Assembly: GCF_019635465.1 (NCBI RefSeq) | Contig: NZ_JAHBZK010000012.1 | Span: 1 to 64,000 of the forward strand | Direction: 5' to 3' | Length of the DNA stretch: 64,000 nt | Origin: Hydrogenophaga sp. | GTDB taxonomy: Bacteria; Pseudomonadota; Gammaproteobacteria; Burkholderiales; Burkholderiaceae_C | In this document: in pieces, positions 1 to 64,000 of the stretch | How positions within the stretch are numbered: position 1 is the stretch's first letter | How the letters are laid out: each line of letters opens with the position of its first letter | Translations under genes and position numbers: made by a program | The notes under the pieces: model-generated | What the model was told of the DNA's origin: nothing | Databases searched by the model: none | Seen by the model: only the letters and a program-made list of their open reading frames with translations

Positions 1-168
1 GGCCGCAACGTCGGTGCCCAGCACCTGTGCGGCCAGGCGTTTGAGTGCGTCGATGGGGTGGGGCGGCGGCGCGCGGTCGGCGTCGGTCTCGCTGGGGGCG
101 TCGGCGGCGCGAGGGGCCTCCTGGGGCAGTTCGGCCAGGGGCAGTTTGAGTTCGGCGATGCGGATCAT
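1..168 (-). CDS. FAD-dependent oxidoreductase, N-terminal fragment
   Basis: The window holds only the first 56 codons; the gene continues off the left edge. The start codon is the ATG at 168-166 and the frame is open to base 1. The peptide begins MIRIAELKLPLAELPQEA and continues into a DADRAPPPHPIDALKRLAA stretch. This resembles the N-terminal domain of the uncharacterised FAD-dependent dehydrogenases of the COG2509 type, which precedes the FAD-binding fold. The FAD domain itself is outside the window, so the assignment rests on N-terminal resemblance recalled from the family. It is divergent from the DUF2239 gene at 345. Confidence 0.55.
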   Translation of the reverse strand, partial: MIRIAELKLPLAELPQEAPRAADAPSETDADRAPPPHPIDALKRLAAQVLGTDVAA

Positions 169-204
169 GGTCTCGTGGGGCTTGTGTCGATCAAGCAGGC
201 CGCG

Positions 205-210
205 ATTGTC
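205..210 (-). promoter_or_regulatory. candidate -10 of the FAD oxidoreductase gene
   Basis: On the minus strand the sequence reads GACAAT followed by CGCGGCC, the same -10 style seen before many genes in this window. It lies 37 nt before the ATG, so a leader of about 30 nt is predicted. No good -35 hexamer was found. Confidence 0.35.
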
Positions 211-242
211 GCCAATCCGTTGGTCGGGTGCGTTGTAAAAAG

Positions 243-269
243 ACCCGGGTATAAGTTAATAACCCGGGT
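243..269. promoter_or_regulatory. paired ACCCGGGT palindromes, candidate operator
   Basis: Two identical self-palindromic ACCCGGGT octamers (243-250 and 262-269) flank an AT-rich spacer that contains TATAAG, 19 bp centre to centre (about two helical turns). They sit in the 176-bp divergent region between the FAD oxidoreductase and the DUF2239 gene. The spacing suggests a dimeric repressor bound cooperatively on one DNA face. The regulator is unknown and is not encoded nearby. Confidence 0.5.
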
Positions 270-277
270 AGAATTCG

Positions 278-291
278 CCCGCTTCGGCGGG
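278..291 (+). other. small UUCG-loop hairpin upstream of DUF2239 gene
   Basis: CCCGC, TTCG loop, GCGGG: a five-pair GC stem with a stable tetraloop in the probable 5' leader of the DUF2239 gene. There is no T-run after it, so it is not a convincing terminator; a leader-stabilising role is only a guess. Confidence 0.4.
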
Positions 292-344
292 TTGAGTGTC
301 CTCAGTGTCCCGCCCCCGGCACGCCGCCCAACGCAAAACGAACC

Positions 345-932
345 ATGCCCAATCCCGACATTCCCCGCTGCACCGCTTTTCTGGGTGCCCGCCGAGTGGC
401 CTTTGGCAATTACGCCGAGGTGGCACGTGCGCTCGGCGCGCTCGATCTGTCGGCTGGCGGGTTGCTGGTGTTCGACGACGCCAGTGGCGCCCAGATGGAC
501 TATCCCTGGCCCGCCGACGCCGCAAAGGCGCCCGCGCCCGCGGCGGCCCGCGGCCAGTCCGAACCCGCCGCCGCCCCCGCCGTGGGTCGCCCGCGCCTGG
601 GCGTGGTGGCGCGCGAGGTGACCTTGCTGCCGCGCCACTGGGAATGGTTGTCCCAGCAGTCCGGTGGTGCGTCCGCGGCGCTGCGCCGCCTGGTCGATGA
701 GGCACGGCGGGCCAACGCGGGCCGCGACGCGCAGCGCCAGGCCACCGAGCGCGCCTACCGTTTCATGAGCGCCATTGCGGGCGGTTTCGAAGGCTTTGAA
801 GAGGCGTCGCGCGCGCTGTTTGCGCACGACGCCGAGGCCTTTGATCAGCGCACCGCGAACTGGCCACCCGACATCCGCAGCCACCTGGCCTTCCTGGCGC
901 GCGACGCTTTCGTCGCCGACGCCACCCAGTAG
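345..932 (+). CDS. DUF2239 family protein
   Basis: A 195-residue soluble protein recognised as DUF2239. The N-terminal part reads CTAFLGARRVAFGNYAEVA and the conserved C-terminal block has VVAREVTLLPRHWEWL, GGASAALRRLVDEARR and ERAYRFMSAIAGG. An Ala/Pro-rich linker (about residues 58-85) separates the halves. The molecular function of the family is not known. The gene follows a candidate operator with paired ACCCGGGT boxes and lies 35 bp before a MATE exporter on the same strand, so the two may be cotranscribed. The start is the first ATG matching the family N-terminus. Confidence 0.8.
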   Translation: MPNPDIPRCTAFLGARRVAFGNYAEVARALGALDLSAGGLLVFDDASGAQMDYPWPADAAKAPAPAAARGQSEPAAAPAVGRPRLGVVAREVTLLPRHWEWLSQQSGGASAALRRLVDEARRANAGRDAQRQATERAYRFMSAIAGGFEGFEEASRALFAHDAEAFDQRTANWPPDIRSHLAFLARDAFVADATQ

Positions 933-967
933 TCGCACCTGCACCCACTTTTTTCATCGGAGCTTTC

Positions 968-2323
968 ATGCCGCCCCCCACCCAAGGACCGCTCTGGCGC
1001 GTCTACCTGTTCTTTCTGGTGCCCATGGTGCTGTCCAACATCCTGCAGGGGTTGTCGGGCACGCTCAATGGCATCTTCATCGGCCAGATGCTCGGCACGC
1101 ACGCGCTGGCGGCCGTCTCGGGCATGTTCCCGATCGTCTTCTTCTTCATTTCGCTGGTGATCGGCATCGGCGCCGGTGCCTCGGTGCTGATCGGTCAGGC
1201 CTGGGGTGCGCGCGAGCCGCACAAGGTCAAGGCCATCGCGGGCACCGCGCTCACGCTGGGCGCGCTCATTGGCGTGGCGGCGGCCGTCATCGGCGTGGTG
1301 TTTGCGCGCCCCGCCATGCAGGCCCTGGGCACGCCGCTGGACGTGCTCGACGACGCGGTGGCCTATGCCCGCGTGATGCTGCTCATCATGCCGCTGCTGC
1401 TGGTGTTCATCCTGTTCACCCAGTTGCTGCGCGGCGTGAGCGACACCGTCTCGCCCTTGATCGCGCTGGCCTTGTCGACCGGTCTGGGGTTGTTGCTCAC
1501 GCCCGCGCTGATCAAGGGCTGGCTCGGCCTGCCGCCGCTGGGCATCCAGAGCGCGGCCTATGCGGGCCTGGTCTCGTACGCGGTGGCGCTGGCCTATCTG
1601 GTGCGGCGGCTGGGCAAGCGCCACCACGTGCTGGCCTTCGATGAGCCCATGCTCGACGCGCTCAAGCTGGATCGCGCCATCCTGGGCAAGGTCATGCGCA
1701 TCGGCTTGCCCACGGGCTTGCAGATGGTGGTGATCTCGTTGTCCGAGCTGGCGATCCTGGCGCTGGTCAACCGCCATGGCTCGTCGGCCACGGCGGCCTA
1801 CGGCGCGGTGACGCAGGTGGTCAACTACGTGCAATTCCCGGCGCTGTCCATCGCCATCACCGCATCCATCCTGGCCGCGCAGTCCATTGGCGCCGGGCGG
1901 GTTGAGCGGCTGGGGGCCATCCTGCGCACCGGCCTGTGGCTGAACACGCTCATCACCGGCGCGCTGGTGCTGCTGGGTTACGCCCTGGCGCACCACCTGC
2001 TGGGCCTGTTCCTGACCACGCCCGAGGTGCTGGCCGAGGCCAAGCACCTGATGCACCTGATGCTGTGGAGCCTGTTGCTGTTCGGCTACCAGGCCATCGT
2101 GGGCGGCATCATGCGCGCCAGCGGTGTGGTGCTGGTGCCGATGGCGATCTCGGTGTTCTGCATCCTGGGCGTGCAACTGCCCGCGGCCTGGTTGCTGGAT
2201 GGGCGCCTTGGCCTGCCGGGGATCTGGGTGGCGTTTCCGGTGGCGTATGCCTGCATGCTGGTGCTGCAAAGCGGCTACCACCAGCTGGTGTGGCGCAAGC
2301 GGCCGATCCATCGGCTGGTGTGA
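968..2323 (+). CDS. MATE family efflux transporter
   Basis: A 451-residue polytopic membrane protein, the normal length for MATE (NorM/DinF-like) cation-coupled drug/metabolite exporters. About 12 hydrophobic segments form two similar halves. The N-terminal LFFLVPMVLSNILQGLSGTL and GMFPIVFFFISLVIGIGAGASVLIGQ blocks are typical of the family. It probably exports cationic or amphipathic compounds across the inner membrane; the substrate cannot be told. It lies 35 bp after the DUF2239 gene and directly before rnpB. Confidence 0.88.
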   Translation: MPPPTQGPLWRVYLFFLVPMVLSNILQGLSGTLNGIFIGQMLGTHALAAVSGMFPIVFFFISLVIGIGAGASVLIGQAWGAREPHKVKAIAGTALTLGALIGVAAAVIGVVFARPAMQALGTPLDVLDDAVAYARVMLLIMPLLLVFILFTQLLRGVSDTVSPLIALALSTGLGLLLTPALIKGWLGLPPLGIQSAAYAGLVSYAVALAYLVRRLGKRHHVLAFDEPMLDALKLDRAILGKVMRIGLPTGLQMVVISLSELAILALVNRHGSSATAAYGAVTQVVNYVQFPALSIAITASILAAQSIGAGRVERLGAILRTGLWLNTLITGALVLLGYALAHHLLGLFLTTPEVLAEAKHLMHLMLWSLLLFGYQAIVGGIMRASGVVLVPMAISVFCILGVQLPAAWLLDGRLGLPGIWVAFPVAYACMLVLQSGYHQLVWRKRPIHRLV

Positions 2324-2347
2324 GCAACGCGGCGCGCTGGGCCCGGC

Positions 2348-2353
2348 GATAAT
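2348..2353 (+). promoter_or_regulatory. -10 element of rnpB
   Basis: GATAAT followed by CGCGCCC. The last base lies 8 nt before the predicted 5' end of RNase P RNA at 2361, which calibrates this motif as a true -10 in this genome. No clear -35 is visible. Confidence 0.6.
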
Positions 2354-2360
2354 CGCGCCC

Positions 2361-2710
2361 GTGAAGCGCGCCAGACCGCCGCTGGCACAAGGCCCGAAAG
2401 GGCGTGCTGGAGGAACGTCCGGACTGCACAGGACAGCGTAGGAGGTAACACCTCTCCACCGACAAGCCCGCCGCGTTCGCGCGACGGGCCCTAAGGTGAG
2501 GATCAGAGCAACAGAGACGAGCCGATTCAGTTCGGGTGAAACGGGCAATCTCTACGCGCAGCAACACCAAATAGGCCAGTGTCGATGTGGTTCCGCGGAG
2601 CTGGCGGGTAGGTGGCACCGAGCCGTGTGGGTGACCCACGGCCCAGAAGAATGGCGGTCACATGCCGGGCAACCGGCATGCACAGAATCCGGCTTATCGG
2701 CGCGCTTCAC
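2361..2710 (+). ncRNA. rnpB: RNase P RNA (bacterial type A)
   Basis: The catalytic RNA of RNase P, which trims tRNA 5' leaders. Conserved region I is seen at 2409-2425 (GGAGGAACGTCCGGACT), the AGAGCAACAGAGA and GGTGAAACGGGC blocks lie mid-molecule, and the 3' conserved region is at 2682-2697 (ACAGAATCCGGCTTAT). The ends pair as P1: GTGAAGCGCGCC at 2361 with GGCGCGCTTCAC ending at 2710. The length of 350 nt is typical of betaproteobacterial type A RNA. It faces the MarR-GNAT gene, which ends 18 bp downstream on the other strand; no clear terminator was seen. Confidence 0.96.
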
Positions 2711-2728
2711 ACTTATTTCAAAGCGGCT

Positions 2729-3667
2729 TCAGAGCTCGCGCGCCCAGTACTGGCCGTTGAGGTCTTTGCCGAAGCTTTGGTGGCGCTCTTCGCGCTCCAG
2801 CACAAAGCCGGTGGCCTCGTAGATGTGGCGCGCGGCCGTGAGGATGTCGTTGGTCCACAGCACCATGCGCCGGTAGCCGGCCGCTTGCGCAAAGCGGATG
2901 CACTCGTCGACCAGGCGCCGGCCCAGGCCCAGGCCGCGCGCCGCGGCGTCCACGTAGAGCATGCGCAACTGGGCGGTGTGCTCGTCGGCGCGCACCACGA
3001 ACACGGCACCAATGACGCTGCCCTCGCGCTCGGCCACCCAGCAGCGCTCCAACCCGGGCTGGAACTGCTGCACGAAGCGGCCGGCGATCTCGGCCACCAG
3101 GCCTTCAAAGGTCCAGTCCCAGCCGTATTCCTCGGCGTACAGGCGCGCCTGCCGGTGCACGATCCAGCCCATGTCGCCGGGCACCGGCTCGCGCAGGATG
3201 ACGGTGCTGCTGGCTGGCGTGTCGCCCAGCAACTGGCGCACGCGGGCCATGGCACCCACCAGCTCGCGGCGCTCGGCGGGCGACAGTGGCGCCAGCAGCG
3301 CCGCGACCTCTTTGGCCGACGCGGCATCGACCTTCGCGAACAGCTGGCGGCCTTCGGCCGTGGGGCGCAGTTCAAGACGTTTGCCGTGATCGGCGGCGGG
3401 TGTGCGCTCGATCAGGCCCATGCCTTCGAGCGCGGCAACCACGCGGCTCAGGTGGCCGGGGTCCATCTGCAGGGCCTCAGCGATGGCGCGCGCCGACATC
3501 GGCGCCTGGCGCGGCGCCTTGGCCACCTCGTAGAGCACGCGCAGTTGCGGCAGTGCCAGTGGCGAGGCCAGCAGGTGCTCGTCGAGCGCGCCCACCAGGC
3601 GCGTGTGGAAGCGGTTGAACTGGCGGACGGCGTCGATGTCGGCTGGTGCGGGGCTCGCGGGTTTCAT
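2729..3667 (-). CDS. MarR-type regulator fused to GNAT N-acetyltransferase
   Basis: A 312-residue two-domain protein. Residues 1 to about 150 form a MarR winged helix, with ARAIAEALQMDPGHLSRVVAALE as the recognition-helix region and DHGKRLELRPTAEGRQL as the wing. Residues about 155-312 are a GNAT acetyltransferase with the acetyl-CoA loop ARGLGLGRRLVDECIRFA and a C-terminal ATGFVLEREERHQSFG strand. Known homologues of this architecture are annotated as helix-turn-helix GNAT proteins. The substrate is unknown. A perfect palindrome 20 bp before the start suggests autorepression. The ATG at 3667 is the only start that gives a full MarR domain. Confidence 0.88.
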   Translation of the reverse strand: MKPASPAPADIDAVRQFNRFHTRLVGALDEHLLASPLALPQLRVLYEVAKAPRQAPMSARAIAEALQMDPGHLSRVVAALEGMGLIERTPAADHGKRLELRPTAEGRQLFAKVDAASAKEVAALLAPLSPAERRELVGAMARVRQLLGDTPASSTVILREPVPGDMGWIVHRQARLYAEEYGWDWTFEGLVAEIAGRFVQQFQPGLERCWVAEREGSVIGAVFVVRADEHTAQLRMLYVDAAARGLGLGRRLVDECIRFAQAAGYRRMVLWTNDILTAARHIYEATGFVLEREERHQSFGKDLNGQYWAREL

Positions 3668-3686
3668 GTTGACCGATGATTCATCG

Positions 3687-3703
3687 TGTTGACTGAGTCA
3701 ACA
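3687..3703. promoter_or_regulatory. MarR-type operator
   Basis: TGTTGACTGAGTCAACA is a perfect inverted repeat of 8-bp arms around one base, 20 bp before the start of the MarR-GNAT gene. A second short palindrome, GATGATTCATC, lies at 3675-3685. The size and symmetry fit MarR dimers; the link to the adjacent MarR domain is by position. Confidence 0.6.
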
Positions 3704-3746
3704 AATAGGGCAAACCCGCGCCCCGCTGCCCATGCGGGCGATCGGG

Positions 3747-5447
3747 TCAGAGGTTGAAGCCGCCGAGTGCGCGGATGCGGTCCACGTGCGCCTGCAGCGA
3801 GCGCCGGGCCACTGGCCACAGCCGATCGGGCACGTCGTCGTAGGCCAGCGGCACCCAGTCGTCCAGGCCGCCGTCGGGGCGTTGCGCCATGGCGCGCGCG
3901 ATCTTGGCCTCACGCGCCAGGCGGTGCGCCTTGAGGTGGTCGATGGCGCGCCGCGCGCCACCTTCGACCGGCGCCGAGGCGTTGTCGGCGTCGCGGCGCA
4001 GGTCGCCCAGCACGTGGCCGTGCGCCGGCAGGATGAAGTCAATGCCGTGTTCGTCGCACAAGGCGGCCAGCCGGTCGAGTGAATCGAGGTAGGCGCTCAT
4101 GTTGCCGTCGGGCGGATCGATCACCGTGGTGCTGCCGTTGAGGATGTGGTCGCCCGAAAACAGCAGCCCGTCTTCGAGCAGTACCAGACACACATGGTTG
4201 GCGGCGTGGCCCGGCGTGTGCACCGCCAGCAGCGTGTGTGTGAGGCCGGCGGCATCGCGCAGCTCGATGCGTTCGCCGTCGGCGAGTTCGCGGTCGGGCG
4301 TGAAGCGGCTGTTCTCGCGCGCGGTGGGCAGACTGGCCAGCCCCAGGATGGGCGGGGTGCCGCGGCCGGCCTGGGTGCACAGACTTTGCAGGCGTTGGGC
4401 GCCGGGCGAATGGTCCGGGTGCGAGTGTGTGCAGACGATGGCGCGCAGGTCGGCGCCGGCGGCGCGCCACAGGCGTTCGATGTGCTCGGGCTCGTCCGGA
4501 CCCGGGTCGATCACCACGAAGCCGGTGCCGGGGTCGCCCACGAGGTAGCTGTTGGTGCCGGGCCCGGTCATCACGCCGGGGTTGGGCGCGGTCAGCCGCG
4601 CCACGTGCCTGAGCAAGGCCACCGGCTGTTCGTGCTGCCAATCCAGCGGGTGCACGATCTGACCGTCCGGGCACACCAGCGCCAGCTCGCCGAACGGCGG
4701 CTCGTGCTCCATGTGGCGCGATTCGCGCCCGTGCACCAGGCCGGCGCGCGGGCAACTCGTCCACAGCGGCTCGTCGTGCGCGGCGCAGGCGTCGAGCACC
4801 GACTGCACGGTGGCGTGCGCCTGCAGCCGCTCCAGCGTGCGAATGGTCGGGAAGATGATGAAGAACTGGCCCGCCGCGTGGCGCGCCAGGGCGTCGGCCG
4901 GGCGCACCCACAGCGGCTCGAACTGCTCGGCCTCGTCGGCCACCGGCTCCTGGCCCTCGGGCATGCGGGCCACCAGGAAGGGCACGTCGAAGCGGCGCGA
5001 CAGGTCGCGGTCGGTGATCCAGTGCGCCAGCACGAAGACCTCGTCGGCCGCCAGGCGCAAGCCGCGCGCGGCGCACTGCGCGGCGAACGGCGCCTTGCGA
5101 TCGAGCGCCGCGATGTCGTCGGCACCGGCCCAGCGGCCGTCGGCATGGCGGGCCAGCAGCACACCCAGCTCTTCGAAGCTTTCGCGGATGGCGGCGATGG
5201 CCTGGGTCAGGCGCAGATCGGTCTGGGTCGGTCGCCGCGCCGCAGCGTCGAAGCACTGCGCGTCGGCGGCGTCGATGCCGCCACCGGGGAACACATAGGC
5301 GCCGGGCGCGAAGCTCGCGGTCATCGAGCGGCGGGTCATGAGCACCTCGACGCCGTCGGGGCCGTCGCGCAGCAGCAGCACGGTGGCGGCGGGGCGCAGG
5401 GGGGCGGGGGTGCGGGCGGGGTGCAGGAGCTGGGCAGGGCGGACCAT
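3747..5447 (-). CDS. NUDIX hydrolase-metallo-beta-lactamase fold fusion
   Basis: A 566-residue fusion. Residues about 15-220 are a NUDIX domain with FPGGGIDAAD leading to the box signature RESFEELGV, the Mg-binding helix for nucleoside-diphosphate-X hydrolysis. Residues about 280-500 are a metallo-beta-lactamase hydrolase with the HSHPDH zinc motif and downstream GHAANHVCLV and FSGDHIL. The C-terminal tail looks like the winged helix of LACTB2-like proteins. The substrate is unknown. The start chosen is the ATG at 5447, because a CACAAT -10 sits 8 nt upstream and extension would run into the racemase gene. Confidence 0.8.
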   Translation of the reverse strand: MVRPAQLLHPARTPAPLRPAATVLLLRDGPDGVEVLMTRRSMTASFAPGAYVFPGGGIDAADAQCFDAAARRPTQTDLRLTQAIAAIRESFEELGVLLARHADGRWAGADDIAALDRKAPFAAQCAARGLRLAADEVFVLAHWITDRDLSRRFDVPFLVARMPEGQEPVADEAEQFEPLWVRPADALARHAAGQFFIIFPTIRTLERLQAHATVQSVLDACAAHDEPLWTSCPRAGLVHGRESRHMEHEPPFGELALVCPDGQIVHPLDWQHEQPVALLRHVARLTAPNPGVMTGPGTNSYLVGDPGTGFVVIDPGPDEPEHIERLWRAAGADLRAIVCTHSHPDHSPGAQRLQSLCTQAGRGTPPILGLASLPTARENSRFTPDRELADGERIELRDAAGLTHTLLAVHTPGHAANHVCLVLLEDGLLFSGDHILNGSTTVIDPPDGNMSAYLDSLDRLAALCDEHGIDFILPAHGHVLGDLRRDADNASAPVEGGARRAIDHLKAHRLAREAKIARAMAQRPDGGLDDWVPLAYDDVPDRLWPVARRSLQAHVDRIRALGGFNL

Positions 5448-5454
5448 GCCGGCG

Positions 5455-5460
5455 ATTGTG
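5455..5460 (-). promoter_or_regulatory. candidate -10 of the NUDIX-MBL gene
   Basis: CACAAT then CGCCGGC directly before the ATG at 5447 (8 nt). The distance matches the rnpB-calibrated -10 to +1 spacing, so the mRNA may be leaderless and independent of the upstream racemase gene. Confidence 0.45.
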
Positions 5461-5502
5461 CGGGAGCCGGTGGAGGGCCGCCTGTCGCGCAGGTGGGGGG
5501 GA

Positions 5503-6246
5503 TCAGGCCGTGGGTGACAGCCGCTGCATCTCGGGCGACAACCCCTGCCAGGCGATGTCGAAGCCCGGTGTGGCGCGCGCGGGGGGCAGGGGCGGGCTGC
5601 GCAGCGCCCAGTGGGTGCCGGCGGTGACGCTGTCGATGACAGGCACCGGCACCTGCGGCTGCACCGCGGCCGCCATGCCGGCCAGCCCCGCGCCGCCCAG
5701 AATGACGGCCTGCACGCCGAGCTGCCGCGCTGCATCGGCGCAGGCCTGGGCGAGCAGGCGCTGCGCGCCGGCCGGGTCGGCCGCCAGTTGCGCGCCGGTG
5801 GGCACCACGGTGTGGATGCCGGCGAGTTGCTGCGAGTGGCCCAGCGACAGGGCCAGGCGCTGCAGCATCGGGCCCCAGCGTTCGCCGCCGGTGACGATGG
5901 CGTAGCGACCGTGGCGGGCGGCCTCAATGAACGACGCCTCGGCCAGGCCGGTGACCGGTGCCGGGCTGGACTCGCGCAAGGCCATCAGGCCCGGGTCGCC
6001 GAAGCAGCCGATCAGCACGGCGTCGGGCGCAGCGGTGGCGGTGTCGGCCAGGTCGGCCGCCCAGGCGTCGAGCGCGGCGTGGGCGGCCACGGCGAAGCTG
6101 GCTTCGTCGGCGATGTAGGGCGCGCCAAAGCGCGTGGTGGTGGTGCGCACCCGCACGTGCGAGCCGGCCGCGGCCTGCACGTGGCGCTGCAGCAGCGCGC
6201 TCACCGAGGCCGAGGTGTTGGGGTTGATGACCAGCAGTTCGCGCAC
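5503..6246 (-). CDS. Asp/Glu/hydantoin racemase superfamily protein
   Basis: A 247-residue protein starting RELLVINPNTSASVSALL, the phosphate/carboxylate-binding start of the Asp/Glu/hydantoin racemase superfamily. The first catalytic cysteine is present in VLIGCFGDPGLMALRE. At the place of the second catalytic cysteine (usually LGCAG) the sequence is VILGGAGLAG, so the two-cysteine 1,1-proton-transfer mechanism is not complete as written. It may be a racemase variant or a related isomerase/decarboxylase. It lies 6 bp after the GntR regulator in the importer operon, so a role with the imported compound is likely. Confidence 0.75.
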   Translation of the reverse strand: MRELLVINPNTSASVSALLQRHVQAAAGSHVRVRTTTTRFGAPYIADEASFAVAAHAALDAWAADLADTATAAPDAVLIGCFGDPGLMALRESSPAPVTGLAEASFIEAARHGRYAIVTGGERWGPMLQRLALSLGHSQQLAGIHTVVPTGAQLAADPAGAQRLLAQACADAARQLGVQAVILGGAGLAGMAAAVQPQVPVPVIDSVTAGTHWALRSPPLPPARATPGFDIAWQGLSPEMQRLSPTA

Positions 6247-6252
6247 GGTGGC

Positions 6253-7020
6253 TCAGGCGCTGACGCCGAACAGGTCCACCAGATCGGGGCCGGGATCGCG
6301 CTCGGCTGGGAACACCAGTTGCGCTTCCAGTCGGCTCAGGTGCTCCTTCATCAAACGCACCGCTTCCTTCGGGTCACGCAGCTTGATGGCCGACAGCAGC
6401 GCGCGGTGCTCCTGGCAGCCACAGGCGGTGGCTTCTTCAGCGGCGCGGCCGTGTGTGGGGCTGTAGGCCATGAGGATCAGCGAGGTGCGCGAGACCATTT
6501 CGCGCAGCACACCGCCCAGGGTGGCGTGACCCGAACGTTCGGCGATGTGCAGGTGAAAGTCGCCCGAGAGGCGGATTGCGCGGCGCATGTCGCCGGCGCT
6601 GCGCGCGGCTTCCTCGTCGCGGATGCAGCGCGTCAGCAACTGCACGTCGGCGTTGTCGGCCTGGGCGATGAAGCGCTCCACCAGCGGCGCCTCCACCAGG
6701 CGCCGCACCTCGAACACCTCGCGCGCTTCCTGCGCGGTGGGCTGCGCCACGGTGGCGCCGCGGTTGGGCGTGAGGGTGACGATGTGCTCGTTGGCCAGTC
6801 GCACAAGCACCGGCCGGATGCGCGTGCGCGAGACACCGAAGGCCTCGGCCAGGCGGTCTTCGATGAGCTTGGTGCCGGGCAGCAGGCGGTGGTCGAGCAC
6901 GGCCGAGATCATGCGGTCGTAGATGTCCTGGTCACTGAGGACCGGCGTCGCGGCCACGGCTTGGCGCTTGCGCGCGGCCGCAGCGGGGCGCGTCGCCGTG
7001 CGGGGCGGCATGCGGCTCAT
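6253..7020 (-). CDS. GntR family regulator with FCD domain
   Basis: A 255-residue regulator. Residues about 35-100 form the GntR winged helix (RLAEAFGVSRTRIRPVLVRLANEHIV, then PNRGATVAQPT). Residues about 110-240 are an FCD all-helical ligand domain with FHLHIAERSGH and EHRALLSAI, supplying metal/carboxylate ligands. The ATG at 7020 overlaps the permease stop (ATGA), showing translational coupling. It most likely controls the importer operon through the inverted repeat at 11452-11486; the inducer is probably an organic acid or amine. Confidence 0.88.
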   Translation of the reverse strand: MSRMPPRTATRPAAAARKRQAVAATPVLSDQDIYDRMISAVLDHRLLPGTKLIEDRLAEAFGVSRTRIRPVLVRLANEHIVTLTPNRGATVAQPTAQEAREVFEVRRLVEAPLVERFIAQADNADVQLLTRCIRDEEAARSAGDMRRAIRLSGDFHLHIAERSGHATLGGVLREMVSRTSLILMAYSPTHGRAAEEATACGCQEHRALLSAIKLRDPKEAVRLMKEHLSRLEAQLVFPAERDPGPDLVDLFGVSA

Positions 7021-7913
7021 GCCGGGCGCCTCTGGCGCTGCGTGCGGCCCAGGAACATGGCCAATCCCACCGTCACGCCGATCACCAGGAAGGACACCAC
7101 GGTGGTCACCGTGCCCAGGGCGTAGATGGCTGGCGTGGTGACGGTGGCGGTCAGGCCCTGCAGCTCCAAGGGCAGCGTGTTGACATCGCCGATGGCCTGC
7201 GAGGTGCGGGCGATCTCGTCCCAGCTGAGGGTGAAGCCGAACATGCCGATGCCGATGACCGACGGCCCGATCAGGGGCAGCACCACGTGCAGGAAGGTCT
7301 GCCAGCGCGTGGCGCCGAGGTCGCGCGCGGCTTCCTCGTAGGCCGGGTTGAAGCGGTTGAACACCGCGAACATGATCAGCAGACCGAAGGGCAGGGTCCA
7401 GGTGAGGTGGGCGCCCAGCGCCGAGGTGTACAGCCCCAGCGCCGTGCCATAGGTCTCCAGCGTGCTCTCGGCGCCAACGACACCCAGCAGCCACTTGAGG
7501 CCGGTGTCCAGCAAGCGGAACTGCAGGCCGATGCCCAGCGACACGATGATGGACGGCATGATCAGGCTGGCCACGGTGACATAGAAGAGCGCGTTGCCTC
7601 CGCTCAGCTTCTTGCGGAAGGCCAAGCCGGCCAGCACCGACAGCACGACGGTGCACAACATCACCACGCTGCCCAGGCCGAGCGAGCGCAGGAAGGCCGC
7701 GCCGATGTCCACCGTGCCCAGGCCCTCGGCCAGCTGGCGGAACCAGTGCAGCGAGAAGCCGCGCAGCGGGAAGGTGAGGCCACCTTCGGGCCCCTGGAAG
7801 CTGAGCACGAAGATCACGAACATCGGCCCGTACATGAACAGCACGAACAGGGCGAAGACGATGGCCAGCGGCCAGAAGCCGGGGGCGCGGGCGTCGGAAG
7901 ACTTCGTTGACAT
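7017..7913 (-). CDS. ABC transporter permease, PotC-like
   Basis: A 298-residue inner-membrane permease with six predicted helices. The cytoplasmic coupling motif EEAARDLGATRWQTFLHVVLPL is the EAA loop that contacts the ATPase. Sequence style places it with the second permease (PotC/PotI) of spermidine/putrescine-type importers. The ATG at 7913 shares its A with the stop of the preceding permease (TGATG). Confidence 0.88.
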   Translation of the reverse strand: MSTKSSDARAPGFWPLAIVFALFVLFMYGPMFVIFVLSFQGPEGGLTFPLRGFSLHWFRQLAEGLGTVDIGAAFLRSLGLGSVVMLCTVVLSVLAGLAFRKKLSGGNALFYVTVASLIMPSIIVSLGIGLQFRLLDTGLKWLLGVVGAESTLETYGTALGLYTSALGAHLTWTLPFGLLIMFAVFNRFNPAYEEAARDLGATRWQTFLHVVLPLIGPSVIGIGMFGFTLSWDEIARTSQAIGDVNTLPLELQGLTATVTTPAIYALGTVTTVVSFLVIGVTVGLAMFLGRTQRQRRPA

Positions 7914-8836
7914 CACAGCTCCTTGCGGATGTCGACCAGCCGCGTGAGGCCCCAGATGATCATCAGCACCACCGCCAGCAGGATGACGGCGTTGGCGGCG
8001 GCCAGCGGGAACTGCAGGTAGCTGGTCTGCACCTGGATGATCTTGCCCACGGATGCGATCTGCTGGCCACCCATGACGCCGATGGTCACGAAGTCGCCCA
8101 TCACGATGGTGATGACGAAGATCGAACCGATGATGATGCCGGTCTTGGACAGCGGCACGATCACGTTCCACAGCGTCTGCCAGCCGCTGGCGCCGGCGTC
8201 GCTGGCGGCCTCGAGCAGGCTGCGGTCGATGCGCATCATGCTGTTGAAGATGGGCACGATCATGAACATCGTGTAGAGGTGCACGAAGGCCAGCACCACC
8301 GAGAAGCCCGAGAACAGCAGCCACTCGATGGGCTCGTCCACGATGCCCAGCCCGGTGAGCGTCTGGTTGACCAGGCCGTTGCGCCCGAGCAGTGGCACCC
8401 ACGAGATCATGCGGATCACATTGGACGTCCAGAACGGCACGGTGCACAGCACGAACAAGGCCGTCTGCATGCCGCTGGAGCGCACATGGAACGCCAGGAA
8501 GTAGGCCACGGCAAAGCCCAGCACCAGCGTGATCAGCCACACCAGCAGGCAGAACTTGAGCGTGGAGATGTAGGTCGAGAGCGTGACGCAGAAGTCACCG
8601 TGATCGGTGAGCGCCGAGCAGCCCTCGAAAATGCTCACGTAGTTGCGCAGCGTGAAGCCCGGCAGCAACTCGTATTCGTTGAAGTCCCAGAAGCTGACCA
8701 TCAGGATCAGCCCCAGGGGCAACAGGAAGAACAGCACGAACACCACCGTGTACGGCGTGGCCTGCCACCAGGCCGGCACCGGCCGCTCGGGAGTGTCGGC
8801 GACGCCGTGCGCCGCTGGGGTGGACGAACTGCTCAT
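7913..8836 (-). CDS. ABC transporter permease, PotB-like
   Basis: A 307-residue permease pairing with the next gene. It has an N-terminal hydrophobic helix (TVVFVLFFLLPLGLILMVSF) and the EAA loop LLEAASDAGASGWQTLWNVIVPLS. Family members of PotB/PotH type form the first half of the translocation pore. An in-frame TTG lies 12 nt upstream at 8848, but the ATG at 8836 is preferred. The gene is separated from the binding-protein gene by 234 bp rich in hairpins. Confidence 0.87.
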   Translation of the reverse strand: MSSSSTPAAHGVADTPERPVPAWWQATPYTVVFVLFFLLPLGLILMVSFWDFNEYELLPGFTLRNYVSIFEGCSALTDHGDFCVTLSTYISTLKFCLLVWLITLVLGFAVAYFLAFHVRSSGMQTALFVLCTVPFWTSNVIRMISWVPLLGRNGLVNQTLTGLGIVDEPIEWLLFSGFSVVLAFVHLYTMFMIVPIFNSMMRIDRSLLEAASDAGASGWQTLWNVIVPLSKTGIIIGSIFVITIVMGDFVTIGVMGGQQIASVGKIIQVQTSYLQFPLAAANAVILLAVVLMIIWGLTRLVDIRKEL

Positions 8837-8941
8837 GGAATGGGTCAATCAGGAAAGAATGGACGGAGGGCCCGTCGCGGCGAGCGCAGCGAAGCCCCCT
8901 CCAGGCCACCGCGGAACCGGCTTTGCCGGGCCGCAGGTGGC

Positions 8942-9028
8942 GCCCCCTCCGGGGGGCTGAGGACCGCGGCTCCGAGCCTGCCTGCGCAGGCTTGGACGGG
9001 ACGAAGGGTCATCGCCTCTGGCGATGAC
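8942..9028. other. hairpin cluster between binding-protein and permease genes
   Basis: The 234-bp gap 8837-9070 holds no gene. It contains several perfect stems: GCCCCC/GGGGGC at 8942-8957, a GCCTGCGCAGGC palindrome near 8980, and GTCATCGCC-TCT-GGCGATGAC at 9008-9028. Such clusters between binding-protein and permease genes usually protect or attenuate mRNA so that the binding protein is made in excess. No T-run follows, so a strict terminator is unlikely. Confidence 0.5.
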
Positions 9029-9070
9029 GCGGCCTGCAAGGCACGCCACAGGCGGCGCGGGGGGAGGCCG

Positions 9071-10357
9071 TCAGGCCGCGACGAATTCGTTCCACTTCCT
9101 GACCATGTACTCGTTCTCGTCCATCACCGCGTTCCAGCAGGCGATGCCGCCCATGCGCTGCTCGTAGCTGCCGCCGTCGCGCACGCTGCCGGTCTTGGCC
9201 AGCACGTCGCCGTTGGGGCTCTTGATGTCCTGGGTGGCGGCCTTGCCTTCCATCCAGTAGGCCCACTCGTAGGCTTCCATCTTGGCCTTGGCGGTTTCCA
9301 GCACGGCGCTGTAGTAGCCCTGGCGGTTGAGGTAGGCACCGGCCCACCCGTCGAGGAACCAGTTGATGAACTCGTAGGCGCCGTCGAGCTTCTTGCCCGA
9401 GAGCGTGGCCGGCAGACCGAAGCCGGCTGCCCAGGCGCGATAGCCTTCCTTGAGCGGCTGGAACACGCAGTCGATGCCCTTGGTGCGCACGGCGGTCACG
9501 GCCGGGCTCCACATCGACTGGATCACCACCTCGCCCGAAGCCATCAGGTTGACGGACTCGTTGAAGTCCTTCCACAGGGCGCGGAACTGGCCCGACTTCT
9601 TGGCTTCGATCAGGGTCTTGATCGTCAGGTCGATCTCGGCCTTGGTCATGTTGCCCTTGTCGGCGTACTTGTGGATGCCCATGGCTTCCACCACCATGGC
9701 CGCGTCCATGATGCCGATCGAGGGGATGTTCAGGATGGCGGCCTTGCCCTTGAACTCGGGGTTGAGCAGCTCGGCCCAGGAGGAGATCGGGCGCTTGATC
9801 AGGTCGGGGCGGATGCCCAGCGTGTCGGCGTTGTACACGGTGGGGATCAGGCTCATGAACTGCGTGGGCGACTTGGCGAAGACCTTGCTCTTCTCGCCTT
9901 CCAGGAAGATGACCTTCTTGGGTGCCGTGCCCTGGTCGCCCACCGCCTTGCCGGCCACCGTGCCGGTGGTGAACAGCGAGGTGATCTTGTCGGCGTTCTT
10001 GATCTTCTTGACGTCGATGCCCTTGAGGTTGCCGGTGGGCACGATCTTCTTGAGCGAGAAGTACTCGGTGTCGATCAGGTCGAAGCTGTTGGGCGCGGTC
10101 ACGGCGCGCTTGGTCACGTCGTCGGTGGTGACGGCCACGTACTGGATCTTGATGCCGGTGTCCTTCTCGAACTTCTCGGCAATGGTCTTGTCCTGGTTCA
10201 CCGCGGTGCCCAGGTAGCGCAGCACGATCTTCTCTTGCGCATGCACGGCCGGGCCGACGCCGCTGGCCAGGATGCCGGCCATGCCGGCGGTGCCTTGCAG
10301 CAGGCTGCGGCGCGAGATGCCGGCCTGGCCGGACTTGCTGTCGAGGGAATCGGACAT
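9071..10357 (-). CDS. ABC transporter substrate-binding protein, Tat-exported, PotD-like
   Basis: A 428-residue periplasmic binding protein. The N-terminus carries a twin-arginine signal ([15 protein letters not shown]) with a cleavage site near AVHA-QE at about residues 40-42. The mature protein begins [20 protein letters not shown] and contains family features such as [13 protein letters not shown] and [19 protein letters not shown]. It belongs to the spermidine/putrescine-type extracellular binding proteins (cluster D). The ligand is not evident. A ribosome site (AGGAG) precedes the ATG. Confidence 0.88.
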
Positions 10358-10410
10358 GGGTGTGCTCCTGTGGTGGTGTGAACGAAAGGGAAGACGGATG
10401 CGAAAAGGTG

Positions 10411-11418
10411 TCACGCGCCGAAGCTGTGGGCGCGTTGGGGGTCCCAGGTGAGGCGGGCGCGCTCGCCCAGCTGGAAGGGGCGTTGCAGGTAGCGCGCCTC
10501 GGGCACCATGACCGAGACGGTGTCGGTGCTGTCGCCGTCGAGCTTGAGGCCGATCAACACGTAGGTGCCCTGGTACTCCACGTCGCTCACCGTGGCCTGC
10601 CAGTCGCTGCCGCTGGCGGCTTCGTCGAGCGTGATGTGGTCGTTGCGCACGGCGACCTTGCCGTGTGCGGTGGCCAGCACGTTGTGGCCGCCCATGAAGC
10701 GCGCCACGAACTCGCTGGCGGGCCGGTTGTAGATCTGGTGTGGGCCGCCGACCTGCTCGATGCGGCCGTGGTTCATCACCACCATGGTGTCGGCCAGCGC
10801 CATCGCCTCTTCCTGCGAGTGGGTGACGTGGATGAAGGTCAGGCCGAGGTCCTTTTGCCATTGGCGCAGCTCGGCGCGCATCTGGATGCGCAGAAAAGGG
10901 TCAAGCGCGGACAGGGGCTCGTCCAGCAGCAACACCCTGGGCTGGGTGATGAGGGCACGCGCCAGCGCCACGCGCTGCTGCTGGCCGCCGGAGAGTTCAC
11001 CCGGCTTGCGCTGCGCCAGGTGGCCCATGGCCACGCGCTCCAGCAGCGATTGGGCCCGCGCCTGGCGCTCGGCCTTGGCCACGCCTTTCATCTTGAGGCT
11101 GAAGGCCACGTTGTCCAGCGCGCTGAGGTGCGGGAACAGGGCGAAGCTCTGGAACATCATGGCGGTGCCGCGGCTGGCCGCGGGCAGAGCGGTGATGTTG
11201 CGGTTCTCCAGCAGGATGTCGCCGCTGGTGGTGCTCTCGTGCCCCGCGATCATGCGCAGGGTGGTGCTCTTGCCGCAGCCCGAGGGGCCGAGCAGGCAGC
11301 AGTAGCTGTTGGGGGCGATGCGCAGATCGATGCTGTCCACGGCCACGCTGGTGGGCCCGTAGCGTTTGGTCAGCGCGATCAGCTCGACGGCGGCTGGGGT
11401 GGGGGCGTCGGTGGACAT
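10411..11418 (-). CDS. ABC transporter ATP-binding protein, PotA-like
   Basis: A 335-residue ATPase, first gene of the importer operon. It has Walker [11 protein letters not shown]-loop [10 protein letters not shown], signature [15 protein letters not shown], Walker [13 protein letters not shown] and the H-loop HVTHS. A C-terminal TOBE-like domain (about 235-335) is typical of PotA/MalK-class importers. The only in-frame ATG giving a complete N-terminus is at 11418. The order ATPase, binding protein, permease, permease, GntR, racemase indicates one regulated uptake unit. Confidence 0.92.
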
Positions 11419-11451
11419 GGCGTCTGTTCTTGCATGTCCCGTGCCAGGCAG

Positions 11452-11486
11452 TTTTGTACGCAATCGGCGAAAGATTGCGTACAAAA
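11452..11486. promoter_or_regulatory. inverted-repeat operator at importer operon promoter
   Basis: Arms TTTTGTACGCAATC (11452-11465) and GATTGCGTACAAAA (11473-11486) are a perfect 14-bp inverted repeat around a 7-nt centre. On the minus strand TACAAA (11458-11453) could be the -10 of the ABC operon, so a bound protein would block transcription. TTGTAC-type half sites are common for GntR/FCD regulators; the GntR gene of this operon is the natural candidate. Confidence 0.6.
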
Positions 11487-11627
11487 GGCACTGACTTTGT
11501 GCGCGCACCGCCGATGGCGGTGGTGCCAGCGGGGCACAACAGTGCGCGCGCACCGGCGGCGGGCGCACCAACCCCGGGATGGTGCGGGCCGATCGCGGGC
11601 CATGGCGTCGCGCCGGGCGGCAGCGCC

Positions 11628-11633
11628 GATAAT
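11628..11633 (+). promoter_or_regulatory. -10 of dapF, leaderless start predicted
   Basis: GATAAT then CGCCGCC directly before the dapF ATG, 8 nt from the last base of the hexamer to the A of ATG, equal to the rnpB spacing. Confidence 0.5.
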
Positions 11634-11640
11634 CGCCGCC

Positions 11641-12516
11641 ATGCAGATCCGCTTCACCAAGATGCAGGGCGCGGGCAACGACTTCGTCGTGCTCGATGAA
11701 ACGCGCGGCCTGCTCGGCTTGAACGCGGCGCAGTACCGCTTCCTGGCCGATCGCCATTTCGGCGTGGGGGCCGACCAGATCCTGTCGGTGCGGCCGTCGC
11801 CGGGCGAGGGGCTGGACTTCGAATACGTGATCCACAACGCCGACGGCGGCGAGGTCGAGCACTGCGGCAACGGCGCGCGCTGCTTTGTGCGCTACGTGCA
11901 CGACCAGCACCTGAGCGAGCGCAACCCGCTGCGGGTGAAGGTCAAGAACGGCGAACTCGAACTGCGTCGCCTGGCCGACGGGCGCGTCACGGTCGACATG
12001 GGACCGCCGGTCTTTCACCTGCCGGCGGTGCCCTTCGTGTCCACCGGCCTCAAGCCGGAGCGGGTCGGTGGCTTCGAGCGGTGGCCGCTGACCCTGCCCT
12101 ATGCCGGCGATGTGCCGGTGGCCGTGCTGTCCATGGGCAACCCGCATGCCGTGCTGCGTGTCGACGACGTCGACAGTGCGCCGGTGGCCGGCTGGGGGCC
12201 GCTGATCGAGCGCCATGAGCGCTTTCCGCAACGCGTCAACGCCGGCTTCTTGCAGGTGGTCGACCCCCACACCGTCAAGTTGCGCGTGTACGAGCGCGGC
12301 GCCGGCGAAACGCTGGCCTGCGGCACCGGCGCCTGTGCGGCGGTGGTGGCCGGCATCCGCCTGGGCTGGCTGGCCGAGCGTGTGGACGTTCACACCCGCG
12401 GCGGCGTGCTCACCATCGAATGGCGCGCCACCGAGTCGCTGGATGCGCCGGTGTTCATGACCGGCCCCGCCACCCCGGTGTTCGAGGGCGTGATTGATGT
12501 GCCCGACCTGAGCTGA
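11641..12516 (+). CDS. dapF: diaminopimelate epimerase
   Basis: Converts LL- to meso-diaminopimelate in the cytoplasm, feeding lysine and the MurE substrate used by the dcw genes downstream. The protein has 291 residues, near the usual 275-290. Both catalytic cysteines are visible: Cys75 in HCGNGARC and Cys227 in LACGTGAC. The start [14 protein letters not shown] is canonical. The next gene (DUF484) begins 20 bp later and then xerC, the conserved proteobacterial dapF-DUF484-xerC order. A GATAAT hexamer directly before the ATG suggests a leaderless mRNA. Confidence 0.96.
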
Positions 12517-12536
12517 CCCAGACAACCCTTCCGACC

Positions 12537-13235
12537 ATGAACCAACCCATTCCACCGATCACCGAGGACGACATTGCCCAGTACCTGGCCAACAGCCCGG
12601 ACTTCTTCGAGCGCCACGCCGGCCTGCTGGCCGAGGTGCAGCTCACCAGCCCCCACGGTGGGCGCGCGGTGAGCCTGCAGGAGCGCCAGGCCGAAATGCT
12701 GCGCGAGAAGATCAAGGGGCTGGAGCTCAAGGCCGCCGACATGGTGCGCCACGGCAAGGACAACACGGCCATCGCCGACAAGCTGCAGCGCTGGACGCGC
12801 GAACTCCTCATGGTGCGCGGCGCGGCCGACCTGCCCGCGGTGGTGGCCGCCGAACTGGCGCGTCAGTTCGTGGTGCCGCAGGTGGCCATCAAGGTCTGGG
12901 GGGTGGACGAGGTGTTCGCCCACGAGCCGTTCGCCCAGGGCGTGAGCGAAGACGCCCAGGCCTTCGCCTCGTCGCTGAGCCTGCCGTATTGCGGCAACAA
13001 CCCCGGGCTCGAAGCGGCGCAGTGGCTCGAGGATCCGGCCTCGGCCGCCTCGCTGGCGCTCATCCCCCTGCGCGTCGGTGCGGCGCCCGAGGCGTTTGGC
13101 TTGCTGGTGCTGGCGTCGGGCGATCCGCAACGCTTCACCGCCGACATGGGCACCGACTTTCTGGAGCGCATTGGCGAGCTCGCCAGTGCCGCGCTGGGCC
13201 GGCTGCGCCCGGTGGAACGGGTCTCGCTCGAATGA
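12537..13235 (+). CDS. DUF484 family protein
   Basis: A 232-residue protein of the DUF484 family. The N-terminal block (DDIAQYLANSPDFFERHAGLLAEVQL) is followed by a coiled helix (LQERQAEMLREKIKGLELKAADM) and a C-terminal GAF-like domain (about 95-225). The family is always found between dapF and xerC but its role is not established; a regulatory or partner role with XerC has been inferred from context. Its TGA overlaps the xerC ATG. Confidence 0.9.
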   Translation: MNQPIPPITEDDIAQYLANSPDFFERHAGLLAEVQLTSPHGGRAVSLQERQAEMLREKIKGLELKAADMVRHGKDNTAIADKLQRWTRELLMVRGAADLPAVVAAELARQFVVPQVAIKVWGVDEVFAHEPFAQGVSEDAQAFASSLSLPYCGNNPGLEAAQWLEDPASAASLALIPLRVGAAPEAFGLLVLASGDPQRFTADMGTDFLERIGELASAALGRLRPVERVSLE

Positions 13236-14206
13236 CCGATGCCGGCCGCCCCGCCGACGGCGATGCGGCCCTGGTCGCGGCCTACCTGGCCCATGTGCGG
13301 GTGGACAAGCGCCTGGCCGAGCGCACCGTGGCGCTGTACACCGAAGACCTGAGCAAGCTGCAATCCGCGGCCGTCGAGGCCGGTGTGGCGCTGGCCCAGG
13401 TGCAGCCCACCCACGTGCGGCGCTGGATCGCGCAGATGCACGGCGCCGGGCGCAGCCCGCGCGGCATCGCGCTCATTCTTTCGGGCTGGCGCGGTTTCTA
13501 TACCTGGCTGACCCGCCAGGGCGTGATCCAGCACCACCCGGTGCACGACGTGCGCGCGCCCAAGGCGGGCAAGCCCCTGCCCAAGGCGCTGGCGGTCGAT
13601 GACGCGGTGCGCCTGGCCGAGCACAGCCAGGACGATCACCCGGCCCTCGAAGCCCGCGACGCCTGCATCACCGAACTGCTCTATGGCTGCGGGCTGCGCA
13701 TCGGCGAGCTGGTGGGCCTGGATGTGATGGCCAGCGCGCAGGCGCGCGGCTGGATCGACCTGGACGCGGGCGAGGCCCACGTGCTGGGCAAAGGCAGCAA
13801 ACGCCGCAGCGTGCCCGTGGGCCGCAGCGCGGTGGCGGCGGTGCAGCGCTGGCTGGCCGCGCGGTCGGCCTTTGCGCGCGAAGACGCGGCCCTGTTCATC
13901 GGGCAGCATGGCCAGCGCCTGACGCCGCAGCACATCCGTGTGCGGCTCAAGCGCCGTGCGCTGCAGGCGGGCCTGTCCACCCCGGTGCACCCCCACATGC
14001 TGCGGCACTCGTTCGCCAGCCACGTGCTGCAGTCCAGCGGCGACCTGCGCGCGGTGCAGGAGCTGCTGGGACACGCCAACATTGGCACAACCCAGGTCTA
14101 CACGCGCCTGGATTTCCAGCACCTGGCCCAGGTGTACGACGCGGCCCACCCGCGTGCCCAGGGCGCGCCCGGCAAGGGGCCCGGCAAAGGACCGGGCAAG
14201 CCGTGA
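13232..14206 (+). CDS. xerC: tyrosine recombinase XerC
   Basis: Acts with XerD at dif to resolve chromosome dimers at the division septum. The protein has 324 residues. An N-terminal SAM-like core-binding domain (about 10-100) is followed by the catalytic domain with Arg156 in GCGLRIGEL, HMLRHSF, LGHANI and the nucleophile Tyr290 in TTQVYTRL. An extra Gly/Lys/Pro tail (GKGPGKGPGKP) lengthens the C-terminus beyond the roughly 300-residue norm. The ATG overlaps the DUF484 stop (ATGA), so translation is coupled. Confidence 0.94.
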   Translation: MTDAGRPADGDAALVAAYLAHVRVDKRLAERTVALYTEDLSKLQSAAVEAGVALAQVQPTHVRRWIAQMHGAGRSPRGIALILSGWRGFYTWLTRQGVIQHHPVHDVRAPKAGKPLPKALAVDDAVRLAEHSQDDHPALEARDACITELLYGCGLRIGELVGLDVMASAQARGWIDLDAGEAHVLGKGSKRRSVPVGRSAVAAVQRWLAARSAFAREDAALFIGQHGQRLTPQHIRVRLKRRALQAGLSTPVHPHMLRHSFASHVLQSSGDLRAVQELLGHANIGTTQVYTRLDFQHLAQVYDAAHPRAQGAPGKGPGKGPGKP

Positions 14207-14313
14207 GTCCTGGTGGGCAGGGAAATCCCGCTGACCCGCCCGCGCCCGCCGTCTCAAAATGAGCGACTCCGAATATTGTTGATTGCTTCTTTAACCACCC
14301 GACGAGACCACCC

Positions 14314-14751
14314 ATGAAACGCCTGCTGCAACTCCTCCAATTCACCTGGCTGGCCGCGATGCTCGGCCTGATCGCCCCGGCCCACGCGGCCGACGACACG
14401 ATCAAGACCGTCTACCACATGAGCGAAGGCATCCCGCAGGCGGTGCGTGGCCTGCGCAACATCCAGAACCACCTGTCGGCCGATCCCAAGGCCAAGATCG
14501 TGGTGGTGGCCCACGGCGCCGGCATCGACTTCCTCTTGCAGGGCGCTACCACGCCCAATGAGCAGAGTTTCGCGGGTGCCATCGGCGACCTGGCCGCCAA
14601 GGGCGTCGAATTCCGCGTGTGCAACAACACGCTGGTCTCGCGCAAGATCGACCCCGCCAAGGTGGTGCTCGAGGCCACGATCGTGCCCTCGGGTGTGGCC
14701 GAAGTGGCGCGTCTGCAAGCCAAAGAGGGCTTCGTCTACCTCAAGCCCTGA
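14314..14751 (+). CDS. secreted DsrE/DsrF-like family protein
   Basis: A 145-residue protein with a Sec signal peptide (KRLLQLLQFTWLAAMLGL, cleavage after AHA at about residue 25). The mature part has the DsrE fold pattern: KTVYHMSEG, KIVVVAHGAGIDFLL, a central FRVCNNTL with one cysteine at the usual sulfur-carrier place, and VPSGVAEVARLQAKEGFVYLKP. Periplasmic members of this family are often linked to sulfur metabolism, but nothing nearby supports a specific role. It is followed by a strong terminator, so it is monocistronic. Confidence 0.82.
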   Translation: MKRLLQLLQFTWLAAMLGLIAPAHAADDTIKTVYHMSEGIPQAVRGLRNIQNHLSADPKAKIVVVAHGAGIDFLLQGATTPNEQSFAGAIGDLAAKGVEFRVCNNTLVSRKIDPAKVVLEATIVPSGVAEVARLQAKEGFVYLKP

Positions 14752-14771
14752 GGCGATCGGGCTGGTGCCAC

Positions 14772-14795
14772 GGCCGGGCGAGTCCCGGCCTTTTT
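14772..14795 (+). terminator. rho-independent terminator of the DsrE gene
   Basis: GGCCGGG, loop CGAGT, CCCGGCC, then five T. A seven-pair GC stem with a T-run, 20 bp after the stop. Confidence 0.85.
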
Positions 14796-14806
14796 CTTGG
14801 GCCACC

Positions 14807-14812
14807 GACAAT
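14807..14812 (+). promoter_or_regulatory. -10 of rRNA methyltransferase gene, leaderless start predicted
   Basis: GACAAT then CGCGCCC directly before the ATG at 14820 (8 nt). It lies just after the terminator of the previous gene, so it must serve as a new promoter. Confidence 0.5.
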
Positions 14813-14819
14813 CGCGCCC

Positions 14820-16004
14820 ATGAAATCGATTCGACTCAAACCCGGCAAGGAGCGCTCACTGCAGCGCCATCACCCCTGGGTGTTCGATGGCGCAGTGGCC
14901 AAAGGCGGTGCCGACCCAGGCGAAACCGTGCGGGTGGACAGCGCCGATGGCCAGTTCCTCGGCTGGGGTGCGTTTTCACCGGCGTCGCGCATCCGGGTGC
15001 GGATGTGGTCTTTCGAGCAGACGCAGCGCATTGACGCCGCATTTCTGCACGAGCGACTGCGGGCCGCCATTGCGCTGCGCGATCGCTTGGCCATCCCCAG
15101 CGACGGCGTGCGACTGGTTCATGCCGAAGCCGATGGGCTGCCGGGCCTGGTGGTGGACCGCTATGGCGACACACTGGTGGCGCAGTTTGGCGCCGCCGGC
15201 GTGGAACGGTTCAAGGCGGCCATTGCCGACGCGCTCATTGAACTGACCGGCTGCACACGCCTGTACGAGCGCAGCGACACCAGCAGCCGCAAGCTCGAAG
15301 GCCTGCCCGAGGCCACCGGCTGGTTGCGTGGACAGGGTGAAAGCGCGCAGGTGTTGACCGAGCATGGCTGGCGCCTGGGCCTGGACATCGCCACCGGACA
15401 CAAGACCGGCTACTACCTGGACCAGCGCGACAACCGTGGCATCTGCCGCGATCTGGTCCAGCGCCTGAACCTGGGGGAGGTGCTCAACTGTTATTGCTAC
15501 ACCGGTGGCTTCACCGTGGCGGCGCTGGCCGGTGGCGTGTCGCACGTGGTGTCGGTCGATTCGTCGGGGCCTGCGCTGCAGCAGGCTGCCGCCAACGTCG
15601 CGCTCAATGGGTTCGACGCCGGGCGCTGCGAATGGCTGGACGCCGACGTCAACGCCACGCTGCGCCGCTTCATCGAGCAAGGGCGGCAATTCGACGCCAT
15701 CGTGCTCGACCCGCCCAAGCTGGCGCCGACGGCCGCCCACGCCGAGCGCGCCGCGCGTGCCTACAAGGACATCAACCGGCTTGGCTTCAAACTGCTCAAG
15801 CCGGGCGGGGTGCTGCTCACGTTCTCGTGTTCGGGCGGCGTGGGCGTCGAGCTGTTTCACAAGATCGTGGCCGCGGCCGGTCTGGAAGCGGGCGTTGACG
15901 GGGTCTTCCTGCATCGGCTGGGGGGCGCCCCGGACCACCCCATGACGGTCAGTTTCCCCGAAGGCGAATACCTCAAAGGGCTGGTGGTGATGCGCCGCCC
16001 CTGA
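14820..16004 (+). CDS. class I SAM-dependent 23S rRNA methyltransferase, RlmI-like
   Basis: A 394-residue enzyme of the RlmI (YccW) family, which makes m5C in 23S rRNA. An N-terminal PUA domain (residues 1-75: LKPGKERSLQRHHPWVFDGAV) precedes the EEHUD-like middle domain and the Rossmann methyltransferase. SAM motif I is NCYCYTGGFTVAAL, the substrate motif is IVLDPPKLAP, and a catalytic cysteine is in LLTFSCSGGV. The length matches RlmI (396). Position-specific activity cannot be proven from sequence. The start is fixed by the adjacent -10 and the PUA domain. Confidence 0.88.
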   Translation: MKSIRLKPGKERSLQRHHPWVFDGAVAKGGADPGETVRVDSADGQFLGWGAFSPASRIRVRMWSFEQTQRIDAAFLHERLRAAIALRDRLAIPSDGVRLVHAEADGLPGLVVDRYGDTLVAQFGAAGVERFKAAIADALIELTGCTRLYERSDTSSRKLEGLPEATGWLRGQGESAQVLTEHGWRLGLDIATGHKTGYYLDQRDNRGICRDLVQRLNLGEVLNCYCYTGGFTVAALAGGVSHVVSVDSSGPALQQAAANVALNGFDAGRCEWLDADVNATLRRFIEQGRQFDAIVLDPPKLAPTAAHAERAARAYKDINRLGFKLLKPGGVLLTFSCSGGVGVELFHKIVAAAGLEAGVDGVFLHRLGGAPDHPMTVSFPEGEYLKGLVVMRRP

Positions 16005-16064
16005 GGCTGGCGTGCATCTTGCTGACCTAAACTCGCTGCCCTTCTGCATTCATCCCGGAACACC

Positions 16065-17129
16065 ATGGCCTTGATTCCCGCCACCATCCTCACCGGCTTC
16101 CTGGGCTCGGGCAAAACGACCTTGCTCAAGCGCGTGCTCTCCGAGGCGCACGGCCAGAAGATCGCGGTGATCGAAAACGAGTTCGGCGAAGAGAACATCG
16201 ACAACGAGATCCTGGTCGCCGACACCAACGAGAACATCATCCAGATGAGCAATGGGTGCATCTGCTGCACCATCCGCGACGATCTGCGCGCCACGCTCAA
16301 CGACCTGGCCCAGAAAAAGCGCAAGGGCGAACTCGACTTCGAGCGTGTGGTCATCGAGACCACGGGACTGGCCGACCCCGGCCCGGTGGCGCAGACCTTC
16401 TTCATGGACGACGAGGTGGCCGAGCAATACCTGCTGGACGCCATCGTCACCCTGGTCGATGCCAAGCACGCAGCCCAGCAGCTCAACGATCGGCAAGAGG
16501 CGCGCCGACAGGTGGGCTTTGCCGACCAGATCTTCGTCAGCAAGGCCGATCTGGTGGACAAGGATGAGGTCGATGCGCTGATCCACCGGCTCAAGCACAT
16601 GAACCCGCGCGCGCCGATGCGCCCGGCCAACTTCGGCGAAGTGGCGATCAAGGAGGTCTTTGACCTGCGTGGCTTCAATCTGAACGCCAAGCTGGACATC
16701 GACCCCGACTTTCTCAAGGCCGACGACCACGACCATGGGCATCACCACGACCATGACCATGAGCATGGCGAGCACTGCAACCACCCGTCGCACCAGCACG
16801 GGCATGAGCACGGGCACCACCATCACCACGATGACGACGTGAAGAGTTTCGTGTACCGGGCCGATCGCGCGTTCAGCCCCGAGAAGCTCGAAGACTTCCT
16901 GGGTGCCATCGTGCAGGTCTATGGTCCGCGCATGCTGCGCTACAAAGGCGTGCTCAACATGCAGGGCACCGACCGCAAGGTGATCTTCCAGGGGGTGCAT
17001 CAGCTCATGGGCAGCGACCTCGGGCCGCTCTGGGGCGAGGGGGAGAAGCGCCAGAGCAAGCTGGTCTTCATTGGTATCGACCTGCCGCGCGACATCCTGG
17101 AGCAAGGGCTTGAGCAAAGCCTGGTCTGA
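16065..17129 (+). CDS. COG0523 (CobW/ZigA/YjiA) GTPase, putative zinc chaperone
   Basis: A 354-residue P-loop GTPase. Walker A is GFLGSGKTT (11-19), the metal-binding CXCC motif is GCICC (65-68), and the guanine-specificity motif is SKAD. A histidine/aspartate-rich loop at about 222-262 (runs such as DHDHGHHHDHDHEH) should bind several zinc ions. A C-terminal CobW_C domain follows. Family members deliver Zn to target enzymes at low zinc. The gene lies directly before a Cys-poor dksA, a linkage known from zinc-limitation regulons; no convincing Zur box was seen. Confidence 0.9.
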   Translation: MALIPATILTGFLGSGKTTLLKRVLSEAHGQKIAVIENEFGEENIDNEILVADTNENIIQMSNGCICCTIRDDLRATLNDLAQKKRKGELDFERVVIETTGLADPGPVAQTFFMDDEVAEQYLLDAIVTLVDAKHAAQQLNDRQEARRQVGFADQIFVSKADLVDKDEVDALIHRLKHMNPRAPMRPANFGEVAIKEVFDLRGFNLNAKLDIDPDFLKADDHDHGHHHDHDHEHGEHCNHPSHQHGHEHGHHHHHDDDVKSFVYRADRAFSPEKLEDFLGAIVQVYGPRMLRYKGVLNMQGTDRKVIFQGVHQLMGSDLGPLWGEGEKRQSKLVFIGIDLPRDILEQGLEQSLV

Positions 17130-17154
17130 GCACCAACCTGCCCGCACCTGACGT

Positions 17155-17166
17155 GCGATATATCGC
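17155..17166. promoter_or_regulatory. GCGATATATCGC palindrome between GTPase and dksA genes
   Basis: A perfect 12-bp palindrome 26 bp after the GTPase stop. It is a possible operator in the 274-bp gap before dksA. The same gap holds a TACAAT-CGCGGCC -10 candidate at 17220-17225, so dksA probably has its own promoter with a leader of about 175 nt. The regulator is unknown. Confidence 0.35.
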
Positions 17167-17403
17167 GCCCAGCGGCGCCTGCAGCCGACGGCCGTCAACG
17201 GCGCGTGTGTTCACGTGGCTACAATCGCGGCCCAAATCGGGCAGGGGGGTCCTCGAGGTGGACATTCCGTCGGATCGCCGCTTGGCAAGGGGGTATAACT
17301 GCGCCTTTGCCAGCGGGGCCCCGCCGGCTCGACGTATTGACTTCAGTGTGTGCCTGGGATGTAAGTCCCGCGCACCCTGCCCGCCACCCACAGGAGACCC
17401 CTC

Positions 17404-18462
17404 TTGAAAGCCACGGCATCCAAGGCAGCGAAAGCAGGCAAGTCCTCCGCGGCCAAGTCCGTGGTGAAGACGGCCAAGGCGGCCGCGGGTGCGCGTTCGG
17501 TGGCCAAGGCGGCACCCAAAGTCGCGGCCAAGGCCAAACCGGTGGTTGCCAAAGCCGTGAGCAAAGCGCCGGCCAAATCCTCGGCCAAGGCCCCCGCGAA
17601 ACCGGTGGCCAAGGCGGTTGCGAAGGCACCGGCAAAGGTGGCTGCCAAGGCGCCAGTCAAAGCGCCGGTCAAAGCGCCCGCCAGACCTGCCGCCAAAGCC
17701 CCAGTGAAACCTGCACCGGCCAAGGCCGCCAAGCCCGCAAAGGTCGAGACCCGGGCGTCGGCCAAGACTTCCGCCACCGACCGTGCCGCGTCCGTGGCCT
17801 CTGCCTTGATCAACAAGATCGCCGCCGCCCCGGTGGTGGTCAAAGCCGCCGCGCCCGCGCCATCCAAGCGCGAAGCACGCCGGGCAATGATGGAATCCAT
17901 GACCCGCGCCGAGGTGGTTCCCACCCACGCACCGGACGCCGCCAAGGCGACCTACTCCCAGACAATCCCGCGAACTGCCATGACTGCCCCCGTGCCCACC
18001 TCCCTGCAGAAAGACCCGAAACGGGCCAACAACTGGAAGACGCTGCCGATCGACCAGCTCACCGATCCGGACGTGCTTGCCATGCCGGACAGCGAGTACA
18101 TGAACGATCAGCAACTGGCGTTCTTTCGCCTCAAGCTCCAGCGCTTGAAGGCCGACATGCTGGCCAATGCCGGCGAGACGACCGAGCACCTGCGCGAAGA
18201 CACCGTGGTGGTGCCCGATCCGGCGGATCGCGCGACCATCGAAGAAGAGCACGCCCTAGAGCTGCGCACCCGCGACCGCGAGCGCAAGCTGCTCAAGAAG
18301 ATTGAGCAGGCCATTGCGCGCATTGACGCGGGCGACTACGGCTACTGCGAGGAGACGGGCGAACCGATCGGTGTGGGCCGTCTGATGGCCCGCCCGACGG
18401 CCAGCCTTTCGCTTGAGGCGCAACAAAGGCGCGAGCTCAAGCAGAAGATGTTCGGCGACTGA
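17404..18462 (+). CDS. dksA: DksA-family RNA polymerase-binding factor with Lys/Ala/Pro-rich N-terminal extension
   Basis: A 352-residue protein. Residues 1-155 are a low-complexity Ala-Lys-Pro repeat region (AKAPAKPVAKAV style) like histone H1/AlgP tails. Residues about 200-352 match DksA (E. coli 151 residues): coiled-coil with LKADMLANAGETTEHL, DPADRATIEEEHALELRTRDRERKLL, then GDYGYCEETGEPIG and RLMARPTA. Of the four zinc cysteines only the first remains (Cys315); the others are Thr318, Ser336 and Ala339, so no classic zinc finger forms. DksA works with ppGpp on rRNA and biosynthetic promoters. The start is TTG, chosen for its good AGGAGACCCC ribosome site. Confidence 0.9.
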   Translation: MKATASKAAKAGKSSAAKSVVKTAKAAAGARSVAKAAPKVAAKAKPVVAKAVSKAPAKSSAKAPAKPVAKAVAKAPAKVAAKAPVKAPVKAPARPAAKAPVKPAPAKAAKPAKVETRASAKTSATDRAASVASALINKIAAAPVVVKAAAPAPSKREARRAMMESMTRAEVVPTHAPDAAKATYSQTIPRTAMTAPVPTSLQKDPKRANNWKTLPIDQLTDPDVLAMPDSEYMNDQQLAFFRLKLQRLKADMLANAGETTEHLREDTVVVPDPADRATIEEEHALELRTRDRERKLLKKIEQAIARIDAGDYGYCEETGEPIGVGRLMARPTASLSLEAQQRRELKQKMFGD

Positions 18463-18498
18463 GCGCGTCATTCAACTCGACGACGAACGCGGAGATTC

Positions 18499-20280
18499 AT
18501 GTCCAAGGACGATTCCACCGGCGGCTTCCTTTCCAAGGTGGTGAAGTTCGTTCGCCATCCGACCACGAGCTGGGCGGACCTGGACACGCGCCAGTCCGAT
18601 CGCGAAAGCGAATACAGCAAGGCCGCGCTCAAGGAGATGATCGAGCGCAAGCGTCGCAACGACTTCGTGCGCAAGCGCGAGTTCGACATGCTGCGCAAGA
18701 TCCGCAGCCGCGAAGGCACACCGGCCGAAGCCCAGGGCATGCGCCCGTCGTTCTTCCAGAGCAGCCTGCCGTCCAAACCGGACGACAGGGCCATGACGCT
18801 CAAGAAGATCGACGAGATCGAAGCGCAGATGTCCATGCAATGGTGGAAGACCAAGGGCGCTGACTCCATCACGTCCACCGGTTCTTCCGGGTTGAACACC
18901 ACCAGCCAGGGCCCGGGTGCCAGAGCCCGGGACAAAGCGGGCTCTGCATCTGCGCCTCAGGTCGATCCCGCCCGCCTCAAGGCGCAGTACGACGTGACGG
19001 AGCCGGCCCCGTTGGTGAAGCCGGCGTCGGCTACGTCTCACGCGCCCACGACCCCGATGGCGCTGACACCCGAGAAACCGTCCTCGACGGCGCGCACGGG
19101 CTTGATGGCGCCCCGATCGGGGTCGGCCAGCAGCACGCAGGGGGCCTCGTTCTCCGCTTCCCATTTCTACGCACTCGACGTGCAGGAGGTGGCGCAGGAT
19201 CCAGAGGTGGAAGAGGCCGCGATCCGATTCGCCAATGGTGACGATCCGGGGGCGGAGCAAGGCCTGCTCGATGCGTTGGCCGAAAACGGGCCTCGCGTCA
19301 ACCAGGAAGCCGACTGGCTGGCCTTGTTTGACCTTTATCGCGCCACCGGCCAGCTGGCGGCTTTCGAGAGCCGCGCGGTGGACTTCGTCAATCGCTTTGA
19401 TCGCTCCGCGCCGCAGTGGTACGACATGCCGGCCCAGGTGCAGAAGCTGTTGGGCAACACGGACGAGCCCACTGCGGCCACCAGCTCGCGCGCGGTCTGG
19501 GTGTGCGAAGCCGAACTGGATGCCCATGCGATCGGCACTCTGCAGAACGTGCTTGGTCGCGCCAAACAACCCTGGGTGATCGACTGGTCGCTGATCGAGT
19601 CGATGGATGCAAAGGCGGCCCGTGCGTTGCTGGGCATGGTGACCTTGTGGACCGATCAGGACGTTGAGCTTCGCTTCGGTGGCGGGGCCCATTTGCGCGA
19701 TTTGCTCAAGAGCATGACGCCCTCGGGACGGCGCGACGTGGAGCAGTTGTGGTGGGAGCTGCGCATGGCGCTGCTGCGCCTGATGAACCGCGTCGACGAA
19801 TTCGAACTCACGGCCCTCGATTTCTGCGTCACGTATGAACTCTCGCCTCCGGGGTGGGAGAAGCCGCGTTGCCGTTACCAGTCGGTTCGTGCCGATGGCG
19901 ACGAAGGTGGGCACTCGGTGTTGGGCGAATCGGTCATCGAGGCCGTGTCTTCCACCCTGTCGGGCGAATCGATCATCGACACCTCGCAAGGTGTGAACCA
20001 CCTTGGGCTGGTGGAGCTGTCGGGCGAGATCCGCGGCGATGCGCAGTCCACGATCGACATGCTTGAGCAGCGACTGACCGGCGCCGACGTGCTGATCCTG
20101 TCCTGCCGCAACCTGATCCGGGTGGATTTTTCTGCCGCTGGAACCCTGCTCAACTGGGTCACCGACCACCATGCGCAGGGCCGTCTGGTGCAGTTCGTGG
20201 ACGTGCACCGCCTGGTGTCGGCGTTCTTCCACGTCGTGGGCATCACTGAGTACGCCAAGGTGGTGTTGCGCAACGACTGA
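18499..20280 (+). CDS. STAS-domain protein
   Basis: A 593-residue cytoplasmic protein, conserved before hslV in Comamonadaceae-type genomes as far as I can recall. The N-terminal 100 residues are charged and helical (KAALKEMIERKRRNDFVRKR). A middle Ala/Ser/Pro-rich linker follows (about 130-220). Two STAS-like alpha/beta domains are visible: about 330-430 (VWVCEAELDAHAIGTLQNVL, PWVIDWSLIESMDAKAARALL) and about 490-590 (GLVELSGEIRGDAQSTIDML, LILSCRNLIRVDFSAAGTLL). STAS domains act as anti-sigma antagonists or protein switches; the partner is unknown. Confidence 0.75.
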   Translation: MSKDDSTGGFLSKVVKFVRHPTTSWADLDTRQSDRESEYSKAALKEMIERKRRNDFVRKREFDMLRKIRSREGTPAEAQGMRPSFFQSSLPSKPDDRAMTLKKIDEIEAQMSMQWWKTKGADSITSTGSSGLNTTSQGPGARARDKAGSASAPQVDPARLKAQYDVTEPAPLVKPASATSHAPTTPMALTPEKPSSTARTGLMAPRSGSASSTQGASFSASHFYALDVQEVAQDPEVEEAAIRFANGDDPGAEQGLLDALAENGPRVNQEADWLALFDLYRATGQLAAFESRAVDFVNRFDRSAPQWYDMPAQVQKLLGNTDEPTAATSSRAVWVCEAELDAHAIGTLQNVLGRAKQPWVIDWSLIESMDAKAARALLGMVTLWTDQDVELRFGGGAHLRDLLKSMTPSGRRDVEQLWWELRMALLRLMNRVDEFELTALDFCVTYELSPPGWEKPRCRYQSVRADGDEGGHSVLGESVIEAVSSTLSGESIIDTSQGVNHLGLVELSGEIRGDAQSTIDMLEQRLTGADVLILSCRNLIRVDFSAAGTLLNWVTDHHAQGRLVQFVDVHRLVSAFFHVVGITEYAKVVLRND

Positions 20281-20352
20281 CGGGCTCTGCGCGCGTCGCC
20301 GTTTCAACCGGTTTCAGCCACGCCCCTTGCAGGCGCCCGGTCTCAACCCCAG

Positions 20353-20907
20353 ATGAGTCAAATGGAATCCTTTCACGGCACCACCATTGTCTGTGTCCGT
20401 CGCGAAACGCCGGCGGGTGTTCAGGTGGCCATCGGCGGCGACGGCCAGGTCACGCTCGGCAACATCGTGGTCAAGGGCAGCGCGCGCAAGGTGCGCAAAC
20501 TACACCACGATCGCGTGCTCGCGGGTTTCGCTGGCGCAACGGCCGACGCGTTCACCCTGTTTGAGCGCTTTGAAGCCAAGCTGGAGAAGCACCAGGGGCA
20601 GTTGGCGCGCGCCGCCATCGAGCTGACGCGCGACTGGCGAACCGATCGTGTGCTGCGCCGCCTCGAGGCCATGTTGGCGGTGGCCGACAAGACGGCGTCG
20701 CTGATCATCACTGGCAACGGGGACGTGCTCGAACCCGAGCACGGCATCGTGGCCATCGGATCGGGTGGTGCCTACGCACAGGCGGCCGCCAAGGCGCTGA
20801 TCGATCACACCGATCTGAGTGCCGAAGACGTGGTGCGCAAGTCGCTTGCGATTGCGGGCGAGTTGTGCATCTACACCAACATGCACCACACCATCGAGAC
20901 GCTCTAG
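20353..20907 (+). CDS. hslV: ATP-dependent protease subunit HslV
   Basis: The N-terminal-nucleophile peptidase ring of the HslUV protease. The protein is 184 residues from this ATG, or 181 if translation begins at 20362 ([10 protein letters not shown]), which matches most homologues better. The catalytic threonine follows the HG processing site ([10 protein letters not shown]). Later motifs are [25 protein letters not shown] and [16 protein letters not shown]. It lies 85 bp before hslU and is cotranscribed with it. Confidence 0.95.
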
Positions 20908-20992
20908 GTCCAACGCTGGCGGGTGTGCAGCGAGCGCGCCCCCCGCTTGGCTGCCTGACTGTCGAACGCACAACGCCGAACGCCCAACGCCC

Positions 20993-22321
20993 ATGTCTTC
21001 CATGACCCCCCAGGAAATCGTCTCCGAGCTGGACCGGTTCATCATCGGCCAGCATGGGGCCAAGCGAGCTGTCGCCATTGCGCTTCGCAATCGCTGGCGA
21101 CGCCAGCTGGTTGATGAAAAGCTGCGGGCCGAAATCACGCCCAAGAACATTCTCATGATCGGCCCCACCGGTGTCGGCAAGACCGAAATCGCACGCCGCC
21201 TGGCGCGCCTGGCCGACGCGCCCTTCATCAAGGTCGAGGCGACCAAGTTCACCGAAGTCGGCTACGTGGGCAAGGACGTCGACAGCATCGTGCGCGACCT
21301 GGCCGACATCGCCATCAAGCAGACGCGCGAAGCCGAGATGCGCAAGCAGCGCACACGCGCCGAGGATGCGGCGGAAGACCGCATCCTCGACATCCTCATT
21401 CCCCCGCCGCGCAGTGTCGGGTTCGAGCCTCAGCCGGCCAACGATGGGGCGGCCCGGCAGAACTTTCGCAAGAAGCTTCGGGAAGGCGAGCTCGATGAGC
21501 GCGAGATCGAAATCGAGCTGGCCGAACCCAGGCCTTCGATGGAGATCATGGGGCCCGCCGGCATGGAAGAGATGGCCGAGCAGCTCAAAGGCCTGTTCGG
21601 GCAGTTCGGTGCTGGCCGCAAGCAGGTGCGCAAGCTCAAGATTGCCGAGGCGATGAAGCTGCTTGTCGAGGAAGAGGCGGCCAAGCTGGTCAACGAAGAA
21701 GAGATCAAGACCAAAGCGCTGCACAACGCCGAGCAGAACGGCATTGTGTTCATCGACGAGATCGACAAGGTGACCTCGCGCGGCGAGGGCACGGCGGGCG
21801 AAGTGTCTCGTCAGGGCGTGCAGCGGGACCTGCTGCCATTGGTCGAGGGCACCACGGTGTCCACAAAATACGGCCCGATCAAGACCGACCACATCCTGTT
21901 CATTGCCAGCGGTGCGTTCCACCTGTCCAAGCCGAGCGATCTGATTCCCGAACTGCAGGGGCGCTTCCCGATTCGCGTCGAGCTGCAATCGCTGTCGGTG
22001 GACGACTTCGAGGCCATCCTCACGCAGACGCACGCCTCGCTGGTGCGCCAGTACCAGGCGTTGTTGAGCACCGAAGGCGTCACCCTTGCGTTCACGCCAG
22101 ACGGCATCCGCCAGCTCGCGCAGATCGCATGTGAGGTGAACGAGCGCACCGAGAACATCGGCGCACGCCGCTTGTCAACGGTGATGGAGCACCTGCTCGA
22201 CGAGATCAGCTTCGACGCCACCAAGCGCCAGGGGCAGACCGTCACCATCGACGCGGCCTATGTGAACGAGCGCCTCGGCGCGCTAAGCCGGGACGAGGAC
22301 CTCTCGCGCTTCATTCTCTGA
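20993..22321 (+). CDS. hslU: HslU ATPase, unfoldase of HslUV
   Basis: A 442-residue AAA+ unfoldase that feeds substrates to HslV. It starts [21 protein letters not shown]-like at residue 4. Walker A is [15 protein letters not shown] and Walker B is [11 protein letters not shown]; the pore motif GYVGKDV and the C-terminal DLSRFIL tail that inserts into HslV are present. The length matches E. coli HslU (443). The start has two close ATGs (20993 and 21002). A hairpin terminator follows before the dcw promoter. Confidence 0.97.
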
Positions 22322-22358
22322 AGCCCTGAATCAGGGGCGCCGCCCGTCGCCCCGATGC

Positions 22359-22394
22359 ACGCCCGCTGGCCTTGCCACGGGCGTTTCTGTTTTC
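22359..22394 (+). terminator. rho-independent terminator after hslU
   Basis: Outer stem ACGCCCG/CGGGCGT with inner stem TGGC/GCCA around CTT, followed by TTTCTGTTTTC. It ends the dksA-to-hslU side and isolates the dcw promoter. Confidence 0.8.
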
Positions 22395-22514
22395 AAGCTT
22401 CACATGCAATGCGCTTTGTAAGTGCTTGCTTTTCTTGTGCTTTTTGGTGCGAATCTCGCATCAAAATCAGCCCTAAGTGGTTGATTTCATTGGGAAAAAA
22501 CTGCGCACGCCCGG

Positions 22515-22542
22515 TTGTGGTGCTTGCATTTCCTGCTACAGT
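22515..22542 (+). promoter_or_regulatory. candidate dcw cluster promoter
   Basis: TTGTGG (22515-22520), 16 bp, then an extended TGCTACAGT -10 (TACAGT 22537-22542). It lies in an AT-richer 150-bp stretch after the hslU terminator. It would start the dcw operon near 22549, within the MraZ-type repeats. Confidence 0.5.
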
Positions 22543-22574
22543 GGGAAAAAGTGCAATTAAGTGGTGGAAAGTGC
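22541..22574 (+). promoter_or_regulatory. MraZ-type tandem operator, four GTG boxes at 10-bp pitch
   Basis: GTG triplets begin at 22541, 22551, 22561 and 22571, most preceded by A/T-rich bases (AAGTG). MraZ is known to bind short direct repeats with 10-bp spacing just upstream of its own gene. The position over the -10 and the transcription start fits autorepression of the dcw cluster. Confidence 0.65.
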
Positions 22575-22593
22575 CACCCAGGGGCAAATCACA

Positions 22594-23010
22594 GTGTTTC
22601 AGGGTCCGTCGTCGTTGAATCTCGATGCCAAGGGTCGGCTTTCCGTGCCGACCCGGCATCGCGACGCCCTGGGCACGGCACTGACCATCACCAAACACCC
22701 CCACGGCTGCCTCATGGTGTTTCCGCGGCCGGCCTGGGAGGAATTCCGGGACCGCATCGCGTCATTGCCCATGGGGGCGCAGTGGTGGAAGCGCATTTTC
22801 CTCGGCAATGCCATGGACGTGGAAGTGGATGCCACGGGTCGCGTGTTGATCGCCCCCGAATTGCGCGAGGCAGCTGGCCTCTCCAAGGACGTGATGTTGC
22901 TGGGCATGGGCGCCTACCTCGAGTTGTGGGATGCCGCCACCTACAAGGCCAAGGAAGCCGAGGAAGCCCAGGGCGACATGCCCGATGTGTTCAGGGACTT
23001 TTCCTTCTAA
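22594..23010 (+). CDS. mraZ: transcriptional regulator MraZ
   Basis: First gene of the dcw cluster; a DNA-binding AbrB-like octameric ring protein that represses its own operon. The chosen GTG start gives 138 residues beginning [24 protein letters not shown], the canonical MraZ start, with an AGGGG ribosome site 9 nt before. The DAKGR and DATGR repeats of the two SpoVT/AbrB halves are visible (about residues 11-16 and 77-82). An upstream in-frame GTG at 22561 lies inside the operator repeats and is rejected. rsmH follows 8 bp later. Confidence 0.94.
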
Positions 23011-23018
23011 GGGCGGCG

Positions 23019-23942
23019 GTGCAAACGGCATGGGCACACCAGACCGTCCTGTTGAACGAAGCCGTCGAGGCGCTGTCGATCAACCCGGACGGGCACTATG
23101 TGGACGCGACCTTCGGGCGCGGCGGTCACAGCCGCGCCATCCTGCAGAGGCTCTCGCCCGCTGGGCGATTGACCGTCTTCGACAAAGATCCCCAGGCGAT
23201 CGAGGTGGCGCAGGCGTTGGCCGCATCGGATGTGCGCCTGCAGGTGCGCCACGAAGGTTTTCGCGCACTGAGCGAACTGGGGCCATCCGTGGTGGACGGC
23301 GTCTTGATGGATCTCGGCGTGAGCTCTCCCCAGATCGACGACCCGTCGCGCGGCTTCTCGTTTCGCCACGACGGTCCGCTGGACATGCGCATGGACACCA
23401 CGCGGGGGCAAAGCGTCGCCCAGTGGCTCGAGACGGTTTCGGTATCCACCCTGGCGGAGGTCATTCGTGACTATGGCGAAGAACGGTTTGCTGCACCGAT
23501 TGCAAAGGCGATTGATCGCCGCCGACAGGAACGGGGCCCTTTTCGAACCACCCGTGAGCTGGCCGAAGTCGTGGCTGGCGCGGTCAAAACCCGCGAGCCG
23601 GGCAAGGACCCTGCAACGCGCACATTTCAGGCTCTTCGGATTTTCATCAACGCCGAGCTTGAAGAACTGCAAGCGGCGCTAGCCGCCAGCCTGGTTGTGC
23701 TCAAGGAAGGCGGGCGACTCGTGGTCATCAGCTTCCACTCTCTGGAAGACCGCATGGTCAAGCAGTTCATGGCGCGCCATTCGCGCACCGTGGTGGACCG
23801 ACGTGCTCCTTTTGCCGAGCCGGCGCCCATGCAGTTGGTGGACGTGTCGCGGGTGATGCCTTCCGCCGGTGAGGTCGCCGGCAACCCGCGTGCGCGAAGT
23901 GCCGTCATGCGCGTGGCCACCCGAACGGGGGTGTCGCCGTGA
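23019..23942 (+). CDS. rsmH: 16S rRNA m4C1402 methyltransferase
   Basis: Also called MraW; methylates N4 of C1402 in the ribosomal P site. The chosen GTG start gives 307 residues beginning [22 protein letters not shown] motif I is [16 protein letters not shown], motif IV is [20 protein letters not shown], and the late [14 protein letters not shown] block is diagnostic. Its stop overlaps the ftsL GTG (GTGA), indicating coupled translation. Confidence 0.96.
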
Positions 23943-24235
23943 TCCGCCTCAACCTGGTGCTGCTGCTGGCGGTGCTGGCCAGCGCGTTCTATCTGGTGCA
24001 CACCCAGTACGAGTCGCGCCGCGTCTACGCCGCGCTGGACAAGGCGCAGGCACAGGGTCGCCGTCTGGATGCCGAACACGAGCAACTGGTGGTGCAGCGC
24101 CGCGCGCAGGCCACTCCGGCCCGCGTGCAGCAGTTGGCCGCCAAGCAGCTGCAAATGCGATCGGTGACGCCCGGCATCACGCAATACGTCAATCCGGCCG
24201 CGTCGCCTGCGCCCACGACGGAGACGACGCGATGA
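23939..24235 (+). CDS. ftsL: cell division protein FtsL
   Basis: A 98-residue bitopic membrane protein: a short cytoplasmic start, one helix (residues 4-20, [17 protein letters not shown]) and a periplasmic coiled coil (about 30-75). It joins FtsB and FtsQ to recruit and activate the FtsWI synthase. It starts with GTG overlapping the rsmH stop, and its own TGA overlaps the ftsI ATG. Sequence conservation is low in this family, so the call relies on position and topology. Confidence 0.92.
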
Positions 24236-25965
24236 GGCGCAGCATCAACTACACCTCCAGCCCCTTGCTGGCCAGCAAGACGCCGGTGTGGCGAAGCAAG
24301 TTCATCGTGGCCTGCCTGGCCATGGCCTTCGCGGGGCTGGCGGCCCGGGCTGCGTATGTGCAGGTGCTGGGCAACGACTTCTTCCAGCGCCAGGGTGAAG
24401 TGCGCTATGCCCGCACGCTCGACCTGCCGGCCAACCGGGGACGCGTGCTGGACCGCAATGGCCTGATCCTGGCTTCCAGCGTGGTGGCCCAGAGCATCTG
24501 GGCGATACCAGACGACGTGGACAAGCGTCACCCCAAACTGCGGGAACTGGCGCGTCTGCTCGACATGCCGTTGAGTGAGCTGCGCAAACGCCTGGCCGAC
24601 GACGACAAGAGCTTCGTCTGGATCAAGCGCCAGGTGGATGAGCCGGTGGCCAGGCAGATATCGGAGCTGGACATCAAGGGCATCTATCAGCGCCGCGAGT
24701 ACAAGCGTCAGTACCCCGAGGGTGAGGCCGCCGCGCATGTCGTGGGCTTCACCAACGTCGAGGATCGCGGGCAGGAGGGCGTGGAGCTGGCCTTCAATCA
24801 GCAGTTGGCCGGCAAGGCGGGTTCGCGCCGTGTCATCAAGGATCGCCTGGGCCGCGTGGTGGAGGATGTGCGCGACGTGGTGCCGCCGGTCGACGGGCCC
24901 GATCTGCAACTGTCCATCGACAGCAAGGTTCAGTACTTCGCCTGGCAGAAACTGCGCGAAGCGGTGCAACTGCACAAGGCGCGCGCCGGCAGCGTGATCG
25001 TGGTCGACACCATCACGGGCGAGGTGCTTGCGCTGGCCAACTACCCCAGCTACGACCCCAACCACCGCCGCAACCTCAGCGGCGAGCAGTTGCGCAACCG
25101 TGTGCTGACCGACACCTTCGAGCCCGGCTCGACGATGAAGCCCTTCATCACGGCGCTGGCGCTCGACAAAGGCATGGTCACCCCCAATACGCCGGTCAAT
25201 ACCGCGCCGGGGCGCATCACGATTGGTGGCTCCACCATCCGCGACACACACCCCTCCGAGGTGCTGACCGTCTCGCAGATCATCCAGAAGTCGAGCAACG
25301 TCGGCACGGTCAAGCTGGCCATGCAGATGAGCCCGCGCGAGATGTGGGAAACCTATGCGCAGGCCGGCTTCGGGCAGAAGCCGCACGTGCCGTTTCCGGG
25401 CGCGGTGGCCGGCCGGCTGCGGCCTTACAAAAGCTGGCGCCCGATCGAGCAGGCCACGATGAGCTACGGCTACGGTCTGTCGACGTCACTGTTCCAGCTG
25501 GCGCAGGCCTACACCATCTTTGCGCGCGACGGCGAGTTGATTCCGCTGACCCTGCTGCGCAGCGAAACGCCCGCGCAGGGCGTTCGTGTGTTCAGCGCGG
25601 CCAATACGCGCGCCGTGCGCCACATGCTGGGGCTGGCCACGCAACCCGGCGGTACGGCCACCAAGGCACAGACCATGGGCTACTCGGTGGGTGGCAAGAC
25701 CGGTACAGCGCGCAAGCAGGAAGGCAAGGGCTACGCCGAAGACAAGTACCGCGGGTTCTTCGTGGGCATCGCGCCGATCGAGCAGCCGCGCATCATCGTC
25801 GCCGTGATGATCGATGAGCCGCGCGACGGCCAGTTCTACGGCGGCACGGTGGCGGCGCCGGTCTTCAGCGAAACCGTGCAGCAGACCCTGCGCATTCTTG
25901 GCGTGCAGCCCGACATGAACGTCAAACCGCAGATCAATGCCGAGCCGGTGGAGGAGTCGTTCTGA
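24232..25965 (+). CDS. ftsI: penicillin-binding protein 3, septal transpeptidase
   Basis: The septal D,D-transpeptidase, 577 residues. One N-terminal membrane helix (about 24-42) anchors a pedestal domain (about 60-220). The transpeptidase has the catalytic serine in STMK (300-303), SSN (354-356) and KTGT (489-492). It acts with FtsW at the septum. The ATG overlaps the ftsL stop and its TGA shares a base with the murE ATG (TGATG). Confidence 0.97.
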   Translation: MRRSINYTSSPLLASKTPVWRSKFIVACLAMAFAGLAARAAYVQVLGNDFFQRQGEVRYARTLDLPANRGRVLDRNGLILASSVVAQSIWAIPDDVDKRHPKLRELARLLDMPLSELRKRLADDDKSFVWIKRQVDEPVARQISELDIKGIYQRREYKRQYPEGEAAAHVVGFTNVEDRGQEGVELAFNQQLAGKAGSRRVIKDRLGRVVEDVRDVVPPVDGPDLQLSIDSKVQYFAWQKLREAVQLHKARAGSVIVVDTITGEVLALANYPSYDPNHRRNLSGEQLRNRVLTDTFEPGSTMKPFITALALDKGMVTPNTPVNTAPGRITIGGSTIRDTHPSEVLTVSQIIQKSSNVGTVKLAMQMSPREMWETYAQAGFGQKPHVPFPGAVAGRLRPYKSWRPIEQATMSYGYGLSTSLFQLAQAYTIFARDGELIPLTLLRSETPAQGVRVFSAANTRAVRHMLGLATQPGGTATKAQTMGYSVGGKTGTARKQEGKGYAEDKYRGFFVGIAPIEQPRIIVAVMIDEPRDGQFYGGTVAAPVFSETVQQTLRILGVQPDMNVKPQINAEPVEESF

Positions 25966-27476
25966 TGGTGCAGACACTCATCCAACCCCTGGCCGCTGCC
26001 ACCTGGTTGCGCGCCAGCGTGACCGGCGAACTGGTGTGCGACAGCCGTCGTGTGCGCCCAGGCGACGGATTCGTGGCCTGGCCGGGCGCGGCCACCGACG
26101 GTCGCCGGTTTGTCGAGGACGCCTTGCACGCGGGCGCCGGCGCGGCGGTCGTCGAGCGTGAGGGCCTGGAGGCGTTTGGCTTTCGCGACGATCCCCGCGT
26201 GCTCGCGGTGCCATCGTTGAAGGTGCAGGCGGGCCCCATTGCCAGCGCGTTCTGCCACGAGCCCAGTGGCGCGCTCGAGGTTGTGGCCATCACCGGCACC
26301 AATGGCAAGACGTCCAGCGCCTGGTGGCTGGCGCAACTGCTGTCGGCCTGCGACCACCCGGCCGCGGTGGTCGGCACGCTCGGCATGGGTCGCCCGGGCG
26401 AGGCATTGCAGGTCACCGGCCTGACCACGCCCGACCCGGTGCAGTTGCAACACCAGTTGCGGCGTTTTGTGGATGCGGGCCTGCGCGCCGTGGCCATCGA
26501 GGCCTCGTCCATCGGTGTGGTCGAAGGGCGTCTCAATGGCACCCGCATTTCGGTGGGTGTGTTCACCAACTTCACGCAAGACCACCTCGACTACCACGGT
26601 TCGATGGAAGCCTATTGGGCTGCCAAACAGGCCCTGTTCGACTGGGTGGGTCTCAAGGCCGCTGTGGTCAACATCGACGACGCCCGCGGCGCTTTGTTGC
26701 CCGACCATCTGGCCGGGCGCGGCCTGGACGTCTGGACGGTGGCCATCGACGCCCCGGCGCGGTTGATGGCGCAAGCGCTTCAAGTGACCGCCGAGGGCCT
26801 GGCCTTCGATCTGGTCGAGCGCGACCACCTAGGCAACGAGCGCCACCGCAGCCAGGTGCGCGTGCCCATGGTCGGCCGCTACAACGTGCACAACCTGCTG
26901 GGGGTGATGGCCGCTGCGCGGGCGTTGGGTGTGTCCATGGGTGCGGTGTTGCAAGGTCTGGGCGCACTGACGCCGGTGCCTGGTCGCATGGAGCCGGCAT
27001 GCGCCGACCAGCCCGATCAACCCCTGGTGCTGGTGGACTACGCCCACACGCCGGATGCGCTCGAGAAGGCGCTGCGCGCCGCCAAGCCCCTGGCCCACGC
27101 CCGCCAGGGCCGGCTGTGGGTGGTGATCGGCTGTGGGGGTGACCGCGATCCGGGCAAGCGGCCCCTGATGGCCGCCGTGGCCGAGCGCGACAGCGATCGC
27201 GCGGTACTGACCAGCGACAACCCACGCTGCGAGGCGCCCGAATCGATCCTGGAGCAGATGGCGCAGGGGCTGTCATCGGCCCAGGCCGCCCGGACCATCG
27301 TCGACCGCGCCGAGGCCATCGCCTGGGTGGTGCGCGAGGCAGCGCCTGCTGATGTAGTGCTGGTGGCCGGCAAGGGGCATGAGGATTACCAGGAGGTGGC
27401 CGGCGTGAAGTCACCGTTCTCCGACCTGGCGCACGCGCGCACGGCGCTGGCGACGCGCAGAGGGGTTGCCGCATGA
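25965..27476 (+). CDS. murE: UDP-MurNAc-L-Ala-D-Glu:meso-DAP ligase
   Basis: Adds meso-diaminopimelate to the peptide stem in the cytoplasm. It has 503 residues. The ATP loop is GTNGKTS (111-117). The DNPR motif (418-421) is the known signature for meso-DAP rather than lysine, so the organism has a Gram-negative type stem, matching dapF and mpl in this window. It overlaps ftsI by one base and murF by four. Confidence 0.97.
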   Translation: MVQTLIQPLAAATWLRASVTGELVCDSRRVRPGDGFVAWPGAATDGRRFVEDALHAGAGAAVVEREGLEAFGFRDDPRVLAVPSLKVQAGPIASAFCHEPSGALEVVAITGTNGKTSSAWWLAQLLSACDHPAAVVGTLGMGRPGEALQVTGLTTPDPVQLQHQLRRFVDAGLRAVAIEASSIGVVEGRLNGTRISVGVFTNFTQDHLDYHGSMEAYWAAKQALFDWVGLKAAVVNIDDARGALLPDHLAGRGLDVWTVAIDAPARLMAQALQVTAEGLAFDLVERDHLGNERHRSQVRVPMVGRYNVHNLLGVMAAARALGVSMGAVLQGLGALTPVPGRMEPACADQPDQPLVLVDYAHTPDALEKALRAAKPLAHARQGRLWVVIGCGGDRDPGKRPLMAAVAERDSDRAVLTSDNPRCEAPESILEQMAQGLSSAQAARTIVDRAEAIAWVVREAAPADVVLVAGKGHEDYQEVAGVKSPFSDLAHARTALATRRGVAA

Positions 27477-28900
27477 AGACCATCGCCGAGCTGCTGTCAG
27501 GCCTCACCAACGCGCGGGCCATGGGTGCGATCAATGCGCCGGTGCTGCGGGTGCACACCGACACGCGCAGCCTTCAAGCGGGCGATCTGTTCGTGGCGCT
27601 CAAAGGTGAGCGCTTCGACGCGCACGACTTTCTGCCGCAGGCGCTGGCGGCCGGCGCAGTGGGCGCGGTGGCCGAGCACGGACTCGTGGCAGCGGGGTTG
27701 CCCGGTGTCGAGGTGCCGGACAGCTTTGCCGCCCTGTTGCAGCTGGCGCACGACTGGCGTGCACAGTTCGATCTGCCGCTGATCGCCGTCACCGGCAGCA
27801 ATGGCAAGACCACGGTCACCCAGATGATCGCCAGCATCCTGCGCGCCCACGCGGGCGAGGCTGCGCACGCCACGCAAGGCAACTTCAACAACCACATCGG
27901 TGTGCCGCTGACGCTGCTGCGCTTGAACGCGTCGCACCGTTGCTCGGTGGTTGAGCTCGGCATGAACCACCCGGGTGAGATCACTCAGCTGGCCACTGTG
28001 GCGGCACCCACGGTGGCCCTGGTCAACAACGCCCAGCGCGAGCACCAGGAGTTCATGAGCAGCATCGAAGCGGTCGCGCGCGAGAACGGCAGCGTGATCT
28101 CGGCGCTGGCCGCCGATGGCGTGGCCGTGTTCCCGAGCGACGACATCCACACCCCGCTCTGGCAATCGCTGGCTGCGGAGCGGCGCGTCGTCTCGTTCAG
28201 CGATGTCGATCCCGAAGCTACCGTGCGCGCGCATTCGGCCCGTTGGCTGGGTGAGGCCTGGGCACTGCACATGGCCACGCCGCTGGGCGATGCCGAGGTC
28301 ACGCTGCGTATCGCCGGGCAGCACAACGTGCGCAATGCGCTGGCGGCCGCTGCCTGTGCAGTGGCTGCGGGCCTGCCGCTGGCGGCGATCGCGCAAGGTC
28401 TCAATGCGTTCGAGCCGGTCGGTGGGCGTTCGCGCGCGCTGGCGCTGCAGATCGACGGGCGAGTCGTGACCCTGGTGGACGACAGCTACAACGCCAACCC
28501 CGACTCGGTGCGTGCCGCCATCGAGGTACTGGGCACTTTGCCAGGCCCGCACCTGCTGGTACTGGGCGACATGGGCGAGGTGGGCGATCAGGGATTGGCG
28601 TTTCACCTGGAGGTGTTGCGCCATGCCTTTGCGCGCGGCATCGACGAGGTCCGTGTGAGTGGCGAGTTCATGCGTGCCGCCACGCTGGCGCTGCGTGCCT
28701 CAGGCGAACCCGCGCCCCAGGTGGTGGACGACGTGGACGCACTGGCCGCCGATGTGGCGGCCGAGGTGTCCACCGGCGCAGTGGCCAGCGTGTTGGTCAA
28801 GGGGTCCCGATTCATGCGCATGGAGCGCGTGGTGCGTGCGGTGCGCGCGCTCGACCCGACCCAGGAACAGAACAACAAGGACGGATCGCATGCTGCCTAG
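27473..28900 (+). CDS. murF: UDP-MurNAc-tripeptide:D-Ala-D-Ala ligase
   Basis: Adds D-Ala-D-Ala made by Ddl to complete the UDP-MurNAc-pentapeptide. It has 475 residues. The N-terminal domain carries [26 protein letters not shown], the ATP loop is GSNGKTT near residue 107, and the C-terminal domain has [11 protein letters not shown]. The start ATG overlaps the murE TGA. The last codons overlap mraY by 11 bases. Confidence 0.96.
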
Positions 28901-30068
28901 CGTCGCTCTCTGGCTGCAAGGCCTCTCGCCCGACCTGGGCTTTCTGCGGGTCTTTCAGTACCTCACCTTCCGTGCGGTGATGGCGGCTGTCACTGCGTTG
29001 GTGGTGGGGCTGGTGGCGGGGCCGTGGTTCATCCGCCGCCTGGCCGCGCTCAAGATCGGTCAGCCGATTCGCGAGTACGCGATGCAGACCCACCTGTCCA
29101 AGGGGGGAACCCCCACCATGGGCGGCGTGCTCATCCTGTTCGCCATCGCGCTGTCCACACTGCTGTGGTTCAACTGGAGCAACCGCTTCGTGTGGATCGT
29201 GCTGCTGGTGACGGTGGGCTTCGGTGCCGTCGGCTGGGCGGACGACTGGCGCAAGGTGGTGCACAAGAACCCCGAAGGCATGCGCTCGCGCGAGAAGTAC
29301 TTCTGGCAGTCCGTCATCGGCCTGGTGGCGGCGTTCTACCTCGTGTTCGCCGTGTCCGAGACCAGCAACGCACGGGTCTTCGAGCTCTTCATCGACTGGG
29401 TCAAATCCGGCTTCACCGTCGATCTGCCGCCGCAATCGGGCTTTCTCGTGCCCTTCTTCAAGGAGGTGAGCTACCCCCTGGGTGTGGTGGGCTTCGTGAT
29501 CCTCACCTACCTCGTGATCGTGGGGGCCAGCAACGCGGTCAACCTCACCGATGGCCTGGACGGGCTGGCCATCATGCCGGTGGTCATGGTGGGCTCGGCC
29601 CTGGGCGTGTTCTGCTACGTCACGGGCAACGCCGTGTTCGCGCGCTACCTGCTGCTGCCACACATTCCCGGCGCGGGCGAACTGCTCATCTTCTGCGCGG
29701 CCATGGCCGGCGCGGGCCTGGCCTTTCTCTGGTTCAACACCCACCCGGCGCAGGTGTTCATGGGTGATGTCGGCGCACTCGCGCTCGGCGGCGCACTGGG
29801 CACCATCGCCGTGATCGTGCGCCAGGAGATCCTGCTCGCCATCATGGGCGGCATCTTCGTCGTCGAAGCCCTGTCGGTGATGCTGCAGGTGAGCTACTTC
29901 AAGTACACGAAGAAGCGCTTCGGCGAGGGCCGTCGCCTGTTCCAGATGGCGCCGTTGCACCACCACTTCGAAAAGAAGGGCTGGAAGGAGACCCAGGTGG
30001 TGGTGCGCTTCTGGATCATCACCATGCTGCTGTGCCTGATCGGCCTGTCCACCCTCAAGCTGCGATGA
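28890..30068 (+). CDS. mraY: phospho-MurNAc-pentapeptide translocase
   Basis: Transfers phospho-MurNAc-pentapeptide to undecaprenyl phosphate, making lipid I. It has 392 residues with ten membrane helices, somewhat longer than the E. coli enzyme (360). Catalytic features: the GGTPTMGG loop, WADDWRK with the paired aspartates, [10 protein letters not shown], and the HHHFEKKGW histidine motif. The start is the ATG inside the end of murF; the stop overlaps the murD ATG. Confidence 0.97.
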
Positions 30069-31894
30069 CCGATCAACCCGTCCTCATCCTCGGTCTCGGC
30101 ACCTCCGGCCTGTCGATGGCGCGTTGGTGCGCGCGCCAGGGCGCGCGCGTGACGGTGGCCGACACGCGCGAGCAGCCGCCGCAATTGGCTGCGCTGCGCC
30201 AGACCTGTCCGCAAGCGACGTTCATCGCCGGGTCGTTCGACGACGCGCTGCTCGCGCGCGCATCCTGGGCCCTGATCGCGCGCAGCCCCGGCCTGGCGCC
30301 CACGGCTCTGCAAGCGGTGTTCGCGCATGCACGGACCAGCGGCACGGCGGTGGCGACCGAACTCGATCTGTTTGCGCAGGCCCTGCACGCGCTGTCGCAA
30401 CGCGAGCGCTTTCCCTACCGGCCCCAGGTGCTGGCCATCACCGGCACCAACGGCAAGACCACGGTCACGTCTCTGTGCGCCTTGCTGCTGGAGCGCACGG
30501 GCTGGCAGGTGGCCACCGCGGGCAATATCGGTCCGGCCATGCTGGACGTGTTGACGGCCGCACTCGACGCCGAAGCACTGGCACAGCAGGCGGACGATGA
30601 ACGTGCGGCAGCGCAAGCGGCTGAAGCCGAGGCGGACAGCGCAGACGCGCCGGTTGCGCTTGACGTGCCCCCGTCTGATGCCGACGAAGCGACCCGCGAC
30701 GACGAAGCCCCCGCCGCTGACGGCGTTGACGTCGACACGGAGCCTGTCGCGAACGTCGACGACGAGGACGATGACGGTCCCACGCTGCTGGTGCCGCCCC
30801 CCGCACCGCCGGTGCCGCCACCGCATCTGCCGCGCGCCTGGGTGCTCGAGCTCTCGAGCTTCCAGCTCGACGGCGCAGCCGATCGCAACGGTGAAGGCGC
30901 CAGTGAGAGCGCCTGGGCGTCGGTGCCCACCGCAGCGACGGTGCTCAACCTCACCGAAGACCACCTCGACTGGCACGGCAGCATGGACGCTTATGCGCAG
31001 GCCAAGGCGGCGGTGTTCGGTGCGCAGGCTTTGATGGTGCTCAACCGCGACGATCCGCGGGTCATCGCCATGAAGCCGGGCCTGGTCACCGTCAAGATCG
31101 GCAACCGCAACCGGCAGGTGCCCGCGCGGGCGTGGTGCAGCTTCGGGCTCGATGCACCCGACCGTGCCGGCGACTGGGGTCTGGAAACCGTCAATGGCAT
31201 GACCTGGCTGGTGCGGGCGCTGGCGCTCGACGAAACGCGCAGCAAGGCCCGCGGCGCCATTGAGGACGAAGAGCTCTACTTCCAGCGCCTCATGCCGGCC
31301 GAGGCCTTGCGCATTCGCGGCCGCCACAACGCGGCCAACGCCCTGGCTGCGCTGGCGCTGGCCACCTCCACCGGTGCACCGCTGGGGCCGATGCTGCATG
31401 GGCTGCGCGAGTACCGTGGCGAGCCACACCGCGTGGAGCCGGTCGCCATCCTGGATGGCGTCGAGTACTTCGACGACAGCAAGGGCACCAACGTGGGTGC
31501 GACGCTCGCGGCGGTCAACGGCCTGGGTGCCGAGCGCCGCCTCGTGGTCATTCTGGGCGGCGACGGCAAGGGGCAGGACTTCGCGCCGCTGGCCGACGCG
31601 CTGGCGCGCCACGCGCGCGCCGTGCTGCTGATCGGCCGTGACGCCGCCCTGATTCGCGCGTCGATCGGCGACGCCCTGTCGGCCGCTGGCGTGGGCGTGG
31701 AGGACGTTGGCCATCTGGAAGCCGCGGTGTCGCAGGCGGCGACGCTGGCGCAGTCGGGCGATGCGGTGCTGATGTCGCCGGCCTGCGCCAGCCTGGACCA
31801 GTTCCGCAACTACGAGCACCGCGCCGAGGTGTTTGTGGCTGCGGTGCGTGAACTGGCCGAGGCGCGCGGCATGAGCCTGGAGGGTGGTCTGTGA
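30065..31894 (+). CDS. murD: UDP-MurNAc-L-Ala:D-Glu ligase with acidic insertion
   Basis: Adds D-glutamate to UDP-MurNAc-L-Ala. At 609 residues it is about 170 longer than E. coli MurD (438). Domain 1 has [16 protein letters not shown], the ATP loop is GTNGKTT (127-133), and domain 2 resumes with [12 protein letters not shown] at about 259. Between them, residues about 165-256 are an insertion rich in Ala, Asp and Glu (VDDEDDDG) that ends in a proline run ([13 protein letters not shown]). Further extra residues occur around 375-415. Catalytic motifs [11 protein letters not shown] and DDSKGTN are intact, so the enzyme should be active. Confidence 0.95.
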
Positions 31895-33204
31895 GCAAAC
31901 GCAAGGCCAGCACCGTCAAGGCGGCGACACCCGGTCGCTGGGCGGCGCTGCGTGCGCGCCTGTTCGGCTGGTTGCCCGCGCTCGGCGGTGCCGATCTGGC
32001 TGGGGCAGGGGACATCCCGGTGCGTTTGTCCAGCCGCAGCTACGGCCGCGCACGTGGCGTGTCGGTCGGCGTGACCGGTTTCGACCAGCCCCTCATGTGG
32101 GTGGTGTTCGCCATCATGGCCTGGGGCCTGGTCATGGTGTATTCCGCCTCCATCGCCTTGCCCGACAACCCGCGTTTCGCGGCTTACACCCACACCCATT
32201 TCGTGGTGCGCCATGCCATGTCGATGGTCATCGGCGTTGTGGCGGCGTTGCTGGCGTTCCAGGTGCCCGTCAAGACCTGGGAACGCCTGGCACCCTATCT
32301 CTTCGCGATCGCGCTGGTCCTGATGGTGGTGGTGCTGATCCCGGTCATTGGCAAGGGTGTCAACGGCGCGCGGCGCTGGATCTCGCTGGGCATCATGAAC
32401 TTCCAGCCGTCCGAGCTCGGCAAGCTCTCGGTGCTGCTGTATGCGGCCAGCTACATGGTCCGCAAGATGGAGATCAAGGAGAACTTCTGGCAGGCGGTGC
32501 TGCCCATGGCGGTGGCGCTGGGCGTGGTGGGCACCCTGCTGCTGGCGCAGCCCGACATGGGCGCCTTCATGGTGATCGTGGTGATCGCCATGGGCATCCT
32601 GTTCCTTGGTGGCGTCAACGCACGCATGTTCTTCCTGATCGCGGCGGTGGTGGTGGCGGCCTTCGCCATGATGATCATGGCCAGCGAATGGCGGCGCGAG
32701 CGCATCTTTGCCTACCTCGATCCCTGGAGCGAAGAGCATGCGCTGGGCAAGGGCTACCAACTGTCGCACGCACTGATTGCCTTCGGGCGCGGCGAAATCT
32801 TCGGTGTCGGCCTGGGCGGTAGTGTTGAAAAGCTCAACTGGCTGCCCGAAGCCCACACCGATTTCCTGCTGGCCGTCATCGGCGAAGAGTTCGGCCTCGC
32901 CGGTGTGGTCACGCTGATCGGCCTGTTCCTGTGGCTCACGCGCCGCGTCATGCACATCGGCCGACAGGCCATCGCGCTCGACCAGGTGTTTGCGGGCCTG
33001 GTGGCGCAGGGCGTGGGCCTGTGGTTCGGCTTCCAGGCCTTCATCAACATCGGGGTCAACCTCGGTGCTTTGCCGACCAAGGGCCTGACCTTGCCGTTCA
33101 TGAGCTACGGCGGCTCGGCCATTCTGCTCAACCTGGTGGCCCTGGCCATCGTGCTGCGGGTGGACTACGAGAACCGCGAAATGATGCGGGGGGTGCGATC
33201 GTGA
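31891..33204 (+). CDS. ftsW: septal peptidoglycan polymerase FtsW
   Basis: A SEDS glycosyltransferase that polymerises lipid II with FtsI. It has 437 residues from the GTG overlapping the murD stop. An unusually long basic cytoplasmic start (residues 1-60) precedes ten membrane helices. Family motifs include [50 protein letters not shown] and the late [11 protein letters not shown]. The gene is followed by a repeat-containing spacer, breaking the otherwise overlapping operon. Confidence 0.96.
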
Positions 33205-33236
33205 CGTGCACCTTCTCCTTCTGCTTTGCGGTGCGG

Positions 33237-33342
33237 ATGACAATTGATGTCGCCCTGCGGGCGTTCATGACAGATGACTGCCGTGCGCCGACGCGGTCCG
33301 GTCATTCGTCATGCGGGGGCGAAGCCCCGCGTCATTCGTCGT
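33237..33342. repeat. palindromic repeat array, ftsW-murG junction
   Basis: A 154-bp spacer carries copies of a 12-bp unit related to ATGACRAATGAC. Forward-type copies lie at 33237-33248 (degenerate) and 33267-33278 (ATGACAGATGAC). Reverse-type copies are at 33301-33312 (GTCATTCGTCAT) and 33331-33342. Pairs flank GC hairpins: CGCCC-TGC-GGGCG, and GCGGGG-GCGAAG-CCCCGC at 33313-33330. The layout resembles REP/BIME elements. Confidence 0.7.
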
Positions 33343-33358
33343 CAGGAGGGACAGGCGC

Positions 33359-34438
33359 ATGACCCGCCAACCCTGCGCCCTCGTGATGGCTGGCGGCACC
33401 GGTGGCCACATCTTCCCGGGCCTGGCCGTGGCCGAGGCGTTGCGCGCGCGCGGCTGGCGCGTGCACTGGCTGGGCGCGCCCGCCAGCATGGAAAGCCGGC
33501 TGGTGCCGCCGCGCGGGTTCCCGCTGGAGTCGGTGGCCTTTGGTGGTTTGCGCGGCAAGGGTTTGCTCACCAAGCTGTTGTTGCCGCTGAACCTGCTGCG
33601 TGCCTTCTGGCAAAGCCTGCAGGTGGTGCGCCGGGTCAAGCCCGACGTGCTGGTGGGCCTGGGCGGCTACATCACCTTCCCGGGCGGGATGATGGGTGTT
33701 CTGCTGGGCAAACCCCTGGTGTTGCACGAACAGAACTCGATCGCCGGCCTGGCCAACAAGGTGTTGGCCGAGGTGGCCGACCGCCGCTTCAGTGCATTCC
33801 CGAATGCGCTGGCCAAGGCCGAGTGGGTGGGCAACCCCTTGCGCGAGGCCTTCCTGCAGCAAGCCGCGCCGGCCGAGCGCTTTGCCGGCCGCGGTGGTCC
33901 ACTCAAGGTGCTCATCGTCGGCGGCAGCCTGGGCGCTCAGGCACTCAATCGCGTGGTGCCCCAGGCGCTCGCGCGCATTCCGCTGGATCAACGCCCATTG
34001 GTGCTGCACCAGAGCGGCGAGAAACAGATCGACGCCTTGCGCGCCAACTACGCCGCTGCCGGCGTGGACGCAGAGCTCACCCCTTTCATCGACGACACCG
34101 CCAGCGCTTACGCCGAAGCCGACCTGGTCATCGCACGCGCGGGCGCCAGCACGGTCACCGAACTGGCGGCCGTGGGGGCGGCGTCCCTGCTGGTGCCGTT
34201 CCCGGCGGCGGTGGACGACCACCAGACGCACAACGCCCGCTTCCTGGTCGACGCCGGCGCGGCCTGGCTCGAAGCCCAGGCCGGACTCACACCCGAAAAG
34301 CTCTCGGCGCTGCTGATGGCGCTGGACCGCGAGCGCCTGCTGGCCATGGCCGAGAAGGCGCGCACGGTGGCCAGGACCGGTGCGGTTGAAGCGGTGGTGG
34401 GCGCTTGCGCCGAACTCGCGAAAGTCAGATCCGAATGA
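33359..34438 (+). CDS. murG: UDP-GlcNAc:lipid I N-acetylglucosaminyltransferase
   Basis: Converts lipid I to lipid II at the cytoplasmic face of the inner membrane. It has 359 residues in the GT-B fold. The N-terminal loop is [19 protein letters not shown], the linker region has [11 protein letters not shown] and [13 protein letters not shown], and the donor site shows [11 protein letters not shown] and [12 protein letters not shown] strong AGGAGG ribosome site lies 8 nt before the ATG, as expected because the repeat spacer removed coupling to ftsW. The stop overlaps the murC ATG. Confidence 0.97.
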
Positions 34439-35835
34439 AGCACGCCATCCGTCACATCCATTTCGTCGGCATCGGTGGCGCCGGCATGAGCGGCATCGCC
34501 GAGGTGTTGCTCAACCAGGGTTACCGCATCTCGGGCAGCGACCTGGGCGACTCGGCCGCCACGCGCCGCCTGACCGCGCTCGGCGCCGAGGTGTTCCAGG
34601 GGCACGACGCACAGCACATCGACGGCGCAGACGCCATCGTCACCTCCACTGCCGTGAAGGCCGACAACCCCGAGGTGGTCGCAGCGCATGCGCGGCTGAT
34701 CCCTGTGGTGCCGCGCGCGGTCATGCTGGCCGAGCTGATGCGCCTGAAGAAGGGCGTGGCGATTGCCGGCACACACGGCAAGACCACCACCACCAGCCTG
34801 GTGGCCAGTGTGCTGGCCGAGGCGGGGCTGGACCCGACCTTCGTCATCGGTGGCCGGCTCAACAGCGCGGGTGCCAATGCGGCGCTGGGCAGCGGCGAAT
34901 ACATCGTGGTCGAGGCCGATGAGTCCGACGCCTCGTTCCTGAACCTGCTGCCCATGATCTCGGTGATCACCAACATCGACGCCGACCACATGGACACTTA
35001 CGGGCACGACTTCGGGCGCCTCAAGGGGGCGTTCGTGGAGTTCCTGCACAAGATGCCGTTCTACGGCGCCGCCGTGGTGTGCGTGGACGACGCCGCGGTG
35101 CGCGAGATCCTGCCGCAGATCGCGCGGCCGATCACCAGCTACGGCATCGACAGCGAAGACGCGCAGGTGCGTGCGTTGAACGTGCGTGCGGTCGGCGGCC
35201 AGATGCACTTCACCGTGCAGCGCCGCAATGGCGTGGCGCTGCCCGACATGGATGTGGTGCTCAACCTGCCCGGTCGCCACAACGTGCTCAACGCGCTCGC
35301 CGCCATCGGCATCGCGGTCGAACTCGGTGTGCCGGACAACGCCGTGCGCAAGGCATTGGCGGATTTCAAAGGCGTGGGGCGCCGCTTCCAGCGCTATGGC
35401 GAGGCCCTGCTGCCCGGCGGTGGCCACATCACCGTGGTGGACGACTACGGCCACCACCCGGTCGAAATGGCGGCCACCATCGCTGCCGCGCGCGGTGCCT
35501 TCCCTGGCCGACGCCTGGTGCTGGCCTTTCAGCCGCACCGCTACACCCGCACGCGCGATTGCTTCGAGGACTTCGTCAAGGTCATCGGTCAGGCCGACGC
35601 CGTGTTGCTGGCCGAGGTCTACGCCGCGGGCGAAGCCCCCATCGTGGCGGCCGACGGCCGATCGCTGGCGCGGGCCTTGCGCGTGGCCGGCAAGCTCGAG
35701 CCGGTGTTCGTCGACGACATCGCCGCCATGCCACAAGCGGTGCTCGACAACGGCCGCGATGGCGATGTGGTGCTGTGCATGGGGGCCGGCTCGGTGGGGG
35801 CCGTCGCCGCAAAGATCATGGAGTTGGCGAAATGA
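34435..35835 (+). CDS. murC: UDP-MurNAc:L-alanine ligase
   Basis: First amino-acid ligase of the peptide stem. It has 466 residues. The N-terminal nucleotide loop is [17 protein letters not shown], the ATP loop is GTHGKTTT, and [23 protein letters not shown] and DDYGHHPVE are the MurC hallmarks. The start overlaps the murG stop (ATGA). A repeat array separates it from ddl. Confidence 0.97.
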
Positions 35836-35970
35836 TGGCAAATCACTGCGCGTTGTGGGCGCTCATGACGAATGACGGCGCGCTGCGCGCTGCGATGACA
35901 AATGACTGCGTCGTGCGGGCATCTGCTGGTCATTTGTCATGCAGGCGCAACGCGCCGCGTCATTCGTCAT
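35835..35970. repeat. palindromic repeat array, murC-ddl junction
   Basis: The 147-bp spacer is almost filled by the same unit as at ftsW-murG. Copies: 35835-35846 (degenerate), 35865-35876 (ATGACGAATGAC), 35895-35906 (ATGACAAATGAC), then reverse copies 35929-35940 (GTCATTTGTCAT) and 35959-35970 (GTCATTCGTCAT). GC-rich inverted repeats such as GGCGC-AAC-GCGCC lie between copies. Exact repetition at two nearby sites marks a mobile or amplified repeat family. Confidence 0.75.
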
Positions 35971-35982
35971 GCGGGAGCAAGC

Positions 35983-36924
35983 ATGGTTGACGTCAAGACC
36001 TTCGGTAAGGTTGCCGTGCTCATGGGTGGTCGCTCCGCCGAGCGCGAGGTCTCGCTCATGTCGGGCACGGGGGTGCTCAAGGCGCTGCAATCGAAAGGGG
36101 TGGATGCGCACGCTTTCGACCCAGCCGAGCGCGAGCTGGGCGAGCTCAAGCGCGATGGATTTGCTCGCTGCTTCATTGCCCTGCACGGGCGCTTTGGTGA
36201 AGACGGCACGGTGCAAGGCGCGCTGGAGTTGCTGGGCATTCCCTACACCGGCCCTGGCGTGATGGCCTCCAGCGTGGCGATGGACAAGCTGATGACCAAG
36301 CGCATCTGGGTGGCCGAGGGGCTGTCCACGCCCGCCTGGCGCCAGGTGCGCAGCGCCACCGAAACGCGCGAAGCCTTTGCGGCACTGGGCTCGCCCATGA
36401 TCGTCAAGCCGGTGCGCGAGGGATCGACCATCGGCCTGAGCAAGGTGGTGAGTGCCGATGAGTGCGAGGCTGCGTACGCCATGGCGTCGAAGCTCGATCC
36501 GATGGTGATGTGCGAGCAGTTCATCAGCGGCGACGAGGTGACCTGCCCGGTGCTGGGCACGGACGACGGCGCGCGTGCGCTGCCGGTGATCCGCATCATC
36601 GCGCCCGAAGGCAACTACGACTACCAGAACAAATACTTCACCGACGACACCCAATACCTCGTGCCCTGCGGCTTGCCCGCTGGCGAAGAGGTGGCGATCC
36701 AGGCGCTGGTGTTGCAGGCCTACCGCACCCTGGGTTGCCGCGGCTGGTCGCGCGCCGACGTGATGATCGACGCCGCCACCCGCAAGCCCTACCTGCTCGA
36801 GATCAACACCTCGCCCGGCATGACCGGCCATTCGCTCGTGCCCATGTCGGCGCGCGCCGCCGGCCTGTCTTACGAGGACCTGTGTGTACAGATCCTGGCC
36901 ACCGCCAGTCTGGACAACGCCTGA
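35983..36924 (+). CDS. ddlB: D-alanine-D-alanine ligase
   Basis: Makes the D-Ala-D-Ala dipeptide used by MurF; ATP-grasp enzyme of 313 residues. Motifs: [46 protein letters not shown] and the C-terminal [17 protein letters not shown]. The tyrosine of the mobile loop is present ([14 protein letters not shown]). The start ATG follows the repeat array with a weak GGGAGC ribosome site 5 nt before it. ftsQ follows 14 bp later. Confidence 0.96.
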
Positions 36925-36938
36925 CCACCCCACGCGAT

Positions 36939-37724
36939 ATGGCGAACACCGAACTGCCCCTGGACGTGAAGCTGATGGCCCTGGCCACCCAGCTCCTGCT
37001 GGGTGTGTTCGCGCTGCTGTCGCTGGGCGCGGTGGCGACCTGGGCTGTGCGTCACCCGGTCTGGACGGTCAAGGGCATCGTGGTGGCCGGTGACGTCTCC
37101 CACCAGAACGCGGTGACCCTGCGCGCGCAACTGGCCACGCAGATGCGCTCGCGGCTGTCGTCGAGCTTTCTCACCATCGATCTGCAGCAGGTGCGCGAGA
37201 TGTTCGAGCAAGTGGCCTGGGTGCGTCGCGCAGTGGTCCAGCGCGACTTTCCCAACCGGTTGCGCGTCACCATCGAAGAACACCAGCCGGTGGCCTGGTG
37301 GGGCGAGGCCGGCTCGGGCCAACTGGTCAACACGCTGGGCGAGGTCTTTGACGCCAGCCCGGACGACGCCGACAACCTGCCGGAACTGGTCGGGCCCGCA
37401 GGCCGCTCCGCCGATGTGTGGGCGCTGTTCCAGACCCTGCAACCTGTGTTCGCGCGCATTGATCTGGGCATCGAACGCCTGGAGCTGGGCGAGCGCGGCA
37501 GCTGGCGCGCCCACCTGCACAACGGTGCCGACATCGACCTCGGGCGCGGCACGCCCGACGAACTCACGGCCCGTGTGCAGCGCTTCGTCGGCACGCTGCC
37601 CCAGCTCACCGAACGCTACGCCGGCCCGCTGCTGGCGGCCGACCTGCGCTACCCCAACGGCTACGCGCTGCGCATCCGCGGCGTGACCACCGACAACGCA
37701 CCCACTCCCACCTCGAAACGGTAA
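36939..37724 (+). CDS. ftsQ: cell division protein FtsQ
   Basis: A 261-residue bitopic divisome protein. One membrane helix (about 12-36, MALATQLLLGVFALLSLGAVAT) leads to a POTRA domain (about 42-112: VKGIVVAGDVSHQNAVTL) and the beta domain that binds FtsB/FtsL. The pattern RDFPNRLRVTIEEHQPVAWW is typical. It lies 15 bp before ftsA. Confidence 0.95.
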   Translation: MANTELPLDVKLMALATQLLLGVFALLSLGAVATWAVRHPVWTVKGIVVAGDVSHQNAVTLRAQLATQMRSRLSSSFLTIDLQQVREMFEQVAWVRRAVVQRDFPNRLRVTIEEHQPVAWWGEAGSGQLVNTLGEVFDASPDDADNLPELVGPAGRSADVWALFQTLQPVFARIDLGIERLELGERGSWRAHLHNGADIDLGRGTPDELTARVQRFVGTLPQLTERYAGPLLAADLRYPNGYALRIRGVTTDNAPTPTSKR

Positions 37725-37739
37725 TCGCACGCACCCATC

Positions 37740-38969
37740 ATGGCCAAGGAATACAAGGACCTCGTCGTCGGACTCGACATCGGCACCGCCAAGATCATGG
37801 TGGTGGTGGCCGAGGTACAGCCCGGCGGCACGCTCAAGCTGGCCGGCCTGGGCGTATCGGAGAGCCACGGCCTCAAGCGCGGGGTGGTGGTCAACATCGA
37901 CGCCACGGTGCAAAGCATCCAGCAGGCCCTGAAAGAAGCCGAGCTGATGGCCGACTGCCGCATTGCCCGCGTCTACACCGGCATCACCGGCAGTCACATC
38001 CGGGGCATCAACAGCAGCGGCATGGTGGCCATCAAGGACCGCGAGGTCAGCGCCACCGACGTCGCACGGGTGATCGAGACGGCCAAGGCCATCAACATCT
38101 CGACCGACCAGCGCCTGCTGCTTGTGGAGCCGCAGGAGTTCGTGATCGACGGGCAGGAGGTGAAAGAGCCGATCGGCATGAGTGGCATCCGCCTGGAGGC
38201 CAAGGTGCACATCGTCACCGGCGCCCAGAGCGCGGCCGAGAACATCATCAAGTGCGTGCGCCGCTGCGGGCTGGAAGTGGATCAGCTCATGCTCAACCCG
38301 CTGGCCTCGAGTCAGGCAGTGCTCACCGACGACGAGAAAGAGCTTGGCGTGGCGCTGGTCGACATTGGCGCCGGCACCACCGACGTGGCCATCTTCTCGG
38401 GCGGCGCGATCCGCCACACCGCGGTCATTCCGATTGCTGGCGACCTGATCACCAGCGACATCGCCATGGCGCTGCGCACGCCGACCAAGGACGCCGAGGA
38501 CATCAAGGTAGAGAGTGGCTGTGCCAAGCAGCTGCTGGCCGACCCGGATACCCAGGTCGAGGTGCCCGGCCTGGGCGATCGCGGTCCGCGCATGCTGGGT
38601 CGGCAGGCGCTGGCCGGCGTGATCGAGCCCCGCGTGGAGGAGATCTTCTCGCTGGTGCAGCAGGTGCTGCGCGACAGCGGCCACGAAGAAATGCTCTCCA
38701 GCGGCATCGTGCTCACCGGTGGCAGTTCGGTCATGCCCGGCATGGTCGAGCTCGGTGAGGACATCTTCCTGAAGCCGGTGCGCCGTGGCGTGCCCAATTA
38801 CACCAGCGCGCTGTCCGACATGGTGGCGCAGACGCGCGCCGCCACGGTCATGGGCTTGCTCGAAGAAGCACGCCTGGCCAGGGTGCGTGGCCACAAGGTG
38901 GCGCAGAAGGCGGGCTCGATGTCCAGCGCCTTCGAGCGCGTGAAGAACTGGTTTGTGGGGACGTTTTGA
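37740..38969 (+). CDS. ftsA: cell division protein FtsA
   Basis: An actin-like ATPase that tethers FtsZ to the membrane. It has 409 residues. The phosphate-1 loop is VVGLDIGTAKIMVVVAEV, the 1C domain follows (about 85-165), the second phosphate loop is VDIGAGTTDVAIF, and adenosine motif GIVLTGGSSVMPGM. The C-terminus ends RVKNWFVGTF, the amphipathic membrane-targeting helix. Two stop codons in tandem (TGA TGA) end it. Confidence 0.97.
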   Translation: MAKEYKDLVVGLDIGTAKIMVVVAEVQPGGTLKLAGLGVSESHGLKRGVVVNIDATVQSIQQALKEAELMADCRIARVYTGITGSHIRGINSSGMVAIKDREVSATDVARVIETAKAINISTDQRLLLVEPQEFVIDGQEVKEPIGMSGIRLEAKVHIVTGAQSAAENIIKCVRRCGLEVDQLMLNPLASSQAVLTDDEKELGVALVDIGAGTTDVAIFSGGAIRHTAVIPIAGDLITSDIAMALRTPTKDAEDIKVESGCAKQLLADPDTQVEVPGLGDRGPRMLGRQALAGVIEPRVEEIFSLVQQVLRDSGHEEMLSSGIVLTGGSSVMPGMVELGEDIFLKPVRRGVPNYTSALSDMVAQTRAATVMGLLEEARLARVRGHKVAQKAGSMSSAFERVKNWFVGTF

Positions 38970-39131
38970 TGAGCGCTCCACAAACCCTGCTCCTGGCCCA
39001 CGGTCCCCCCACGTGGCGATGTCGACGACGACGAGGACGGTGTGCCGAACACACCGGACCCCCCGGATGACCCGAACCCTGGCCTTCCGAACATCACCAG
39101 ACAAACAGGCAACTGCATCAAGGAGTACGCA

Positions 39132-40358
39132 ATGAGCATCGAAATGATCGAAGTCGAAGAATTCAACCTGGGCACGCAGATCAAAGTCATCGGCGTGGGC
39201 GGCGGCGGCGGCAACGCGGTCGAGCACATGATTGCGCGCCAGGTCCAGGGCGTGGAGTTCATCTGCGCCAACACCGACGCGCAGGCACTGGCCCGCAGCG
39301 CGTCGCACAAGACCATTCAGCTCGGCATCACCGGTCTGGGCGCCGGCAGCAAGCCCGAGAAGGGCCGCGAGGCCGCCGAGGGTGCGGTGGACAGCATCCG
39401 CGAAGCCATCGACGGCGCGCACATGCTCTTCATCACCGCCGGCATGGGTGGTGGCACCGGCACTGGCGCCGCGCCGGTGATCGCCCGCGTGGCCAAGGAA
39501 ATGGGCATCCTCACCGTCGGCGTGGTGACCAAGCCGTTCGACTGGGAAGGCGGCCGTCGCATGACCAACGCCGACAACGGCCTGGCCGAGCTCGAAGCCA
39601 ACGTCGACTCGCTGATCGTGGTGCTCAACGAAAAGCTGCTCGAAGTGCTGGGCGATGACATCACCCAGGACGAAGCCTTTGCGCACGCCAACGACGTGCT
39701 CAAGAACGCGGTGGGCGGCATCGCCGAGATCATCAACGAGTACGGCAACGTCAACGTCGACTTCGAAGACGTGCGCACCGTGATGGGTGAACCCGGCAAG
39801 GCCATGATGGGCACGGCCACGGCAGCCGGCCCGGACCGCGCGCGCATCGCCGCTGAGCAGGCCGTGGCCTGCCCGCTGCTCGAAGGCATCGACCTCTCGG
39901 GCGCCAAGGGCGTGCTGGTGCTGGTCACTGCGGCCAAGGGCTCGCTCAAGCTGTCGGAGTCCAAGCTGGCGATGAACACCATCCGCGCCTATGCCTCGGC
40001 CGAAGCCCACGTCATCTACGGTGCCGCCTACGACGACACCCTGGGCGACGAGATGCGTGTGACGGTGGTTGCCACCGGCCTGTCGCGCCAGGGCGCACGC
40101 CGCACGGCGCCGCCGCTGCAGGTGCTGCGCACCGGTACCGACAACGTGCCCTTCAATGTGCCGACGGTGAACCAGGCCGTGGGTGGCCCCGGCGCGGGCG
40201 CGGCAGGGAGCAACGGCCAGCCCGACTACCAGCACATGGCGGTGCCCAGTGTCTGGCGCACCAACCGCACCCAGGCCGCGGCCAAGGTGGATGCGTTGGC
40301 ATCGGGCGGCATGGACGACTTCGAGATCCCGGCCTTCCTGCGCAAGCAGGCGGACTGA
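39132..40358 (+). CDS. ftsZ: cell division GTPase FtsZ
   Basis: The tubulin-like ring protein, 408 residues. The GTP signature GGGTGTG is in FITAGMGGGTGTGAAP, and the T7 loop has the catalytic NVDFEDVRTVM. The C-terminal linker is short and ends in the conserved peptide DDFEIPAFLRKQAD, which binds FtsA and ZipA. The ATG with AAGGAG 7 nt before is preferred over an upstream in-frame GTG at 39042. A GC hairpin follows the stop. Confidence 0.98.
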   Translation: MSIEMIEVEEFNLGTQIKVIGVGGGGGNAVEHMIARQVQGVEFICANTDAQALARSASHKTIQLGITGLGAGSKPEKGREAAEGAVDSIREAIDGAHMLFITAGMGGGTGTGAAPVIARVAKEMGILTVGVVTKPFDWEGGRRMTNADNGLAELEANVDSLIVVLNEKLLEVLGDDITQDEAFAHANDVLKNAVGGIAEIINEYGNVNVDFEDVRTVMGEPGKAMMGTATAAGPDRARIAAEQAVACPLLEGIDLSGAKGVLVLVTAAKGSLKLSESKLAMNTIRAYASAEAHVIYGAAYDDTLGDEMRVTVVATGLSRQGARRTAPPLQVLRTGTDNVPFNVPTVNQAVGGPGAGAAGSNGQPDYQHMAVPSVWRTNRTQAAAKVDALASGGMDDFEIPAFLRKQAD

Positions 40359-40368
40359 GGCGTGCCTG

Positions 40369-40390
40369 GGGGTGGGCTCAGTCCCACCCC
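40369..40390. terminator. hairpin between convergent ftsZ and orphan gene
   Basis: GGGGTGGG, loop CTCAGT, CCCACCCC, an eight-pair stem 10 bp after the ftsZ stop; a second small palindrome CCTGGCCAGG follows. There is no long T-run, so it is at best a weak bidirectional terminator. Confidence 0.5.
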
Positions 40391-40411
40391 GGTACCTGGC
40401 CAGGGGAGTTC

Positions 40412-43400
40412 TTAGAAGGAATCATCGTCCGGCTCGTAGATCCAGTGGTCCAGATCGTGCTGTATCAAGCTGGCGATGGCCTCGTGCATCGCCACGACGT
40501 CGGAAGGCTTGGTACTGCCGTCGTCGAATACGGGCAGGCACAAGTCTGCGACCAGTTGCCGCAAGCATTTGTCGATCAGAACCCTGGTCTCGTGCTGCGG
40601 GGAGAGGTCCTTGAAGTTGCTGATCAACATGTGGGTGAGCACCAGGTAGGGCTTGGCCGCCGGCCATTGGCGCGCGACGCTGGCCTCGGGCTCGTCCGGC
40701 GTGCCGGGGAACTGCGGGTGCAGTACCGTGGTGTCGCCCAACCATTCGATCGGGGGTGCCCCCCATGGCAAGCCCAGGCGTTTGTCGCCTGTCTTGCCTT
40801 CGTCGGCTATCAAACCGCTCAGAATGGCCAACACAGCGTTGAGGCCGGCCTGGGTCCAGACGGAGACCTTGTCCAGGAAGTGTTCTGACTGCCAGGCCTG
40901 ATGGGCCAACAGGCTGTTGAGTGGGCTGGTGCGCGAGGTTGCCTGCAGGCTCAGCGTGGTGATGGCGGTGATTGCCCGCAGCCTGTGGTGCGTGGCGTAC
41001 TGCAGCATGTGCCTCCACCATTCGGGGGCGAATTCATAGTTGTCCCCCAGATGAGCGAGACATGCGGCCATGGCGGTGGTCCATTCGCGCTCGGCTTCGC
41101 CCGCAAAATCCGCGCGGTTCTCGTGAAGCGCTGAGGCCAGCCGACTCGCGAGTTCGGCGTGTGCGTGATCGCCGCTCTTGACTTCCCACAGCACCGGTGC
41201 GTGACGAAGGCCCTGTTGAATCTGCACCAGAAAGTGAGCGGCCATGCGTGCATAACCGCACGCGATCAGTTCTTCAAACAGCAGGCCCAGGGTCTGTTTC
41301 AACTGCGGATCCTGAGCGACGGACGGCGACCATGGCACCGCGCACATCAGCATGCAGCACAAGGCCGCGCGAAGGCTCTTCTTATCGTTGGCAACCTCCC
41401 TTGCGGCAATCTCCTGCAGCAGGATGTTTGCAAATGCGTTGTTCGGGATCTCGTGATTCGACTCGAATCTGACCCTCAGCCTGTGGAGCTGGTCGGTGTC
41501 TGGGCAGTCGATGCGCAACAGGGCCTGCACCGAAGCGAGAAGAACCCGCGCGTTCACCAAAGGATCAGCGGTGCACAGAATCTTCAGCGGCATCAAGGCT
41601 TCGTCGATCGGTCGGGTCACTGCCTTGGCAGGGTCCTTCACCATGTGCAGCGCCACGTGCAATTCACACAGCTTGCGCCAGAGCTTGCTGACGGCTTGCA
41701 AGCCGCCGCCACTGGCCTGGATGTGCGGCCTGCAAAGATCGCGCAGCGTCAGGGACTTGCCTTTCAAGCCCTGTCGGGCCAGGCGCGCATCCAGAATGGC
41801 GACAAAGCTGTTGTGTGCCGTTTCCTCCATGACCCCGATCAGCCGTTCGGCGCTCGCCCTCCAGGCATCTGCGTAGCGCCAGGGAATGCCGTCCGGCTGG
41901 GCCAGCAGAACCTCCATGCCGACCAACAGCAACTGGCAGGCAGCGTCATCGCCGAGTTCAAGCCCAAGCGCCCCAGCCACCAGCTCGGGGTTGTTCAGCT
42001 CCAGCAGCCGATCGCAAAGGGAAGAACAGATGGGCAGGTTGTTGGCGTCGCCGGGGTGTTCTCTCAAGGCATACATAACCAGTTGAATCAGGGCGTCGCG
42101 CTGATCCACTGGCAACGGCGTGTCGCCAGGGTTGCTGCTGGACACCCTGAGCGCGGCCTCCAGTGCCACCCGACGGTGGTTGCTGCTCAGGCCGGGTTGC
42201 GCCAACAGGAACCGAAAAACCAGGGTGGCGAAGTCCAGGGTGCAGGCCTGCCCGTAGGCCGCAAGCAGGTCGGCATGTCGATCGGGAATGAACTCCTGAT
42301 CCAGACGCAGCGAAAGTGAGCCATTGACCCAGCCGATTGATACGTCCAGGCCCTTTTCGCTCAGCGCCAGTCTGGCGCGGTCTTCTGCGCCAGCGCTGCG
42401 TTCTCCCAGAATCTCCGTCTCGCTGAAATACTGGGTGCGGTCGAACAGTTCCTGCCGCAACGTCTGCGCCGCCTCACCCGGTATCGACTGCACCAGGTGA
42501 AGCAATTGTTCAATCACGCGTCTGCCGGTGCGCAGACCGGCGCATTGATCGAAAAGGCGGGTCGCTGTCGATTCCACCAGGGCATCAACAGGTTCCTGCT
42601 CCAACAGCGATGTGTGCGTGTGCTGTGGGGCATCATCGATGTGTGCATTGAGCAGAGAAAGCACGTGGTGCGCCAGGAGCGACTCGCCATCGTTGTACTT
42701 CTGGAGAATGAAGTCACCTGCCTCAGCCAGTTGGGTGCGCAGAGGGTCTTGCGTGGGCAGTTGAGCGTGTGCGGTCGTCACGCACAGTGCCAGACGCTCC
42801 AGCAGCTTGCCCGCGAGGTCTGCGTTGTGGAGGTCGCGACACAGGTCCAGCGTCTTGAGGGTTGCGGCCAGCAGCATGCGGTGGGTCGATGGCGCATGTG
42901 GCTCGCGCAGCGTCTTGGTCAACAAGTCCAGCATGAGCGGTGCGCCCCGGGGCACCGCCCGGTCACCGGCCAGGCTCAGGCAGAGTTTGGCAAATGCACC
43001 AGCCTGGTCTTCATTCATGCCCGGCACGGCGCGAACCCGCTCGTCGTTGTGCCCTTCAATGATCACCCCCAGATCTGACGGGTGTTGCACCGATGTGGAT
43101 GGGTTGTCCAACACGGCCTCCAGCACCTGGGAACTCCAGCCGAACGTCCTCGTCACCTTGAAGGCGGTGTCGAGCATCGTCAGCGTGTTCTCCACATCCC
43201 AGCGTTCGAAGAAGCTCAGATCGAGATCAATGACGTGCTTGTCAGGTGGCGTGTTCGGTTGAGCGGGTTGCAGGCGCCCCGGGTAGAGGGTCGCCAGCTT
43301 CATGGAGACCATGGCCTTGAACTGCTGGGTTTGTTGCGCGCCCAGTTCATGAACGGGCAGGGTCATCGTGAGGCGCAGATGCCCTTTGTCATTGGTGGTC

Positions 43401-43516
43401 TGGTGCACCTGCACCTTGTCGATACGGGCCTCGGCTGATCGTGGGGGCGCCTGCTCGAAGGGCTGGCTTGTGCCCGTGCTTGAGACGGAAGTGCGATGGG
43501 TTTTGTCTTTGATCAT
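40412..43516 (-). CDS. large protein of unknown function between ftsZ and lpxC
   Basis: I do not recognise this 1034-residue protein. The first 60 residues are hydrophilic and Ser/Thr/Lys-rich (KDKTHRTSVSSTGTSQ); the rest is dominated by Leu/Ala-rich helices such as DRARLALSEKGLDVSIGW and VARQWPAAKPYLVLTHML, with no signal peptide or clear membrane helix. The tail is acidic (YEPDDDSF). The overall look is an alpha-helical repeat or solenoid protein; the N-terminus could suit a type III effector, but nothing nearby supports secretion. The ATG at 43516 is chosen because codons upstream to a GTG at 43702 look non-coding. It is antiparallel to all its neighbours, in a place where ftsZ and lpxC are normally adjacent. 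Confidence 0.8.
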   Translation of the reverse strand: MIKDKTHRTSVSSTGTSQPFEQAPPRSAEARIDKVQVHQTTNDKGHLRLTMTLPVHELGAQQTQQFKAMVSMKLATLYPGRLQPAQPNTPPDKHVIDLDLSFFERWDVENTLTMLDTAFKVTRTFGWSSQVLEAVLDNPSTSVQHPSDLGVIIEGHNDERVRAVPGMNEDQAGAFAKLCLSLAGDRAVPRGAPLMLDLLTKTLREPHAPSTHRMLLAATLKTLDLCRDLHNADLAGKLLERLALCVTTAHAQLPTQDPLRTQLAEAGDFILQKYNDGESLLAHHVLSLLNAHIDDAPQHTHTSLLEQEPVDALVESTATRLFDQCAGLRTGRRVIEQLLHLVQSIPGEAAQTLRQELFDRTQYFSETEILGERSAGAEDRARLALSEKGLDVSIGWVNGSLSLRLDQEFIPDRHADLLAAYGQACTLDFATLVFRFLLAQPGLSSNHRRVALEAALRVSSSNPGDTPLPVDQRDALIQLVMYALREHPGDANNLPICSSLCDRLLELNNPELVAGALGLELGDDAACQLLLVGMEVLLAQPDGIPWRYADAWRASAERLIGVMEETAHNSFVAILDARLARQGLKGKSLTLRDLCRPHIQASGGGLQAVSKLWRKLCELHVALHMVKDPAKAVTRPIDEALMPLKILCTADPLVNARVLLASVQALLRIDCPDTDQLHRLRVRFESNHEIPNNAFANILLQEIAAREVANDKKSLRAALCCMLMCAVPWSPSVAQDPQLKQTLGLLFEELIACGYARMAAHFLVQIQQGLRHAPVLWEVKSGDHAHAELASRLASALHENRADFAGEAEREWTTAMAACLAHLGDNYEFAPEWWRHMLQYATHHRLRAITAITTLSLQATSRTSPLNSLLAHQAWQSEHFLDKVSVWTQAGLNAVLAILSGLIADEGKTGDKRLGLPWGAPPIEWLGDTTVLHPQFPGTPDEPEASVARQWPAAKPYLVLTHMLISNFKDLSPQHETRVLIDKCLRQLVADLCLPVFDDGSTKPSDVVAMHEAIASLIQHDLDHWIYEPDDDSF

Positions 43517-43724
43517 GTTGAACTCGTGCTTGTGCGGACTGCGTCTGTGTCGCGCTGAGTGACGGGCAGTTCCATCACCGACCCTCACCAATGGGTGACC
43601 GCCGGCAGTGAGACGCCTCGCCCCAATCGGAACCAGTTGACCTGCCCCACCCGCTGCCAGGGCCCATTGCCTGTCGCGATGAGCGCGATCACTTTTGCTC
43701 ACTGCACGGAACAGGGCGAAAACC

Positions 43725-43730
43725 TACAAT
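43725..43730 (+). promoter_or_regulatory. -10 of lpxC, leaderless start predicted
   Basis: TACAAT then CCGCGG directly before the lpxC ATG (7 nt). A TTGCTC at 43695 is too far (24 bp) for a normal -35. The 220-bp gap 43517-43736 holds nothing else recognisable. Confidence 0.5.
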
Positions 43731-43736
43731 CCGCGG

Positions 43737-44660
43737 ATGCTTGCGCAACGCACCCTCAAATCCCTGACCAAGGCGGTCGGCGTCGGTCTGCACAGCGGTC
43801 AGCGGGTGGAGCTGACGCTGCGGCCCGCCGCTCCGGACACCGGCATCGTGTTCCGCCGGGTCGACCTGCCCGAGCCGGTGGACATCCCCGTCAATGCCAC
43901 GTCGGTGAGCGACACCCGACTGGCCTCCACCATCTCCAACGGTGGCGCCAAGGTGCACACCATCGAACACCTGATGAGCGCTTGCGCCGGCCTGGGGCTG
44001 GACAACCTGCTGATCGACATCACGGCCGAAGAGGTGCCCATCCTTGATGGTTCGTCGGCGTCGTTCGTCTACCTGCTGCAGAGTGCCGGCATCGTGACGC
44101 AGAAGGCCCCCAAGCGCTTCATTCGTCTGACGCAGACGGTGGAGGTGCGCGAAGGCGAAGGGCGCAGCCTGAAGTGGGCGCGGCTGGCGCCGTACCACGG
44201 CTACAAGCTCAGCTTCGAAATCGAGTTCGATCACCCGGCGGTCAATGCCTCGGGCCAGCGCGTCGAGTTCGACCTGGGCAGTGGCAACTACGCGCGCGAG
44301 ATCGCCCGCGCCCGCACCTTCGGCTTCACCCGCGACGTCGAGATGATGCGCTCGCACGGCCTGGCGCTGGGCGGCGGGCTGGACAACGCCATCGTCATGG
44401 ACGACGTGAAGGTGCTCAATGCCGACGGTCTGCGCTACGGCGACGAGTTCGCCAAGCACAAGATCCTCGATGCCATGGGCGACCTGTACATCGTGGGCAA
44501 GCCCTTGCTGGCGGCGTACAGCGCTTTTCGCAGCGGCCACGCCATGAACAACCAGCTGTTGCGCGCGCTGCTGGCCAACCCCCAGGCCTACGAGGTGGTG
44601 AGCTTCGACAACGAGCGCGAGGCGCCCCGGGGCTTCGCGCAGGTCGCCCCGGCCTGGTAA
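43737..44660 (+). CDS. lpxC: UDP-3-O-acyl-N-acetylglucosamine deacetylase
   Basis: Zinc deacetylase, the committed step of lipid A synthesis. It has 307 residues beginning [20 protein letters not shown]. Zinc ligands lie in HTIEHLMSA and in the late [15 protein letters not shown]; catalytic regions [11 protein letters not shown] and [12 protein letters not shown] are present. The start ATG is fixed by the family N-terminus and by the -10 element directly upstream. Confidence 0.97.
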
Positions 44661-44669
44661 GCCTCAGCC

Positions 44670-44846
44670 ATGCTGCTGTTTCGCTGGGCCGTCATGCTGC
44701 TGCTGCTCGCAGCGGGTGTGTCGTTTGCGTTCTATGTGGGCACCGGCCAGGTGCGCTACCGCCAGTGGGGGCTCGTCATCCTCAAGTGGACCATCCTGGC
44801 CGCATTGGGTTTCTTCGGCGTGCTGGTGCTTGAGCGATTGCTCTAG
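44670..44846 (+). CDS. small two-helix membrane protein
   Basis: A 58-residue ORF 9 bp after lpxC. Two hydrophobic helices (residues 2-22 and 34-55) flank a short polar loop GTGQVRYRQWG. The spacing suggests coexpression with lpxC. I recall similar small proteins after lpxC in related bacteria, but the function is unknown. It is short, yet its codon use, clean two-helix pattern and tight spacing support it. Confidence 0.65.
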   Translation: MLLFRWAVMLLLLAAGVSFAFYVGTGQVRYRQWGLVILKWTILAALGFFGVLVLERLL

Positions 44847-44858
44847 CCACCAAAGACT

Positions 44859-45407
44859 TCAGTAGTTGCGCCCACCCTTGTACGCCGCATGCGTTCGTGC
44901 ACGCAGCGGCGCCACCCGCTGAATCGCAGCGGTGGTTCGCGCCACCTGTGCGTGGGTGATGGCCAGACCCAGCGCATCGGCCGCGTCCTTGCCGGGCAAC
45001 CCGGGCAACTGCAGCAAGCGTTTGACCATCTCCTGCATCTGCGGCTTGGTGGCGCGGCCGTGGCCGGCCACGGCTTTCTTCAGTTGCAGGGCGGTGTACT
45101 CCGCCACGTTGAGTCCGTTGGCCACCAGGGCGGTCAGGCAGGCGCCGCGTGCCTGACCCAGCAGCAAGGTGGCCTGCGGGTTCACGTTGACGAAGACGAT
45201 TTCGCACACCGCGACCTCGGGCTGGTAGCGCTGCACCACCTCGCTGATGCCGTCGAACAGCACCTTCAGGCGCGCGGGCAACAAGGCGCCGTCCTTCGGG
45301 CTGGTCTGGATGGTGCCGCTGGCGACGTAGTGCAGGCGTGGGCCGTCGGTGTCGAGCACACCAAAGCCGGTGCATTGCAGGCCGGGGTCGATGCCGAGAA
45401 TTCGCAT
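44859..45407 (-). CDS. ruvC: Holliday junction resolvase RuvC
   Basis: Endonuclease that cuts Holliday junctions with RuvAB. It has 182 residues. The RNase H-like active site is visible: Asp7 in [14 protein letters not shown], the Glu in [22 protein letters not shown], and the paired aspartates in [12 protein letters not shown]. ruvAB is not in the window. Its start lies 8 bp after the end of the cdsA-like gene on the same strand. Confidence 0.96.
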
Positions 45408-45415
45408 GGTTTGGG

Positions 45416-46402
45416 TCACAGACCGAAGGTCCAGCGCACTGAGTGAAAGAACACCGGTGCGGCGAAACACAGCGCGTCGACGCGATCGAGCAGGCCGGCT
45501 GCGCCCGTGACCGAGCGGCGCTCGCCGCCCCAGTTGGTGACGCCCCGGTCGCGCTTGATGGCCTTCATCACCAGGTGACCCAGGGAGCCTGCCGCACAGG
45601 CGATGAGCGCCATGGCCAGGCCGGGCAGGGGCTTGAACGGCGTGAAGCCCGCCAGCAGCACACCCACCGCACCGCCGGCCAGCAGGCCCCAGCCCCAGCT
45701 GGCCCAGTGAAAGCTTTCGCTGATGGCGGGCGCCACCGGGCGTTGGCGGCCACGGGCCGCCAGGTGCTGCACCAGCATGCAGGTCTGCACCACCATGACC
45801 AGGAAGAACACCAGGAAGGCGTTGTTGCCCAGCCAGCGCGGGAACTGCAGCAACAACAGCGCAGGCACATGGCTGAGCCCATAGACGCAGACCATGATGC
45901 CCCACTGCAGCTTGGCGTTGCGCTCCAGAAACCGCTGCGGATCGTTGCGCAACGCGCTCACCACCGGCAGCGCCAGGAATACGTAAACCGGGATGAAGAC
46001 GGTGAACAGGTTGAACTGCGCGTTCCAGACCAGCGCGTATTGCAGGGGCAGCACCACGAAGAAGGCCAGCACCAGGCTGCGGTGGTCGCCGCGCCGCGTG
46101 GGCGAGAGGCTGATGAACTCGCGCAGGGCGAAGAAGGACAAGGCGCCGAACAGCACGATGCTCACGCCTTCGCCCAGCACCCAGCCAACCCAGAACACGA
46201 TGGCCATCAACCACGACATGCGCAGCAGCGCGGCGTTGTCGTGGCGGCGCTGTGCGAGCGCCTCGTCGCCGGCGTGGGCGCGCCGTTCGCGCAGCGACAG
46301 CACCACGCCGATGGCGGTCACCAGCGCGAGCAGTCCGAACACCACCAGGAACAGCAGGGCCACCTGCTGGTTCTGGCTGAGGCCACGCAGAAAGCTGCCC
46401 AT
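45416..46402 (-). CDS. phosphatidate cytidylyltransferase family protein, CdsA-like
   Basis: A 328-residue polytopic membrane protein. About eight helices are followed by the family signature near the C-terminus, [20 protein letters not shown], matching the CdsA consensus (S-x(3)-R-x(2)-K-R-x(4)-K). It makes CDP-diacylglycerol from phosphatidate and CTP. Neighbour plsC makes the phosphatidate, supporting the role; the start overlaps the plsC stop (TGATG). It is longer than E. coli CdsA (285) at the N-terminus, like the alternative YnbB-type enzymes. Confidence 0.85.
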
Positions 46403-47022
46403 CAGACGTCCCTCAGCGCCATGACGGCGGCCCTGGCCCGAACGAGAAAATCCGCGCGCGGCTCGTCGATGCCCAGCTTCAGCGGCTCGCCAAAGGTCAC
46501 CGAGCACAGCACCGGCACCGGCACCACCTCGCCCTTGGGCATGACCCGCTGCACGTTGTTGATCCAGGCCGGCACCAGCACCACGTCCGGAAACCGCTGG
46601 GCCAGGTTGTAGAGGCCACTCTTGAACGGCTGCGGGTCCTCGTCGAAGCCCCGCGTGCCCTCGGGAAACAGGATGAGCGAGTCGCCGCTCTCCAGCGCAG
46701 CGATCAAGGGCGCCAAGGGGTCTTCATCGCCCTTGCGCTCGCGCTCGACGTAGACGGCGTTGAACACCTCGGTGGTGATCCAGCGCTTGAGTGATGAGGC
46801 GGTCCAGTAGTCCTTGGCGGCAATCGGGCGGGTGATGCCGCGCAGCTCGTGGGGCAGGGCGGCCCAGATCAGCACCAGGTCGGCGTGACTCTGGTGGTTG
46901 GCAAAGTAGATGCGTTGCTCGGCCTTGGGCGGGCAGCCGTACCAGCGCGCCTGGGCACCCGTGAGCAGGCGCACCAGGCCCAGGAAGAAGTAGCCGACGG
47001 CACTGGCGGCCAGCCTGGTCAT
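46402..47022 (-). CDS. 1-acylglycerol-3-phosphate O-acyltransferase, PlsC-like
   Basis: A 206-residue membrane-associated acyltransferase. The catalytic NHxxxxD box reads [10 protein letters not shown] and the phosphate-binding box is LFPEGTRGF. It makes phosphatidic acid from lysophosphatidate. It is shorter than E. coli PlsC (245), as in many paralogues. It overlaps mtgA upstream (ATGA) and the cdsA-like gene downstream, so phospholipid genes are coupled to a cell-wall gene. Confidence 0.88.
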
Positions 47023-47783
47023 GGCAGGTTCACGTCGCCCATGCGCGCGACGATGGTGCCGGCTCGTCGCGCCAGGTAGGCCGAACCCTGGCGGGTTTCG
47101 AAGAACTTGGGTGAAGGCAGCATCACCGCCAGGCGCGCGGCCTCGTACGCGCTCAGGCGGCTGGCAGGCTTGTTGAAGTAGCGCTGGGCCGCGGCCTCGG
47201 CGCCAAACACGCCTTCACCCCACTCGACGCTGTTGAGGTAGATCGCCAGGATGCGGCGCTTGTCGAGCACCAGCTCGAGCATGAGCGAGAGCACCAGCTC
47301 CTGCCCTTTGCGCAGCAGCGTTCGCTCGCCCGAGAGCAGCAGGTTCTTGGCCAGTTGCTGGGTGATGGTGGAGCCGCCCACCACCTTGGCCGCCCGCACC
47401 GGCCGGTTGGGGCTTTGCGCCGCGCGGCGCTCGGCCTGTTCCTGGCGGCGTTCGTTCTTCTTCCAGGCCTGTTCGATGGCCGCCCATTCGACGCCGCCGT
47501 GATCGAAGAAGCCGGCGTCTTCCGACGCCACCACCGCGCGCCAAAGATGGGGGCTGATCTGCTCGGCGTCCACCCACTGCTGGCGCCAGCGCCAGTTGCC
47601 GTCGCCGCGCGCGGCGTTGACCGCGATGCGCCAGGCTTCAGAGCGCTGGAAGGCCGTGCTTTGCGGGTCGATCACCGCCATGAGCGCGATGCGCCCCAGA
47701 AAGAACAACTGCAGCGCCAGCCCGGCGGCCAGGATCCAGAGCAACCAGCGTCCGAATGCGCGCACCGCGTGTTGGCCTTTCAC
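47019..47783 (-). CDS. mtgA: monofunctional peptidoglycan glycosyltransferase
   Basis: A GT51 enzyme polymerising lipid II without a transpeptidase domain. It has 254 residues: an N-terminal helix (about 10-36), then the catalytic block VVASEDAGFFDHGGVEW and GGSTITQQLAKNLLLSGERTLLRKGQE, followed by ILAIYLNSVEWGEGVFGAEAAA. An unusual 20-residue charged segment lies between the first two motifs (KKNERRQEQAERRAAQ). The GTG start overlaps the stop of the TonB-like gene (GTGA). Confidence 0.94.
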   Translation of the reverse strand: MKGQHAVRAFGRWLLWILAAGLALQLFFLGRIALMAVIDPQSTAFQRSEAWRIAVNAARGDGNWRWRQQWVDAEQISPHLWRAVVASEDAGFFDHGGVEWAAIEQAWKKNERRQEQAERRAAQSPNRPVRAAKVVGGSTITQQLAKNLLLSGERTLLRKGQELVLSLMLELVLDKRRILAIYLNSVEWGEGVFGAEAAAQRYFNKPASRLSAYEAARLAVMLPSPKFFETRQGSAYLARRAGTIVARMGDVNLP

Positions 47784-48718
47784 TGCCCGGACAGCTGGGT
47801 TTGCAGCCCGTCTTCGCGGGTGAAGCGAAAGCGCGAGACCACCACAATCTGGTCGGCCTGGCGGCGCATGGCGTCATTGAAGCGGCCGAAGCCCAGGCCG
47901 CGCACGATGGCCTGGGCCCGGCGATCAAGCAGCTGGTTGCCCGAGCCTTGCACTACCTCGGTGTCGAGCACCTGCCCGGTGTGGTTCACGGTGATGACCA
48001 TGGTGAGTTCGCCGTAGAGCTTGCGCCCGCCCTGCTCGGGGAAGTTGGCGGTGCCGTGTTGTTCGATGCGCCGGCGCAGACCGTCGTAGTACACCGCGTA
48101 CACGGCCTCGCGCGTGGCCGGGCTGATGTAGCGCTTCTTGGGCCGGGCGTTCTCTTCGTTGATGCGCTTTTCGATCTCGGCCAGGATCTTCACCAGCGCC
48201 TGGCGCTTCTCTTCGCGCTCGATGGCCTCGCGGCTGTTGGGCGACTTGGCTTTCTCGGGCGGCGGCATGGCGGCCAACGCCCGGCGCACTTGGGCCAGCA
48301 GCCGCTCCTGCTGATCTTTGAGCGCCTCGACCTTGCGGACCTGTTCGTCGGGGGCGTCGCCCAACCGGGCAATGGCCGACGGGGGCAATGGCGAGGTGGC
48401 GCGTCCGCGCTCGGCGTCGCCGCCACCGGCCAGCGATGCCTGCGCAATGGCTTGCGCCTTGTCGGGGCGCTGGTCGCTGCGGGCGTTGACGAGGATGACC
48501 TCCAGTGGGGTGTCCTGGAACACCCGGTCAAAGCGCTCGGGGTCGACGAAGCGGATCGTCAGCAGCGCGGCGTGCACGCCCAGCGACACCAGCAGCGCGA
48601 GCTGCAGCGTGGTCAGCTTGCGCAACCGGCGCCGCAAGGCCTGAGCCTTGCCGGGCGAGGGGGTGCGCGGCTTGGAAGGCTTGGGCGGCGAAGCGGGCTT
48701 GGCACGAGCGGAAGTCAC
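47780..48718 (-). CDS. energy transducer TonB family protein
   Basis: A 312-residue protein. A basic cytoplasmic start (about 1-36) precedes one membrane helix (LQLALLVSLGVHAALLTI, about 39-56). A long charged periplasmic spacer and coiled coil (about 120-195) leads to a C-terminal TonB domain (about 215-305: FPEQGGRKLYGELTMVITVNHTG). It lacks the classic Pro-Glu/Pro-Lys spacer. No ExbBD genes are near, so it may instead be a cell-envelope TonB/TolA-like protein tied to mtgA. The GTG start sits 7 nt after a GATAAT -10. Confidence 0.82.
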   Translation of the reverse strand: MTSARAKPASPPKPSKPRTPSPGKAQALRRRLRKLTTLQLALLVSLGVHAALLTIRFVDPERFDRVFQDTPLEVILVNARSDQRPDKAQAIAQASLAGGGDAERGRATSPLPPSAIARLGDAPDEQVRKVEALKDQQERLLAQVRRALAAMPPPEKAKSPNSREAIEREEKRQALVKILAEIEKRINEENARPKKRYISPATREAVYAVYYDGLRRRIEQHGTANFPEQGGRKLYGELTMVITVNHTGQVLDTEVVQGSGNQLLDRRAQAIVRGLGFGRFNDAMRRQADQIVVVSRFRFTREDGLQTQLSGQ

Positions 48719-48724
48719 GCGCGG

Positions 48725-48730
48725 ATTATC
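48725..48730 (-). promoter_or_regulatory. -10 of the TonB-like gene, inside the upstream stop codon
   Basis: GATAAT then CCGCGC directly before the GTG at 48718 (7 nt). The hexamer overlaps the TAA stop (48728-48726) of the RNB-domain gene, so a new transcript can start at the gene border. Confidence 0.45.
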
Positions 48731-50786
48731 CGTTCTGGCTCGGTGAATCGGGTGTCGCGCCGTCCTGCGCGTCGTTCACGTCGATGGCCAGCGCCAGGGG
48801 GGCGCCGAGCGGTTCTTCATCGTCGGCCTCGTCGGCTTCGGCCGCCGAGGCGTCGTCCGCCGCCTGGTCAAGGCGTTCGATCACCGTGCCGGCCACTTCG
48901 AGGGTGATTTCGTCGATGTCGCCCAGGCGCACCTTCACGTGCGCCCCGCGCATCAGGCCATCGGCGCCCAGCACCGGCAGCACCAGCGGCAGGGTGTCGG
49001 CGCGCACCAGGTTGTCCTTGATGAGCGTGGCGTTGAGCTCGCCGATGCCGTTCTGGCGCAGGTACTGCAGCGTCCAGTAGCGCTCCATGCCGCCCTGGAA
49101 GCCGTTGTAGGCCGAGTAGGCCGCATCGAAGGCGCTGATCACCGCCAGCAGGGCCGCGTCCTTGGGCTTGAAGGGCGCGACCAAGGCGGCGGTCTTGCCG
49201 TGGCGGGCGCAGGCAATGATCTGCCACTGGTTGACCAGATCGACGTAGCGGCGCAAGGGCGAGGTGCTCCAGGCGTAGCACTTCACGCCAATGCCGGCGT
49301 GTGGCAGCGCCTTGGTGCCCATGCGCACCTTGATGCCCGGCTGCAGGCTGGCCTGGCTGCGGTAGATGCCCGGCACGCCGATGTCGGCCAGCCACTGGCC
49401 CCAGGTCTTGTTGGCCAGGATCATCGCCTCGGCCACGATCAGGTCCAGCGGCGCACCGCGCGAACGGGTGCCAATCTGCACCGTCTCGCTGCCATCGGGC
49501 TCACTGCCTTGCACGCCGTCGAGGCGGAAGGTGTAGTCGGGTCGGGTGAAGGTTTCGGGTTTGCCGCGCACCAGCTCGCGCTGGGCCTTGTGGTGCTTCG
49601 CAAAGCGGTGCAGAAAGGCCAGGGACGGCTGCAGGGCGGCCACGGCGGGTTCGGCCCCGGCCGAGGCCTCGCCGGCCAGCCAGGCATCGGTGATCACCGC
49701 GTCGAGCCGGTCGTGGCGCAGGTTGATGGCAATCGGCACGCGCTCCAGCGCGGTGCGCGTCTCGCGCTGCTCCAGCGTGGCTTCGTCCAGCGTGACGTAC
49801 AGCGACAGGGCTGGGCAGTCGCGACCCTCCTGCAGTGTGTAGGCCTGCACCACGTCGTCGGGCAGCATGGTGATCTTGTGGCCCGGCATGTACACGGTGG
49901 ACAGCCGCTGGCGTGCGATCTGGTCGAGCGCGCTGTCGGGGGTGATGGCCAGCCCGGGCGCTGCGATGTGAATGCCCAGGATGACCGTGCCACTGCCCAG
50001 ACCTTGCAGCGACAGCGCGTCGTCGATTTCGGTGGTGGCGGAGTCGTCGATCGAGAAGGCCTGTACGGGTGCCAGCGGCAACTCGTCGCTGATGGCCGGC
50101 GCCTGCAGCGCCGGAAAGCCCGTGCCCTTGGGGAAGTGCTCGAACAGGAAGCGCTGCCAGTGGAACTGGTAGGCGCTTTGAATGGCGCCGGCCTGTTGCA
50201 GCAGCGCCAGCGGCGCCATCTGCGCGCGTCTGGCGGCGTCGACCACCGCCTTGTACTCGGCGCCGTTCTTGTCGGGCTTGAAGAGGATGCGGTAGAGCTG
50301 ATCGCGCACCGGCTGGGGGCAGCTGCCGGCCGCCAGTTCCGCGGCCCAGGCGTCGATCTGCGCCTGCACCTGCTTCTTTTTCTCGATGGCGGCCAGGGCC
50401 TGGGCCACGATCTCGGGCGGCGCCTTCTTGAAGCGGCCCTTGCCGGCACGGCGGAAGTAGTGCGGTGCGCCCTGCAGGCACAGCAGCGCGGCGGCTTGCT
50501 GGGCCACGCCGGCACTGGCGCTGAAGTACTCGCGCGCCAGGTCGGCGTAGGCGAACTCCTCGTCAGGGGCGAATTCGTAGGCGAGCTCGAGGTCCATGGC
50601 CTCGGCCAGGGCGGTGGCTTCGGCCATCAATTCGCCCGGCGCGGGTTTGTCGAAACGCAGCAGTGCGTTGGCGGATTTCACTTTGACCCGCTTGCCCGAA
50701 TCCAGCTCCACTTGCAGGGAGCTTTCGGCTTCGGACAGCAGTCGGCCGGTCAGGAACTTGCCGGCCTCGTCGAACAGGATGTACAT
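48726..50786 (-). CDS. RNB-domain exoribonuclease (RNase II/R family)
   Basis: A 686-residue 3'-5' exoribonuclease. The catalytic RNB domain (about 250-590) begins with AFSIDDSATTEIDDALSL, whose aspartates bind Mg, and continues with STVYMPGHKITMLPDDV and SPLRRYVDLVNQWQI. The C-terminal S1-like part is short and ends in an acidic tail. N-terminal cold-shock domains are poorly conserved, so it is closer to the RNase II-like single-RNB proteins than to RNase R. The start at 50786 is 9 nt after a GACAAT -10. Confidence 0.87.
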   Translation of the reverse strand: MYILFDEAGKFLTGRLLSEAESSLQVELDSGKRVKVKSANALLRFDKPAPGELMAEATALAEAMDLELAYEFAPDEEFAYADLAREYFSASAGVAQQAAALLCLQGAPHYFRRAGKGRFKKAPPEIVAQALAAIEKKKQVQAQIDAWAAELAAGSCPQPVRDQLYRILFKPDKNGAEYKAVVDAARRAQMAPLALLQQAGAIQSAYQFHWQRFLFEHFPKGTGFPALQAPAISDELPLAPVQAFSIDDSATTEIDDALSLQGLGSGTVILGIHIAAPGLAITPDSALDQIARQRLSTVYMPGHKITMLPDDVVQAYTLQEGRDCPALSLYVTLDEATLEQRETRTALERVPIAINLRHDRLDAVITDAWLAGEASAGAEPAVAALQPSLAFLHRFAKHHKAQRELVRGKPETFTRPDYTFRLDGVQGSEPDGSETVQIGTRSRGAPLDLIVAEAMILANKTWGQWLADIGVPGIYRSQASLQPGIKVRMGTKALPHAGIGVKCYAWSTSPLRRYVDLVNQWQIIACARHGKTAALVAPFKPKDAALLAVISAFDAAYSAYNGFQGGMERYWTLQYLRQNGIGELNATLIKDNLVRADTLPLVLPVLGADGLMRGAHVKVRLGDIDEITLEVAGTVIERLDQAADDASAAEADEADDEEPLGAPLALAIDVNDAQDGATPDSPSQNG

Positions 50787-50794
50787 GGGGCGGG

Positions 50795-50800
50795 ATTGTC
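50795..50800 (-). promoter_or_regulatory. -10 of the RNB exonuclease gene
   Basis: GACAAT then CCCGCCCC directly before the ATG at 50786 (9 nt), supporting MYILFDEAG as the real N-terminus and a leaderless transcript. Confidence 0.45.
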
Positions 50801-50824
50801 CCATCCCGGCACCCCAGGGTTGCG

Positions 50825-51433
50825 CTAGACGAGGCTCAGGAAGTCGAACAGGGCGTCGATGTGCTGGTCGAAATCGCTCAGGGCGTGGTCGCTGCCCTCC
50901 AGCAGGCGCACCTGGCCACCCGCGCAGAAGTCTTGCATTTCGCGCCAATCCAGCAGTTCGTCACCCTTGGCGAGGATGGCGAACAGCCGATCGGCGGACG
51001 CGGGCGTGGCGCTGGCCTGGCTGGCGATGTCGGCCTCCAGCACGCGCAGTTCATCGACGAAGCCGGGCTCGAAGAAGAAGCGTTCCTCGGGGTTTTGCCA
51101 GGTGGTCTGCTCGCCGATGTGGGCCGACAGATCGCGCGCGGGGTGCACCGCCGGGTTGAGCAAGGCCGCACGGCAGCCTACCTGCAGCGACAGCCAGCGC
51201 GCATAGAAGCCGCCCAGTGAGGAGCCCACCACCGCCATGGTGTCGCGCGGCCAGTTGGCCACGCCCTCGCGGATCAGGGCCGACGCTGCCCCAGGCGAAG
51301 GCGGCAGCTGCGGGCACCACCAGCGAACCGCAGGGTGATGCCGGGTCACCCGTTCGCTCACCTGCCGTGCCTTGGCCGACTGGGGCGAGGAGCGAAAACC
51401 ATGCAGGTAGAGCAGGTGGGTGGTGCAGGTCAT
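50825..51433 (-). CDS. YqiA/YcfP-type alpha/beta hydrolase
   Basis: A 202-residue alpha/beta hydrolase. It starts LLYLHGFRSSPQSAKARQV; the nucleophile elbow is VVGSSLGGFYA (GxSxG), the acid is in ILAKGDELLDWREM, and the histidine in LEGSDHALSDF. E. coli YqiA is an esterase acting on short acyl and palmitoyl-CoA substrates. The ATG at 51433 is preferred; translation further upstream would enter the rodA promoter. It is divergent from rodA. Confidence 0.85.
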   Translation of the reverse strand: MTCTTHLLYLHGFRSSPQSAKARQVSERVTRHHPAVRWWCPQLPPSPGAASALIREGVANWPRDTMAVVGSSLGGFYARWLSLQVGCRAALLNPAVHPARDLSAHIGEQTTWQNPEERFFFEPGFVDELRVLEADIASQASATPASADRLFAILAKGDELLDWREMQDFCAGGQVRLLEGSDHALSDFDQHIDALFDFLSLV

Positions 51434-51441
51434 GGGCTGAG

Positions 51442-51447
51442 GATAAT
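51442..51447 (+). promoter_or_regulatory. -10 of rodA; near-symmetric with a -10 for the divergent hydrolase
   Basis: GATAAT then CGCGCCCC, 9 nt before the rodA ATG. The core GATAATC reads GATTATC on the other strand, 10 nt before the ATG of the divergent YqiA-like gene, so both genes may share one AT-rich element. Confidence 0.45.
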
Positions 51448-51455
51448 CGCGCCCC

Positions 51456-52613
51456 ATGGCCGTCGTGATCGAAACACCTTCCCTGGCGCAGCGCGTGGTG
51501 CCGTTCCTGCGCGGCTTCGACTGGCCGCTGATCGTGATCGTGCTGTGCATGGCCACGCTGGGACTGGTGACCATGTATTCGGTCGGCTTCGACCACGGCT
51601 CGCGCTTCTCGCAGCACGGACGCAACATGGTCATTGGCGCGACGGTGATGCTGGTGTTTTCGCAGATACCGCCTCAGCGGTTGATGGCGTTGGCCCTGCC
51701 GCTGTACGCCGTGGGGGTGACGCTGCTGCTGGGTGTGGAGTTCATGGGCATCGTGCGCAAGGGCGCGCAGCGCTGGCTCGACATCGGCGTGACGGTGATC
51801 CAGCCGAGTGAGCTGATGAAGATCGCCATGCCGCTCATGCTGGCCTGGTGGTTCCATCGGCGCGAAGGGCAGCTCAAGGCGGCCGATTTCGTGGTGGCCG
51901 GGTTGTTGCTGGCGGTACCGGCGGCGCTCATCCTCAAGCAGCCCGATCTGGGCACCACCCTGCTGGTGCTGGCCTCGGGGTTGGCGGTGATCTTCTTCGC
52001 CGGGCTGAGCTGGAAGCTGATCATTCCGCCGGTGGTGGTCGGGGTGGTGGCAGTGGTGGTGCTGGTCACCAACGAATCGAGCTGGTGCGCGCCAGGGGTC
52101 GACTGGCATGTGCTGCACGAATACCAGCGGCAACGCGTGTGCACCCTGCTGGACCCCACGAAGGACCCGCTGGGCAAAGGCTTTCACATCATCCAGGGGA
52201 TGATCGCGATCGGCTCGGGCGGCGTCTGGGGCAAGGGTTTCATGCAGGGCACGCAGACCCACCTGGAGTTCATCCCCGAGCGCACGACCGACTTCATCTT
52301 TGCCGGCTTTTCCGAGGAGTTCGGTCTGCTGGGCGTGCTGATGCTGATGACCGGCTTCATTGCCCTGCTGTTGCGCGGGCTGATGATCGCGGCGGACGCA
52401 CCCACGCTGTTCTCGCGTTTGCTGGCGGGGGCGCTCACGTTGAACATCTTCGTCTACGCCTTCGTCAACATGGGCATGGTCAGCGGCATCCTGCCGGTCG
52501 TGGGCGTGCCGCTGCCCTTTGTGAGCTATGGCGGCACGGCCATGGTCACCATGGGCGTGGGGCTGGGCATCCTGTTGTCGATCTCGCGCGCCAAGCGCCT
52601 GGTGCCATCGTGA
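51456..52613 (+). CDS. rodA: rod-shape SEDS peptidoglycan polymerase
   Basis: Glycosyltransferase for lateral wall growth, partner of PBP2. It has 385 residues and ten membrane helices. Motifs: GAQRWLDIGVTVIQPSELMKI, KQPDLGTTLLVLASG, FIPERTTDFIFAGFSEEFG and PFVSYGGTAMVTMGVGLGIL. It is distinguished from FtsW by the short N-terminus and these blocks. PBP2 and mreBCD, its usual neighbours, are absent here. The stop overlaps the next gene's GTG. Confidence 0.95.
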   Translation: MAVVIETPSLAQRVVPFLRGFDWPLIVIVLCMATLGLVTMYSVGFDHGSRFSQHGRNMVIGATVMLVFSQIPPQRLMALALPLYAVGVTLLLGVEFMGIVRKGAQRWLDIGVTVIQPSELMKIAMPLMLAWWFHRREGQLKAADFVVAGLLLAVPAALILKQPDLGTTLLVLASGLAVIFFAGLSWKLIIPPVVVGVVAVVVLVTNESSWCAPGVDWHVLHEYQRQRVCTLLDPTKDPLGKGFHIIQGMIAIGSGGVWGKGFMQGTQTHLEFIPERTTDFIFAGFSEEFGLLGVLMLMTGFIALLLRGLMIAADAPTLFSRLLAGALTLNIFVYAFVNMGMVSGILPVVGVPLPFVSYGGTAMVTMGVGLGILLSISRAKRLVPS

Positions 52614-53521
52614 TCGCGCCGCTGGATACCGTGGCCATCGTCGGCGCCGGCAACATGGGCGGCGGCATGGTGCAGCGCCTGCGCGAGCGCGGCTGGCCGG
52701 TAGCGGTGTGCGACATCGATGCGCAGCGCCAGCGCGAGGCCGAAGCCGCCGGCGCGCAGTTGTGCGCCACCCCGCTTGAAGCCGCGCAACGTCTGCCCGA
52801 CGGCGGCGTGATGGCCATCGTGGTGGTCGACGCTGCGCAGTGTCGCGATGCGCTCTGGGGCGAACAAGGCGCCGCCGCGGCACTGCGGGCTGGTCAGACG
52901 GTGATGTTGTGCCCCACGATTGCGCCGGAAGACGTGGCATCGATGGCCCTGCGGCTGGGGGGGCAGGGCGTGGACACGCTCGACGCCCCGATGTCGGGCG
53001 GGCCGGCGCGCGCCCGCGCGGGCACCATGAGCCTGATGCTGGCCGGCGCCACGGCGGTGATCGAGCGCCACACGAGGCTACTGGACGACCTGTCCAACGC
53101 CATCTTCCGGGTGGGTGAGCGCGTGGGCGACGGGGCCCGCACCAAGCTGGTCAACAACCTGCTGGCGGGCATCAACCTGGCTGGCGCGGCCGAGGTGATC
53201 GCGCTGGCCGAACGCCTGGGGCTGGACGCGAACGTGACGCTGGGGGTGATCGAACGCTCCAGCGGACAGAGCTGGATCGGCACCGATCGCCTGCGCCGCG
53301 CGCTGACCGGCGATCACCAACCCCTGGCGCACATGACCCTGCTGGCCAAGGACACCGGGCTGGCGGTCGCGGCGGCCCACCGGGCCGGGCACGCTGGTGT
53401 GCTGGGGCCGCTGGCGGCGGCGGTGTTTGCTGCGGCGCTGGGTGAGGGCATGGCCGGTCGGGATGATGCGGCCCTGCTGGACTGGATGCGCGCCCATCCG
53501 GACGGCCTGCCAAAACCATGA
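52610..53521 (+). CDS. NAD(P)-dependent beta-hydroxyacid dehydrogenase
   Basis: A 303-residue enzyme of the 3-hydroxyisobutyrate/tartronate-semialdehyde reductase family. The Rossmann loop is VAIVGAGNMGGGMVQRLRERG, the substrate motif DAPMSGGPARARAGTMSLMLAG and the catalytic-lysine region GARTKLVNNLLAGINLAGAAE are typical. The substrate is unknown. It starts with GTG overlapping the rodA TGA, so it is translationally coupled to rodA, an unusual partnership. Confidence 0.88.
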   Translation: MIAPLDTVAIVGAGNMGGGMVQRLRERGWPVAVCDIDAQRQREAEAAGAQLCATPLEAAQRLPDGGVMAIVVVDAAQCRDALWGEQGAAAALRAGQTVMLCPTIAPEDVASMALRLGGQGVDTLDAPMSGGPARARAGTMSLMLAGATAVIERHTRLLDDLSNAIFRVGERVGDGARTKLVNNLLAGINLAGAAEVIALAERLGLDANVTLGVIERSSGQSWIGTDRLRRALTGDHQPLAHMTLLAKDTGLAVAAAHRAGHAGVLGPLAAAVFAAALGEGMAGRDDAALLDWMRAHPDGLPKP

Positions 53522-53546
53522 CGCTGGCGCGTGGCCGGCGGCTTTC

Positions 53547-53552
53547 TACAAT
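53547..53552 (+). promoter_or_regulatory. -10 of tldD, leaderless start predicted
   Basis: TACAAT then GCCACCCC directly before the ATG at 53561 (9 nt). This also rules out the upstream in-frame GTG at 53531 as start. Confidence 0.5.
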
Positions 53553-53560
53553 GCCACCCC

Positions 53561-55021
53561 ATGATCGCGCGCGAACCCACCCTGGCCCGACTGGCCACCG
53601 CCGAGCAGGTGCTGCTCGAACCCTTCGGCTTGACAACCAGCCACCTGCACAAGGCGCTGGCCGAGATCGCCTCGCATGGCGTGGACGACGCCGACCTGTA
53701 CTTCCAGGCCACCCGCCACGAGGGCTGGAGCCTGGAGGAAGGCATCGTCAAAACTGGCAGTTTCGGCATTGAGCAAGGTGTCGGTGTGCGTGCCGTCAGC
53801 GGTGAGAAGACGGCGTTTGCCTACTCCGACGACCTGTCCTGGAACTCGCTGATCGACGCTGCGCATGCGGTGCGCAGCATCTCGGGTCAGGGCCAGACCA
53901 AGAAGGTCAAGGTGGCCAGCGCCAAGGTTGCCAAGTCGCGCTCCCTTTATGGCGGCGTGGACCCCATTGCCTCGCTCGACAGCACCGCCAAGGTGGCGCT
54001 GCTTGAGAAGGTCGAGCGCATGGCCAAGGCCAAGGACCCGCGCGTGGCGCAGGTCATGGCGGGTCTGGCGGCCGAACACGACGTGGTGCTGGTGGCCCGC
54101 GCCGACGGCACGCTGGCGGCCGATGTCCGTCCGCTGATCCGCCTGTCGGTGACGGTGATTGCCGAGCAGAATGGCCGCCGCGAAATGGGCAGCTCCGGTG
54201 GCGGTGGCCGATTTGGTCTGGCCTATTTCGACGACGCCATGGTGCAGTCGTATGTGGACGAAGCGGTCTCGCAGGCCCTGACCAACCTCGAATCGCGCCC
54301 GGCGCCCGCCGGCGAGATGGTGGTGGTGTTGGGCAGTGGCTGGCCGGGCATTCTGCTGCACGAGGCGGTGGGCCATGGCCTGGAGGGCGATTTCAACCGC
54401 AAGGGCTCCAGCGCCTTCGCCGGCCGCATTGGCCAGCGCGTGGCGGCCAAGGGCGTGACTGTGCTCGACGACGGCACCATCGCCGATCGGCGTGGGTCGC
54501 TCAACGTCGACGACGAAGGCAACGCGTCGCAGCGCAATGTGCTGATCGAAGACGGTGTGTTGCGCGGCTACATCCAGGACGCGATGAACGCCCGCCTCAT
54601 GGGTGTCAAACCCACCGGCAACGGCCGCCGCGAAAGCTACGCCCACACACCCATGCCACGCATGACCAACACCTACATGCTCGGTGGCGACAAGGACCCG
54701 GGCGAGATCGTGGCGAGCATCAAGAAGGGCCTGTACGCCACCAACTTCGGTGGCGGACAGGTCGACATCACCAGTGGCAAGTTCGTGTTTTCGGCCAGCC
54801 AGGCGTTCTGGGTCGAAAACGGCAAGATCCAGTACCCGGTGAAAGGGGCGACCCTGGTGGGCAACGGCCCCGACGCGCTGACCCGCGTGAGCATGATCGG
54901 CAACGACATGAAGCTCGACACCGGCGTGGGCACCTGCGGCAAGGAAGGCCAGAGCGTGCCGGTCGGCGTCGGCCAGCCCACCTTGCGCATCGAAGCCTTG
55001 ACGGTCGGCGGCACCGCCTGA
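53561..55021 (+). CDS. tldD: metalloprotease TldD
   Basis: A 486-residue subunit of the TldD/TldE protease that degrades unfolded peptides and matures microcins and the CcdA antitoxin. It starts IAREPTLARLATAEQVLLEPFGL like E. coli TldD. The zinc site is HEAVGHGLEGDF beginning at His267, and the late GVGTCGKEGQSVPVGVGQPTLRI is conserved. The partner TldE (PmbA) is not in the window. The ATG is fixed by the -10 at 53547 and the family N-terminus. Confidence 0.95.
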   Translation: MIAREPTLARLATAEQVLLEPFGLTTSHLHKALAEIASHGVDDADLYFQATRHEGWSLEEGIVKTGSFGIEQGVGVRAVSGEKTAFAYSDDLSWNSLIDAAHAVRSISGQGQTKKVKVASAKVAKSRSLYGGVDPIASLDSTAKVALLEKVERMAKAKDPRVAQVMAGLAAEHDVVLVARADGTLAADVRPLIRLSVTVIAEQNGRREMGSSGGGGRFGLAYFDDAMVQSYVDEAVSQALTNLESRPAPAGEMVVVLGSGWPGILLHEAVGHGLEGDFNRKGSSAFAGRIGQRVAAKGVTVLDDGTIADRRGSLNVDDEGNASQRNVLIEDGVLRGYIQDAMNARLMGVKPTGNGRRESYAHTPMPRMTNTYMLGGDKDPGEIVASIKKGLYATNFGGGQVDITSGKFVFSASQAFWVENGKIQYPVKGATLVGNGPDALTRVSMIGNDMKLDTGVGTCGKEGQSVPVGVGQPTLRIEALTVGGTA

Positions 55022-55048
55022 GCGCTGGCCCCAAGCGGCGCCCAGCGC

Positions 55049-55054
55049 TACACT
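55049..55054 (+). promoter_or_regulatory. candidate -10 of the chromate-resistance operon
   Basis: TACACT within AGCGCTACACTGCGCC. It overlaps the 3' arm of an AGCGCTGG/CCAGCGCT hairpin just after tldD. The leader to the ATG at 55148 would be about 87 nt. Confidence 0.35.
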
Positions 55055-55147
55055 GCGCCGCTGCGGGACACCAGCCTCCCGTGGACCGCTGCAAGGCGGG
55101 CCAAGACACGTCGTCCAAGCGCTGACCAGCCCTTTACGGAGCCTGTC

Positions 55148-55984
55148 ATGGACGACGACCTCTTCATCTCCCGCTCTGCCCTGGCCGCGCGCCTGGGCCA
55201 TCCCGATGCGCCCTGGGTGCTTGACGTGCGCCGCGCCGAGCGTTTCGACGGCGCTGCCCACCGCATCGCCTCGGCCCTGCGATCACTGCCGGACAGCGCG
55301 CGCGAGCGCGACGTGGTTGTCTATTGCGTCCATGGTCACGAGGTCAGCCGAGACGCCGCACTGACCTTGCGCGCCAGTGGACGGCGCGCCTGGGCGCTGG
55401 AAGGTGGCATCGAGGGCGCCGAGGCGGGCGTGGATGACCCTGCATTCGTGGCGCGGGTGCGGGCACAGCCGTTGCCGTTGGTGCGACAGCGTCCCGACTT
55501 GGGGGTGTGCGGCGATGCGCCGAGCTGCTGGATCACCCGCGCGCGGCCGAAGATCGACCGCATTGCCTGTCCCTGGCTGGTTCGCAGATTCATTGATCCG
55601 CTCGCTCAGGTGGATTACGTGCCTGCCGATGAGGTGTTGTCGCGCGCCCAGGCCACAGGCGCGGTGGCCTTCGACATTGCGGGTGGGCCCATCAGCCACG
55701 TGGGAGATCACTGCAGCTTCGATGCATTGCTGGAGGCCTTCGGTCTGCACACACCAGCGCTCGATCGGCTCGCCGCCATCGTGCGCGGTGCGGACACCGG
55801 GGCCCTCGATCTGGCCCCCGCGTGTGCTGGTCTCTTGCATGTGTCCCTGGGTCTGAGCCGCCTGCACGCGATGGACGATCAGGCCATGCTGGCGGCTGGC
55901 ATGACGGTGTACGACGGTCTGCACGCCTGGTGTCAGAGCGAGACCGCAGGCACGCACGAATCCCACGTGTGGAGCCCTGCATGA
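55148..55984 (+). CDS. rhodanese-ChrB fusion, chromate resistance
   Basis: A 278-residue fusion. Residues 1-105 are a rhodanese domain with the active-site loop CVHGHEVS at Cys60 and VLDVRRAERFDGAAH. Residues about 120-275 are the C-terminal domain of ChrB (CWITRARPKIDRIACPWLVRRFIDP and FDIAGGPISHVGDHCSFDALLEAF). The N-terminal regulatory part of ChrB is missing, so chromate sensing as in full ChrB is not assured. It overlaps chrA by four bases (ATGA) and probably helps detoxify or sense chromate. Confidence 0.87.
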   Translation: MDDDLFISRSALAARLGHPDAPWVLDVRRAERFDGAAHRIASALRSLPDSARERDVVVYCVHGHEVSRDAALTLRASGRRAWALEGGIEGAEAGVDDPAFVARVRAQPLPLVRQRPDLGVCGDAPSCWITRARPKIDRIACPWLVRRFIDPLAQVDYVPADEVLSRAQATGAVAFDIAGGPISHVGDHCSFDALLEAFGLHTPALDRLAAIVRGADTGALDLAPACAGLLHVSLGLSRLHAMDDQAMLAAGMTVYDGLHAWCQSETAGTHESHVWSPA

Positions 55985-57330
55985 GCCGGCCCGGGGCCGT
56001 TCCCTTCGTCGAGGCGCTTCGTTTCTGGCTCAAGCTCGGCTTCATCAGCTTCGGCGGTCCGGCTGGTCAGATCGCGGTGATGCACCGGGAGTTGGTGGAG
56101 CAGCGGCGCTGGATCAGCGAGCGCCGTTTTCTGCATGCGCTCAACTACTGCATGTTGCTGCCCGGCCCCGAGGCGCAGCAGCTTGCCACCTACCTGGGTT
56201 GGTTGATGCACCGCACCCGGGGAGGCGTGATCGCTGGCGTGCTGTTTGTGCTGCCGTCGCTGTTGCTGCTCATTGCGCTGAGCTGGATCTACCTCGTGTT
56301 CGGACAGGTGCCATGGGTGGCCGGGGTTTTCTATGGCATCAAACCCGCGGTGGCGGCCATCGTGCTGCATGCGGTGTGGCGCATTGGCAGCAAGACCCTG
56401 CGTTCACCGCGTCGCTCGCCCTGGTTGTGGGCGATGGCGATCGCCAGCTTTGTGGCCATCGCGGTGCTCGGCATCGGGTTTCCGTGGGTGGTGTTGGCGG
56501 CCCTGTGCCTGGGCTGGCTGGGCGGGTGGCTGGCACCAGGGCAGTTTCTGCCCGCACCGACGCATGCTGCACCGGCTGAGCAGGGGCAACATTTGGCGGC
56601 CCTCATTGACGATGACACGCCGACGCCGGTGCACGCACGGTTTTCCCGCGCTCGGTTGGTGCGGGTGGTGTTGGCCGGTCTGGTGCTGTGGGCACTGCCC
56701 ATGGCCGTATTGGTGGTCTGGCAAGGGTGGGGCGGACCCTTGCCAACCATGGGGATGTTCTTCACGCAGGCGGCCTTGCTCACCTTTGGCGGTGCGTACG
56801 CCGTGCTGCCATTCGTCTACCAGGGCGCCGTGGTCCAGCACGCCTGGTTGAGTGGGCCGCAGATGATTGACGGTCTGGCCTTGGGCGAGACGACGCCGGG
56901 GCCGCTCATCATGGTGGTGGCGTTCGTCGCCTTTCTGGGTGGGTGGCAGACGCAGGTACTGGGTGCGCAATCGCCCTGGCTGGGCGGTCTGGTGGCGTCG
57001 GTGGTGGTGACCTGGTTCACCTTTCTGCCGTCGTTTGTTTTCATTCTGGCGGGTGGTCCGCTGGTCGAGAGCACCCACGGCCAGCTTCGGTTTACGGCGC
57101 CTTTGACCGGCATCACCGCGGCAGTGGTCGGCGTGGTGGCCAGCCTCGGTGTCTTTTTTCTGGGGCATGTGGCCAGGCCGGTGGCGGGTGGGCCATTGGA
57201 CGGGATCGCCTTGTTCATCGGCGCAATGGCTGCACTCGCCTTGCTGCGTTTCAAGCTGGGCGTCATGACGGTGATCGGCGCCTGCGCTGTGCTGGGCGTG
57301 TTGCTCAAAACCAGCGGTTGGGCCGTGTGA
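55981..57330 (+). CDS. chrA: chromate efflux transporter ChrA
   Basis: A 449-residue long-chain CHR-family transporter that exports chromate using the membrane potential. Two homologous halves are visible: FWLKLGFISFGGPAGQIAVMHRELVEQRRWIS at the N-terminus and FFTQAALLTFGGAYAVLPFVYQGAVVQHAWLS near residue 260. The conserved LPGPEAQQLATYLGW and GETTPGPLIMVVAFVAFLGGW motifs follow each half. The ATG overlaps the stop of the rhodanese-ChrB gene. Confidence 0.95.
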   Translation: MSRPGAVPFVEALRFWLKLGFISFGGPAGQIAVMHRELVEQRRWISERRFLHALNYCMLLPGPEAQQLATYLGWLMHRTRGGVIAGVLFVLPSLLLLIALSWIYLVFGQVPWVAGVFYGIKPAVAAIVLHAVWRIGSKTLRSPRRSPWLWAMAIASFVAIAVLGIGFPWVVLAALCLGWLGGWLAPGQFLPAPTHAAPAEQGQHLAALIDDDTPTPVHARFSRARLVRVVLAGLVLWALPMAVLVVWQGWGGPLPTMGMFFTQAALLTFGGAYAVLPFVYQGAVVQHAWLSGPQMIDGLALGETTPGPLIMVVAFVAFLGGWQTQVLGAQSPWLGGLVASVVVTWFTFLPSFVFILAGGPLVESTHGQLRFTAPLTGITAAVVGVVASLGVFFLGHVARPVAGGPLDGIALFIGAMAALALLRFKLGVMTVIGACAVLGVLLKTSGWAV

Positions 57331-57355
57331 CAAGGCTTTGTGCGCGGCCCTGTGC

Positions 57356-57361
57356 TACATT
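57356..57361 (+). promoter_or_regulatory. -10 of the DAHP synthase leader transcript
   Basis: TACATT then GCGCGCC, 8 nt before the ATG of the leader peptide. The leader peptide would start at or within one or two bases of the RNA 5' end. Confidence 0.5.
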
Positions 57362-57368
57362 GCGCGCC

Positions 57369-57443
57369 ATGGTTTCGCGTCTCGGCTACTTTGCCTTTTA
57401 CTTTTGGTTCTCTGTCCCCGGCGGACGAGAGGCGAAGTTGTAA
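57369..57443 (+). CDS. aromatic leader peptide of DAHP synthase
   Basis: A 24-codon ORF whose residues 7-14 are YFAFYFWF: seven aromatic codons in eight (TAC, TTT, GCC, TTT, TAC, TTT, TGG, TTC at 57387-57410). Such clustering is the hallmark of transcription attenuation leader peptides like pheL (which has a Phe run). It is followed by a rho-independent terminator and then a DAHP synthase gene. Scarcity of Phe, Tyr or Trp would stall the ribosome here. The mixed composition suggests the operon senses all three aromatic amino acids, an inference. I know of no name for this peptide. Confidence 0.85.
   Translation: MVSRLGYFAFYFWFSVPGGREAKL
57416..57424 (+). promoter_or_regulatory. antiterminator strand of the attenuator
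   Basis: CCCCGGCGG, within codons 16-19 of the leader peptide, is nearly identical to the 3' arm of the terminator (CCCGGCGG at 57483-57490). Its CCGGCGG (57418-57424) can pair with CCGCCGG (57467-57473), the terminator's 5' arm, forming the competing antiterminator when the ribosome stalls upstream on aromatic codons. Confidence 0.75.
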
Positions 57444-57460
57444 GCGCGCCAAGAATCTCG

Positions 57461-57498
57461 AAAAAACCGCCGGAGCCCCAAGCCCGGCGGTTTTTTTT
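57461..57498 (+). terminator. attenuator terminator of the DAHP synthase leader
   Basis: AAAAAACCGCCGG, ten-base loop, CCGGCGGTTTTTTTT. A seven-pair GC stem extended by six A-U pairs with an eight-T run, 18 nt after the leader stop. A complete rho-independent terminator in front of the structural gene. Confidence 0.93.
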
Positions 57499-57538
57499 CG
57501 CCCCGTCTCTACCCCACGAACCCTTCCAGGAGCCTGTG

Positions 57539-58666
57539 ATGAACGCCAAAGCCACTTCTGCCGCCAGCGACGCCTGGTATGCGCGACCCGTCGACAAGAC
57601 CAGCGACACCGACGACGAACGCATCCAGGACATCACCGTGCTTCCCCCTCCCGAACACCTCATTCGCTTCTTCCCGATTGCTGGCACACCGACCGAGGCG
57701 CTCATCAGCCAGACCCGCCAGCGCATTCACCGCATCCTGCACGGTCAGGACGATCGGCTGCTGGTGGTGATCGGGCCGTGCTCCATCCACGACCCGGCCG
57801 CGGCACTCGACTACGCGCGACGCCTCAAGCCGTTGCGTGAGAAGTACGCCGATACGCTGGAGATCGTGATGCGGGTGTACTTCGAGAAACCACGCACCAC
57901 CGTGGGCTGGAAAGGCCTCATCAACGACCCCTATCTGGATCAGACTTTCCGCATCGACGAGGGTCTTCGCATTGCGCGCCAGTTGCTCATCGAGATCAAC
58001 CGTCTCGGGCTGCCAGCCGGTAGCGAATTCCTGGACGTGATTTCGCCGCAGTACATCGGTGACCTGATCAGCTGGGGCGCGATCGGTGCGCGCACCACCG
58101 AAAGCCAGGTGCACCGCGAGCTCGCCTCCGGCCTGAGCGCACCGATCGGCTTCAAGAACGGCACCGACGGCAATATCAAGATCGCCACCGACGCCATTCA
58201 GGCCGCTGCACGCGGACACCACTTTCTGTCGGTGCACAAGAACGGGCAGGTGGCCATCGTGCAGACCAAGGGCAACAAGGATTGCCACGTCATTCTGCGT
58301 GGGGGCAAGACGCCCAACTACGACGCAGCCAGCGTGGCCGCTGCCGTGAAAGACCTGGAGGCCGCCAAGGAAACGCCGCGGCTCATGATCGACTTCAGTC
58401 ACGCCAACAGCAGCAAGCAGCACGAAAAGCAGCTGGACGTGGCGCGCGATGTGGCCGCACAGATCGCGGGTGGCTCCCGCTCAGTGTTCGGCGTGATGAT
58501 CGAGAGCCACATCGAAGCCGGTGCCCAGAAGTTCTCACCGGGCAAGGACGATCCGGCGAAGCTGCACTATGGCCAGAGCATCACCGATGCCTGCCTGGGA
58601 TGGGGCGATTCGATGAGCGCCCTCGAGATACTGTCTCAGGCCGTGAGCGCTTCGCGGAGCCGCTGA
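57539..58666 (+). CDS. aroG: 3-deoxy-7-phosphoheptulonate synthase, class I
   Basis: First step of the shikimate pathway: phosphoenolpyruvate plus erythrose 4-phosphate to DAHP. It has 375 residues, the size of type I AroF/AroG/AroH. Motifs: LVVIGPCSIHDP, MRVYFEKPRTTVGWKGLINDP, GARTTESQVHRELASGLS, FKNGTDGN and RLMIDFSHANSSKQ; metal ligands Cys (IGPCS), His and Glu fall in these. The isozyme specificity (Phe, Tyr or Trp) cannot be read from sequence, so the symbol is nominal. Expression is controlled by the upstream leader peptide and attenuator. Confidence 0.92.
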   Translation: MNAKATSAASDAWYARPVDKTSDTDDERIQDITVLPPPEHLIRFFPIAGTPTEALISQTRQRIHRILHGQDDRLLVVIGPCSIHDPAAALDYARRLKPLREKYADTLEIVMRVYFEKPRTTVGWKGLINDPYLDQTFRIDEGLRIARQLLIEINRLGLPAGSEFLDVISPQYIGDLISWGAIGARTTESQVHRELASGLSAPIGFKNGTDGNIKIATDAIQAAARGHHFLSVHKNGQVAIVQTKGNKDCHVILRGGKTPNYDAASVAAAVKDLEAAKETPRLMIDFSHANSSKQHEKQLDVARDVAAQIAGGSRSVFGVMIESHIEAGAQKFSPGKDDPAKLHYGQSITDACLGWGDSMSALEILSQAVSASRSR

Positions 58667-58742
58667 GGACACGGGGGTTTCACGGGTGGGGCCTGTTGTA
58701 TCGCGCGGCACAATGCGGCCAACACCCGAGAGGAGACTGTTC

Positions 58743-59063
58743 ATGCGCAGCCAAGTCATCGTCACCTGGGGCGAACCCGCCACCTACCGGATCGACCTCG
58801 AAGAGGTTCAGCCCATGCCGCACGACCAGGCGCGGCACTGGCTCGACGAGCAATTCACCGACATGGGCTGTGAGCCGATTCGACCTACCGGCAAGGTGCT
58901 GATGGCCGACAAGATCCTGTGCGTGGCGCAAGCGGCCGGCGAGGCGCGCTTCAAGGAAGCGACCCATCGCGATTGGGCGGTGGCCTTTGCGCGGGCCGCC
59001 AGTGCGGCCCTGGCCAAACCCATCGTCACTGTGGATGTGCCGGGGCAGTCGATCGGCTATTGA
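58743..59063 (+). CDS. conserved hypothetical protein, 106 residues
   Basis: I do not recognise a named family. The soluble 106-residue protein has VTWGEPATYRIDLEEVQPM, a histidine-rich turn HDQARHWL and FARAASAALAKPIVTVDVPGQSIGY. A strong GAGAGGAGA ribosome site lies 8-9 nt before the ATG, and a CACAAT candidate -10 lies about 30 nt upstream. It lies after aroG and converges with mpl, ending 3 bp before the mpl stop. Confidence 0.7.
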   Translation: MRSQVIVTWGEPATYRIDLEEVQPMPHDQARHWLDEQFTDMGCEPIRPTGKVLMADKILCVAQAAGEARFKEATHRDWAVAFARAASAALAKPIVTVDVPGQSIGY

Positions 59064-59066
59064 CGC

Positions 59067-60452
59067 TCAGACGGCCATCGCCTTGAGCAGGCGTTCGTGG
59101 ATCCCACCAAAGCCGCCATTGCTCATGCAGACAATGTGATCGCCCGCCTGCGCGGCCAACACCACTTGCTGTACCAGGGTGTCGATGTTGTCGGCCACTG
59201 ATGCGCGTTCTCCCATCGGCGCCAGGGCCTCGCGTGCATCCCAGTCAAGGCCGCCGCAATGGCAGTAGGCCAGGTCGGCGCTCTCCAGGCTCCAGGGCAA
59301 CTGGGCTTTCATGGTCCCCAGCTTCATGGTGTTGCTGCGCGGCTCGAACACCGCCAGGATGCGGCCGCGCGGCTGCCCCAGGCGTCGCGCGAGTCCGTCC
59401 AGCGTCGTGCGAATGGCGGTCGGGTGGTGCGCGAAATCGTCGTAGACGGTGATCGCGCCGCCATCGCGAGTGACTTGTCCGCGAACTTCCATGCGTCGGC
59501 GAACATTCTCGAAGTTCGCCAGGGCCTGCGCAGCCTGTGCCGGTGCGACCCCGAGGTGTTCCGCGGCGGCGATGGCAGCCAGAGCGTTGAGCTGGTTGTG
59601 CACACCCGAGAGCGACCATTGCACGCGCCCCACCGATTCGCCACGCCGCAGCACGGCAAAGTCGTGGGGCTCTCCGTCGGCCACAAAATCGCTCACCGCG
59701 CTGCCAAAGGTGCAGACCTCGCTCCAGCAGCCCATGTGCAGCACGCGGTCCAGACTTTCCTCGACACCATTGACGACCACCCGCCCGCTGCTGGGCACCG
59801 TGCGCACCAGGTGATGGAACTGGCGCTCGATGGCCTTGAGGTCATCGAAGATGTCCGCGTGGTCGAACTCCAGGTTGTTCAGGATCGCTGTTCGGGGACG
59901 GTAGTGGACGAACTTGCTGCGCTTGTCGAAGAACGCGGTGTCGTACTCGTCAGCTTCGATCACGAAGGCCGCGCCTGAACCCAGGCGGGCCGACACGCCG
60001 AAATTCATCGGGACGCCGCCAACCAGGAAGCCGGGCTGGTGTTCGCAGGCCGCCAGGATCCAGGCCAGCATGGAGGTCGTGGTGGTTTTGCCGTGTGTGC
60101 CGGCGACGGCAAGCACATGCCGGCCCTGGAGCACGTGCTCGGCCAGCCATTGAGGTCCGCTGGTGTAAGGCGCTCCCGCGTCCAGGATGGCTTCCATCAG
60201 TGGGAACTTGGCACTGCCGTCGGGCAGGCGCGCTCGGCTCACCACATTGCCAACCACCCACACATCGGGCTTCAGCGCCATCTGATCGGCGCCAAATCCC
60301 TCGATCAGATCGATGCCCAGCGCGCGCAGCTGATCGCTCATGGGGGGATAGACGCCGGCGTCGCAACCGGTGACGCGGTGGCCCGCTTCTCGGGCCAGGG
60401 CAGCGACGCCGCCCATGAAGGTGCCGCAAATGCCCAGGATGTGAATATGCAT
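59067..60452 (-). CDS. mpl: UDP-MurNAc:L-alanyl-gamma-D-glutamyl-meso-DAP ligase
   Basis: Recycles the murein tripeptide directly onto UDP-MurNAc. It has 461 residues. The start HIHILGICGTFMGGVAALAREAGHRVTGCD is the Mpl version of the MurC N-terminus, the ATP loop is [10 protein letters not shown], and EADEYDTAFFDKRSKFVHY is diagnostic of Mpl. It complements the complete de novo pathway in the dcw cluster. A TAGAAT -10 sits 7 nt before the ATG on the minus strand. Confidence 0.96.
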   Translation of the reverse strand: MHIHILGICGTFMGGVAALAREAGHRVTGCDAGVYPPMSDQLRALGIDLIEGFGADQMALKPDVWVVGNVVSRARLPDGSAKFPLMEAILDAGAPYTSGPQWLAEHVLQGRHVLAVAGTHGKTTTTSMLAWILAACEHQPGFLVGGVPMNFGVSARLGSGAAFVIEADEYDTAFFDKRSKFVHYRPRTAILNNLEFDHADIFDDLKAIERQFHHLVRTVPSSGRVVVNGVEESLDRVLHMGCWSEVCTFGSAVSDFVADGEPHDFAVLRRGESVGRVQWSLSGVHNQLNALAAIAAAEHLGVAPAQAAQALANFENVRRRMEVRGQVTRDGGAITVYDDFAHHPTAIRTTLDGLARRLGQPRGRILAVFEPRSNTMKLGTMKAQLPWSLESADLAYCHCGGLDWDAREALAPMGERASVADNIDTLVQQVVLAAQAGDHIVCMSNGGFGGIHERLLKAMAV

Positions 60453-60458
60453 GCGCGG

Positions 60459-60464
60459 ATTCTA
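60459..60464 (-). promoter_or_regulatory. -10 of mpl, leaderless start predicted
   Basis: TAGAAT then CCGCGC directly before the mpl ATG at 60452 (7 nt). It sits back to back with the -10 of the divergent gene at 60480-60485, only 15 bp between them. Confidence 0.45.
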
Positions 60465-60479
60465 GGAGTCGCGCGCGGG

Positions 60480-60485
60480 CACAAT
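60480..60485 (+). promoter_or_regulatory. -10 of the gene at 60492, leaderless start predicted
   Basis: CACAAT then CTCTGG directly before the ATG at 60492 (7 nt). It forms a compact divergent promoter with mpl. Confidence 0.4.
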
Positions 60486-60491
60486 CTCTGG

Positions 60492-61103
60492 ATGTTTTCG
60501 CAAGATGACACCACCGCCGAGATCGCAGCCGTGGCTGCCCGGCTGGTGGTTGACGAGGGTCAGGACTACGCAGCCGCCAAGCGGTCGGCCATTCGGCAGC
60601 TGAATCTGCCCGCGCGCACGCCCTTGCCCGACAACGAACGGCTCGAAGCCGCCGTGCGCGAGCACATTGCGGTGTTCTGCGCCGACACCCAGCCTGCCGA
60701 GTTGCAGGCCCTGCGGGAACTGGCGCTGCGCTGGATGGATCGACTTGACGCCTTCCGCCCCTACCTGGGTGGCGCCGTCTGGCACGGCACCGCCACCCGA
60801 CTCACCGATATCCACATGCACTTGTTTTGCGACGACCCGAAGCAGGCCGAATGGGCGTTGCTGGATCAGCGGGTCGAGTACCACCCGGGCTCGGCCACCG
60901 ATTGGCGAGGCCGCTCGATCGACGCCCTGACCATCCGCGCCCGTTGCGAGGCCCTGTCTCAGTGGGTGTTGATTCACCTGATGGTGCACGACCTTGATGA
61001 CCTCAAAGGCGCGCTCAAGCCCGATGCACAAGGCCGCAAACCCAGGGGCGACCGTCAAGCGCTGTTGCGGCGCATGGCGGTTGAAGCGGGGGGCGCGCCA
61101 TGA
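60492..61103 (+). CDS. conserved hypothetical protein, possible nucleotidyltransferase-like fold
   Basis: A 203-residue soluble protein. The N-terminus (EIAAVAARLVVDEGQDYAAAKRSAIRQL) is helical. A central motif, GAVWHGTATRLTDIHMHLFCDDPKQAEWALLDQ, resembles the G-x-D-h-h pattern of minimal nucleotidyltransferases. I recall similar proteins next to mpl in related bacteria, always without function. The stop overlaps the TlpA-like gene's ATG. The fold assignment is weak and rests on one motif. Confidence 0.72.
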   Translation: MFSQDDTTAEIAAVAARLVVDEGQDYAAAKRSAIRQLNLPARTPLPDNERLEAAVREHIAVFCADTQPAELQALRELALRWMDRLDAFRPYLGGAVWHGTATRLTDIHMHLFCDDPKQAEWALLDQRVEYHPGSATDWRGRSIDALTIRARCEALSQWVLIHLMVHDLDDLKGALKPDAQGRKPRGDRQALLRRMAVEAGGAP

Positions 61104-61627
61104 AACTGCAGCGCCGTCATTGGCTGGCCGGCGGCGTGGCCGTCGGCGCAGCCGCCGCTGGCGCCTGGTGGGCGCAGCGTCACTTTCGCCTGGAAGCGGT
61201 GACCACCGAAGCCGAGAGGAAGTTCTGGGCCACCAGCTTTGATGCGCCCGATGGGCATCCCGTGCCCATGCAACCGATGCTGGGGCGACCACTGCTGGTC
61301 AATTTCTGGGCAACCTGGTGCCCGCCCTGCGTGGAAGAGCTGCCGCTGCTCAATGCTTTTCATGCGCGCCAGCAAGGCCAGGGGTGGCAGCTGTTGGGTC
61401 TGGCTGTCGACAGGGTCGAGGCGGTGCAGGCGTTCCTGAAGAAGTTGCCCATTGCGTTCCCCGTCGCCATGACGGGTTTTGCGGGGACGGACCTCAGTCG
61501 CGAGCTGGGCAACCCGTCCGGGGGGTTGCCGTTTTCGGTGCTCTTCGGGCGAGACGGGCGCGTCGTGCAGCGCAAGATCGGGCAGCTCAAGCCTGCGGAC
61601 CTCGATCACTGGGCAACCCTGGCCTGA
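61100..61627 (+). CDS. TlpA-like thiol:disulfide oxidoreductase
   Basis: A 175-residue thioredoxin-fold protein in the periplasm. The N-terminus (QRRHWLAGGVAVGAAAAGAWW) looks like a twin-arginine signal or a membrane anchor. The redox site is WCPPC (Cys74, Cys77), followed by the cis-Pro region GLPFSVLFGRDG. TlpA/ResA-type proteins reduce cytochrome c apoproteins or other periplasmic cysteines; the partner is unknown. It starts on the stop of the preceding gene (ATGA). Confidence 0.88.
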   Translation: MKLQRRHWLAGGVAVGAAAAGAWWAQRHFRLEAVTTEAERKFWATSFDAPDGHPVPMQPMLGRPLLVNFWATWCPPCVEELPLLNAFHARQQGQGWQLLGLAVDRVEAVQAFLKKLPIAFPVAMTGFAGTDLSRELGNPSGGLPFSVLFGRDGRVVQRKIGQLKPADLDHWATLA

Positions 61628-61708
61628 CGTCATCAACAGGGTTCAACGTCGGGCTATTCCCGCGTATCGTTGCCGGATTGCCAGGGTGGCGGAATGCATG
61701 CCTTCGTG

Positions 61709-61714
61709 TACACT
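61709..61714 (+). promoter_or_regulatory. candidate -10 of accBC
   Basis: TACACT within GTGTACACTGCTGC, about 89 bp before the accB ATG. Two TTGCAA hexamers lie downstream near 61741-61762. No clear -35. The 175-bp gap after the TlpA-like gene holds nothing else. Confidence 0.3.
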
Positions 61715-61802
61715 GCTGCACCCTCGCGCCGCCTGGCGCATTGCAATTCAATGAAGTTGCAAGCATTTGAGCCGGTTTGGCGTAGAAATCGTTGGAGATA
61801 GT

Positions 61803-62276
61803 ATGGATTTACGCAAACTAAAGACTCTGATCGACCTGGTGTCGGAGTCCAACGTCTCGGAGCTCGAGATCACCGAAGCCGAAGGCAAGGTCCGCATCGT
61901 CAAGGCCAGCCCTGCCCTGGTGCCGGCGCCGGTGACCTACAGCATGGCGCCCACCGCGCCGGCGGCCATGCCGGTTGTGGAGGTGGCCAGCCCGGCAGCG
62001 GCGGCCGCTTCTCCTGCCACCACTGCAGCCCCCGAACCCAAAGGCCATGTGGTCAAGTCGCCGATGGTGGGCACGTTCTACCGCGCCTCATCGCCCGGTG
62101 CAAAGCCGTTTGTCGAGGTGGGCGACACCATCAAGGAAGGCGAGACCATCTGCATCGTGGAAGCCATGAAGATCCTCAACGAGATCGAAGCAGACAAGAG
62201 CGGCACCGTCACCCAGATCCTGGTCCAGAACGGCCAGGCGGTGGAGTACGGTCAGCCCCTGTTCGTTATCGAGTGA
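61803..62276 (+). CDS. accB: biotin carboxyl carrier protein of acetyl-CoA carboxylase
   Basis: Carries biotin for acetyl-CoA carboxylase. It has 157 residues. An N-terminal domain ([22 protein letters not shown]) is followed by an Ala/Pro-rich linker (about 40-80) and the biotinyl domain with the target lysine at 123 in the EAMK motif ([13 protein letters not shown]). A GGAGA ribosome site precedes the ATG. It is cotranscribed with accC 13 bp later. Confidence 0.97.
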
Positions 62277-62289
62277 GGGTCGACCGCCC

Positions 62290-63639
62290 ATGTTCAAGAA
62301 GATCCTGATCGCCAACCGCGGCGAGATAGCGCTGAGGATTCAGCGTGCCTGCCGCGAGATGGGCATCAAGGCGGTGATGGTCTATTCGGAGGCCGATCGC
62401 GACGCCAAGTACGTCAAGCTCGCAGACGAGGCCGTGTGCATCGGCCCTGCGCAGTCCGGGCAGAGCTACCTCAACATGCCGGCCATCATCTCGGCAGCCG
62501 AAGTCACCGATGCCGAGGCCATCCACCCCGGCTATGGCTTCCTGTCCGAAAACGCCGACTTTGCCGAGCGCGTCGAGAAGAGCGGGTTCACCTTCATCGG
62601 ACCGACTCCGGATTCGATCCGGCTTATGGGCGATAAGGTGTCGGCCAAGCAGGCGATGATCAAGGCGGGCGTGCCCTGCGTGCCTGGCTCCGATGGTGCC
62701 TTGCCGGATGACCCTGTCGTCATCAAGCGCACCGCCAAGGCGGTCGGCTATCCGGTGATCATCAAGGCTGCGGGCGGCGGCGGTGGCCGTGGCATGCGGG
62801 TGGTGCACACCGAAGCGGCGCTGCTGCACGCCGTGCAGACCACCAAGGCGGAAGCAGGCGCTGCGTTCGGCAACGCCGAGGTCTACATGGAGAAGTTTCT
62901 CCAGAACCCGCGCCACATCGAAATCCAGGTGCTGGCCGATCAGCACCGAAACGCGGTGTACCTCGGTGAGCGCGACTGCTCCATGCAGCGCCGCCACCAG
63001 AAGGTGATCGAAGAAGCACCCGCTCCCGGCATTCCGCGTCGGCTGATCGAGAAGATTGGCGAGCGCTGCGCTGCAGCCTGCAAGAAGATCGGCTACCGCG
63101 GCGCCGGCACTTTCGAGTTCCTCTTCGAGAACGGCGAGTTCTATTTCATCGAGATGAACACCCGGGTGCAGGTCGAACATCCTGTGACCGAATGGATCAC
63201 CGGCATCGACATCGTGCGCACCCAGATTGCGGTGGCCGCGGGTGAGAAGCTGCCATTCACGCAACGGCAGATCCAGCTCAAAGGGCATGCCATCGAGTGC
63301 CGCGTGAACGCCGAAGACCCCTACAAGTTCACGCCGTCGCCCGGGCGCATCACGATGTGGCATTCCCCTGGCGGGCCGGGCGTGCGCGTGGACTCGCACG
63401 CGTACTCCAATTACTTCGTGCCCCCCAACTACGACTCCATGATCGGAAAGATCATCGTGCACGGTGACACTCGCGAGCAAGCGCTGGCGCGTATGCGCAC
63501 GGCCCTGGCAGAGATGGTGGTCGAGGGCATCAAGACCAATGTCCCGCTGCATCGGGAGCTGATGGTCGACGCCAACTTCGTGGCTGGCGGCACCAACATC
63601 CACTACCTTGAAGAGTGGCTGTCCCAACGTGAGCGCTGA
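62290..63639 (+). CDS. accC: biotin carboxylase of acetyl-CoA carboxylase
   Basis: Carboxylates biotin on AccB with ATP and bicarbonate, in malonyl-CoA synthesis. It has 449 residues, the standard length. Motifs: [31 protein letters not shown], the glycine-rich ATP loop [32 protein letters not shown] and [15 protein letters not shown] strong hairpin terminator lies 16 bp after its stop. Confidence 0.98.
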
Positions 63640-64000
63640 GCACGACGCCACCCCGACCCGGCCGCAGGCCGGGTCTTTGTTTGAGCTGGTGCTGCTGGTC
63701 CCAGAGGCGGCGGTGGAGCCCGTGGGCGACGCGCTGGACGCACTGGACGCGCTCAGCACCTCGGTCGAGGACGCCGACGCCATGACGCAGGCCGAGCAGG
63801 CCCTGTTTGGCGAGCCGGGCATGCCACCGCCCAAAGAAGGTTGGCAGCGATCCAGGGTGGTCGCGCTGTTTGTTGACGAGGCCGCCGCACGGGAAGCTGC
63901 CCAGCTGTTGCAGGCGCAGGATTTCTTCACCGAATGCCTGGTACAGGGCATCCGTGTCGTCGCCGATCAGGACTGGGTTCGGCTGACGCAATCGCAGTTC
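63629..64000 (+). CDS. prmA: ribosomal protein L11 methyltransferase, N-terminal part
   Basis: The gene runs off the right edge; 124 codons are present from the GTG at 63629. The sequence [54 protein letters not shown] and [15 protein letters not shown] is the N-terminal substrate-binding domain of PrmA, which trimethylates L11. The methyltransferase fold is outside the window. Family members usually begin at the FEL block, so a TTG at 63677 is an alternative start, lying in the T-tract of the accC terminator. Confidence 0.85.
63655..63682 (+). terminator. terminator-like hairpin after accC, within prmA start region
   Basis: GACCCGGCC, loop GCA, GGCCGGGTC, then TTTGTTT. A perfect nine-pair stem with a T-rich tail. 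It falls inside the prmA reading frame if prmA starts at 63629, and its T-tract contains the alternative TTG start at 63677. Confidence 0.75.

Follow-up and report, generated by a model that had tools for sequence, protein, structure and literature searches.

Known leader-peptide attenuators

Leader-peptide attenuation of genes for DAHP synthase, the entry enzyme of aromatic biosynthesis, is a class already known, as it has been reported or proposed in Corynebacterium and Acholeplasma, while aroF of Shewanella is a listed candidate and leaderless leader peptides are described in Streptomyces. In Corynebacterium glutamicum, the DAHP synthase gene of aroR-aroF is preceded by a leader peptide with the residues Phe-Tyr-Phe and is subject to ribosome-mediated attenuation (PMC4046766, PMC11802643). 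The uORFC-13-1 motif before aroF of Acholeplasma is a proposed upstream ORF with Phe codon(s) and a terminator (PMC8632094), for which the passages describing it give at least one Phe residue, a possible -35 box and ribosome binding site, and an occurrence in Acholeplasma and environmental sequences only. The DAHP synthase genes of Escherichia coli are described under TyrR and TrpR (PMC11802643), and a table in PMC2659441, following a 1980 E. coli paper, gives aroF with an "attenuator sensing tyr-tRNA", while aroF and aroH of Shewanella are listed in the same source as RNA-motif candidates. An anti-antiterminator has been described in the Shewanella leuA leader (PMC11802643, PMC2659441).

The element reported here lies before aroG in the window, i.e. 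the whole 64,000-nucleotide stretch of Hydrogenophaga sp. DNA that was analysed. It has in common with aroR-aroF an aromatic leader peptide before a DAHP synthase gene, but the latter belongs to an actinobacterium and has only Phe and Tyr codons, whereas the present element is found in another phylum and contains Trp as well, and the likeness is one of description. With uORFC-13-1 it shares an upstream ORF with Phe codon(s) and a terminator before 3-deoxy-7-phosphoheptulonate synthase. The pheA and trp leaders of E. coli and the leuA leader of Shewanella likewise combine leader codons, an antiterminator and a terminator, but they precede other genes and concern one amino acid each.

In Sinorhizobium, the leader ORF of trpL begins at the 5' end of the transcript. 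Leaderless leader peptides are described in Streptomyces lividans, where a table of eight attenuators covers Ala, Ile, Thr, Trp, Leu and Met and contains no DAHP synthase (PMC8079986). A leader ORF at the transcript 5' end, as in these two, is predicted for the present element as well. No description of an aroG attenuator in Burkholderiales was found in the literature covered (main texts, mostly from open journals), nor was an earlier account of its breadth, its mixed Tyr/Phe/Trp content or its probable leaderless form. The main text of a terminator survey (PMC2965389) makes no mention of aroG, aroF, DAHP or aromatic, while the 82 short 5'UTRs in the supplement to a study of Burkholderia cenocepacia (PMC5688073) may include the aroG element.

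Architecture of the aroG leader

All parts of the element lie on the forward strand. aroG (57539–58666, ATG 57539–57541) encodes a DAHP synthase of 375 amino acids, as a first-pass annotation of this DNA had named it, and its product scores 539 bits against TIGR00034 aroFGH (cut-off 173); the sequence AGGAG (57528–57532) is its putative ribosome binding site. This TIGR00034 match is the only one in the genome, whose assembly is 88% complete, and in that assembly aroG is the only DAHP synthase found, with no class II DAHP synthase detected. A second PF00793 match, considered as a further DAHP synthase, was rejected, as it falls on a 285-aa ORF between pyrG- and eno-like ORFs, which we take to be kdsA flanked by pyrG and eno. 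Among named genomes (best 80 of 590 matches), the closest AroG is that of Hydrogenophaga pseudoflava (90% identity).

The leader peptide ORF MVSRLGYFAFYFWFSVPGGREAKL has 24 codons (57369–57443; ATG 57369, TAA 57441–57443), and its predicted sensing codons Tyr-Phe-Ala-Phe-Tyr-Phe-Trp-Phe occupy positions 57387–57410, as assigned from the sequence, codon conservation and modelling. No other ATG ORF of 10–45 codons on either strand of the window has 6 or more aromatics within 9 codons, and none like it arose in 10 first-order Markov simulations of 64 kb. The intrinsic terminator AAACCGCCGG-AGCCCCAAGC-CCGGCGGTTT (57464–57498) begins 20 nt after the leader stop, has a 10-nt loop between 10-nt arms and ends in a run of eight T (57491–57498), 40 nt before aroG. 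The antiterminator strand CCGGCGG (57418–57424), inside the leader ORF, is exactly repeated in the terminator 3' arm (57484–57490) and can thereby pair with CCGCCGG (57467–57473) of the 5' arm. The first-pass annotation had read the leader ORF with YFAFYFWF, the terminator with its T run and this pairing correctly, and the terminator is conserved; the annotation missed an anti-antiterminator hairpin (57408–57431) that encloses CCGGCGG. Its outer arms are TTCTC (57408–57412), which overlaps the last Phe codon, and GAGAG (57427–57431), and further inside GTCC (57414–57417) pairs with GGAC (57423–57426).

Folding of the 161-nt leader gives a z of -2.94. A consensus scan of 57250–57600 returned no promoter and no terminator, but it requires a -35 box and a loop of 3–8 nt, whereas the loop here is 10 nt and the promoter is apparently of the extended -10 type. 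Covariance-model search of 56800–58000 found no Rfam family above its gathering score, the best being RNAI (22.8, gathering 47) and Thr_leader (22.7, gathering 55), and no T-box up to E 5.

Sequence and computation show that these parts exist, are conserved and linked to aroG, and fit together geometrically, and very probably the element attenuates aroG transcription in a ribosome-mediated way. RNA polymerase would start about 1 nt before the leader ATG, and a ribosome would translate the leader behind it. A shortage of charged Tyr-, Phe- or Trp-tRNA would stall the ribosome in the aromatic run, where it would cover TTCTC, the hairpin 5' arm, and leave CCGGCGG free to pair with CCGCCGG of the terminator 5' arm, so that no terminator would form and aroG would be transcribed. 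When all three are plentiful, the ribosome would move over CCGGCGG, and after its departure the local hairpin would sequester that strand, upon which the terminator would form and transcription would end before aroG. From sequence and modelling, it is thus very likely that a shortage of aromatic amino acids turns aroG on.

Distribution among relatives

The region was compared over 110 aroG loci, comprising 80 from named genomes (the top 80 of 590 matches) and 30 from among the best of a 200-genome search of the family. Of 111 rows (the window's own genome being counted twice), 95 have a leader upstream of aroG, taken as 4 or more aromatics within 9 codons, and the complete element of leader and terminator precedes aroG in 92 of the 110 loci, a count which leaves out the duplicate of the own genome, a false row (L062) and L074, whose leader lacks this terminator. 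As two of the 92 duplicate the element of other loci, 90 sequences are distinct; the MAFFT alignment A1 contains 83 rows less than 95% alike. The 18 of 110 loci without the complete element include 3 of Polynucleobacter (L029, L030, L033), 2 of Cupriavidus (L034, L035) and several contigs that are distant or truncated. These Polynucleobacter and Cupriavidus loci showed no leader before aroG; the latter two may be second aroG copies, as another Cupriavidus locus, L077, has the leader.

A covariance model built from hairpin and terminator matches 194 of 200 family genomes at E ≤1e-7 (175 of 178 good assemblies), once per genome except for G163, which has two matches. In the window's own genome no second copy was found, the next best model match (30.4 bits) being without aroG, and plasmids gave no match. 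A search of 300 genomes of the order yielded, among the matches listed, 73 at E ≤4.4e-8, at least two of them from genomes (G000 and G087) that had themselves contributed rows to the model. In 72 of these 73, from 14 families, aroG lies directly downstream (the exception is L190), and 70 of the 72 loci have a recognisable leader (at least 4 aromatics in 9 codons). Weaker matches are mostly other terminators, as only 4 of the 17 fetched precede aroG and 13 do not.

Among 229 genomes of the class, four matches at E ≤1e-6 lie outside the family, two before aroG and two not. The same element stands before aroG in L210 (leader FYFWYYFPKPLAEEG) and L211, two genomes of a single family that belongs to the class but not to the order of the window, which may reflect vertical retention or transfer. 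In L074, a contig labelled as an Anaerolineae MAG, AroG is 65% identical and an aromatic leader (MSRYFSFFSWYGYFAAGQVER and TGTGCTACAAT) is present, with a different long GC-rich hairpin where the usual terminator would be.

Conservation and covariation of the three helices

The pentamer GGCGG is kept in 85 of 90 loci, lying in frame 0 of the leader in 54, frame 2 in 34 and frame 1 in 2, and the peptide read through it varies accordingly (GG/GGR, LAD, AV/KAV, AA/TAA and others). That it is kept as nucleotides in different frames is, in our view, the strongest evidence that the RNA matters there, and the second half of the leader peptide was rejected as a conserved object.

Each helix was tested on A1 with 500 shuffles. 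The terminator is paired in 94.1% of cells with a covariation score of 0.121 (0.074 shuffled), the antiterminator in 83.4% with 0.090 (0.052 shuffled) and the anti-antiterminator hairpin in 76.6% with 0.265 (0.181 shuffled), none of the 500 shuffles reaching the observed score in any of them, in a measure sensitive to relatedness that kinship alone can lift above all shuffles. When the partners are slid by 1–3 columns, both the paired percentage and the covariation score drop for all three helices. By the stricter count of pairs changed on both sides, shuffles reach the observed value in 14 of 500 for the terminator, 330 of 500 for the antiterminator and 224 of 500 for the hairpin; changes on both sides occur in only 11 of 28 pairs.

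A compensatory change is seen at the position adjoining the GGCGG core, which is C-G in most Comamonadaceae-type loci and U-A in most Burkholderia-type loci, in antiterminator and terminator alike. There the antiterminator is paired in 79 of 90 sequences (at most 72 in 1000 shuffles) and the terminator in 88 of 90 (at most 75 in 1000 shuffles), while one position further from the core both helices are paired in 70 of 90, which does not go beyond the shuffles (up to 71). The compensatory stem changes that the first-pass annotation named as a check are therefore borne out next to the invariant core, in terminator and antiterminator, but not at the second position or by the stricter count for the antiterminator.

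The hairpin is present in different sequence in Oxalobacteraceae-type loci, where its arms are ATTCCA and TGGAGT. Its folding energies give a mean z of -1.07, below zero in 70 of 83 rows, and swapping hairpin halves across clades weakens the folding in rows of ComA, ComB, the Oxalobacteraceae type and "other", makes no difference in ComC and improves it by 2.2 kcal/mol in Burkholderia-type rows. RNAalifold predicts the terminator as the only structure of the whole alignment. By eye, hairpin arms in the Burkholderia- and Oxalobacteraceae-type rows of the MAFFT alignment are 1–2 columns out of place, as is GGCGG in some other rows, so that antiterminator and hairpin pairs may be undercounted in those rows. 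The three helices form the classical 1:2, 2:3 and 3:4 arrangement, with uneven support for the hairpin.

Ribosome position and the modelled switch

Each leader was folded with an assumed ribosome footprint, in which 15 nt on either side of the first P-site base are forced unpaired and the terminator 3' arm is not yet made. In the window, the modelled probability of the antiterminator is 0.02 without a ribosome, at least 0.98 with the A-site codon anywhere up to Trp 57405 and 0.03 for a stall at Phe 57408, from where it is zero until the stop codon. The earlier proposal that a stall anywhere on 57387–57410 frees CCGGCGG thus holds in the model up to Trp 57405 and fails for the last Phe codon. 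It had also been proposed that a ribosome at the stop codon covers 57418–57424, which the model contradicts, as the assumed footprint spans approximately 57423–57453 and the antiterminator probability on the stop is still 0.59; the switch therefore would rely on the ribosome crossing CCGGCGG and then on the hairpin.

Over the 83 loci, stalls at codons -6, -5, -4 and -3 from GGCGG give modelled antiterminator probabilities of 0.98, 0.86, 0.32 and 0.00, and the aromatic fraction at the same codons is 0.82, 0.76, 0.34 and 0.00. The aromatic run accordingly ends at the modelled edge where a stalled ribosome would cease to expose the antiterminator. Changing the footprint by 1 nt in either direction keeps this edge between codons -5 and -3, while 3 nt shift it by one codon; the model fixes only the downstream limit of the run, as stalls further upstream still give 0.78–0.84. 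In the window, the codons adjoining the edge are Tyr 57399, Phe 57402 and Trp 57405.

A clean off state is not present everywhere in the model, where the antiterminator probability, averaged over all 83 rows, is 0.47 when no ribosome is there and 0.31 with one on the stop codon. Ten Burkholderia-type rows (L049, L050, L052, L054, L056, L058, L059, L067, L068 and L077) are fully antiterminated in the model without a ribosome (mean 1.00), so aroG should go up there when translation is lost, contrary to what is predicted for the window.

Promoter and predicted leaderless start

A putative extended -10 box, TGTGCTACATT (57351–57361, hexamer TACATT 57356–57361), precedes the leader ATG. The pattern TGnTAnAnT is found before the leader ATG in 58 of 61 Comamonadaceae-type loci, at a distance of 6–8 nt in 55 of the 61, while the information content of these loci does not exceed 0.31 bits at any position from -36 to -30. 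Loci of the Burkholderia and Oxalobacteraceae types have TATAAA or TATAGT further upstream. Transcription normally starts 6–7 nt past the -10 hexamer, and with the box in this position the transcript should begin 0–2 nt before the ATG, which predicts a start at approximately 57368, about 1 nt before the leader ATG. The leader mRNA of Comamonadaceae-type loci is thus probably leaderless, judging by promoter position.

Between aroG and a TldD-like gene further upstream (53531–55021), the region 55148–57330 contains a gene for a chromate efflux transporter (TIGR00937) and a rhodanese/ChrB-like ORF, the latter and the TldD-like gene being named by eye. The last 420 nt or so before aroG include a TldD-like C terminus (VGGTA, or GGTx and a stop) in 49 of 111 rows, which suggests that the chromate genes may have been inserted here just before the attenuator promoter.

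Sensed amino acids and alternative explanations

Conservation of the aromatic codons in relatives, named by the first-pass annotation as a check, was found across the loci examined. The run is kept with synonymous variation of its codons (TTT/TTC mixed, TAT/TAC mixed). Of 61 Comamonadaceae-type leaders, 46 have Tyr, Phe and Trp consecutively in the codons 15–24 nt ahead of GGCGG. With a codon for each of the three in this decision region, a shortage of any one could open the gate. Effective sensing of all three, as read from codon content, is nevertheless proposed tentatively, at just under an even chance, and we place equally guarded belief in a leaderless three-input sensor in Comamonadaceae, in which a shortage of any one end product would open the gate of the shikimate pathway.

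The same attenuator may instead have Phe, with or without Tyr, as its effective signal and Trp contributing little, a reading that is a serious possibility, if a rather doubtful one: Phe is the commonest aromatic residue (4.4–4.6 per leader in Comamonadaceae-type groups), Trp occurs in just 2 of 8 Oxalobacteraceae-type leaders, and the Corynebacterium aroR attenuator is described as answering to Phe and not to Tyr (PMC11802643), but Trp is present in 58 of 61 Comamonadaceae-type leaders, and the Tyr-Phe-Trp triplet in the decision region of the 46 speaks against it as well. An additional trans role of the attenuated RNA or peptide, as for Sinorhizobium trpL, is improbable; an ample supply of amino acids would each time lead to the release of a discrete, strongly terminated RNA of approximately 130 nt, and peTrpL provides a precedent, yet no further conserved stretch is seen in the alignment beyond the parts already explained. 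Still less probable is a TnaC-like arrest peptide sensing a free aromatic metabolite in the ribosome tunnel rather than tRNA charging, as the aromatic run, strongly conserved in place, varies in its F/Y/W residues and spacers (FYFxYFWFS, FYFYFFWHL, FFTGYFYFS, WFFFGFF), is followed by sequence that differs in frame, and keeps composition more than sequence. That the terminator merely ends upstream transcription or insulates aroG, with an incidental leader ORF, is hardly credible: a good intrinsic terminator does lie between the chromate transporter gene and aroG, but this reading leaves the aromatic codons, the -10 box and GGCGG kept across frames in the ORF unexplained.

Implications for the regulation of aromatic biosynthesis

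Ribosome-mediated attenuation of aroG would be a widespread cis-regulator without an Rfam match for the entry enzyme of aromatic biosynthesis, found in one family and 13 others of the order. As a comparative study discusses TyrR regulons in six gammaproteobacterial lineages, the aroG attenuator would fill a gap. It leads to predictions on the amino acid that each codon serves and on the ability of a single RNA to integrate three end products, while the Comamonadaceae-type loci, probably leaderless, and the Burkholderia- and Oxalobacteraceae-type loci, with a promoter further upstream, offer a natural pair for the effect of initiation mode on attenuation. If the three-input reading is true, a single RNA would take the place that three DAHP synthases under separate regulation have in E. 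coli, in a genome where only one has been found.
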